DNA of 33,361 nucleotides from Streptomyces ipomoeae 91-03 (GTDB lineage: Bacteria; Actinomycetota; Actinomycetes; Streptomycetales; Streptomycetaceae), in contig NZ_AEJC01000040.1 of assembly GCF_000317595.1 (NCBI RefSeq), positions 1-33,361 on the forward strand, written 5' to 3'. The notes under the pieces were generated by a model, which worked only from the letters and a program-made list of their open reading frames with translations, was not told the origin of the DNA and searched no databases. Below are positions 1 to 33,361 of this stretch, piece after piece (the stretch's first letter is position 1; each line of letters opens with the position of its first letter). The position numbers and the translations under genes were made by a program.

Positions 1-128
1 GAGGCCGGGGCGCCCGAGGGGCCCGGGGCGGCCGACGGGTTCGGGGCGGCCGACGCGGCCGGTGACGCCGATATTGCTGGTGGGACGGGGAGCGCTGCTG
101 AGTGGACCGAGGGTACAGGGGCGGTCAT
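1..128 (-). CDS. N-terminus of an unidentified leftward gene (cut by window edge)
   Basis: An open frame runs leftward from an ATG whose first base is 128 to the window edge, giving about 42 codons rich in Ala, Pro and Ser. An AAAGGA Shine-Dalgarno-like stretch lies about 8 bases before the ATG, which is the main reason to believe the start. The visible part is a low-complexity, probably disordered N-terminus, so the family cannot be recognised. The 12-bp palindrome at 158-169 lies just upstream and could be this gene's operator. It could also be spurious, because high-GC DNA leaves many frames open. Confidence 0.5.
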   Translation of the reverse strand, partial: MTAPVPSVHSAALPVPPAISASPAASAAPNPSAAPGPSGAPA

Positions 129-157
129 GTCCTGTTCCTTTGCGACCGTGACCTCAA

Positions 158-169
158 TTGAGATCTCAA
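158..169. promoter_or_regulatory. 12-bp perfect palindrome, candidate operator
   Basis: TTGAGATCTCAA is a perfect 12-bp palindrome in an AT-richer patch 29 bases upstream of the leftward start codon at 128. Position and symmetry fit a dimeric repressor site, but no regulator can be assigned from sequence alone. Confidence 0.4.
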
Positions 170-431
170 GTTCCGGCAGGCTCGTATCGTCACATGTACC
201 CGCAGGTAAGGGAGAGCGCTTTCGAAATCATCCGGAATGAGTCGCTCCTTACCGCTGGTTCGGCTTGTTGCCCCCTTGCTGCTCGTTCCCCGGACGCCGT
301 ATGTGCCCGGCCTGTTGCCCCAGGCCCGGGTTACCCGGGTTCGCAGTCCCCGGTGACGGGTTCGGAACCCCCGGTGTCGTCCTGGTCGTGGTCGGGCGGC
401 TTCGGGCCGCCGCCGCCGACACCCGTGACGT

Positions 432-660
432 CTGGCCTTGTTGGTCGACGAGTTCGATGATCCGTGAGACGGGAGTGCGCCACGCCATGGGCTTGTCGGG
501 GCTGTGGATGACCCAGTCGGTGTCGCGGAAGTGGGAGGACAGGGTGCGGCCGAGTCGGGTGGCGTCGAACGGGCCGCTGGACTCGAAGACGCCCAGCGAC
601 AGCGGTCTGCCCAGCTCCCGTTCCCATCGGCGCGCCCAGTCGGCCAGCACCGGGCATTGC
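432..660 (-). pseudogene. Possible remnant of an unknown conserved protein
   Basis: Read leftward, this stretch encodes a protein-like segment with a plausible mix of aromatic and charged residues (it begins LADWARRWERELGRPL and continues through a WVIHSPDKPMAW motif to about IIELVDQ). Its frame continues on both sides only into Pro/Arg/Thr-rich low-complexity translation. There is no credible start codon or ribosome site: the open frame reaches the palindromes at 810-838 and no ATG is placed sensibly. I do not recognise the family. The simplest reading is an internal fragment of a decayed gene. A short real gene with an unusual N-terminus is the alternative. Confidence 0.35.
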
Positions 661-778
661 CGTGTTCCGGCGGCCTGTTCCGGCCTGTTCCGGCGTGTCC
701 CGAGGCCAGTCCGTCGGCCTGTCCTCAGGCCTGTCCTCCCACTGTTTTCCGGGCCCGTTCTCCGACGTCCCGGACCTC

Positions 779-807
779 TTGACACCCACCTGCACGGCAG
801 GCACATT
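779..807 (+). promoter_or_regulatory. Candidate sigma-70 (HrdB)-type promoter of the dimethylglycine/sarcosine operon
   Basis: A consensus -35 hexamer TTGACA lies at 779-784. A 17-base spacer leads to a weaker -10-like CACATT at 802-807. Transcription would begin around 814, inside the palindrome at 810-819 and about 70 bases before the first start codon. The -35 match is exact; the -10 is only partial. Confidence 0.5.
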
Positions 808-809
808 GA

Positions 810-3323
<2,514 letters not shown>

Positions 3324-3353
3324 GGGCCGCCTCCGAGGGAAGGGACACCGCCG

Positions 3354-4214
3354 GTGACCGCACAGCTGCTCGACGGCAAGGCGACCGCCGCAACCATCCG
3401 CCGCGAACTCACGGAACGAGTCGCCAAGCTGACCGCCGACGGCGGACGTACGCCGGGCCTGGGCACGGTCCTCGTCGGCGACGACCCCGGCAGCCACGCC
3501 TACGTCGCCGGCAAGCACCGCGACTGCGCGCAGGTCGGCATCACCTCGATCCGTCGGGACCTGCCCGCCGACGCCACCCAGCAGCAGGTCGAGGACGTCA
3601 TCGACGAGCTCAACGCCGACCCGGCCTGCACCGGCTACATCGTCCAACTCCCCCTCCCGCGCCACCTGGACGCGAACGCCGTACTGGAACGCATGGACCC
3701 GGCCAAGGACGCCGACGGTCTGCACCCGGTGAACCTGGGCCGGCTCGCCCTGGGCGTCGACGCCCCACTGCCGTGCACCCCGCGCGGCATCGTCGAACTC
3801 CTCCGCCGCCATGACGTACCGATCGCCGGAGCCCGCGTCTGCGTGATCGGCCGGGGCATCACCGTCGGACGCCCCATCGGACTGCTGCTGACCCGCCGCT
3901 CGGAGAACGCCACCGTCACCCTGTGCCACACCGGCACCAAGGGCCTGGCCTGGCATGTCCGCGAGGCGGACATCGTCATCGCCGCCGCCGGCTCGCCCGC
4001 ACTGATCACCCCCGACATGCTGCGCCCCGGCGCGGCGGTCCTGGACGTCGGCATCACCCGCACCGACCAGGGACTCGTCGGCGACGTGCACCCGGACGCC
4101 GCCCAGGTCGCCGGATGGCTCGCGCCCATGCCCGGCGGCGTGGGGCCCATGACACGCGCCATGCTCCTCGCCAACGTCGTCGAGGCAGCGGAGAGGAACG
4201 CGAACGCCGTATGA
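3354..4214 (+). CDS. folD: Bifunctional methylene-THF dehydrogenase / methenyl-THF cyclohydrolase FolD
   Basis: FolD is cytosolic and interconverts 5,10-methylene-THF, 5,10-methenyl-THF and 10-formyl-THF with NADP. The protein is 286 residues, normal for the family. Catalytic residues align exactly with the E. coli numbering: Lys54 in YVAGKHRDC, Gln98 in YIVQLPLP and Asp121 in KDADGLHP. The NADP-binding [14 protein letters not shown] segment and the C-terminal [15 protein letters not shown] signature are present. It starts with GTG behind a GGAAGGGA site. Its place between the dimethylglycine and sarcosine oxidase genes is meaningful: both make 5,10-methylene-THF, and a dedicated FolD would relieve the pool and recover reducing power. 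It is probably a second, pathway-specific copy, since genomes of this kind normally carry a housekeeping folD elsewhere (inference). Confidence 0.96.
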
Positions 4215-4263
4215 ACGCCCGACTCCCCGAGCACCCGCACCTCTCAGCAGACGGAGACGTCCG

Positions 4264-5496
4264 ATGAGCCCCCGCACCCCCGGAGCCGAACTCCCCGAGC
4301 ACCCCGACTGGCTGTGGCGCACACCCGAGCCGAAGCGCTCGTACGACGTCATCGTCGTGGGCGGCGGCGGTCACGGCCTCGCCACCGCCCACTACCTGGC
4401 GAAGAACCACGGCATCACGAACGTGGCCGTGCTGGAGAAGGGGTGGCTGGCGGGCGGCAACATGGCCCGCAACACCACCATCATCCGCTCCAACTACCTC
4501 TGGGACGAGAGCGCGGGCATCTATGAGCACGCGCTCAAGCTGTGGGAGGGCCTGGAGGAGGAGCTGGACTACCCGATCCTGTTCTCCCAGCGTGGCGTGC
4601 TGAACCTGGCACACAGCCTCCAGGACGTCCGCGACAGCGTGCGCCGCGTCGAGGCGAACCGTCTGAACGGCGTGGACGCGGAATGGCTGGACGCCGCCCA
4701 GGTCAAAGAGGTCTGCCCGATCGTCAACATCTCACCGGAGGTGCGTTATCCGGTACTGGGCGGTACCTATCAACCCCGGGCGGGCATCGCCAAGCACGAC
4801 CACGTCGCCTGGGGCTTCGCCCGTTCCGCGGACGCCGCGGGCATCGACATCATCCAGAACTGCGAGGTCACGGGAGTGGATGTGGTCGACGGCCGGGTGG
4901 TCGGGGTCCAGACCACCCTCGGCCCGATGGCGGCGGGCAAGGTGGCCCTGTGCTCGGCGGGCCACACCTCGGTCCTCGCCGCCATGGCGGGCATCGAACT
5001 CCCGCTCCAGAGCCACCCGTTGCAGGCGCTGGTGTCGGAGTTGCTGGAGCCGGTGCACCCGACCGTCGTCATGTCCAACGCGGTCCATGTGTACGTCAGC
5101 CAGGCGCACAAGGGCGAGTTGGTGATGGGCGCGGGCATCGACGCGTACAACTCGTACACCCAGCGCGGGGCCTTCCACATCATCGAGCAACAGATGTCGG
5201 CGGCCCTGGAACTCTTCCCGGTCTTCGCCCGCGCGCATGTGCTGCGCACCTGGGGCGGCATCGTCGACGTCAGCCCCGACGCCTCACCGATCATCGGCCT
5301 GACCCCGGTCGACAACCTCTACCTCAACTGCGGCTGGGGCACGGGCGGTTTCAAGGCCACGCCCGGGGTGGGCTGGGTGTACGCCCACACCATCGCGCAC
5401 AACGCACCGCATCCGCTGAACGCCCCGTTCACGCTCGACCGTTTCACCACCGGCGCGCTCGTCGACGAGCACGGCGCGGCCGCGGTGGCCCACTAG
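4264..5496 (+). CDS. soxB: Heterotetrameric sarcosine oxidase, beta subunit
   Basis: SoxB carries the FAD site where sarcosine is oxidised to glycine, and with SoxA it holds the covalently bound FMN. The 410-residue protein is normal for SoxB. It has a [19 protein letters not shown] dinucleotide-binding motif (about residues 28-46). The [13 protein letters not shown] segment contains His178, which by family alignment is the likely covalent FMN attachment residue. The C-terminal [16 protein letters not shown] and [14 protein letters not shown] blocks are typical of the DAO/SoxB fold. The ATG follows ACGGAGA by 6 bases. It lies 49 bp after folD and 20 bp before soxD, in the usual soxB-D-A-G order. 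Confidence 0.96.
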
Positions 5497-5516
5497 GACC
5501 ACTAGGGAGCCGACCC

Positions 5517-8500
5517 ATGCTGCTCATCCCCTGCCCGTGGTGCGGGCCCCGCGACGAGGCCGAGTTCCACTACGGCGGCCAGGCCCACGTGCCCTACCCC
5601 GAGAACCCGTCCACCCTCACCGACGTGGAATGGGCCCGCTACCTCTTCTTCCGCGACAACCCCAAGGGCCCCTTCGCCGAACGCTGGAGCCACGCGGCGG
5701 GCTGCCGCCGCTGGTTCAACGCGATACGGGACACGTCGACGAACGAGGTGTTGGCGGTGTACCGGGCAGGGGAGGAGCGCCCGGTGGCCGTTGAGTCGAG
5801 GCCGGTGTTCTCAGCGGGGTCCGGGGAGGCAGCCCCAGAAGGGGCGCGTGGCGGTGCAGGGGGCGAAGCCCCCGCCGAAGTCGAAGGCGCGGAGCCCCTG
5901 GAGGACGGGACGGGCAGGGGCGGCGGGGGCACATCCCAACCGTTCCGCCACCCCACCCGAGGCCGAATCCACCGCGACGAACCCCTCACCTTCGTCTTCG
6001 ACGGCACGGAATACCAGGGCTACCGGGGTGACACCCTCGCGTCGGCCCTCTTGGCGAACGGCGTCATCCGATCCGGCACCAGCATCAAACTCGGCCGCCC
6101 CCGGGGCATCTTCTCGGCCGGCGTCGAGGAACCCAACGCGGTCATCCAGATCGAGGCCCCGTTCCCCGAGCCGATGCTCCCGGCGACCACGGTCGAGCTC
6201 TACGACGGCCTCGTCGCCGGCAGCCTCCCCGGCCAGGGCCGCCTCGCCACGGAACCGGACCCCGCCCGCTACGACGCCGTACACGCCCACTGCGACCTGC
6301 TGATCGTCGGCGCGGGCCCGGCGGGCCTCGCGGCCGCATCGGCGGCAGCGAGAAGCGGCGCCCGCGTCATCCTCGCCGACGACCGACCCGAACCGGGCGG
6401 CAGCCTCCTGGACACGGCCGAACACCTCGACTGGCTGGCGCAGACCACCGCACAGCTCGACACCGCCCCCGAGGTCCGCGTCCTGCGCCGCACCACCGTC
6501 TTCGGCTACTACGACGACAACCACCTCCTCGCCGTGGAACGCCGCACCAACCACCTCGGCGCCCACGCCCCCGAGAAGGTCTCGCGCGAACGCGTCTGGC
6601 GCATCCGCGCCCGCCGCGTCGTCCTGGCCACCGGCGCCCACGAACGCTCGCTCGCCTTCGCGGACAACGACCGCCCCGGAGTGATGCTCGCCGCCTCGGC
6701 CCGCACGTACGTCAACCGCCACGGCGTCCTCCCGGGCCGCCACGCGGTGGTCTTCACCACCAACGACAGCGCCTACGCCGCTGCCCTGGACCTGCACTCG
6801 GCCGGGGTACAGGTCGCGGCGATCGTCGACACCCGCCCCGACCCGGGGGAGTGGGCGGAACACGCCAGGGCGGCCGGCATCGAGGTGCTGCCCGCTCACG
6901 CCGTCACCGCCACGGAGGGCGACGCCCGCCTCACCGCCGTGACCGTCGCCCCGTACGGAGAGTCCGCGGGACAGCGGGAGTTCGCCGCCGACCTGCTGCT
7001 GGTCTCCGGCGGCTGGAACCCGGCGGCACACCTGTTCAGCCAGGCGGGCGGCAAACTGCGCCACGACGAGGCGCTCGGCTCGTTCGTCCCCGACACCTGC
7101 CGCCAGGCGGTCGAGGTCGTGGGCAGCGCGAACGGCGTCCTCGACCCGGCCGCGGTCCTGGCGCAGGGCGCCGCCGCCGGAGCCCGAGCCGTGGAGGCGG
7201 AGGGCTACACCCCGGAGGCACCCCGCCTCCCGGCGATCGCCGCCCAGCCGCGGCCGACGCCCCCGATGCACGTGTACGCCGTCCCCGGCGCTCCGGACGC
7301 CCCCCGTTTCGTCGACCTGCAACGGGACGTCACCGTCGACGACCTGGCCCGGGCCACCGGCGCCGGCATGCGCTCGGTCGAGCACACCAAGCGCTACACC
7401 ACCGCCGGTACGGCCAACGACCAGGGCAAGACCTCCGGTGTCCTGGCCGGCGGCGTCGTCGCCGAACTCCTCGGCGTGGACATCTCCGCCCTCGGCACGA
7501 CCACCTTCCGTCCCCCGTACACCCCCGTCTCCTTCGCCACGCTCGCCGGCCGTGACCGGGGCGCGCTGCACGACCCGATCCGCACGACCGCCCTGCACTC
7601 ATGGCACGTCGAGCACGGCGCCCTGTTCGAGAACGTCGGCCAGTGGCAGCGCCCCTGGTACTACCCGCGGGACGGCGAGGACATGGAGAGCGCCGTACTG
7701 CGCGAATGCCGGGCGGCCCGCGAGAGCGTGGCCTTCATGGACGCCTCCACCCTCGGCAAGATCGACGTACAGGGCCCGGACGCGGCCGTCTTCCTCGACC
7801 GGCTCTACACCAACATGATGAGCACCCTGAAGGTCGGCATGATCCGCTACGGCGTGATGTGCCGCCTGGACGGCATGGTCTTCGACGACGGCACGGTCAT
7901 CCGCCTCGCCCAGGACCGCTTCCTGGTCACCACCACGACGGGCAACGCGGCCACGGTCCTGGACTGGATGGAGGAGTGGCTGCAGACGGAGTGGCCGGAG
8001 CTGAAGGTCCACTGCACGTCGGTGACGGAGCAGTGGGCCACCGTCGCCCTGGTGGGCCCGCGCTCACGTGCCGTCCTCGGCGCTCTCGCACCCCGACTGG
8101 CCGTGGAGAACGACGACTTCCCCTTCATGGCCTGGCGGGAGACCACGGTCGCGGGCATCGAGGCGCGCGTGTGCCGGATCAGCTTCTCCGGTGAACTGGC
8201 CTACGAGATCAACGTCTCCCCGTGGCAGGCCCGCGCCCTGTGGGAGGCGCTGTACGAGGCCGGGGCCCCGTACGGCATCACCCCGTACGGCACGGAGACC
8301 ATGCACGTCCTGCGCGCGGAGAAGGGCTATCCCATCATCGGCCAGGACACCGACGGCACCGTCACCCCCCAGGACCTCGGCATGAACTGGGTGGTGTCGA
8401 AGAAGAAGCCCGACTTCATCGGCAAGCGCTCCTTCGCCCGCGCCGACACCGCCCGCCCCGACCGCAAACACCTGGTGGGCCTGCTCCCGGACGACCCCGG

Positions 8501-8753
8501 CGACTTCCTGCCCGAGGGCACCCACCTGGTCGCCGACAGCGAACTGCCCGCTCCGCCGGTGCCGATGCTGGGCCATGTCACCTCCAGCTACCGCAGCGCC
8601 GCCCTCGGCCGGACCTTCGCCCTCGCCCTGATCAAGGGTGGCCGCGACCGCATCGGCGAGCGCCTCTACGCCCCCGTGGGCGACCGACTGGTTCCGGTGA
8701 CCGTCGCGAACCCCGTCCTCTACGACCCCGAGGGAGCCCGCCGCGATGGCTGA
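5517..8753 (+). CDS. soxD-soxA: Fused sarcosine oxidase delta-alpha subunit (SoxD-SoxA)
   Basis: Residues 1-90 are a complete SoxD. All four zinc ligands known for the family are at their canonical positions (Cys6, Cys9, His59, Cys63). The frame then continues with no stop through a Gly/Ala/Glu-rich linker (about 95-145) into a full SoxA. SoxA shows a TGYRGDTLASALL-like N-terminal motif, an NAD-binding LIVGAGPAGLAAASAAA segment (from about residue 261) and a C-terminal GcvT-type THF domain (about 700-1070). The total is 1078 residues. SoxD and SoxA are normally separate chains of about 100 and 960 residues. A GTG at 5784 in the same frame, preceded by GGGGAGGA, could also give a separate SoxA of 989 residues. 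The gene overlaps soxG by 8 bases. The complex makes glycine, H2O2 and 5,10-methylene-THF. Confidence 0.92.
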   Translation: MLLIPCPWCGPRDEAEFHYGGQAHVPYPENPSTLTDVEWARYLFFRDNPKGPFAERWSHAAGCRRWFNAIRDTSTNEVLAVYRAGEERPVAVESRPVFSAGSGEAAPEGARGGAGGEAPAEVEGAEPLEDGTGRGGGGTSQPFRHPTRGRIHRDEPLTFVFDGTEYQGYRGDTLASALLANGVIRSGTSIKLGRPRGIFSAGVEEPNAVIQIEAPFPEPMLPATTVELYDGLVAGSLPGQGRLATEPDPARYDAVHAHCDLLIVGAGPAGLAAASAAARSGARVILADDRPEPGGSLLDTAEHLDWLAQTTAQLDTAPEVRVLRRTTVFGYYDDNHLLAVERRTNHLGAHAPEKVSRERVWRIRARRVVLATGAHERSLAFADNDRPGVMLAASARTYVNRHGVLPGRHAVVFTTNDSAYAAALDLHSAGVQVAAIVDTRPDPGEWAEHARAAGIEVLPAHAVTATEGDARLTAVTVAPYGESAGQREFAADLLLVSGGWNPAAHLFSQAGGKLRHDEALGSFVPDTCRQAVEVVGSANGVLDPAAVLAQGAAAGARAVEAEGYTPEAPRLPAIAAQPRPTPPMHVYAVPGAPDAPRFVDLQRDVTVDDLARATGAGMRSVEHTKRYTTAGTANDQGKTSGVLAGGVVAELLGVDISALGTTTFRPPYTPVSFATLAGRDRGALHDPIRTTALHSWHVEHGALFENVGQWQRPWYYPRDGEDMESAVLRECRAARESVAFMDASTLGKIDVQGPDAAVFLDRLYTNMMSTLKVGMIRYGVMCRLDGMVFDDGTVIRLAQDRFLVTTTTGNAATVLDWMEEWLQTEWPELKVHCTSVTEQWATVALVGPRSRAVLGALAPRLAVENDDFPFMAWRETTVAGIEARVCRISFSGELAYEINVSPWQARALWEALYEAGAPYGITPYGTETMHVLRAEKGYPIIGQDTDGTVTPQDLGMNWVVSKKKPDFIGKRSFARADTARPDRKHLVGLLPDDPGDFLPEGTHLVADSELPAPPVPMLGHVTSSYRSAALGRTFALALIKGGRDRIGERLYAPVGDRLVPVTVANPVLYDPEGARRDG
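5800..5935. repeat. Linker DNA resembling a Streptomyces intergenic repeat
   Basis: The DNA joining soxD to soxA has self-complementary GGGG/CCCC blocks, for example GGGGGCGAAGCCCCC (inverted arms around GAA) near 5863 and an AGCCCCAGAAGGGGC-like block just before it. It contrasts with the regular codon use on either side. It resembles the GC-rich hairpin elements common between Streptomyces genes. I infer that such an element removed the soxD stop codon and was read through in frame. Confidence 0.5.
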
Positions 8754-9354
8754 CACCGCCCTGACCGCCCCGCTCCGCAGCCCCCTGGCGCACGCCGCCG
8801 ACCGCCTGGCCGCCGCGACCCGCACCTCGGGGGGCGCGATCCGCCTGGCCGAACTGCCCTTCCTCACCCAGATCAACATCCGCCTCGATGCCAAGGGCCC
8901 GGCGGCCGACGCCGTGGGCCTGGCCCTGGACCTCCCGCTGCCCCTGGAACCGAACACCCTCGTACGCGCGGGCCGGTTGACGGCGCTGTGGCTGGGCCCG
9001 GACGAATGGCTGCTGGTGGCCCCGCCCGGCGGCGAGCGGGACCTGGAAGCCCGTATCCGCGAGGCCGCCGGCGACGAACCCGTCTCCGTCACCGACGTCT
9101 CCGCCCAACGCACCACTCTCCTGGTCGCGGGCCCCCGCGCCCGCGACCTGCTGTCCCACGGCTGCTCCCTCGACCTCCACCCCCGCGCCTTCGCCCCCGG
9201 CCGCTGCGCCCAGACCACCCTGGCCCGCACCCAGGTCGTCCTCGTCGCCCGCGACGACCCCAGTCCCAGGTCCGGTTTCTGGGTACTGGTCCGCTCCTCC
9301 TTCGCCGACCACCTGACGGAGTGGCTGCTCGACGCGGCAACGGAATACCTGTGA
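8746..9354 (+). CDS. soxG: Heterotetrameric sarcosine oxidase, gamma subunit
   Basis: SoxG is the small structural subunit of the cytosolic sarcosine oxidase. The 202-residue product has the family's usual length and features: an N-terminal region with RLAELPFLTQINIRLD, a central LWLGPDEWLLVAPP motif (related to the GcvT/YgfZ fold), and a DVSAQRTTLLVAGPRARDLLSHGCSLDLHP block. Its ATG lies inside the end of soxA (8-base overlap), so translation is coupled and stoichiometry is kept. It is the last gene of the operon. The next gene (to 9368) is convergent only 13 bp away, and I see no strong terminator hairpin in that gap. Confidence 0.93.
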   Translation: MADTALTAPLRSPLAHAADRLAAATRTSGGAIRLAELPFLTQINIRLDAKGPAADAVGLALDLPLPLEPNTLVRAGRLTALWLGPDEWLLVAPPGGERDLEARIREAAGDEPVSVTDVSAQRTTLLVAGPRARDLLSHGCSLDLHPRAFAPGRCAQTTLARTQVVLVARDDPSPRSGFWVLVRSSFADHLTEWLLDAATEYL

Positions 9355-9367
9355 CCGTGGCAGGCCC

Positions 9368-9742
9368 CTAGCGGGTGAGCAGGTACGCCAGTGTGCCGGC
9401 TCCTCCGGCGCAGGCGAGGACGGCCGAGGCGCATGCGCTGTGGCGTCTGAGCAGGTCGTGCCGGAGAGCGGCGTAACGGTCCTCGTACTCCTGGCGCAGC
9501 TCCGCGGCACGTTCGGCTGTCGACAGCAGCATCCGACGGGTGAGGTCGATGCGTTGACGGACGTAGTGGCGTGTGACGTCCTCCGCCTGGGCGGCGGTCA
9601 GCCAGGGCATCCGCGCACAGAGCTCCTCGGCCTCTCGGCGTGCTTCCTCGCGGTGGGTGTGGGCGAGAAGGTAGCCCTCGATCGTGTCGCACAGCGCGCT
9701 GGTCCCGTCGTCGCGCGAGGTGTGCCGCCCGTCGCCCCTCAC
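9368..9742 (-). CDS. Small single-pass membrane protein of unknown function, coupled to ctaD
   Basis: This gene encodes 124 residues. The first 100 are highly charged and predicted helical (rich in Arg, Glu and Ala, with a [16 protein letters not shown] stretch). The C-terminus is one hydrophobic segment (about residues 100-121) ending in LLTR, as in a tail-anchored protein. The GTG start is chosen because its GTGA overlaps the ctaD stop codon, the classic coupling arrangement. I do not recognise a family. Given its position it may be an accessory of the oxidase, but this is inference. Confidence 0.68.
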
Positions 9743-11451
9743 CGCGGTTCGCCCCGGTGGCTGTCGGCGTCCAGAACGTCCCGTTTCCCGGCGTGCTCCC
9801 GGTACTCGATTTTCGCCAGCCTCGGGTGGTGCAGATCGAAGGCGGGGGATTCGGAGCGGATGCGCGGCAGGGTGACGAAGTTGTGACGGGGCGGCGGGCA
9901 CGAGGTGGCCCACTCCAGGGAGCGGCCGTAGCCCCAGGGGTCGTCCACCTCGACCCGCTCGCCCCGCTGGGCGGTCTTCCAGACGTTGTAGAGGAAGGGC
10001 AGGGTGGACAGGCCGAGGAGGAAGGAGCCGATGGAGGAGACGGTGTTGAGGGCGGTGAAGCCGTCGGCGGCCAGGTAGTCGGCGTAGCGGCGGGGCATGC
10101 CTTCGGCGCCGAGCCAGTGCTGGACGAGGAAGGTGGTGTGGAAGCCGACGAACAGGGTCCAGAAGTGGATCTTCTCCAGACGGTGGTCGAGCATGGTGCC
10201 GGTCATCTTCGGCCACCAGAAACTGAATCCGCCGAACATCGCGAAGACGATCGTGCCGAAGAGCACGTAGTGGAAGTGCGCGACCACGAAGTACGTGTCG
10301 GTGACGTGGAAGTCCATCGGCGGCGAGGCGAGCAGCACGCCGGTCAGGCCGCCGAAGAGAAATGTGACGAGGAATCCGGTGGCCCACAGCATCGGTGGCT
10401 CGAAGGACAGTGAGCCCTTCCACATCGTGCCGATCCAGTTGAAGAACTTCACCCCGGTCGGCACGGCGATCAGGAAACTCATGAAGGAGAAGAACGGCAG
10501 CAGCACCGCTTGGGTGGCGAACATGTGGTGGGCCCACACCGTCACGGACAGACCGGTGATGGCGATGGTGGCGCCGATCAGACCCGCGTAGCCGAAGATC
10601 GGTTTACGGGAGAACACCGGGATGATCTCGGTGACCACGCCGAAGAACGGCAGGGCGAGGATGTAGACCTCGGGGTGGCCGAAGAACCAGAAGAGGTGCT
10701 GCCACAGGATCGCGCCGCCGTTCTCGGGGTCGAAGACCTGCGCGCCGAACTTCCGGTCCGCTTCCAGGACGAGCAGGGCGGCGGCGAGGACGGGGAAGGC
10801 GAACAGAACCAGCACCGAGGTGAGCAGCACGTTCCAGGTGAAGATCGGCATGCGGAACATGGTCATGCCGGGGGCACGCATGCAGATGATGGTGGTGATG
10901 AAGTTGACCGCGCCGAGGATCGTGCCGAATCCGGCGAACGCCAGCCCCATGACCCACAGGTCGCCACCCACCTGAGTGGTGCGCTCGCCACCGCTGAGCG
11001 GGGTGTAGGCGGTCCAACCGAAGTCCGCGCCGCCCTCGGGGGTCAGGAAGCTGCCGAGCACGATCAGGCCGCCGAAGAGAAACAGCCAGTACGAGAGCAT
11101 GTTCAAACGAGGGAAGGCCACGTCCGGGGCGCCGATCTGGAGCGGCATGATCGCGTTGGTGAACCCGGCGAACGTCGGCGTCGCGAACAGCAGCAGCATG
11201 ATCGTGCCGTGCATCGTGAACGCCTGGTTGTACTGCTCGCTGGACAGCAACTGCAGTCCGGGACGGGCCAGTTCGGCCCTGATCGCCATCGCCAGAACCC
11301 CGCCCACCAGGAAGAAACAGAACGAGGTGATCAGATAGAGGTGGCCGATCTTCTTGTGGTCGGTGGTCGTCAGCCATGTGACGATCACCTGGCCCCGGCT
11401 GCGGCGCTCCGCCGCCGGAACCGGAGCAACCGGTTCGGTATGTGATGCCAT
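9739..11451 (-). CDS. ctaD: Cytochrome c oxidase subunit I (aa3-type), solitary copy
   Basis: Subunit I is the heme a, heme a3 and CuB subunit of the terminal oxidase. It reduces O2 to water and pumps protons across the cytoplasmic membrane. The 570-residue protein is full length, with about 12 membrane helices. It shows the heme a ligand region [13 protein letters not shown], the CuB His-Tyr motif [11 protein letters not shown], the CuB histidine pair in [10 protein letters not shown], and the heme a3/heme a region [11 protein letters not shown]. The start has GAGGGA 5 bases upstream. In actinomycetes ctaD normally belongs to a ctaC-D-F-E/qcr region, but no other oxidase subunit is present here. 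It is therefore probably a second copy using the housekeeping ctaC/ctaE partners. Confidence 0.96.
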
Positions 11452-12115
11452 GGGTTCCCTCGATTGACCGTAGCGGGGGGTGGTGGGCAGTGCGTACCAG
11501 CCTCGCGGGGATCAGTCCCGGAAAGTCGGCGCCGCCGCCGACCCTCGGCGGCTTCTGGGCCGAATGACCGACAGATTCACCCACCTGAATGACTGCCGGC
11601 CGCGCGCACCACCTGACCGCGGCCCGTGTGCGTGCGGCTGTTCGCCGTCAGGCCAGGGGTGCCGTGAAGGACGGCGGGTCGAGGGTCGTACGGATGCCGG
11701 GGGAGTGGCGCGCGGTCGGGCGCCGGCCGGTGGACCGGACGTCCCGGGCGGGGGCGGGATCGGTGGTGCGGGACCAGGTGGCACAGTCCGCAGTAATACG
11801 AGGGTCCAGCGGCGGCGGGTGATCTTCCAGCCCCGGTCGGTGCGGAGGTACGCCATTCCGGCGGCGCGCGCGGCCACGCCTGGCCCCCTGGCGCACAACC
11901 GGACGTCGACCGGCCCGCGCTCGCCGGAGCCGGTCCTGCGGGCGTCGGCGCGACTCCGGTTCCGCGACATCCTGAACGCCGCCCCGGCAGCGTCGCCCCC
12001 GGGGACGCCGACGTCGTCTTCGACATGCTCCTCGGCGCCGTCCTGATCCGTTCGTGATCCGGGGACGGTCAATTTCGGATGCGGCATGCGCATGCTCCGT
12101 GGTGGGATGCGCGGC
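11452..12115. other. Degenerate region between ctaD and the acetyltransferase gene
   Basis: No intact gene is supported over these 660 bases. Besides the tetR remnant at 11905-12057, the leftward strand around 11795-11880 encodes a short fragment with the pattern YLRTDRGWKITRR. This pattern resembles the end of SnoaL/NTF2-like proteins, but it lacks the rest of the domain. The region looks like decaying gene debris next to the ctaD promoter. Confidence 0.45.
11905..12057 (+). pseudogene. C-terminal remnant of a TetR-family regulator (frameshifted)
   Basis: Two frames together give what looks like the end of a TetR C-terminal domain. One frame gives a segment ending RLRFRDILNAA (about 11950-11985). 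The other continues APGDADVVFDMLLGAVLIRS and stops at 12055-12057. The pattern of a helix, then an xxxADVVFDMLLGAVLxR helix, is typical of TetR C-terminal domains. A frameshift lies near 11985-12000 and the DNA-binding N-terminus is absent. It is a remnant, not a working gene. Confidence 0.42.
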
Positions 12116-12961
12116 ATGAGCGACTCGCTGCGTGGGCGTATCGAGCGGTACTACGCCGCCGTGCCCCTGCTGTTCGCCGACGCCGAAGAGTTCGGCCCGA
12201 TGCGGCTGTTCGTGCGCAAGGAACGAGGCACCCCCTACTACGGCGGTCCGAGCCACGCCCAACCGATCGCGGAGGGCGCCGGGACGGTCACCGCGGCCGA
12301 CATCGCCCGGGTGCGTGCCCGGCAGCGCGAACTCGGCGTGCCGGAGGCATTCGAATGGCTCGCCGAGGCGGCCCCGACGCTGCGCGCCCGTATCGAGGCC
12401 GCCGGCCTCCCGGTGCGGGAACGCCCGCTGATGGCCCTCGACCCGCACCACCCTCTGCCCCCGCAGCCCCTGCCGGACGGCGTCACGCTCCGCGTGCTGA
12501 CGGCCGACGACCCGGTCCTGCCCAGGGCCCTCGCTCTGCCCCGCCTGGCCTTCGCCGAGGCGGGCACCGCGGTGGGGGCGATGGGCCGCGTGGAACTGTC
12601 GGCGGCGGCTGAGGAACTGACCGCGGACGGCACGGTCGAGGCGATCCGCCCCACCCTCCGCGCCGGACACAAGACCCTCATCGCCGCCCTCGCCCCCGAC
12701 GGCACCCCACTCGCCGTCGGCCATTACCACCCGGCGAACGGCACCACCGAGATCGGCGGCGTCGGCACCCTCCCCACCGCTCGCCGCCAGGGCCTGGCCG
12801 CAGCCGTCACGGCGGCACTGGCCGGTCATGCCCGCGACCACGGGGTGCGTACCGTCTTCCTCGCCTACGCCGAGGACACCATCGCCCGCATCTACGCCCG
12901 TCTGGGCTTCCGGCCCGCGAACATCACCCTGCTGATCGCCAACCAGCCCGCACGGTCGTGA
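12116..12961 (+). CDS. GNAT-family N-acetyltransferase
   Basis: This is a predicted cytosolic acetyl-CoA-dependent acetyltransferase of 281 residues; the acceptor is unknown. The GNAT core is in the C-terminal third. After a beta strand (LAVGHYHP) comes the acetyl-CoA loop GVGTLPTARRQGLAAAVTAAL (R-R-Q-G-L-A, motif A), then VRTVFLAYAEDTIARIYARLGFRP, the usual motif B with a Tyr and a GF near the end. The N-terminal 120 residues begin with a helical segment starting MSDSLRGRIERYY. ATG 12116 is preferred, with GGTGGGA 8 bases upstream; in-frame ATGs at 12086, 12092 and 12107 are alternatives. It converges with blaL. Confidence 0.78.
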   Translation: MSDSLRGRIERYYAAVPLLFADAEEFGPMRLFVRKERGTPYYGGPSHAQPIAEGAGTVTAADIARVRARQRELGVPEAFEWLAEAAPTLRARIEAAGLPVRERPLMALDPHHPLPPQPLPDGVTLRVLTADDPVLPRALALPRLAFAEAGTAVGAMGRVELSAAAEELTADGTVEAIRPTLRAGHKTLIAALAPDGTPLAVGHYHPANGTTEIGGVGTLPTARRQGLAAAVTAALAGHARDHGVRTVFLAYAEDTIARIYARLGFRPANITLLIANQPARS

Positions 12962-13083
12962 GTTCGCGGCGAGATGCACCACGTCCGGCTGCGAGGCTCG
13001 ACGCGGAGTGTCGGTGACTTGCGACGGCGCCGTATGAGCGGCGCGCCGGACCCCGCGTCTCCGGCAGGATCCGGCACGGGGCG

Positions 13084-14025
13084 TCAGCGGCCGAGGCCCT
13101 CGACCGCCACCGTGGCGGCCTTGGCGATCAGGGCGTCGCGGCGCTCGGCGCCCTGCTTGTCGCGGGTGGACAGGACCGCCATGACGATGGGGTTGCCACC
13201 GTCGGACGGCCACACCACAGCGATGTTGTTGCGTCCCCCGTATCCGGCGCTGCCGCTCTTGTCGGCCACTTCCCAGTCGTCGGGGACACCCGCCCTGATG
13301 AGGTTCCGACCGGTCATGTTGGTCGTCATCCACTGCCGCAGGAGCCGGCGTTCGTTCCGCTTCAGGGCGTCGCCGAGCAGGAAGGCCCGCAGGCTCCCCG
13401 CCATCGCGCGCGGTGTGCTCGTGTCGCGGATGTCGCCCGGGATGCCGTCGCTCATGTCGGGCTCGTAGCGGTCCATCTCGGTGACGTCGTCGCCGAGTCG
13501 CTCCAGCACCCTCTCCAGGCCGTCGGGGCCGCCGAGTTCGTCGAGGAGGAGGTTGACAGCGGTGTTGTCGCTGTACCAGAGGGTCGCGGCGCACAGCCCC
13601 CGCAAGGTCATGCCGGTCTCGACGAAGTTCTCGGACACGGGCGAGTCCGCGACCACATCGTCGCGCGAGAACCTGACCACCTTGTCGATGCCGTCCGTCC
13701 CGTACTTCCGCAGGATGGCACCCACCGCCAGTGCCTTGAACGTGGAGGCGTACGCGAACCGGTCGTCCGCCTGGTAGCCGACCGACCGGCCCGTGCCCGT
13801 ATCCAGGGCGTAGACGCCGAGCCGCGCGTCGAACTCCTTCTCCAGCGACCGGAATTCGGCGGCTGTGGGCTTCGCGGTCGCCGCCGTCGACGCGGACCGC
13901 GCCGCGCCGAGGGGTGAGCCGGCCCCGGACGCGGTTTCCTGATCGAACGCCGGAAGCACGGCAAGCGCCAGTAAGCCGGCCGCCGCCCAGGCGGCGCCCC
14001 GGCGGATGCGAAGCGGATACGTCAT
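13084..14025 (-). CDS. blaL: Class A beta-lactamase, secreted (BlaL-like)
   Basis: This 313-residue enzyme hydrolyses beta-lactams outside the cell by an acyl-serine mechanism. The N-terminus is an RIRRG twin-arginine-like signal followed by a hydrophobic Ala/Leu run. Active-site motifs are Ser94-Thr-Phe-Lys97 (SxxK), Ser152-Asp-Asn (SDN), Glu188 in the omega-loop region, and Lys256-Ser-Gly (the KTG box, here KSG). GGAGG lies 8 bases before the ATG. Codon 18, inside the signal peptide, is TTA (13972-13974), so translation should depend on the bldA leucyl-tRNA. It is divergent from blaA, as in the S. cacaoi blaL-blaA-blaB locus, and should be activated by BlaA. Confidence 0.95.
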   Translation of the reverse strand: MTYPLRIRRGAAWAAAGLLALAVLPAFDQETASGAGSPLGAARSASTAATAKPTAAEFRSLEKEFDARLGVYALDTGTGRSVGYQADDRFAYASTFKALAVGAILRKYGTDGIDKVVRFSRDDVVADSPVSENFVETGMTLRGLCAATLWYSDNTAVNLLLDELGGPDGLERVLERLGDDVTEMDRYEPDMSDGIPGDIRDTSTPRAMAGSLRAFLLGDALKRNERRLLRQWMTTNMTGRNLIRAGVPDDWEVADKSGSAGYGGRNNIAVVWPSDGGNPIVMAVLSTRDKQGAERRDALIAKAATVAVEGLGR

Positions 14026-14203
14026 GGAATGGACCTCCAAGCCGTCGGATGACATGCGGATGACATGCGGATGGCATACGGATGCCAGGTGGAATCTGTG
14101 CGCCCGGGGAAAGCCCTGGGCGGCGACCACTCTCCGGTCGGTGGGTTGCCGAGGTCCAAGACGCGGACGCTCGACTCCATGCTGTTTTGGCATAGTAGGG
14201 CTC
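14026..14203. promoter_or_regulatory. blaL-blaA divergent control region with helical-phase repeats
   Basis: The 178-bp spacer carries an 11-bp tandem repeat (GGATGACATGC at 14047-14057 and 14058-14068, a variant at 14069-14079, a partial at 14080-14086). It also has an inverted repeat TGGCAT-N4-ATGCCA at 14072-14087. Near the blaA start, ATGC-N7-GCAT at 14179-14193 contains T-N11-A, the half-site geometry of LysR-type regulators. An 11-base period places repeats on one DNA face. These are the best candidates for BlaA binding sites. Confidence 0.6.
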
Positions 14204-15109
14204 GTGGATCTTGTTGCGGCATGCCGGGCGTTCGTCAGCGTGAGCGAGCACGGCAGTTTCACGGTGGGCGCCGCGGCGGCCCGTACGGCCCAGTCCGTGG
14301 TGAGCCGCCGCGTCGCGGCGCTGGAACAACGCCTCGGCGAGCGGCTGTTGGACCGGTCCTCGCGGGCGGTGACGCTGACGCCCTTCGGCCGGGACATGCT
14401 GCCGACGGCGAGGCAACTCGTGCGGCTCGCCGACCGGTTCGAGCACGAGGCGGAGGCCGCGCGGCGCCGGCCCTTGCGGCTCGCCATTCCCGCCGACTGC
14501 CCGACCGGTGCCCTCGCCCGCCTCATCGCGGAGGCGCATCAGCAGGGAGTTCTCCTCGACCCGTTCCCGGCCGGGCCGGCCGAACGAGCGGACCTCGTGA
14601 CGTCCCGGCAGGTGCGTGCGGCGCTGCTCGCGGTGGCTCCCACCGAGGCGACCTGGACGGTGCCGCTGGGGCTGGCGGTCGCGCACGAACCGGGCGGCGG
14701 GCCGATCTACCTGGACACCCTGCGCCCCGGCCGCGCCGACCGCGACCAGCGCCCCCGGCGCGTGTGGCTGCAACCGGAGGACGACGTACCGCACGTACGG
14801 GACCGTCTCGCCCGTCTGCGCGACGCCGTCGGGCTGCGCCCGGCCCAGCTGGCCGTCGCACCGGCCGTGGCCACCGCCGCGGCGGACGCGCTCAGCCATG
14901 GCGACGCACTGCTGTGCCCGGCCGCACAGGCACACGAACTCGGCCTCCACTGGCGGCCCGTCGGCGAACTGGGCCGCGGCTTCGCACGGGGGTTCTCCCT
15001 GACCGTGGCGGACGAGGCGGACGCCGACGTGGCCCGCGTACGCCAGGCGTGCGCGCACGGCATCGCCCGGTGCCTCGGCGCCACGGAGCGCTCGGAGGCA
15101 GCCGCGTGA
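14204..15109 (+). CDS. blaA: LysR-family activator of beta-lactamase (BlaA-like)
   Basis: This 301-residue LysR-type regulator is expected to activate blaL and itself from the shared control region. The N-terminal winged helix-turn-helix is clear: FVSVSEHGSFTVGAAAARTAQSVVSRRVAALEQRLGERLLDRSSRAVTLTPFGRDML (described here as residues about 10-66, with recognition helix near SVVSRRVAALE). The rest is a diverged effector-binding domain. The GTG at 14204 gives the normal LysR start (VDLVAACRAF). Only a weak TAGGG precedes it, so initiation may be inefficient. The stop overlaps the blaB GTG (GTGA), so the two are coupled. Confidence 0.9.
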   Translation: MDLVAACRAFVSVSEHGSFTVGAAAARTAQSVVSRRVAALEQRLGERLLDRSSRAVTLTPFGRDMLPTARQLVRLADRFEHEAEAARRRPLRLAIPADCPTGALARLIAEAHQQGVLLDPFPAGPAERADLVTSRQVRAALLAVAPTEATWTVPLGLAVAHEPGGGPIYLDTLRPGRADRDQRPRRVWLQPEDDVPHVRDRLARLRDAVGLRPAQLAVAPAVATAAADALSHGDALLCPAAQAHELGLHWRPVGELGRGFARGFSLTVADEADADVARVRQACAHGIARCLGATERSEAAA

Positions 15110-16047
15110 CCACCACCACCGAGAGACTGCTCGGGGATCTGCGCCAAGCCCTGCGCGACGGCGGGCTCCACGGCTCGTTCCTCGTCCGGGACCTGGAGAC
15201 CGGTGACGAGATCGGCATCGACCCCGACATCGAGTTACCCGTCGCGTCCCTCGTGAAGATCCCGCTCGCCCTGGTGACGCTGGAACGCATCCGGCGCGGG
15301 GAACTCGACGGCGCCACGATGATCGAGGTGCCGCCGGGGCGGATCACCACCCCCGGTCCGACCGGTCTGAGCCGGTTCCGTCACGCCGCCCATATCGCCG
15401 TGGAGGACCTGCTCTACCTCAGCACCTGCATCAGCGACAACAGCGCCGCCGACGCCCTCTTCGAACTCACGCCGCCCGCCCGGGTCGCGGCGGCCCTGCA
15501 CGAGTTCGGGCTGCGCGGCATCGCCGTACGGCACACCATGCGCGAGCTCGCCGAAACACCGGTGGAGCGTTTCGACCCGGCGGACGTGCACCTCGCGCAC
15601 GCCCTCGCGATCGACGCCGGCACGCCTGGGCGCGGCCACCGGGTGCCGCAACTCGACATCTCGCGTGCCAACATCGGGACGGCACGGGCCTTCGTCGACC
15701 TCCTCCAGGCCCTCTGGCGGTCACAGCACGGAACCATGGGCGCCGAGTCCTCGCCGATCCACCCCGATGTCGCGGCACGGGTACGCGACCTCATGGCCAA
15801 CAACCTCGTGCGCAACCGCCTCGCCCCGGACTTCGACTCCGACGCCTCCACCTGGTCGTCCAAGACCGGCATGCTGCTCAACCTGCGCCATGAGGCCGGC
15901 GTGGTCGAACACGCCGACGGCCGGACCTATGCGATAGCCGTCCTGACCGAGTCCCGCGTGGCCGCCGGCCGACAGCCCGGCGCCGACGCCCTCATGGGCC
16001 AGGTCGCCCGGCGACTGCGCGACGAACTCCGTTCGAGATGGATCTAG
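15106..16047 (+). CDS. blaB: BlaB-like cytoplasmic serine penicillin-recognising protein
   Basis: In S. cacaoi, BlaB together with BlaA is needed for beta-lactamase induction. It resembles a penicillin-recognising enzyme but lacks a signal peptide. The same holds here: 313 residues, no N-terminal hydrophobic segment, and the full set of serine-enzyme motifs (Ser48-Leu-Val-Lys51, Ser110-Asp-Asn, Lys253-Thr-Gly). It may sense a beta-lactam or a cell-wall signal in the cytoplasm, or act as an enzyme; this is inference from the family. The GTG start overlaps the blaA stop. Codon 44, just before the catalytic Ser, is TTA (15235-15237), so it too should be bldA-dependent. Confidence 0.9.
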   Translation: MTTTTERLLGDLRQALRDGGLHGSFLVRDLETGDEIGIDPDIELPVASLVKIPLALVTLERIRRGELDGATMIEVPPGRITTPGPTGLSRFRHAAHIAVEDLLYLSTCISDNSAADALFELTPPARVAAALHEFGLRGIAVRHTMRELAETPVERFDPADVHLAHALAIDAGTPGRGHRVPQLDISRANIGTARAFVDLLQALWRSQHGTMGAESSPIHPDVAARVRDLMANNLVRNRLAPDFDSDASTWSSKTGMLLNLRHEAGVVEHADGRTYAIAVLTESRVAAGRQPGADALMGQVARRLRDELRSRWI

Positions 16048-16363
16048 AGCCCGTCTGACGGATCACCTTCCGGATTATTTTCCGGATTATTTTCCGTATC
16101 GGCTCCGGATCGGCTCCGCGTCTGCGCCTGGTGGGCCGGCACCGCAGTCCGGGAACAGGGTTCGCGCCGGCCGAAAAACATCGGTCGGAGACCTGTGCCG
16201 CTGAATTTCGGTCATCTTCCCCGTTCGGGCGCGCGATAACAAGATCGCCCAAAACGTGCAAGTGTGCGAGTCGCTTGTACCTGGCATGCACTTCGCGAAT
16301 GCTCGGATCTGTTCGAACCTGGCGCCGTCCACGGTGCCGGGTGGGGCGGACCAAGGAGGGCAT
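16048..16363. other. 316-bp intergenic region ahead of the peptide cluster
   Basis: Apart from the 12-bp tandem repeat at 16068-16096, no gene is supported. It is the only sizeable spacer before the rightward hydroxylase-precursor-P450-methyltransferase run, so the cluster promoter most likely lies here. I see no convincing -35/-10 pair. Confidence 0.5.
16068..16096. repeat. 12-bp tandem repeat (2.4 copies)
   Basis: TTCCGGATTATT occurs at 16068-16079 and 16080-16091, followed by a partial TTCCG. It is an AT-rich island in a high-GC context, just after blaB and about 270 bases before the hydroxylase gene. It could be a regulator-binding array or a slippage product. Confidence 0.7.
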
Positions 16364-17353
16364 GTGTCACCGGCGCTGGACGCCATCAGTGATCTTCCTG
16401 AAGCGGCACCTCTGCGGCAAACCTTCGATCCCGATCTCTTACAGAGGGACCTCGACGCGCTGGGCGACCGCACATGGGGTGCTCAGCGAACGGTCGTGGA
16501 CGGGGGAGACCTGACGGAACCGGCGGAGATCGACTGGCGGTGCCTGGCTCTCCGCGGTCCGGCGGGCGACCCGGACCGAACCGACCCGGGAGGGCCGGGA
16601 ACCGACGGGTTCGCGGACACTCCGTGGCTGAAGCGCACACCGTACATGGCCGAGGTGCTCGCCTCCCTGCCGACTTCCCTGCGCTGTGCCCGGTTGATGT
16701 CGCTGGCCCCCGGAGTCGAAGTCCCGGAGCACCGGGACACGCCGACAGGGTTCCTCTACGGTTTCGTACGGCTGCACGTCCCGATCCGTACCAACCCGGG
16801 CGCCGTGCTCCGCATCGACGGCAAGGAGCACCGCTGGCAGCCGGGCCGCCTGTGGTACGGCGACTTCAGCCGACCGCACAGTGTCGTGAACACCGGCAGC
16901 CGGCCGCGCGTCCACCTCGTCGTCGACTGCGTCATCACGCCTGAGCTGCTGGATCTGTTTCCCGAGGACTTCCTGCGGCGCGTTCCCATGAGCGACGTGG
17001 CGTTCTCGCGCCCCGAGATCCCCCTGCGCCCGTTCGAGCTGGCCGATTTCGAATGCGTACTGACCGTCCCGCCTTCCTTCCTGCGACTGGACGAGCCGGT
17101 CGCCGAACACGAAGAACGGGACCTGGACGCACGGGTGGTGGCCAAGCAGGGACACCTGGTCCTGGACATCGCCGATGGGCCCACCTTCGGGCTGATCCAT
17201 GTGGGCGGCGGCGAGTTCCGCCTCCAGGGCTGGATCGAGGAACGAGGCATGCACCTGGGACTTTCCAGCAGTGCCCCGCGTGCCGTGTTCTTCTCGCGCC
17301 GTGGACGCCACCACCAGAGCGTCGAGCGCCCGGCCCGGCCGGCGTGCGCGTGA
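16364..17353 (+). CDS. Aspartyl/asparaginyl beta-hydroxylase-family (Fe/2-oxoglutarate) enzyme
   Basis: This protein of 329 residues contains the Asp/Asn beta-hydroxylase cupin core, a family that also includes free-proline cis-hydroxylases. The key residues are His123 in PEHRDTP (with Asp125 as a possible third iron ligand), His172 in FSRPHSVVN, and Arg182 in SRPRVHLVVD for 2-oxoglutarate. The C-terminal 120 residues form an extra domain that I do not recognise. The GTG start follows AAGGAGG closely. Codon 26 is TTA (16439-16441), suggesting bldA-dependent expression. It lies 139 bp upstream of the first pentapeptide gene in the same direction, so peptide hydroxylation (for example at Leu or His) is plausible but unproven. 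Hydroxylation of a free amino acid is the alternative. Confidence 0.85.
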   Translation: MSPALDAISDLPEAAPLRQTFDPDLLQRDLDALGDRTWGAQRTVVDGGDLTEPAEIDWRCLALRGPAGDPDRTDPGGPGTDGFADTPWLKRTPYMAEVLASLPTSLRCARLMSLAPGVEVPEHRDTPTGFLYGFVRLHVPIRTNPGAVLRIDGKEHRWQPGRLWYGDFSRPHSVVNTGSRPRVHLVVDCVITPELLDLFPEDFLRRVPMSDVAFSRPEIPLRPFELADFECVLTVPPSFLRLDEPVAEHEERDLDARVVAKQGHLVLDIADGPTFGLIHVGGGEFRLQGWIEERGMHLGLSSSAPRAVFFSRRGRHHQSVERPARPACA

Positions 17354-17492
17354 TCTGACACGGAGTTCGACGGCACCACGGCCGGACACGCCCTCGGTCC
17401 ACACCACTTCCCGAGCCCGCGGGGCGTTTCCCGCCGCATGGCTGGACGCGGCCCGCGTCCGCACCCACAACCCGGCATCGAGGAGGTGCGTC

Positions 17493-17510
17493 ATGCGCTA
17501 CCTGCACTGA
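17493..17510 (+). CDS. bytA: 18-bp gene for pentapeptide MRYLH (biarylitide-type RiPP precursor, copy 1)
   Basis: ATGCGCTACCTGCACTGA encodes Met-Arg-Tyr-Leu-His and a stop. AGGAGG at 17481-17486 sits 6 bases before the ATG, an ideal Shine-Dalgarno. In biarylitides an MRYxH pentapeptide of this size is the whole precursor. A cytochrome P450 joins the Tyr3 ring to His5, and Met-Arg is removed to leave a cyclic tripeptide. Here the product would be a Tyr-Leu-His macrocycle. The assignment rests on the exact pattern, the strong ribosome site, a second identical copy, and the P450 that follows. An attenuator peptide is a possible but weaker alternative. Confidence 0.85.
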   Translation: MRYLH

Positions 17511-17553
17511 TCTCCGGAGCGCCCAAGTCCCGTCCGCCACTTGAGGAGGAACC

Positions 17554-17571
17554 ATGCGCTACCTGCACTGA
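17554..17571 (+). CDS. bytA: 18-bp gene for pentapeptide MRYLH (precursor, copy 2)
   Basis: This is a second gene, identical base for base to the copy 61 bases upstream, again with its own Shine-Dalgarno (AGGAGG at 17544-17549, 4 bases before the ATG). Identity covers the coding part and a few following bases (TGATC), whereas the flanks differ. This suggests selection on the peptide or a duplication whose spacer has diverged. Two copies would double precursor dose relative to the P450 gene 126 bp downstream. Confidence 0.85.
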   Translation: MRYLH

Positions 17572-17630
17572 TCCGGAACAGGGCGGCGGGTGACCGGGCG
17601 GAAGCCCCGCGGGTCATCCGTTGTCCCAGG

Positions 17631-17655
17631 GCGGCGGCCCGGTTCGGGCCGCCGC
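17631..17655. terminator. Strong hairpin between precursor genes and P450 (attenuator/processing site)
   Basis: GCGGCGGCCC at 17631-17640 pairs perfectly with GGGCCGCCGC at 17646-17655 around GGTTC; one more G-C pair closes inside, leaving a 3-base loop. There is no T-run after it. Its place between the tiny genes and the enzyme genes suggests partial termination or protection of the upstream mRNA 3' end, giving more precursor than enzyme. Confidence 0.6.
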
Positions 17656-17697
17656 AGCCTATCCCACCCGTACCACCGATACGCGGAAGGACCGAGG

Positions 17698-18852
17698 ATG
17701 GACCTGTTCCGGCCGCTGGACGACACGACCATCAGCGACCCGCAGCCGATGTACCACCGTCTCCGCTCGACCGAACCGGTCCACTGGTACGAGCCGTTGA
17801 GCGCCTGGGTGGTCAGCGGTTACGACGACTGCCTGTTCGCCCTGCACCGCACCGACCTCTTCTCCTCCGACTGGCGGCGAGCCGGTGCCGAGATCCCGGA
17901 CAACCTGCTCAGCATCCAGACCCTCGACCCGCCGGAGCACGGTGCCGTGCACCGCGTGCTGATGGATGCCTACCGGCGCCAGGACTTCGCCGCCATCAGA
18001 ACGAAGCTGGAGGACCTGGCGGACGAACTCCTCGGGAAGCTGTCCGCCGAGCCGTCCTTCGACCTGGTCGAGTCCTTCACCGCCCCGCTGTCCTTCGCGG
18101 CGGTGGCCGCGCTGTTCGGAGTCCCCGACGCCGACGAGAAGAACATCGTCGCCTGGTCCGAGGCGATCGTCGCGGCCATGGACTCCGGCCTCACCCCGGA
18201 GGCCGCCGCCCCCGGAACGCGGGCCCGCGACCAGCTCAGCGCGGAGATCTCACGCTGGCTCGACAGCGACCCGGACAGCGGCCTGCTCGCGGATCTACGG
18301 AGAGCCGAAGCCGCGCGGAGCATCTCGCGCGACATGATCCTCAACACCCTGCGTGCCATGCTCCACGCCGGATACGCCCCCACGAGCCGGTTCATCGCGG
18401 CTTCCGTACTGGCGTTGCTGCGTACACCCGCGGCGTGGAAGGAACTCCAGACCACCGGCGTGACCGAGAGCGTGCTCAAGGAACTGCTGCGCCACTCCGG
18501 GCCCGTACAGGCCGTCGCCCGCGTATGCGCTCAGGATGTGGAGCTGGGAGGCCGTGTCCTCCGTAAGGGAAGCGACGTCATCCTGCTGATCGCTGCCGCC
18601 AACCGTGACCCCCGCCAGTTTCCCCGACCCGACGAACTGGACTTCACCCGCACGCCGAACCACAGCCTGGCGTTCGGCTGGGGCGCGCACGCATGTGCGG
18701 GTGCGTCACTGGCCCGTTTGACGTGCGCCGTCGCACTGGGCGCCCTCCTCCGGCACACCCCGCAGTTGAGGCCGGCCGGAGAGCCGGTCCACTGGCGTCA
18801 CGCCACCCTGCGCGGCCTCCGCACGCTGCCGGTGAGCGGGGGCGCCGCGTGA
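17698..18852 (+). CDS. bytO: Cytochrome P450, predicted peptide-crosslinking enzyme (biarylitide type)
   Basis: This soluble P450 of 384 residues is predicted to oxidatively couple Tyr3 and His5 of the MRYLH peptides. It has a C-helix DPPEHGAVHRVL, the ExxR pair Glu262-Arg265 (KELLR), and the heme loop FGWGAHACAG with Cys333 as thiolate ligand. The I-helix is odd: where most P450s have A/G-Gx-D/E-T, it reads AGYAPTS (224-230), lacking the acid-alcohol pair used for oxygen activation in hydroxylases. This would fit radical coupling rather than oxygen insertion. The ATG at 17698 follows GGAAGGA; longer in-frame versions lack a ribosome site. The stop overlaps the methyltransferase start (GTGA). 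No ferredoxin gene is nearby, so electron partners must come from elsewhere. Confidence 0.95.
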   Translation: MDLFRPLDDTTISDPQPMYHRLRSTEPVHWYEPLSAWVVSGYDDCLFALHRTDLFSSDWRRAGAEIPDNLLSIQTLDPPEHGAVHRVLMDAYRRQDFAAIRTKLEDLADELLGKLSAEPSFDLVESFTAPLSFAAVAALFGVPDADEKNIVAWSEAIVAAMDSGLTPEAAAPGTRARDQLSAEISRWLDSDPDSGLLADLRRAEAARSISRDMILNTLRAMLHAGYAPTSRFIAASVLALLRTPAAWKELQTTGVTESVLKELLRHSGPVQAVARVCAQDVELGGRVLRKGSDVILLIAAANRDPRQFPRPDELDFTRTPNHSLAFGWGAHACAGASLARLTCAVALGALLRHTPQLRPAGEPVHWRHATLRGLRTLPVSGGAA

Positions 18853-19535
18853 GCCCTCTCGGGACCGGTACCTCCTCCGACGGCGGCCCGGTGGCACCGG
18901 ACGGCAGCCCGGTCGGCCTGTACCGCTCGTTCCCTCCGGGCCGGGAACCGGCGCTCATCCACGGAGCCGTTCCCCCGGGGGCCGCCGTACTCGAACTCGG
19001 CTGTGGCGCAGGCAGGATCACCCACGCGCTCGTGGACCTCGGGCATCCCGTGGTCGCGGTCGACCAGAGCGCCGACATGCTCGCCTGCGTACAGGGCGCC
19101 ACCCGGGTCCACGCGGACATCGAGGAACTCGACCTGGCGCGGGAGTTCCCCGCCGTGGTCCTCGCCAGCTTCTTGATCAACACCATCGTCCCCGGGCAGC
19201 GGGAAGCCTTCCTCGCCACCTGCGCACGGCACGTCACGGACGACGGTGTCGTACTCGTCCAGCGGACCTCCCCGGACTGGGCCGCGTCACTGCGGCCCGG
19301 CCGGGAACACCGGTCCGGCGAGTTCCTGATCACCATCACGGAGGCCCGGCTGGAGGGCGGCGTCCTGCACGCGGCGCAGGAGTGCAGGCGCGGGGAAACG
19401 GTGTGGACACACTCGTGGACCGATGTCGTGCACTCCGACGAGGACATGGAGAAACTGGCCGCTTCCGCCGGGCTTCCCCTGGACCGGTGGCTCGACGAGG
19501 AACGGGAGTGGGCCTTGCTCCGCCCCGCCCGATAG
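18849..19535 (+). CDS. Class I SAM-dependent methyltransferase
   Basis: The product has 228 residues and a Rossmann methyltransferase fold. Motif I is VLELGCGAGRITHALVDLG (from about residue 47), followed by an acidic strand end in VVAVDQSADML, with the motif IV/V region around AVVLASFLINTIV. The GTG start overlaps the P450 stop, so the pair is translationally coupled and almost certainly acts on the same pathway. The likely role is N-methylation of the crosslinked tripeptide's free amine, or methylation of a side chain; the exact target cannot be read from sequence. It converges with the transporter gene 119 bp downstream. Confidence 0.92.
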   Translation: MSPLGTGTSSDGGPVAPDGSPVGLYRSFPPGREPALIHGAVPPGAAVLELGCGAGRITHALVDLGHPVVAVDQSADMLACVQGATRVHADIEELDLAREFPAVVLASFLINTIVPGQREAFLATCARHVTDDGVVLVQRTSPDWAASLRPGREHRSGEFLITITEARLEGGVLHAAQECRRGETVWTHSWTDVVHSDEDMEKLAASAGLPLDRWLDEEREWALLRPAR

Positions 19536-19589
19536 GGGATCGCCCGAGTCACCGGTGGATCACGGCACTGCTGGATCACGTCACGGTCG

Positions 19590-19651
19590 GGTCACCTCAC
19601 CGCCGGCTCATGCCACGGCCGGTCACCTCACTGCCGACTCATGCCACGGCC
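19590..19651. repeat. 31-bp direct tandem repeat (2 copies)
   Basis: Units at 19590-19620 and 19621-19651 begin GGTCACCTCAC and end CTCATGCCACGGCC, with two mismatches between them. A partial third unit (GGATCAC) runs into the stop codon of the leftward transporter gene. Similar GGATCAC/GGTCAC words precede the first unit. It lies between two convergent genes and may act in mRNA ending or be a replication-slippage product. Confidence 0.75.
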
Positions 19652-19654
19652 GGA

Positions 19655-20959
19655 TCACGAAGGCGACTGCTCGGCGTCGGGCGCGTCCGGGCCGCCCGCG
19701 TCGAGCCGACCGGCGCGGCCACGCGGCGAGAGGCGTGCGCCGCACACCGCGATACTCACCAGTCCCAGGACTCCGGCCACCGTGACCACGAGGTGGGCGG
19801 GCAGGAACTCGGCCGCCGCGCCGGCCGCGGCGAAACCGACGCCCTGACCGATCATCAGCCCGGCCATGGTGATCGTGAGTGCCCTGCCCCGCAACTCCTC
19901 GGGTGTGGCGTCGAGCACGCGCTGGTCCAGCCCCATCGCGTAGGTGAATCCGCATCCGCACACCAGCAACAGAAGGGTCGCCGGGACAAGGCCGGGAGCG
20001 AGGGCGAAGAACAGCAACGGCACGAACATCAAGCAGCCGAGCGGCAGCAGCAGTCTGACCCGGGTACCGGGGCGAAGGAGCGTCCCCGCCAGGAGCTCAC
20101 CGATCACCGAGCCCGCCGGCGCGGCGCCCAGCAGCAGGCCGGTCGCCGTGGAGCCACCGCCCAAGTCGTCGGCGTACGCGGCAGCCAGCGCCTCGGGCGC
20201 CACGACGAGCGTCGGCGGGAGCCAGGTGAGCAGCAGCAAGGGCCGTAGACCGGGCACGGCGAGCACCTGTCGTACACCACGCAGTGAGGAACGCGTCACC
20301 GACGAACGGTCGTGCCCCTGACGGGCCGGCAGCCGCCGGGTACCGCACTGGAGAAGCAGCGCCGCGACCCCGAACCCCGCCGACGCCAGCAGCAGCGCCT
20401 GCGTGGGCGTCAGCGCGATCAGCAGTATTCCGCCGGCCGCGAAGCCGATGATCTGAGTGCTCTGCGACACCAGCCGCAGCAGAGAGCGGCCCAGCACGTA
20501 TCCCGCTCCCGACAGCAGATCCGGCAGGCTTGCCGCGCGGGCTCCCTGGAACACCGGTGCGACGGTCCCCAGGAGCAACAGCAGGAGGAGGAGAACGGGG
20601 ATCGGGGCCGATGGGATGGCCATGAGGCCGACGACCACACAGCTGACGACCTGGCAGACCACGAGCACATCACGGCTGGGGTACCGATCGGCGACCGAGG
20701 ACAGGAGCGTGGCGCCGAACAGATAGGGGGCGAAGCCCAGGGCGAAGGTCAGGGACGACAGCAGGGGAGACTTCGTCCGCTCGTACACCACCACCGAGAG
20801 CGTGATCTGGGCGGTCGCGTTGCCCAGCGTGGCGACGATCTGCGCGAGGAACATCACGCGGAACTCGGGGACGGCCAGGATCGCCCGGTAGGTGGGGGAC
20901 CCCGCGGTTCCCTGAGGACCCGTGGCGGGAGGAGACGAGGGCGAACTCTGCTGTGACAT
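19655..20959 (-). CDS. MFS transporter, probable exporter
   Basis: This major-facilitator protein of 434 residues has about 12 hydrophobic segments, in the cytoplasmic membrane. It begins with a Ser/Pro-rich tail, then TYRAILAVPEFRVMFLAQIVATLGNATAQ, and has the loop 2-3 motif SVADRYPSRDVLV. This is the MFS_1/MFS_3 pattern of drug and siderophore exporters. The ATG at 20959 is preferred; an in-frame ATG at 20971 is possible. It is divergent from an ArsR-type regulator, a common exporter-regulator pair, and convergent with the methyltransferase. Export of the modified peptide is an attractive inference but not proven; a general drug exporter is equally possible. Confidence 0.9.
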   Translation of the reverse strand: MSQQSSPSSPPATGPQGTAGSPTYRAILAVPEFRVMFLAQIVATLGNATAQITLSVVVYERTKSPLLSSLTFALGFAPYLFGATLLSSVADRYPSRDVLVVCQVVSCVVVGLMAIPSAPIPVLLLLLLLLGTVAPVFQGARAASLPDLLSGAGYVLGRSLLRLVSQSTQIIGFAAGGILLIALTPTQALLLASAGFGVAALLLQCGTRRLPARQGHDRSSVTRSSLRGVRQVLAVPGLRPLLLLTWLPPTLVVAPEALAAAYADDLGGGSTATGLLLGAAPAGSVIGELLAGTLLRPGTRVRLLLPLGCLMFVPLLFFALAPGLVPATLLLLVCGCGFTYAMGLDQRVLDATPEELRGRALTITMAGLMIGQGVGFAAAGAAAEFLPAHLVVTVAGVLGLVSIAVCGARLSPRGRAGRLDAGGPDAPDAEQSPS

Positions 20960-20999
20960 GGGCCGCAGCATCCAGGCCGGGGAGCCACGACTCAATCGA

Positions 21000-21015
21000 T
21001 TCGGAAATACTCGAA
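21000..21015. promoter_or_regulatory. Inverted repeat in the exporter-regulator divergent region
   Basis: TTCG-N8-CGAA lies in the 97-bp gap between the divergent transporter and ArsR genes, in a locally AT-rich stretch that also has ATCGAT at 20995-21000. It is the natural candidate site for the adjacent regulator to control both genes. Confidence 0.45.
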
Positions 21016-21056
21016 ACCACCGGGGAGCAGTCAGGCGGAGGGGACCGGAGGTACGC

Positions 21057-22097
21057 GTGGCGGTGCACCTGCTGCTGGAGACCGAGGACCTGCTCCGGTG
21101 CCGCTTCGCGCTCTCGCCCCTGTGGGAGACCGTGGCCGCGGTCCGCACCCTGGCCGACCCACGACGTCAGGCGTACCACCTGCCCTGGATACGGCAGGTA
21201 CGCCCGCTCGTCGACGACGCCACGCTGGCTCCGCTGCTCGCCCTGCTGCCACGTACGGGATACACGCCCGACTTCCTCACCCCACCGCCCTCCGGCCCCA
21301 TGGCGACCTTCGACGACGAGCTGGAGCAGGTGACCACCACGCCCGTCGCCCAGGTGGAGGCGGAACTCCACCGATGCCTCCACGGGCCCGAACGCGGTTC
21401 CCCGCCGGACCCGGAACTCGCCGCCCGCCTGCTCAGGGAGCCCGCGAGCACCGTCGCCGAACTCAGCAGGCTGATCCGCCTGTGCTGGGACCGCCTGGTG
21501 GCCCCGCAGTGGGCACAGCTGCGCGATCTCCTGCACGCCGACATCGCGTCACGTTCCCAACAGATCGCCGCCGGCGGCTTCCAGCACATGCTCGGGGAAC
21601 TGCACGGCTCCATACGGTGGCACGAGGACCGCCGACTGGTGATCGCGACGCCCCATCGCATCACCCAGCGCCTCAACGGCCGAGGCCTGCTCCTCCTGCC
21701 GAGCGCGTTCGTCTGGCCGGCCCTCACCGTCGTGGCGGAGGAGCCGTGGCAGCCCACGGTCATCTACCCCGCCCGCGGGATCGGCGACCTGTGGCGCTCC
21801 ACCGCACACACACGCGGTACGCACGCACTGGAGTGCCTCATCGGCCGCACCCGGGCCCGCATCCTCAGCGACCTCCACGAGCCCACACCGACCAGCACTC
21901 TCGCCCGCATGCACGGCATGAGCCCTTCCACTGTCTCCGGCCACATCTCCACGCTGCGTCAGGCGGGCCTGGTGACGAGCTACCGCGTAGGCCGCTTCAC
22001 CTACCACGAGCGAACCGCTCTCGGCATCGCCCTGTCCGGCACGTCCGGGAGCGGGAAAGCGACGCATGGCCTTACGGACACGCGGCCGGGGGAGTGA
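21057..22097 (+). CDS. ArsR/winged-helix transcriptional regulator with N-terminal ligand domain
   Basis: This predicted DNA-binding repressor has 346 residues. The C-terminal part (about 265-330) is a clear winged helix: ARILSDLHEPTPTSTLARMH, then recognition helix SPSTVSGHISTLRQAGLV and the wing TSYRVGRFTYHE. The N-terminal 250 residues match the long ligand-binding-like domain found in many Streptomyces ArsR relatives (DUF5937 type). The GTG start is set by GGAGG 5 bases upstream. No cysteine metal-binding set is evident in the winged helix, so a small organic ligand is more likely than a metal. It is divergent from the MFS gene and probably controls it. Confidence 0.86.
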   Translation: MAVHLLLETEDLLRCRFALSPLWETVAAVRTLADPRRQAYHLPWIRQVRPLVDDATLAPLLALLPRTGYTPDFLTPPPSGPMATFDDELEQVTTTPVAQVEAELHRCLHGPERGSPPDPELAARLLREPASTVAELSRLIRLCWDRLVAPQWAQLRDLLHADIASRSQQIAAGGFQHMLGELHGSIRWHEDRRLVIATPHRITQRLNGRGLLLLPSAFVWPALTVVAEEPWQPTVIYPARGIGDLWRSTAHTRGTHALECLIGRTRARILSDLHEPTPTSTLARMHGMSPSTVSGHISTLRQAGLVTSYRVGRFTYHERTALGIALSGTSGSGKATHGLTDTRPGE

Positions 22098-22184
22098 GCC
22101 GTCAGCCACGGAGGTTCATGCCCGGGGGACAGGGCCGCGTCCTGACCCGGCTTCGCCGCCGGGCAGAGCACCGCCGCCGGCCGG

Positions 22185-22346
22185 ACGCCGTCGTGGACCA
22201 TGTCGACGTGGGGCCCGCTCTCCCACGTCGAGCACGCGGACAACCTCGACAACTCCGGCCGGGCCCTGCTCGCCGACGTTCCCCTCACCCTCACCGCCCG
22301 GGGCGGCGGACAGCGCCTCGGCGAGAAGGCCAGGGGTCCGCCCCAC
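22185..22346 (+). pseudogene. Fragment of an MBL-fold hydrolase gene
   Basis: One frame here reads LSHVEHADNLDNSGRALLADVP-like sequence (given in words: a Leu-Ser-His start, then Glu-His-Ala-Asp-Asn-Leu-Asp, a metallo-beta-lactamase-type HxxHADN pattern). It is followed by a segment resembling LTARGGGQRLGEKARG. Sequence before it is out of frame and there is no start or full-length domain. It is a decayed fragment of a beta-lactamase-fold hydrolase, unrelated to the intact one at 26436-27509. Confidence 0.45.
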
Positions 22347-22364
22347 GGGGGTCGTATCCGGGTG

Positions 22365-23093
22365 TCAGTCGCCGGCCGTGGAAGCGCGGCGCCTGGTCAG
22401 CCACCACGCGCCGCCGCCGAGGGCGAGCAACGCCACGACGATTCCGCCGACGACCGGCCCCGTCGAGCTGCCCTGCTCATCGGCGGCCGTTTCGGAGGTG
22501 TCGGGTGCCGCGGCGGTCGACTCGGCGGCCGACGGTGTCGGGGCCGGGCTGGGTGTCTCGCTCGCGGTGGGGCTGGGGCCGACGGGGGTGGCGCCCGGTG
22601 CCGCCGCCTTCAACTTCAGCACCGGCGCGGGCTGTTCGGGTTCCTCGCCGCCGCCGGGCAGTTCGATCCAGCGGGAGATCTTTCCGTCGCTGTAGGTCTC
22701 GACGGTCTTGAAGGCGATCTCCTCGGCGTCGGGCAGCTGCCTGACCTTGATCTTGTGCTCGGCGTCGACACCGGCCTTCATCGCGGGGCCGCCGACCGTG
22801 TAACCGTCGTCCGTGGCCTTCAACTTCCACCCCTTGGGCGCCTCGTCGAGCGTCACATCACCCGGCGCGATGCCTTCGGGCAGGACGACGCGCAGTTCGG
22901 TGAAGCCCGCCGTCTCGGACTCGGCCTCGGAGACGAAGGTGAGGGTGACGTTCTCGGCGAGGGCCTGTGGGGTGTCGGCCTCGACCTCCGCGTGCGCGAA
23001 AGCCGGCCCGGCGAGGACGAGCGTCGCCGTCAGCGCGGCGGCCCCGACGAGCGCGACACGGCTCGCCGCGCGGCCGGCGTGGTGCATGGGCAT
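22365..23093 (-). CDS. YcnI-like (DUF1775) copper-binding surface protein
   Basis: This exported protein of 242 residues has a signal peptide (about 1-33) cut after AFA, leaving His34 as the first mature residue. An N-terminal His is the copper-ligand feature of YcnI/DUF1775 proteins. The DUF1775 domain follows (EVEADTPQAL, later DEAPKGWKL and ISRWIELPGG). After it come a long Pro/Ser/Thr/Ala linker and one C-terminal membrane helix with RRR, so the protein is anchored outside the membrane. AAGGAG 7 bases before ATG 23093 selects this start over an upstream in-frame one. It probably handles copper for exported cuproenzymes; the direct role is inferred. Confidence 0.9.
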   Translation of the reverse strand: MPMHHAGRAASRVALVGAAALTATLVLAGPAFAHAEVEADTPQALAENVTLTFVSEAESETAGFTELRVVLPEGIAPGDVTLDEAPKGWKLKATDDGYTVGGPAMKAGVDAEHKIKVRQLPDAEEIAFKTVETYSDGKISRWIELPGGGEEPEQPAPVLKLKAAAPGATPVGPSPTASETPSPAPTPSAAESTAAAPDTSETAADEQGSSTGPVVGGIVVALLALGGGAWWLTRRRASTAGD

Positions 23094-23814
23094 GGGGGAA
23101 CTCCTTGCTGGTGAAACCGGACCCGGCCGAAGCCGCGGCCCGGGAAAGGGGATGGACCGGGACATGCGCGTGCCCCGGGGGTCCCCTGCGCACCAGCGTG
23201 TGTTCCAGAGGCCGTGTCCGCGCCGCCGTGGGAAGCGCGAAGCACCCGGCAGGCCGTACGTCGGACCGGGCGACCGGTCCGACGACGCCGAGCCGCCGCA
23301 CCACCCGGGCCGCTACGGCAGCCGCGGCTCGGCGCAGGGTGCGGGCGGCGACCAGCGCCATCGCCACAGCCGCGTCGGCGCGGTGGAGCAGCCAGGCGGT
23401 CGCCAGCGCGGCGGCCATGTGGGCCGTCGTCATGGCGGCCGAAAGATGATGCCAGGCGTGCCCGTCTCCGAAGGCCGTCGCCGCATGGGCGCCCACGGGG
23501 TGCGTCACGTGGCCGATCCCGTTGCGATGGCAGTCCCCGGCCTGGGCCAGGGCGAGGTGGAGCGACCCCTGAGCGACGAGCGTGCACGCCATGACCGCGG
23601 TCGGGGAGAGACGGCGGCGGGCGACCGACCGGACGAGGGCGAACTGCGCGACCGCGAAAACGGCGACCAGGCGCCACGGCACCGAGCCCCCGGCGACCCC
23701 GTGATGGCCGAGGGCCGCGAGTACGCTGCCGACGAGCGCGAACAGCCCGGCCCGGACGCATGCCTGCGCACCACTCGGCCGCGGACGCCCGCCCCGGCCG
23801 TCGTACCGCGTCAC
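22858..23814 (-). CDS. Multi-pass membrane protein beside YcnI-like gene, overlapping it (C-terminus doubtful)
   Basis: From about residue 20 the protein has several hydrophobic segments rich in Ala, Leu and His (for example AGLFALVGSVLAALGHHG, SPTAVMACTLVAQGSLHLAL and MTTAHMAAALATAWLLH). Conserved-looking His residues suggest metal or copper handling with its neighbour. The GTG at 23814 is preferred (GGGGGTGA just upstream); GTG 23832 is possible. The oddity is the end: no stop occurs between the two genes, so the frame runs 236 bases into the YcnI-like gene before stopping at 22858. A real gene would be expected to end near 23170, so a lost stop or a frameshift around the CCCCGGGGG run near 23174 is likely. 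I do not recognise the family. Confidence 0.55.
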   Translation of the reverse strand: MTRYDGRGGRPRPSGAQACVRAGLFALVGSVLAALGHHGVAGGSVPWRLVAVFAVAQFALVRSVARRRLSPTAVMACTLVAQGSLHLALAQAGDCHRNGIGHVTHPVGAHAATAFGDGHAWHHLSAAMTTAHMAAALATAWLLHRADAAVAMALVAARTLRRAAAAVAARVVRRLGVVGPVARSDVRPAGCFALPTAARTRPLEHTLVRRGPPGHAHVPVHPLSRAAASAGSGFTSKEFPHAHAPRRPRGEPCRARRGRRADGDARPRRAGFRARGGRGRHPTGPRRERHPHLRLRGRVRDGGLHRTARRPARRHRAG

Positions 23815-23854
23815 GTGATCACCCCCTGCCACGGCCCTTCAGAAGCACGGCCCT

Positions 23855-24375
23855 TCAGAAGACCGGGGCCATGGAGATGCCGAAGAGGACGGCTGTGATC
23901 CACCGCGATCCGGGGGCGGTGAGGCGTTCGTCGGGGGCGGATGCCTTCTGGGCGGTCACTGCGCTGGTCACCTCGTCGTATACGTCGGGAGCGCCGAGGG
24001 TGTTCACACGGGTGCCGCTCAGCCGGACAGCCAGTCGTCGACGAGCGCATGTCAGGCTGTGCGCTCGCGATCCCGTTTGTGCCGGCTTCCTGTTTCCCCA
24101 ACGGCGGGTCACCCCGCGACCACGCCATCCGATCGCTGATCTCCTGCGCTGTGGCCAGCACCTTCTGGGCGATCTCCGCCTCGGCCTCCGGGTGGACCCG
24201 GGAGGCGAGGGCGGCCACGCTCACCGCCGCGACCACCTGCTTGTCGACGTCGGTCAGGGTGGCTGAGGTGAACCGGCGCGGTTCGGCGGCCTCCAGCAGC
24301 CTGCGGGCCTCGTCGTCCGGGCTCCGGGCCGGCAGGACCAGGGCGGAGACGCCGGCGTTGATCGACGGGCCGCCC
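23855..24375 (-). pseudogene. Remnant of an unknown gene, frameshifted
   Basis: Read leftward, one frame gives a protein-like stretch around 24125-24370 (including ARRLLEAAEPRRFTSATLTD and EAEAEIAQKVLATAQEISDR). The sensible sequence then continues in a different frame (VYDEVTSAVTAQKASAPDERL, ending SMAPVF at 23855). This is the pattern of one gene broken by an indel. There is no start codon with a ribosome site. The family is not recognised. Confidence 0.4.
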
Positions 24376-24750
24376 CCACCGCTACGGCTACTTCGTCACC
24401 ACGCGCGGCCTGGCCGGCGACACCATGTCCGACGGACTGCCCGCCACGACTGCCTCCTCGGCAGCACCATCGTCGTCGAAGGACCGGACGGCCTGACCAA
24501 CCCCGCCGAACCGGTCTTCGTCCCCCGCGAGAGCGCCCACGCCGAGGACGACGGCTACCCGCTCTCCCTCTGGTGGAACCGCACCACCGACCTCACCGAA
24601 CTGCTCATCCACGACGCCGCCGACCTGCGCCGCACCCCGCCCGCCCGGGTCAAACTCCCCAGCCGCGTCCCCTTCGGCTTCCACGGCAGCCGGACCGACC
24701 ACCACACCCTGGACCGAGCCGTCGCGGCCCGCCACGGCGACGGCCGGTAG
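24375..24750 (+). pseudogene. 3' remnant of a carotenoid oxygenase (RPE65/lignostilbene dioxygenase family)
   Basis: The C-terminal third of a carotenoid cleavage dioxygenase is visible in two frames. HRYGYFVTTRGLAGDTM is in the first. After a shift, EPVFVPRESAHAEDDGYPL, a LSLWWNRTTDLTELLIHDA-type strand and LPSRVPFGFHGS follow (FVPR, EDDGY and VPFGFHG are family hallmarks). The iron-binding His of VPFGFHG is kept, but the N-terminal two thirds are missing and the parts are out of frame. Such enzymes cleave apocarotenoids or stilbenes; this copy cannot work. Confidence 0.6.
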
Positions 24751-24849
24751 TGCCCCGTCTCGCGGAGAAATAAATCGATGGACGGGTCCGCGGATGATCC
24801 CGTAGCGTGCGGCGTGACGCCCCGAGACCGATGGAAGGAGGGGAGAGCC

Positions 24850-24906
24850 GTGCAGTTCGCATCACCTCAGCGCTCCCTTCCCGTTGTCCCGGCGTGCCTC
24901 GTCTGA
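24850..24906 (+). CDS. Possible 18-residue leader or small peptide gene
   Basis: A GTG at 24850 lies 6-7 bases after a very strong AAGGAGGGG site. It opens an 18-codon frame (MQFASPQRSLPVVPACLV) ending at 24906, 45 bases before the acetyltransferase start. No such strong ribosome site is needed for the next gene, which has its own GGAGG. It could be a translated leader controlling the next gene or a genuine small protein. Nothing in the sequence identifies it, and chance is not excluded. Confidence 0.35.
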   Translation: MQFASPQRSLPVVPACLV

Positions 24907-24951
24907 TCCGACCGGGAGCGCCCCACGCACGCAAGCATCCCGGAGGAATCC

Positions 24952-25839
24952 GTGACCGATACGGTCGTCCGTACGCTCGACGAGAGCGACGCCCATCTCT
25001 TCGACACGCTGCCGGACCCGCTGGGTGCCCGTGAGGCACACCGGCTGACCCGGCACCGCCCCGACTGGAAGCGCGTGGCCCTGCGCGACGGCAGGGTCGT
25101 CGCCCGCGGCGCCTGGTGGGGCGGCCCCGACGACACCGAGCCGGTCAACATCAACTGGTTCGACGTGGCCGAAGGAGAGGAGGAGGCGGGAGCCGAGCTC
25201 CTGCGCACCTCCCCCTGGCAGGTCGGACTCGAGTTGAACCTGCCCCCGGGCTGGCGCGACGACCCGGCGCCGCGCGCCGCCGCCGAGACCCGCTTCACCG
25301 CCGTACGGAAGGCGGGGTACGAGCTTCTGGTCGAGCGCTTCCTGTACCGCTGGACACCCGCCTGCGGGCTGCCCGAGCGACCCGGCCGCCTGGTGTTCCG
25401 CGCGGAACCGGACGACGCCGTGTTCTTCGACGCACTGCGCCGCATCCACTCCGCCACACTCGACGCCCATGCCCTGAAGGCCATCGGGGAAGGCGGTCTC
25501 GACCAAGCGGCCCAGGAGGAACTGGACTTCTTCCGGTGGTGCCCGTCACCGCGCGAGTGGTGGCAGGTGGCGTCCACGCCGCAGGGCGAGCCGGTCGGTA
25601 TCCACATCCCGGCACACAACCCGTCCGGCCCGACCATCGGCTTCATCGGCGTCCTGCCCGAACGACGCGGACACGGCTACGCCTACGACCTCCTGGCCGA
25701 GTGCACCCACTTCCTCGTCGACCGGGGCGCCGAGTTCATCACCGGGGCGACGGACCGGGGGAACTTCCCCATGGCCGCGAACTTCGCCAAGGCCCACTTT
25801 CCGGTGGTCCGGGAACGGCTCAACTTCCACCCGGAGTAG
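24952..25839 (+). CDS. GNAT-family N-acetyltransferase (two-domain)
   Basis: This protein of 295 residues carries a GNAT domain in its C-terminal half. After the strand GEPVGIHIPAHN and the IGFIGVLPERRGHGYAYDLLAECTHFLVDRG segment (R-R-G-H-G-Y, the acetyl-CoA pyrophosphate loop), it continues with FITGATDRGNFPMAANFAKAHF. This N-x-P-M-x-x-x-F end pattern is common in the family. The N-terminal half may be a degenerate GNAT repeat. The GTG start follows GGAGG by 5 bases. The substrate is unknown. It is single-gene, preceded by a possible leader frame and convergent with the aldehyde dehydrogenase remnant. Confidence 0.82.
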   Translation: MTDTVVRTLDESDAHLFDTLPDPLGAREAHRLTRHRPDWKRVALRDGRVVARGAWWGGPDDTEPVNINWFDVAEGEEEAGAELLRTSPWQVGLELNLPPGWRDDPAPRAAAETRFTAVRKAGYELLVERFLYRWTPACGLPERPGRLVFRAEPDDAVFFDALRRIHSATLDAHALKAIGEGGLDQAAQEELDFFRWCPSPREWWQVASTPQGEPVGIHIPAHNPSGPTIGFIGVLPERRGHGYAYDLLAECTHFLVDRGAEFITGATDRGNFPMAANFAKAHFPVVRERLNFHPE

Positions 25840-25854
25840 GCCTCCGGGCGACCG

Positions 25855-26399
25855 TCACAGGGGAGGGGCCAGGGGCTGGTGAAGACCACGTCGTGCCAGG
25901 ACTTGTGCCGGTCGCCCGTGATGTCCGACATGACGTGCCTGATGTTGGTGTACTCGTCGAAGGAGTAGGCCGACATGTCCTTGCCGAAGCCGGAGGCCTT
26001 GTGGCCGCCGTGCGGCATCTCGCTGATGATCGGGGCGTGGTCGTTGATCCAGACACAGCCCGCCTGGATCTCGCGGCTGGCGCGCCCGGCGCGGTAGACG
26101 TTGGTGGTCCAGGCGGACGCGGCGAGTCCATAGGGGCCGTCGGGGCTCTTCCCTCCGCGTACGACGGTGGCTCCGGCCCGGCGGGCGTCCTCGACCATGC
26201 CGACGACCTTGTCGCGCTACCGGAACGAGATCAGGGAGCCCATGTCGGTGGCCGGGTCGTCGACCGGGCCCAGGCGTACGCCGCCCATGAGCGAGGCGAC
26301 CCGTTCGACGAAGGCCTCGTAGAGCGGCCGTTGGACGTACGCGCGGGTGGCGGCCGTGCAGTTCTGGCCGGCGTTGATGAGGGCTCCGGCCACCGCTGT
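25855..26399 (-). pseudogene. Aldehyde dehydrogenase remnant (5' truncated, with nonsense codon)
   Basis: This leftward frame encodes the C-terminal third of an NAD-dependent aldehyde dehydrogenase. It includes the catalytic-cysteine segment GALINAGQNCTAATRAY and the late motifs PYGLAASAWTTN, VWINDHAP and PHGGHKASGFGKDMS. Two lesions are visible. The N-terminal two thirds are missing. An in-frame TAG at 26217-26219 also sits where relatives have Gln (SFRQRDKVVG), so CAG became TAG. The natural stop is lost too, and the frame runs on towards the acetyltransferase gene. The closest type seems to be an aminobutyraldehyde/betaine-aldehyde-like dehydrogenase. It was probably the last member of the MBL-MHS-aldolase gene group. 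Confidence 0.8.
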
Positions 26400-26420
26400 G
26401 GGCCGTCCTGGGGACGGCCC
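26400..26420 (-). terminator. Terminator hairpin after the MBL-fold hydrolase gene
   Basis: GGGCCGTCC (26400-26408) and GGACGGCCC (26412-26420) form a perfect 9-bp stem with a 3-base loop, 15 bases beyond the stop codon of the leftward hydrolase gene. The T-run is missing, as is usual for Streptomyces terminators. It also marks the breakpoint where the aldehyde dehydrogenase remnant begins. Confidence 0.65.
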
Positions 26421-26435
26421 AGGGGGCCGCGGTCG

Positions 26436-27509
26436 TCAGCAGCCGCAGCCCGCCGTATGCGCGGTCGTCGCGGCCATCGCCACCGACGTGGCGGTGGCCG
26501 TCTCCCGGTCCAGGGCGATACGGCCGCGCAGCATGTTCTCCATGACCTTCATGAAGCGCTGGGCCCCGTCGGTGCCCACGATGAAGGGGTTCTCGGAGCC
26601 CTCGGGCGCACTGCGCAGCTCCTCCATGCGTTCCAGACCGTAGTCGGCGAAGCCGTGGTCGCTCAGCTCGACGTCGACGCCGGCCCGCTTCATCCGGGAG
26701 GCGAAGGAGAGGATGGAGGAGAGGTACGTCTCCTTGCTCGCGGTGGCTGTGGGCGGGTTGGTCCCGCCCCACAGCATCGCGGTGTGTTCGCCGCCCCGCC
26801 AGCGGACGGGGAAGACCGGTGAGACGGAGCCGGGTGTGTGGCCCGGCGTGTGGTGGAGCGTGACCGTGGTGTCGCCCAGGACCAGTTTCTGGCCGTTGGT
26901 GATGTCCAGGTCACGGGTGGGCGCGTTGGCCGGCTTGCTGGTGGCGAGGAGGTCCCAGTCGGCCGGTGCCATCATGACGCGGGCGCCGTACTGGTCGGCG
27001 AGGTACTGGGCGCCGCCGAAGTGGTCGCCGTGGGCGTGGGTGACGACGACGTACTTGATCGCCGCCGGGTCGGCTCCGAGGTCGCGCAAGCCCGGGACGA
27101 TGTACTGCTCTGCCTCGTCGGGGTTGTTCAGGGCGTCGATGAGGACGATTCCGTCCGAGGTGAGGATCGCCGTGGCGGACACCCAACCGACGCTCAGCAC
27201 CGCGACGTTGTCGAAGATCTTCAGCGGGGCGGGAGCGTTGGGCCGCGGAGGGGTGTAGCCGGCGGTGAGCGCGCTCACGATGCTCTTCAACACCGGGCTG
27301 TCACCGGCCAGTTCGGCGGCCCGGTCGAAGTACTCCTGTGCGGTGTCGGCCGCCGGGGCCCCGTCGGCGCGCTCCGCAAGCAGTGACGCCGCGCCCGCGG
27401 TGACCGCCGCGGCTGCGCCCAGCTGCCAGAAACGGCGACGAGTGAGGGCGCTGCGGCGGTGACCCCCGGTGAGTGTCGGGCGAGTCGGCTCGGCGTTCAG
27501 CTCGTTCAT
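26436..27509 (-). CDS. Tat-exported MBL-fold metallo-hydrolase
   Basis: This protein of 357 residues has a twin-arginine signal (SALTRRRFWQLGAAAAV, about 20-46), so it is exported folded. It then has a metallo-beta-lactamase fold with the zinc motif His158-Ala-His160-Gly-Asp162-His163 (THAHGDHFGG), a later HHTPGHTPGS histidine, and DHGFADYG near the end. The layout resembles the B3 and glyoxalase-II-like hydrolases, but antibiotic hydrolysis cannot be assumed. The C-terminus ends in AGCGC. AAGGAG lies 10 bases before ATG 27509. It lies 160 bp after the MHS transporter in the same direction, probably the same catabolic group, so it may open an ester or lactone outside the cell (inference). Confidence 0.92.
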   Translation of the reverse strand: MNELNAEPTRPTLTGGHRRSALTRRRFWQLGAAAAVTAGAASLLAERADGAPAADTAQEYFDRAAELAGDSPVLKSIVSALTAGYTPPRPNAPAPLKIFDNVAVLSVGWVSATAILTSDGIVLIDALNNPDEAEQYIVPGLRDLGADPAAIKYVVVTHAHGDHFGGAQYLADQYGARVMMAPADWDLLATSKPANAPTRDLDITNGQKLVLGDTTVTLHHTPGHTPGSVSPVFPVRWRGGEHTAMLWGGTNPPTATASKETYLSSILSFASRMKRAGVDVELSDHGFADYGLERMEELRSAPEGSENPFIVGTDGAQRFMKVMENMLRGRIALDRETATATSVAMAATTAHTAGCGC

Positions 27510-27669
27510 GAGGGTGGGCTCCTTGGTGGGGGGATCGGTTGGGGGGTGCCATGAGGGGTGGCCCCCGACCTGTCGGCCGGGGGGCACGTCGGGTGAGGTG
27601 CCTGTGCGCTGCCTGTGGCGGCCGGCCGTCGGTGCCCGGTTGAGGTCTTCGCGGCCGGTCAGCCGTTCC

Positions 27670-29004
27670 TCAGGCGGTCACGGCCGCCCGCTCGTCCTGC
27701 TCGCCGGACTCGGCGTCGCCGAGCGGGACGCCCTGGCGTTCCTTCAGGAAGAAGGTGACGGCGAGTCCGACCACGGTCACCGCCGTGAGGTAGACGCCGA
27801 CGGAGTACACGGTGCCGGTGCTCGTCTGCAGGGCTTCGGCGATCATGGGGGCGAACGCGCCGCCGAGGACGGCTCCGATGGCGTACGACAGTGCCGCGCC
27901 GCTGTACCGGACGAAGGTGGGGTACAACTCGGCGAACAGCGCGGCCTGCGGTCCATAGGTGAGTCCGAGGCCGATGCTGTAGAGGGCCAGCGCGAGGACG
28001 ACGAGGCCGGGGTGCGCGGTGTTGAGCAGGGCGAAGAACGGGAACATCCAGACGAGTTGGATGACGAAGCCGATCCGGTAGACGCGCAGTCGGCCGATCC
28101 GGTCGGACAGCCGGCCGCCCGCCATGGTGCTGACCAGCCAGCCCACCGCGGCGACCATCACGCAGATCAGGATGGTCGTCGGATCCATCTTGAGGTGGTT
28201 CACCGAGTAGGCCTGGACATAGCCGCCGGTGGTCATGTAGCCGACGGCGTTGTTGGCGGCGAAGAGCAGGGCGCCGGCCACGACGAGCGGCCAGTGATGC
28301 TTGAACAGGGCGGCGATCGGGGTGCGTGACTGGTTGCCGGATTCCTTCAGCTCCTGGTAGACGGGGCTTTCCTCGACCTTGCGGCGGATGACGAATCCGG
28401 CGGCGACAAGGACGACGCTGAGCAGGAAGGGGATGCGCCAGCCCCAGGAGAGGAACTGCTCGTCCGTGGTGATGCCGGTGATCAAGGCGAGGACGCCGTT
28501 GGCCAGGAGCAGGCCCAGCGGTGCGCCGAGCTGAGGGTAGGCCCCGAACCTGCCGCGCTGACCTGTGGGCGCGTGTTCCACGGAGATCAGCGCGGCGCCG
28601 CCCCACTCGCCGCCGGCGGACAGTCCCTGAAGGATCCGCAGCAGGACGAGGATGATCGGAGCTGCCATGCCGATGGAGTCCCGTGTCGGCACCAGGCCGA
28701 TCAGGGTGGTGGCGGCGCCCATCAGCACCAGCGTGGCGATGAGCATGGCGCGGCGGCCGAGCCGGTCACCGAGGTGGCCGGCGAGGGCGGCTCCGACCGG
28801 GCGGAAGAAGAAGCTGATCCCGATGGTCGCGAACGAGATGATCAGCGAGTCCTCGCCGAGCCCGTCGAAGAACAGGCGGTTGAAGACCAGACCGGTGCAC
28901 AGGGCGTAGATGAAGAAGTCGTACCACTCGATGGTGGTGCCCGCCATGGCGGCGAGCGCGACCGTGCGGTGCTGACTTCTGGATGCCGGTGAGGGTTGGG
29001 ACAT
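27670..29004 (-). CDS. MHS-family (metabolite:H+ symporter) transporter
   Basis: This is a 444-residue integral membrane permease of the MHS branch of the major facilitator superfamily. The branch imports organic acids such as shikimate, alpha-ketoglutarate, citrate or proline/betaine. It has 12 predicted helices and the hallmark start GTTIEWYDFFIYALCTGLVF. The conserved loop GHLGDRLGRRAML and the LQGLSAGGEWGGAALISVEHAP block are characteristic of MHS. The start has no strong ribosome site. It lies 75 bp after the class II aldolase gene in the same direction. The substrate cannot be told from sequence, but the neighbours suggest uptake of the compound that the aldolase and hydrolase degrade. 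Confidence 0.94.
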   Translation of the reverse strand: MSQPSPASRSQHRTVALAAMAGTTIEWYDFFIYALCTGLVFNRLFFDGLGEDSLIISFATIGISFFFRPVGAALAGHLGDRLGRRAMLIATLVLMGAATTLIGLVPTRDSIGMAAPIILVLLRILQGLSAGGEWGGAALISVEHAPTGQRGRFGAYPQLGAPLGLLLANGVLALITGITTDEQFLSWGWRIPFLLSVVLVAAGFVIRRKVEESPVYQELKESGNQSRTPIAALFKHHWPLVVAGALLFAANNAVGYMTTGGYVQAYSVNHLKMDPTTILICVMVAAVGWLVSTMAGGRLSDRIGRLRVYRIGFVIQLVWMFPFFALLNTAHPGLVVLALALYSIGLGLTYGPQAALFAELYPTFVRYSGAALSYAIGAVLGGAFAPMIAEALQTSTGTVYSVGVYLTAVTVVGLAVTFFLKERQGVPLGDAESGEQDERAAVTA

Positions 29005-29079
29005 GGCAAGTCCGATCGTCGTTCGGGTCGGCGTCGACCCGGAGCGGAGAGGGGAGCGCGTGGGGGGATTTCGGGTGTG

Positions 29080-29859
29080 TCAGACCGCGTAGTCGGGGGC
29101 GACGCGGTCGATCCTGCGGCGCAGCGCGTCGAACAGAGTCCTGCCCGCCTGGGTGCGGTCGCCCATCTGGAAGGACTCCGTGGTCGAGCGCACGGCCGCC
29201 TCCAGGGTCACCGGCATGAGCGGCTGCCCGGACGACTGGGCGGCGAGCTGGATCTCGCAGGCCCGTTGCAGGGTCCACAGGGCGGCGAACGCGGCGGGTA
29301 CGGTCGGGCCGCACGCCAGCAGGCCGTGGTTGCGCAGGATCATCAGGTTGCGATCGCCGAGGTCGGCCACCAGCCGCGGCTTCTCCTCGGGGTCGACGGT
29401 GATGCCCTCGAAGTCGTGGTAGGCGACCATGTCGTGCAGTTGGGCGGAGTAGAAGTTGTCCGGGTCCAGCCCGCCGCGCAGACAGGCGACCCCGGTGCCC
29501 GCGGTGGTGTGGGTGTGCATGATGCAGTGAGCGTCGGGCCGGTTGGCGTGGATCACCGAGTGGATCAGCAGCCCTGCCTCGTTGATGGGCCAGTCGGAGT
29601 CCGAAAGGATGTTTCCGTCGAGGTCGATCTTCACCAGGTTCGAGGCGGTGACCTCCTCGTACGTCAGGCCGAACGGGTTGATCAGAAGATGCCCTTCCTC
29701 GCCCGGCACGCGCACGGTGATGTGATTGAAGATCATCTCGACCCAGCCCAGATGATCGAAGATCCGGTAGCACGCGGCCAGTTCGAGCCGCGCCTGCCAC
29801 TCCGCATCGCTCATGCGCGCGGGCTTCTTCGTGCTCGTCGGGGTGTCCAGAACGGTCAC
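29080..29859 (-). CDS. Class II aldolase/adducin-family protein
   Basis: The product has 259 residues, the usual class II aldolase length. It catalyses aldol cleavage or epimerisation of a sugar-phosphate-like or hydroxy-acid substrate with a divalent metal in the cytoplasm. The metal site is clear: Glu94 (NEAG), His115 and His117 in HCIMHTHTTAG, and His178 in RNHGLLACG. The GTG at 29859 is chosen because AAGGAG sits 7 bases upstream and the length then fits; in-frame starts further upstream lack a ribosome site. It is downstream of the PucR gene and upstream of the MHS transporter, all leftward. The exact substrate is unknown. Confidence 0.92.
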   Translation of the reverse strand: MTVLDTPTSTKKPARMSDAEWQARLELAACYRIFDHLGWVEMIFNHITVRVPGEEGHLLINPFGLTYEEVTASNLVKIDLDGNILSDSDWPINEAGLLIHSVIHANRPDAHCIMHTHTTAGTGVACLRGGLDPDNFYSAQLHDMVAYHDFEGITVDPEEKPRLVADLGDRNLMILRNHGLLACGPTVPAAFAALWTLQRACEIQLAAQSSGQPLMPVTLEAAVRSTTESFQMGDRTQAGRTLFDALRRRIDRVAPDYAV

Positions 29860-29999
29860 TGCCGTGCTCCTTGATCGCTCCATGGGCATCGCCGCTGCGG
29901 GGAGGCGTGCCTCGGTGTGCAGGAGCATGGGTGCGTGACCGTTGGTGAGCCAATGTCGGCGCCGCCATGGAAAAGGGTCGCGCACTGTCCGCTCCGACA

Positions 30000-31613
30000 T
30001 CACCCCTGCATGTGGGGGCCTTCCAGGGCGGTCAGTTCAAGCGTCAGCAGAAGGCGCCGCGTCGGATCGGCGAGCGACACGCCGAAGAGCTCTTCGGCCC
30101 GCCGCAGCCGGAGCCGGAGCGTGTTCTGGTGGATGTGCAACTCGCCGCTGGCCGCCGAGACATCGCCGAAGTGCCGCAGATACGTCAGCAGCGTGGCGCA
30201 GTAGTCGGTGGCGTGCTCGGCATCGTGCGCCCGCAGGCGCTCCGCGATGCCGGTGCGCAGTTCGGCCGCGCCGCGTACGACGCCCACGAGCCGCCGCAGC
30301 ACCAGCTCGGGCCGCAGCTCCTCGGTGCGGTACGCGCCCGGGTCCGCGCGCTGCTCCCGGAGGTGGTCCAGCGCGGCGTCGATGTCGCGCCGTGCCGTGA
30401 GCAGAGCGGAAAGTGCCCCGGCGGTGGGTGAGCCGACCGCGACGAACGACCGGTGCAGGCTGTGCCGGGCCCGGTCCAGGAGGTGGTCCAGCAGGACACC
30501 GGTGGACACGGACCCCGAACCGGCCGTCGGCAGCAGCACATAGACGCGGTCGCCGAGCAGGGCCGCCGCCGGTTCGTACCCCAGCGATCGGCCGTCCAGG
30601 ACGGCCAGGTCCAGCAGCCGCAGCAGAGCGACACGGCGTCGGGCCGCGACGCCGGGGTCCCCCGACTCCTCGTCGCCGCGCTCCCGTACGGCCTCGGTCA
30701 GCCCGACCAGCATCGCGGGAAGACGGACGCCGCCGGACGGATCGCCCCGCCCCGACCGGCCCTCCAGCGTGGCACGCAGGGCGCGGTCACGGCTCTCCTG
30801 CTCCAGGTCGACCTGGCGGCGCAGCGCCAGCATGTGCAGCGCCGCCACTCGGGCCGCCTCCTGCAGGGTGGGCTCGCACTCGGGGACCGCGACCTCGTCG
30901 GGGAACGCGACCCACAGGGAACCGAGCACGTCCTCGCCCGCCCTGATGACCACGGCCATGCGCGGCAGATTCCCGGGCCGGTGGTGGCGTACGGCACCGT
31001 CGCTCACCCACACCTCCCGGTCCAGGTGATCGGCGAGCGCTTCCTCGGGCACCCGGCGGCCCAGGATCCCGCGCCGCCGGGTCTCGTCGATCGGCTGGTC
31101 GGGCAGGTTCGAGTAGGCGACCACGACCTGCTGCGTATCCATGATCGCCACAGCCCCGCCGACGACTCCGGCGACCGCGTTGGCCAGGGAGAACAGATCG
31201 CCGCCCCTCGTGCCACCACCGGATTCCGTGTCCGCCGGGCGTGCGGCCAGCACGGTGGTGACCAGACGCTGCACATGCGACCACGGCACCTGCGGGTCGA
31301 CGGCCAGTACGGGAACCCCGGCGTCGTGGATCTGCGCCGCCACGTCCGGCGGCGGGGGAGCGGCGCACTTGACGGCGAGCGCGCACGAACTGTCCGCCGC
31401 CGTCCGAAGAGCGGCGCCCAACGCCTCACGGTTCGCGATGTCCACGCCGACGCCGAGCAGCAGATGGCCGGGCGCGGTGGTTGCGACCGCCTCCGTGCAG
31501 TCCAGCAACTCGACACTGCTGACCGGCCGTTCACCTTCACCGCCCGCGGACAGCACGCTGATGACGCCGCCTTGCAGGGCCTCCACGAGCTGATCGAGGA
31601 GCATCGCGGCCAT
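30000..31613 (-). CDS. PucR-family transcriptional regulator
   Basis: PucR proteins activate purine, amino-acid or other catabolic genes when their ligand appears. This one is 537 residues, with an N-terminal PucR ligand-sensing region (MAAMLLDQLVEALQGG onward), a central GAF-like part, and the C-terminal HTH_30 domain. The latter begins LLTYLRHFGDVSAASGELHIHQNTLRLRLRRAEELFGVSL (seen as residues about 480-520, described by its ends). The ATG follows AAAGGGAGG. It points the same way as the aldolase gene 140 bp downstream and is the likely activator of that group; an operator site was not identified. Confidence 0.94.
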   Translation of the reverse strand: MAAMLLDQLVEALQGGVISVLSAGGEGERPVSSVELLDCTEAVATTAPGHLLLGVGVDIANREALGAALRTAADSSCALAVKCAAPPPPDVAAQIHDAGVPVLAVDPQVPWSHVQRLVTTVLAARPADTESGGGTRGGDLFSLANAVAGVVGGAVAIMDTQQVVVAYSNLPDQPIDETRRRGILGRRVPEEALADHLDREVWVSDGAVRHHRPGNLPRMAVVIRAGEDVLGSLWVAFPDEVAVPECEPTLQEAARVAALHMLALRRQVDLEQESRDRALRATLEGRSGRGDPSGGVRLPAMLVGLTEAVRERGDEESGDPGVAARRRVALLRLLDLAVLDGRSLGYEPAAALLGDRVYVLLPTAGSGSVSTGVLLDHLLDRARHSLHRSFVAVGSPTAGALSALLTARRDIDAALDHLREQRADPGAYRTEELRPELVLRRLVGVVRGAAELRTGIAERLRAHDAEHATDYCATLLTYLRHFGDVSAASGELHIHQNTLRLRLRRAEELFGVSLADPTRRLLLTLELTALEGPHMQG

Positions 31614-32033
31614 GCCGGCCCTCCCTTTCAAGAGGTGTCGGAATCCAGATCCTCCGGCCTCCGTGAGTGTGCGCGGCGACATTGTCGCGGGCCGCGCCGC
31701 AGCGCGTGCTCGCTGCGAGTACGGCCGCATCGGCCCACGGACACCGCCATTCGAGACGGAGGTGCGACGGCGTTGTCGCGACCACCTGCTCTCACATGGC
31801 CCGCTGCTCTCACATGGCCCGCGAACTCGGCGCGTTCCGCACCTCGATGCCACAGGACGCGACCTCGGCCGGCCCTCGAACCCGACGCCATCGTCGAGTC
31901 CGGCAACGGGCCTCCTTCATGTGCCGGGCGTCTCGTCGTGGCCGCGGACGCTGAGACCGACCTTGATGCCGGTCCGACTGCCTGCCTTCCCCGGGCTGGA
32001 CAGATCCGGGCAGTCGGGCCTCCGCGCTCTCTC
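31614..32033. other. 420-bp intergenic region between PucR and the binding-protein gene
   Basis: No gene is supported on either strand. It contains an 18-bp perfect tandem repeat at 31786-31821 and would hold the PucR promoter. Nothing else stands out. Confidence 0.6.
31786..31821. repeat. 18-bp perfect tandem repeat (2 copies)
   Basis: CTGCTCTCACATGGCCCG occurs twice in a row (31786-31803, 31804-31821) upstream of the PucR gene, about 170-210 bases from its start. Either a recent slippage duplication or a doubled binding site. Confidence 0.8.
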
Positions 32034-33146
32034 TCAGCCGACGTGAAGGATCCGAAAGCGATCGGGTTCCGCCGGATCTCGATCAACGACTTGGATCGGC
32101 GGCCGAGCCCATTGCCAGACGCTGATGCCTGGCGTCCGGGAGAACCGGATCTGCCCGCGGGTGCCTTCGACTGCGACGCGCGGCCAGGATTCGGCGGTGC
32201 GCGCCCGGTCCGCGCCGTGAGAACGCAGCACATCGGCGAGGACGGCGACCGCGTCGTAGCCCTCGAAGGCGACGAAGGAGGGCGCTTCGGCCAGCTGCTC
32301 GCGGAGGGCCGTCTCGACTCGTGCGCCGAGTGGACTCAGCCGCTCGGGCAGGTAGCGCAGGAACGGGATCGCGGCGCTGTCGTCGCCCAGCGACGTCGCC
32401 CATTCGGCGAACTCCGGTTGCCCGGCCGGAGCGCCGATCATGATCTCGGTGAGGCGCTGGTCGCGGCGGACGGACTTGACGATCGACACCGCCGGCTCCG
32501 GGTGGCCGACCAGAAGAAGGAGGGCTGTCGCGCGATGCTCGACGAGTTCGTCGCAGACGGCCGTGGCGGTGAGCGCGCGCATGTCGAGCTCGATGACGGT
32601 GCCGCCGCGTGGAGTGAGGTAGTCCCGCAGAATGCGGGTCCCGGCAGCCCAGTAGACACTCGACTGGGTTGCGACGGCGATGCGGCGGTGGCCCGCGCCG
32701 AGGAGGAAGTCCGCGTAGACCTGCCAGCCGCGGGACTGCGGCGGGGAGAGACGCGCGACCCATTCCGTCGGCGCTTCGGTGAGCGCGTCGAGAACCGCCG
32801 ACGAGCAGAGGAACGGCAGGCCGAGGGCGTCGGCCCTGGCGGCAGCGGCGCGAGCGACGACGCTGTGATACTCCCCCGCCAAGGCAGCCACGCCCAGGCG
32901 AGCCAGTTCATCCACGGCCGCCGCGGCCCTCTGGGGATCAGCCGCGGTGTCTCGGACCACCAGCTCGAGCGGTCTTCCGACGATCCCGCCGGCGTCATTG
33001 ACTTCGCGAACGGCCAGCTCGAGTCCGGCGAGCAAGTGTTGGCCCGCCTCGATCCAGCCGGGCCGAGTCAGCGGAACGAGAGCGCCGATCCGGACGGAGG
33101 ATCCGTCAGTCCGCTCCGCTCCAGGAGGCGATGGTGGGGTATTCAT
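32034..33146 (-). CDS. Periplasmic-binding-protein-like (Peripla_BP_6) protein without signal peptide
   Basis: This protein of 370 residues has the type I solute-binding fold of the branched-chain amino acid/amide-binding family. It has the N-terminal strand VRIGALVPLTRPGWIEAGQHLLAGLELAVREVND, then GIVGRPLELVVRDT, and GVAALAGEYHSVVARAAAARA. Such proteins normally carry a lipoprotein signal. Here the N-terminus is short and hydrophilic (MNTPPSPPGAERTDGSS) with no hydrophobic segment and no lipobox Cys, so it should stay in the cytoplasm as a ligand sensor, like AmiC. GGGAGA lies 9 bases before the ATG, which overlaps the preceding frame's stop (ATGA). No permease or ATPase gene follows. Confidence 0.87.
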   Translation of the reverse strand: MNTPPSPPGAERTDGSSVRIGALVPLTRPGWIEAGQHLLAGLELAVREVNDAGGIVGRPLELVVRDTAADPQRAAAAVDELARLGVAALAGEYHSVVARAAAARADALGLPFLCSSAVLDALTEAPTEWVARLSPPQSRGWQVYADFLLGAGHRRIAVATQSSVYWAAGTRILRDYLTPRGGTVIELDMRALTATAVCDELVEHRATALLLLVGHPEPAVSIVKSVRRDQRLTEIMIGAPAGQPEFAEWATSLGDDSAAIPFLRYLPERLSPLGARVETALREQLAEAPSFVAFEGYDAVAVLADVLRSHGADRARTAESWPRVAVEGTRGQIRFSRTPGISVWQWARPPIQVVDRDPAEPDRFRILHVG

Positions 33147-33361
33147 GCGTCGGCGTCTCCCGTGTGGCGATTCGGCTGCGGTTTGCCCGGATCGCGGAGT
33201 GGCAGGGCCCAGTAGTACGCGTTCATCTCATCTCGCCGTGGCGGGCCCACCCGGGTGACCATGCCGGACATTGCATCCACCACCGTCGCCGACAGGCAAC
33301 CGATTATTTGTTCGCGCGCCGTGGCCGGTGAGACCGGTGACGAGCGGGAGGCGGTGCGCCC
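33143..33361 (-). CDS. C-terminal part of an unidentified gene (runs out of the window)
   Basis: An open leftward frame enters from the window edge and ends in a TGA that overlaps the next gene's ATG (ATGA). This is the normal sign of coupled genes in an operon. About 72 codons are visible. They include ATVVDAMSGMVTRVGPP and end with a peptide starting MNAYYWALPLRDPGK, which reads as ordinary coding sequence. In-frame ATGs at 33271, 33262 and 33226 could instead start a 42-, 39- or 27-residue small protein. I do not recognise the family. Confidence 0.5.
   Translation of the reverse strand, partial: GRTASRSSPVSPATAREQIIGCLSATVVDAMSGMVTRVGPPRRDEMNAYYWALPLRDPGKPQPNRHTGDADA

Follow-up and report, generated by a model that had tools for sequence, protein, structure and literature searches.

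The window analysed here, 33,361 nt of Streptomyces ipomoeae 91-03 (GCF_000317595.1, contig NZ_AEJC01000040.1, positions 1 to 33,361), contains two 18-bp genes for the pentapeptide MRYLH beside a cytochrome P450 gene. We consider it probable that this P450 crosslinks Tyr3 to His5 of MRYLH and that the locus is a biarylitide cluster. The two precursor genes lie on the forward strand at 17493..17510 (copy 1) and 17554..17571 (copy 2), each behind a GAGGAGG Shine-Dalgarno site (17480..17486 and 17543..17549). The pattern ATGMGNTAYNNNCAYTRR has two exact matches in the window, whereas none occurred in 100 dinucleotide shuffles. Across the 10.4-Mb genome it matches twice on the forward strand, both times at this locus, and never on the reverse strand; the reversed pattern gave no forward and one reverse match. 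Both frames have the form of an MxYxH/Y biarylitide precursor, with five residues, aromatic residues at positions 3 and 5 and a ribosome site upstream. The P450 start codon follows the two precursor start codons by 205 and 144 nt, in line with the proximity expected of such genes, which in most clusters lie within 500 bp of the P450 gene (PMC13417212). According to the same source, biarylitide precursor genes are the smallest genes known.

The frames are conserved as peptides. Among the six loci of this lineage (the window and L033–L037), all 11 frames encode MRYLH, and variation is confined to the third base of the leucine codon (CTG in eight copies, CTC in three). Sphaerimonospora thailandensis has one copy, a hint that the second may be redundant. 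Mean pairwise DNA identity across these loci is 97.6% within the 18-bp frames, compared with 53% over the 18 nt before and 43% over the 18 nt after them. The twin MRYLH genes and strong Shine-Dalgarno sites described in the first-pass annotation are present as claimed, and MRYxH frames are kept at the homologous loci.

The hydroxylase, precursor, P450 and methyltransferase genes are found together with a gene for a major facilitator superfamily (MFS) protein in all five close relatives found, which come from five other actinobacterial genomes. The conserved block extends from 16191 to about 22050, so that the minimal cluster first described stands in its precursors and three enzymes and is to be enlarged by a transporter and a regulator. 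The DNA is conserved in L033 and L037 (about 88%) from 16191–16192 onwards, and 16191..16363 is the likely promoter region; no sigma-70-type promoter match was obtained between 16000 and 20000. The MFS protein, a likely exporter (PF07690/PF05977), is encoded on the reverse strand by the open frame 19655..21148, whose true start is probably further in. Divergent from it on the forward strand is a gene for a DUF5937 protein with an ArsR-like HTH (open frame 20922..22097; PF19361, 74.5 bits; HTH_20, 32.6 bits). Its true start is probably at about 21050, because substitutions gather on one codon position of this frame from there on. No plasmid-borne copies of the lineage were found; four plasmid records carry relatives of 34–38%.

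The P450 (17698..18852, forward strand, ATG start, 384 aa; PF00067) falls inside an 85-row group of pentapeptide P450s that is split from eight other P450s at 100/99, and within this group it belongs to a well-supported lineage separate from both P450Blt and the nitrating enzyme RufO. This placement, with the conserved MRYxH frames, upholds the original reading of the locus as a biarylitide cluster with a crosslinking P450. The nearest solved structure is P450Blt of Micromonospora sp. MW-13 (PDB 8u2m), for which the available text of PMC10929621 and PMC12951456 gives MRYLH as the native substrate and a C–N crosslink as the outcome. In the multiple alignment, the histidine at P450Blt position 234 is present in 19 of 19 lineage rows, Val169 is kept and Val287 is found in 18 of the 19. 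In contrast, Glu238-Ser239 of P450Blt, which occupies a different branch of the tree, is replaced by Ala-Pro in 18 of the 19 rows, including the enzyme of the window, and by Thr-Ser in one (P0005). Outside the lineage, proline at this I-helix position occurs only in P0035 among the rows listed. The acid alone is also absent in the MxYDH, MRYAY and MRYYH rows, which have serine there, and its loss is therefore common in the group. Pairwise BLAST had suggested that TxtE shares the Ala-Pro pair, but the multiple alignment contradicted this. A requirement for the Glu238-Ser239 pair in P450s of the C–N type is not established.

The methyltransferase gene (18849..19535, forward strand, GTG start) overlaps the P450 stop codon by 4 bp (GTGA) and encodes a 228-aa protein with a class I SAM domain, in agreement with the rightward, coupled P450–methyltransferase pair reported initially. 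Its predicted structure (pLDDT 96) best matches amine N-methyltransferases, the first among the matches listed being the cypemycin N-terminal enzyme CypM. A myxobacterial system offers a parallel: in the published portions at hand (PMC8708641, PMC12951456), the myxarylin cluster bytA-bytO-bytZ of Pyxidicoccus fallax shares the YLH core, the P450 and the methyltransferase, its precursor is MNYLH rather than MRYLH, and those portions mention no hydroxylase gene, whereas one is present here. The myxarylin P450 is described in the same portions as having histidine at the position associated with C–N linkage, as here. CorZ (9sot), a homologue of the myxarylin methyltransferase, is only weakly similar to the enzyme of the window (24 bits, residues 42–86 only).

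Upstream of the precursors, 16364..17353 (forward strand, GTG start) encodes a 329-aa Fe(II)/2OG oxygenase of the aspartyl/asparaginyl beta-hydroxylase (AspH) type (PF05118, 67 bits). Across 42 rows, H123, H172 and R182 are invariant and D125 is present in at least 90%; we take H123, D125 and H172 to be the HxD...H metal triad and R182 the 2OG-binding arginine. The best PDB matches of the predicted structure (pLDDT 93) are proline hydroxylases (TMq 0.45), with AspH appearing from rank 10, and the jelly-roll match together with the conserved HxD...H and Arg residues is characteristic of the AspH type. The family was found at 24 loci of the genus, ten of them near a pentapeptide P450 (two of this lineage, seven MSYDH and one MRYAY) and 14 without one; the idea of a dedicated biarylitide enzyme was dropped on these counts. 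Two of the 14 neighbourhoods hold MFS, second 2OG oxygenase and FAA hydrolase genes, and MFS, ACPS and transposase genes, respectively. All nine MSYDH/MFYDH loci (L140, L144, L147–L153) carry the same hydroxylase family at 40–49% identity, but with a different P450 clade and precursor, and the hydroxylase tree places the MxYDH rows and this lineage in one group each, but not as sisters. Asp4 motifs have been linked with Pgm1 ligases (PMC13417212). The sav cluster of Saccharothrix variisporea likewise combines a biarylitide with an AspH-type gene, savH, but differs in its MRYVH precursor, its C–C link and an amidinotransferase in place of the methyltransferase; only a product lacking further modification, and none hydroxylated, is reported from it (PMC13417212). 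Of the two modifications first proposed, methylation has become more likely because of the fold match to N-methyltransferases, while hydroxylation is still a guess, since the family occurs without pentapeptide P450s and the product of the savH cluster is unhydroxylated. A methyltransferase–hydroxylase fusion (P0140) carried little weight as evidence that the two functions are linked: the hydroxylase half shares 51% identity with the enzyme of this locus, but the methyltransferase half (31% over 124 residues) is nearer to other families.

An RNA hairpin with a 15-bp outer stem is predicted at 17581..17626 on the forward strand (spacer fold z −3.1), beginning 10 nt past the copy 2 stop codon, and may be a partial terminator or an RNA-stabilising element. 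A second predicted hairpin follows at 17628..17660 on the same strand and is strong in the window, L033 and L037. A long helix occurs at the place of the first in all six loci of the lineage, interrupted in L033. More widely, a stem of at least 11 bp was predicted 3′ of the precursor at 20 of 23 biarylitide loci but in 4 of 54 control gaps; the three shorter stems measure 9 (L033), 10 (L087) and 9 bp (L090), and all seven MSYDH/MFYDH clusters tested have a stem of at least 11 bp, as here. Folding of the first 70 nt reached z ≤ −3 in 12 of 23 spacers and 1 of 14 controls; the window gave only −2.2 because the region is very G+C-rich. Searches for Rfam families and T-tail terminators gave nothing at this site. 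In the six sequences, the hairpin is 87.8% paired, compared with 33–51% for slid versions; two pairs changed on both sides, a number reached by 236 of 500 shuffles, whereas the covariation score was reached by 18 and the paired percentage by 16 of 500. With six sequences, this covariation is suggestive only.

Because the I-helix acid–alcohol pair is changed to Ala-Pro, the P450 could bind MRYLH and perform other chemistry, such as a C–C or C–O link or hydroxylation. Near-fixation of Ala-Pro in the lineage and the rarity of proline elsewhere speak for this, as does the altered activity of position-238 mutants in the published excerpts available, but retention of His234, Val169 and Val287 and the frequent loss of the acid elsewhere in the group leave it rather improbable. 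Nitration is much less probable still. RufO of rufomycin (PDB 8SPP, 9DUJ), in the sections of PMC12186263 available, acts on the identical MRYLH peptide, likewise from an 18-bp gene, and scores against this P450 nearly as well as P450Blt does; here the peptide would be nitrated at Tyr3 and cut to feed a nonribosomal peptide. S. ipomoeae does possess a nitric oxide synthase, the partner that those sections assign to RufO. However, the only synthase found in the genome lies on contig C664 and is accounted for by the adjoining TxtE-type P450 (831 bits), rather than standing beside the P450 of the window, and none was found in the five genomes that share the cluster. None of the 19 lineage rows carries the residues equivalent to Asp169, Val240 and Ala289 of RufO, and RufO forms its own clade with three similar rows (100/99). 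RufO-type nitration was rejected on these grounds.

A regulatory role for the short frames is about as improbable as nitration. The arrangement, with short frames and then a strong hairpin ahead of an enzyme gene, resembles an attenuator, and the peptide would then be no substrate. Against such a leader, conservation extends beyond an open frame to the amino acids themselves, which are identical in all 11 copies; in related groups the peptide varies with the type of P450 and can sit 3′ of the P450 gene (MKYWH, MRHxH), and in published clusters of this kind it becomes the product.

For the crosslinking reading, the predicted product is likely a C–N-bridged, N-methylated Tyr-Leu-His that is perhaps hydroxylated. 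We infer each reaction, their order and the role of the hairpin as follows. MRYLH would be translated by ribosomes from both copies, and the P450 would join the tyrosine ring to the histidine imidazole, probably by a C–N bond. A protease encoded elsewhere in the genome would cut off Met-Arg and free the tyrosine amine, to which the coupled methyltransferase would add one or two methyl groups. The hydroxylase may add a hydroxyl group to the macrocycle or its precursor, and export of the product would fall to the MFS protein. Many transcripts may end at the hairpin that separates copy 2 from the P450 gene, leaving more precursor RNA than enzyme RNA. The computed [M+H]+ values are 430.2085 for crosslinked YLH, 444.2241 with CH2 and 460.2191 with CH2 and O; the value of about 429.2 given earlier is the neutral mass and is one proton off. 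Further values computed for possible variants are 446.2034, 458.2398 and 474.2347, together with 472.2191 for an N-acetylated form, a modification carried by earlier biarylitides.

The cluster likely belongs to the known class of biarylitides, for which N-methylated YLH (myxarylin), multi-copy precursors and a hydroxylase gene are already published, and some of these loci may be among the 277 clusters of PMC13417212. Among the papers listed by the literature searches, none was recognised as covering twin MRYLH genes with this hydroxylase–methyltransferase pair. We tentatively propose, as a possibility more doubtful than the crosslink itself, a separate biarylitide lineage in which MRYLH is crosslinked without the I-helix acid–alcohol pair and the product is hydroxylated and N-methylated. 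Equally tentatively, across the biarylitides the 18-bp gene and its own hairpin may form a two-part unit that yields a very short, stable mRNA and keeps precursor levels above those of the enzyme. In this lineage the probable crosslinking enzyme occurs alongside a candidate hydroxylase and a predicted N-methyltransferase that differs from the proven one, and the lineage is a natural test of the need for the acid–alcohol pair. With a hairpin next to the precursor, gene-finding programs would gain a second cue to 18-bp genes; the hairpin also suggests, in testable form, how a gene of this size might be expressed. The likely exporter and regulator could serve to switch the cluster on.

The MRYLH frames at 17493–17510 (+, copy 1) and 17554–17571 (+, copy 2) are real and improbable by chance, with two matches to ATGMGNTAYNNNCAYTRR in the window against none in 100 shuffles, and these two are the only matches in the whole 10.4-Mb genome. 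GAGGAGG precedes the first ATG by 6 nt and the second by 4 nt. The twin MRYLH genes with ribosome sites proposed in the first-pass annotation are thus borne out, and domain matches also agree with its assignment of the flanking enzymes, namely a PF05118 hydroxylase (16364–17353), the P450 (17698–18852) and a class I methyltransferase (18849–19535). At 17698 an ATG opens the P450 gene, whose stop overlaps the GTG of the methyltransferase (GTGA).

One scan over contigs of one genome per species returned 26 loci, of which five are close (P450 identity 77–92%): those of Streptomyces sp. IBSBF 2953 (L033), Sphaerimonospora thailandensis (L034), S. lichenis (L035), S. chumphonensis (L036) and Streptomyces sp. 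NBRC 110035 (L037). At the remaining 21 loci the P450 identity is 22–31%, and no pentapeptide gene was seen in the scan used. Two MRYLH copies are present in the window and in four of the five close relatives. Sphaerimonospora thailandensis has a single copy, which is like copy 1 of S. lichenis in its left flank and like copy 2 in its Leu codon and right flank, the pattern expected from a deletion between the two.

The hydroxylase, methyltransferase and MFS gene (19655–21148, −) have an identical order in all five close relatives. DNA similarity of the window with L033 and L037 runs from 16191–16192 to 22042–22049, so that the conserved block takes in a DUF5937/HTH regulator besides the MFS gene. 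The P450 and hydroxylase matches of L037 (same record as L098) are each split over two frames (6001–7151 and 4660–5626), which may reflect draft errors or decay. Just upstream of the block, two genes whose products have domains of the class-A beta-lactamase fold (PF13354) point away from each other (13084–14526, −, and 14065–16047, +), and their open frames overlap at the starts. The 568-aa database protein P0140 has a methyltransferase domain fused to a hydroxylase 51% identical to that of the window, and a hydroxylase of the same family lies ~2–3 kb downstream of the precursor in 9/9 MxYDH biarylitide loci examined (L140, L144, L147–L153).

In a tree of 93 P450 rows, which left out 15 near-duplicate loci, P0001 and P0061–P0120, the window's lineage forms 18 rows with 99/99 support, nested within an 85-row group and placed next to the MSYDH/MRYAY group with moderate support (87/77). 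For four loci of the 85-row group (L012, L015, L074 and L096), no pentapeptide gene was seen on the P450's strand in the ~4 kb searched; a longer stretch around L074 (L099) has an MRYLH frame ~4 kb off on the opposite strand, and the longer stretch around L096 (L155) has no such frame. A P450 match was found in 30 of 392 genomes of the genus sample (E ≤ 1e-75), three of them of this lineage (our strain, G290 and G375), and in nine of 394 of the class sample (1e-60), where only our strain belongs to this lineage. The protein database holds 13 proteins at 68–99% identity, the next being at most 45% identical among the best 120 listed.

Contact residues were taken from the alignment for 19 lineage rows, P0001 included, and the comparison draws on PMC12186263, PMC12951456 and PMC10929621. 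Ser165, Val169 and His234 are present in 19/19 rows, Ala231 in 16 (Val in P0009, P0011 and P0012) and Val287 in 18 (Ile in P0013). The place of Glu238-Ser239 is taken by Ala-Pro in 18 rows and by Thr-Ser in P0005. The acid at 238 is also absent (Ser) in MxYDH, MRYAY and MRYYH rows; outside the lineage, Pro at 239 occurs among the alignment rows only in P0035. MRYAY loci L101, L103 and L154 carry paired adjacent P450 genes 3′ of the precursor. At L078, L080, L083, L084, L086 and L100 (3926–4025), MRHAH or MRHVH pentapeptides, MRHAH in two copies in L100, lie 3′ of P450s in which Gln replaces His234.

RufO (9eby), the nitrating P450 that uses MRYLH, differs from the lineage, sharing Asn165, Asp169, Glu-Val and Ala289 with P0014, P0028, L065 and L074. 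The MRYLH frame of L065 lies 1352 nt upstream of its P450, a spacing that an intervening nitric oxide synthase gene, by analogy with the published rufNO order, would give. The single match to nitric oxide synthase in our strain's genome adjoins a TxtE-type P450 (TIGR04458, 831 bits; cut-off 500), and none of the five same-cluster genomes, whose completeness is not stated, gave such a match in a search positive in 2/14 control genomes. The TxtE-type 4-nitrotryptophan synthase P450 and the nitric oxide synthase lie on contig C664 at ~69.5–72.0 kb (L060, 9517–12003), a locus which we take to be thaxtomin-type and which suggests that our strain is a potato-scab-type Streptomyces.

A 15-bp stem starts 10 nt past copy 2, and folding places a long helix there in 6/6 lineage loci, the helix sequences differing in part between the two halves of the lineage. 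We folded the first 70 nt past the precursor (copy 2 if two) at 23 non-duplicate loci with the precursor 92–160 nt before the P450, a sample that excludes MKYWH and MRHxH loci (precursor after the P450) and the RufO type (precursor far away). A perfect stem of at least 11 bp was present at 20/23 (median 13), against 1/14 control gaps between co-directional genes and 4/54 (median 6) in a larger set with other limits. The loci folded are related to one another, and the control is small, its gaps being defined by crude gene calling on retrieved loci. In the six lineage loci, stems reach at most 9 bp in the stretches that follow the hydroxylase or precede copy 1. For one cluster the hairpin has been proposed before, as a legend in PMC8708641 mentions a predicted structure of the 90-bp bytA–bytO spacer that includes a terminator hairpin. 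The texts of PMC13417212 and PMC12951456 do not contain the words hairpin, stem-loop, terminator or intergenic, and biarylitides are named in none of the 20 papers listed by a literature search on the hairpin.

PMC13417212 maps 277 biarylitide clusters, describes Lysinibacillus with multiple precursor copies (up to six) and a sav cluster with a hydroxylase gene, and mentions that related peptides may affect plants. Myxarylin, an N-methylated YLH, was extracted at m/z 222.615 for [M+2H]2+ in PMC8708641, in agreement with our computed [M+H]+ of 444.2241; according to the published work, neither myxarylin nor biarylitide YVH showed antimicrobial activity. The first-pass finding was right in substance: the locus is a predicted biarylitide cluster with a predicted product, from a lineage without description in the available texts on biarylitides, and what seems new about it is how its parts are combined, the distinct P450 lineage and its altered I-helix, the conservation of the twin genes, and how widely the hairpin occurs.
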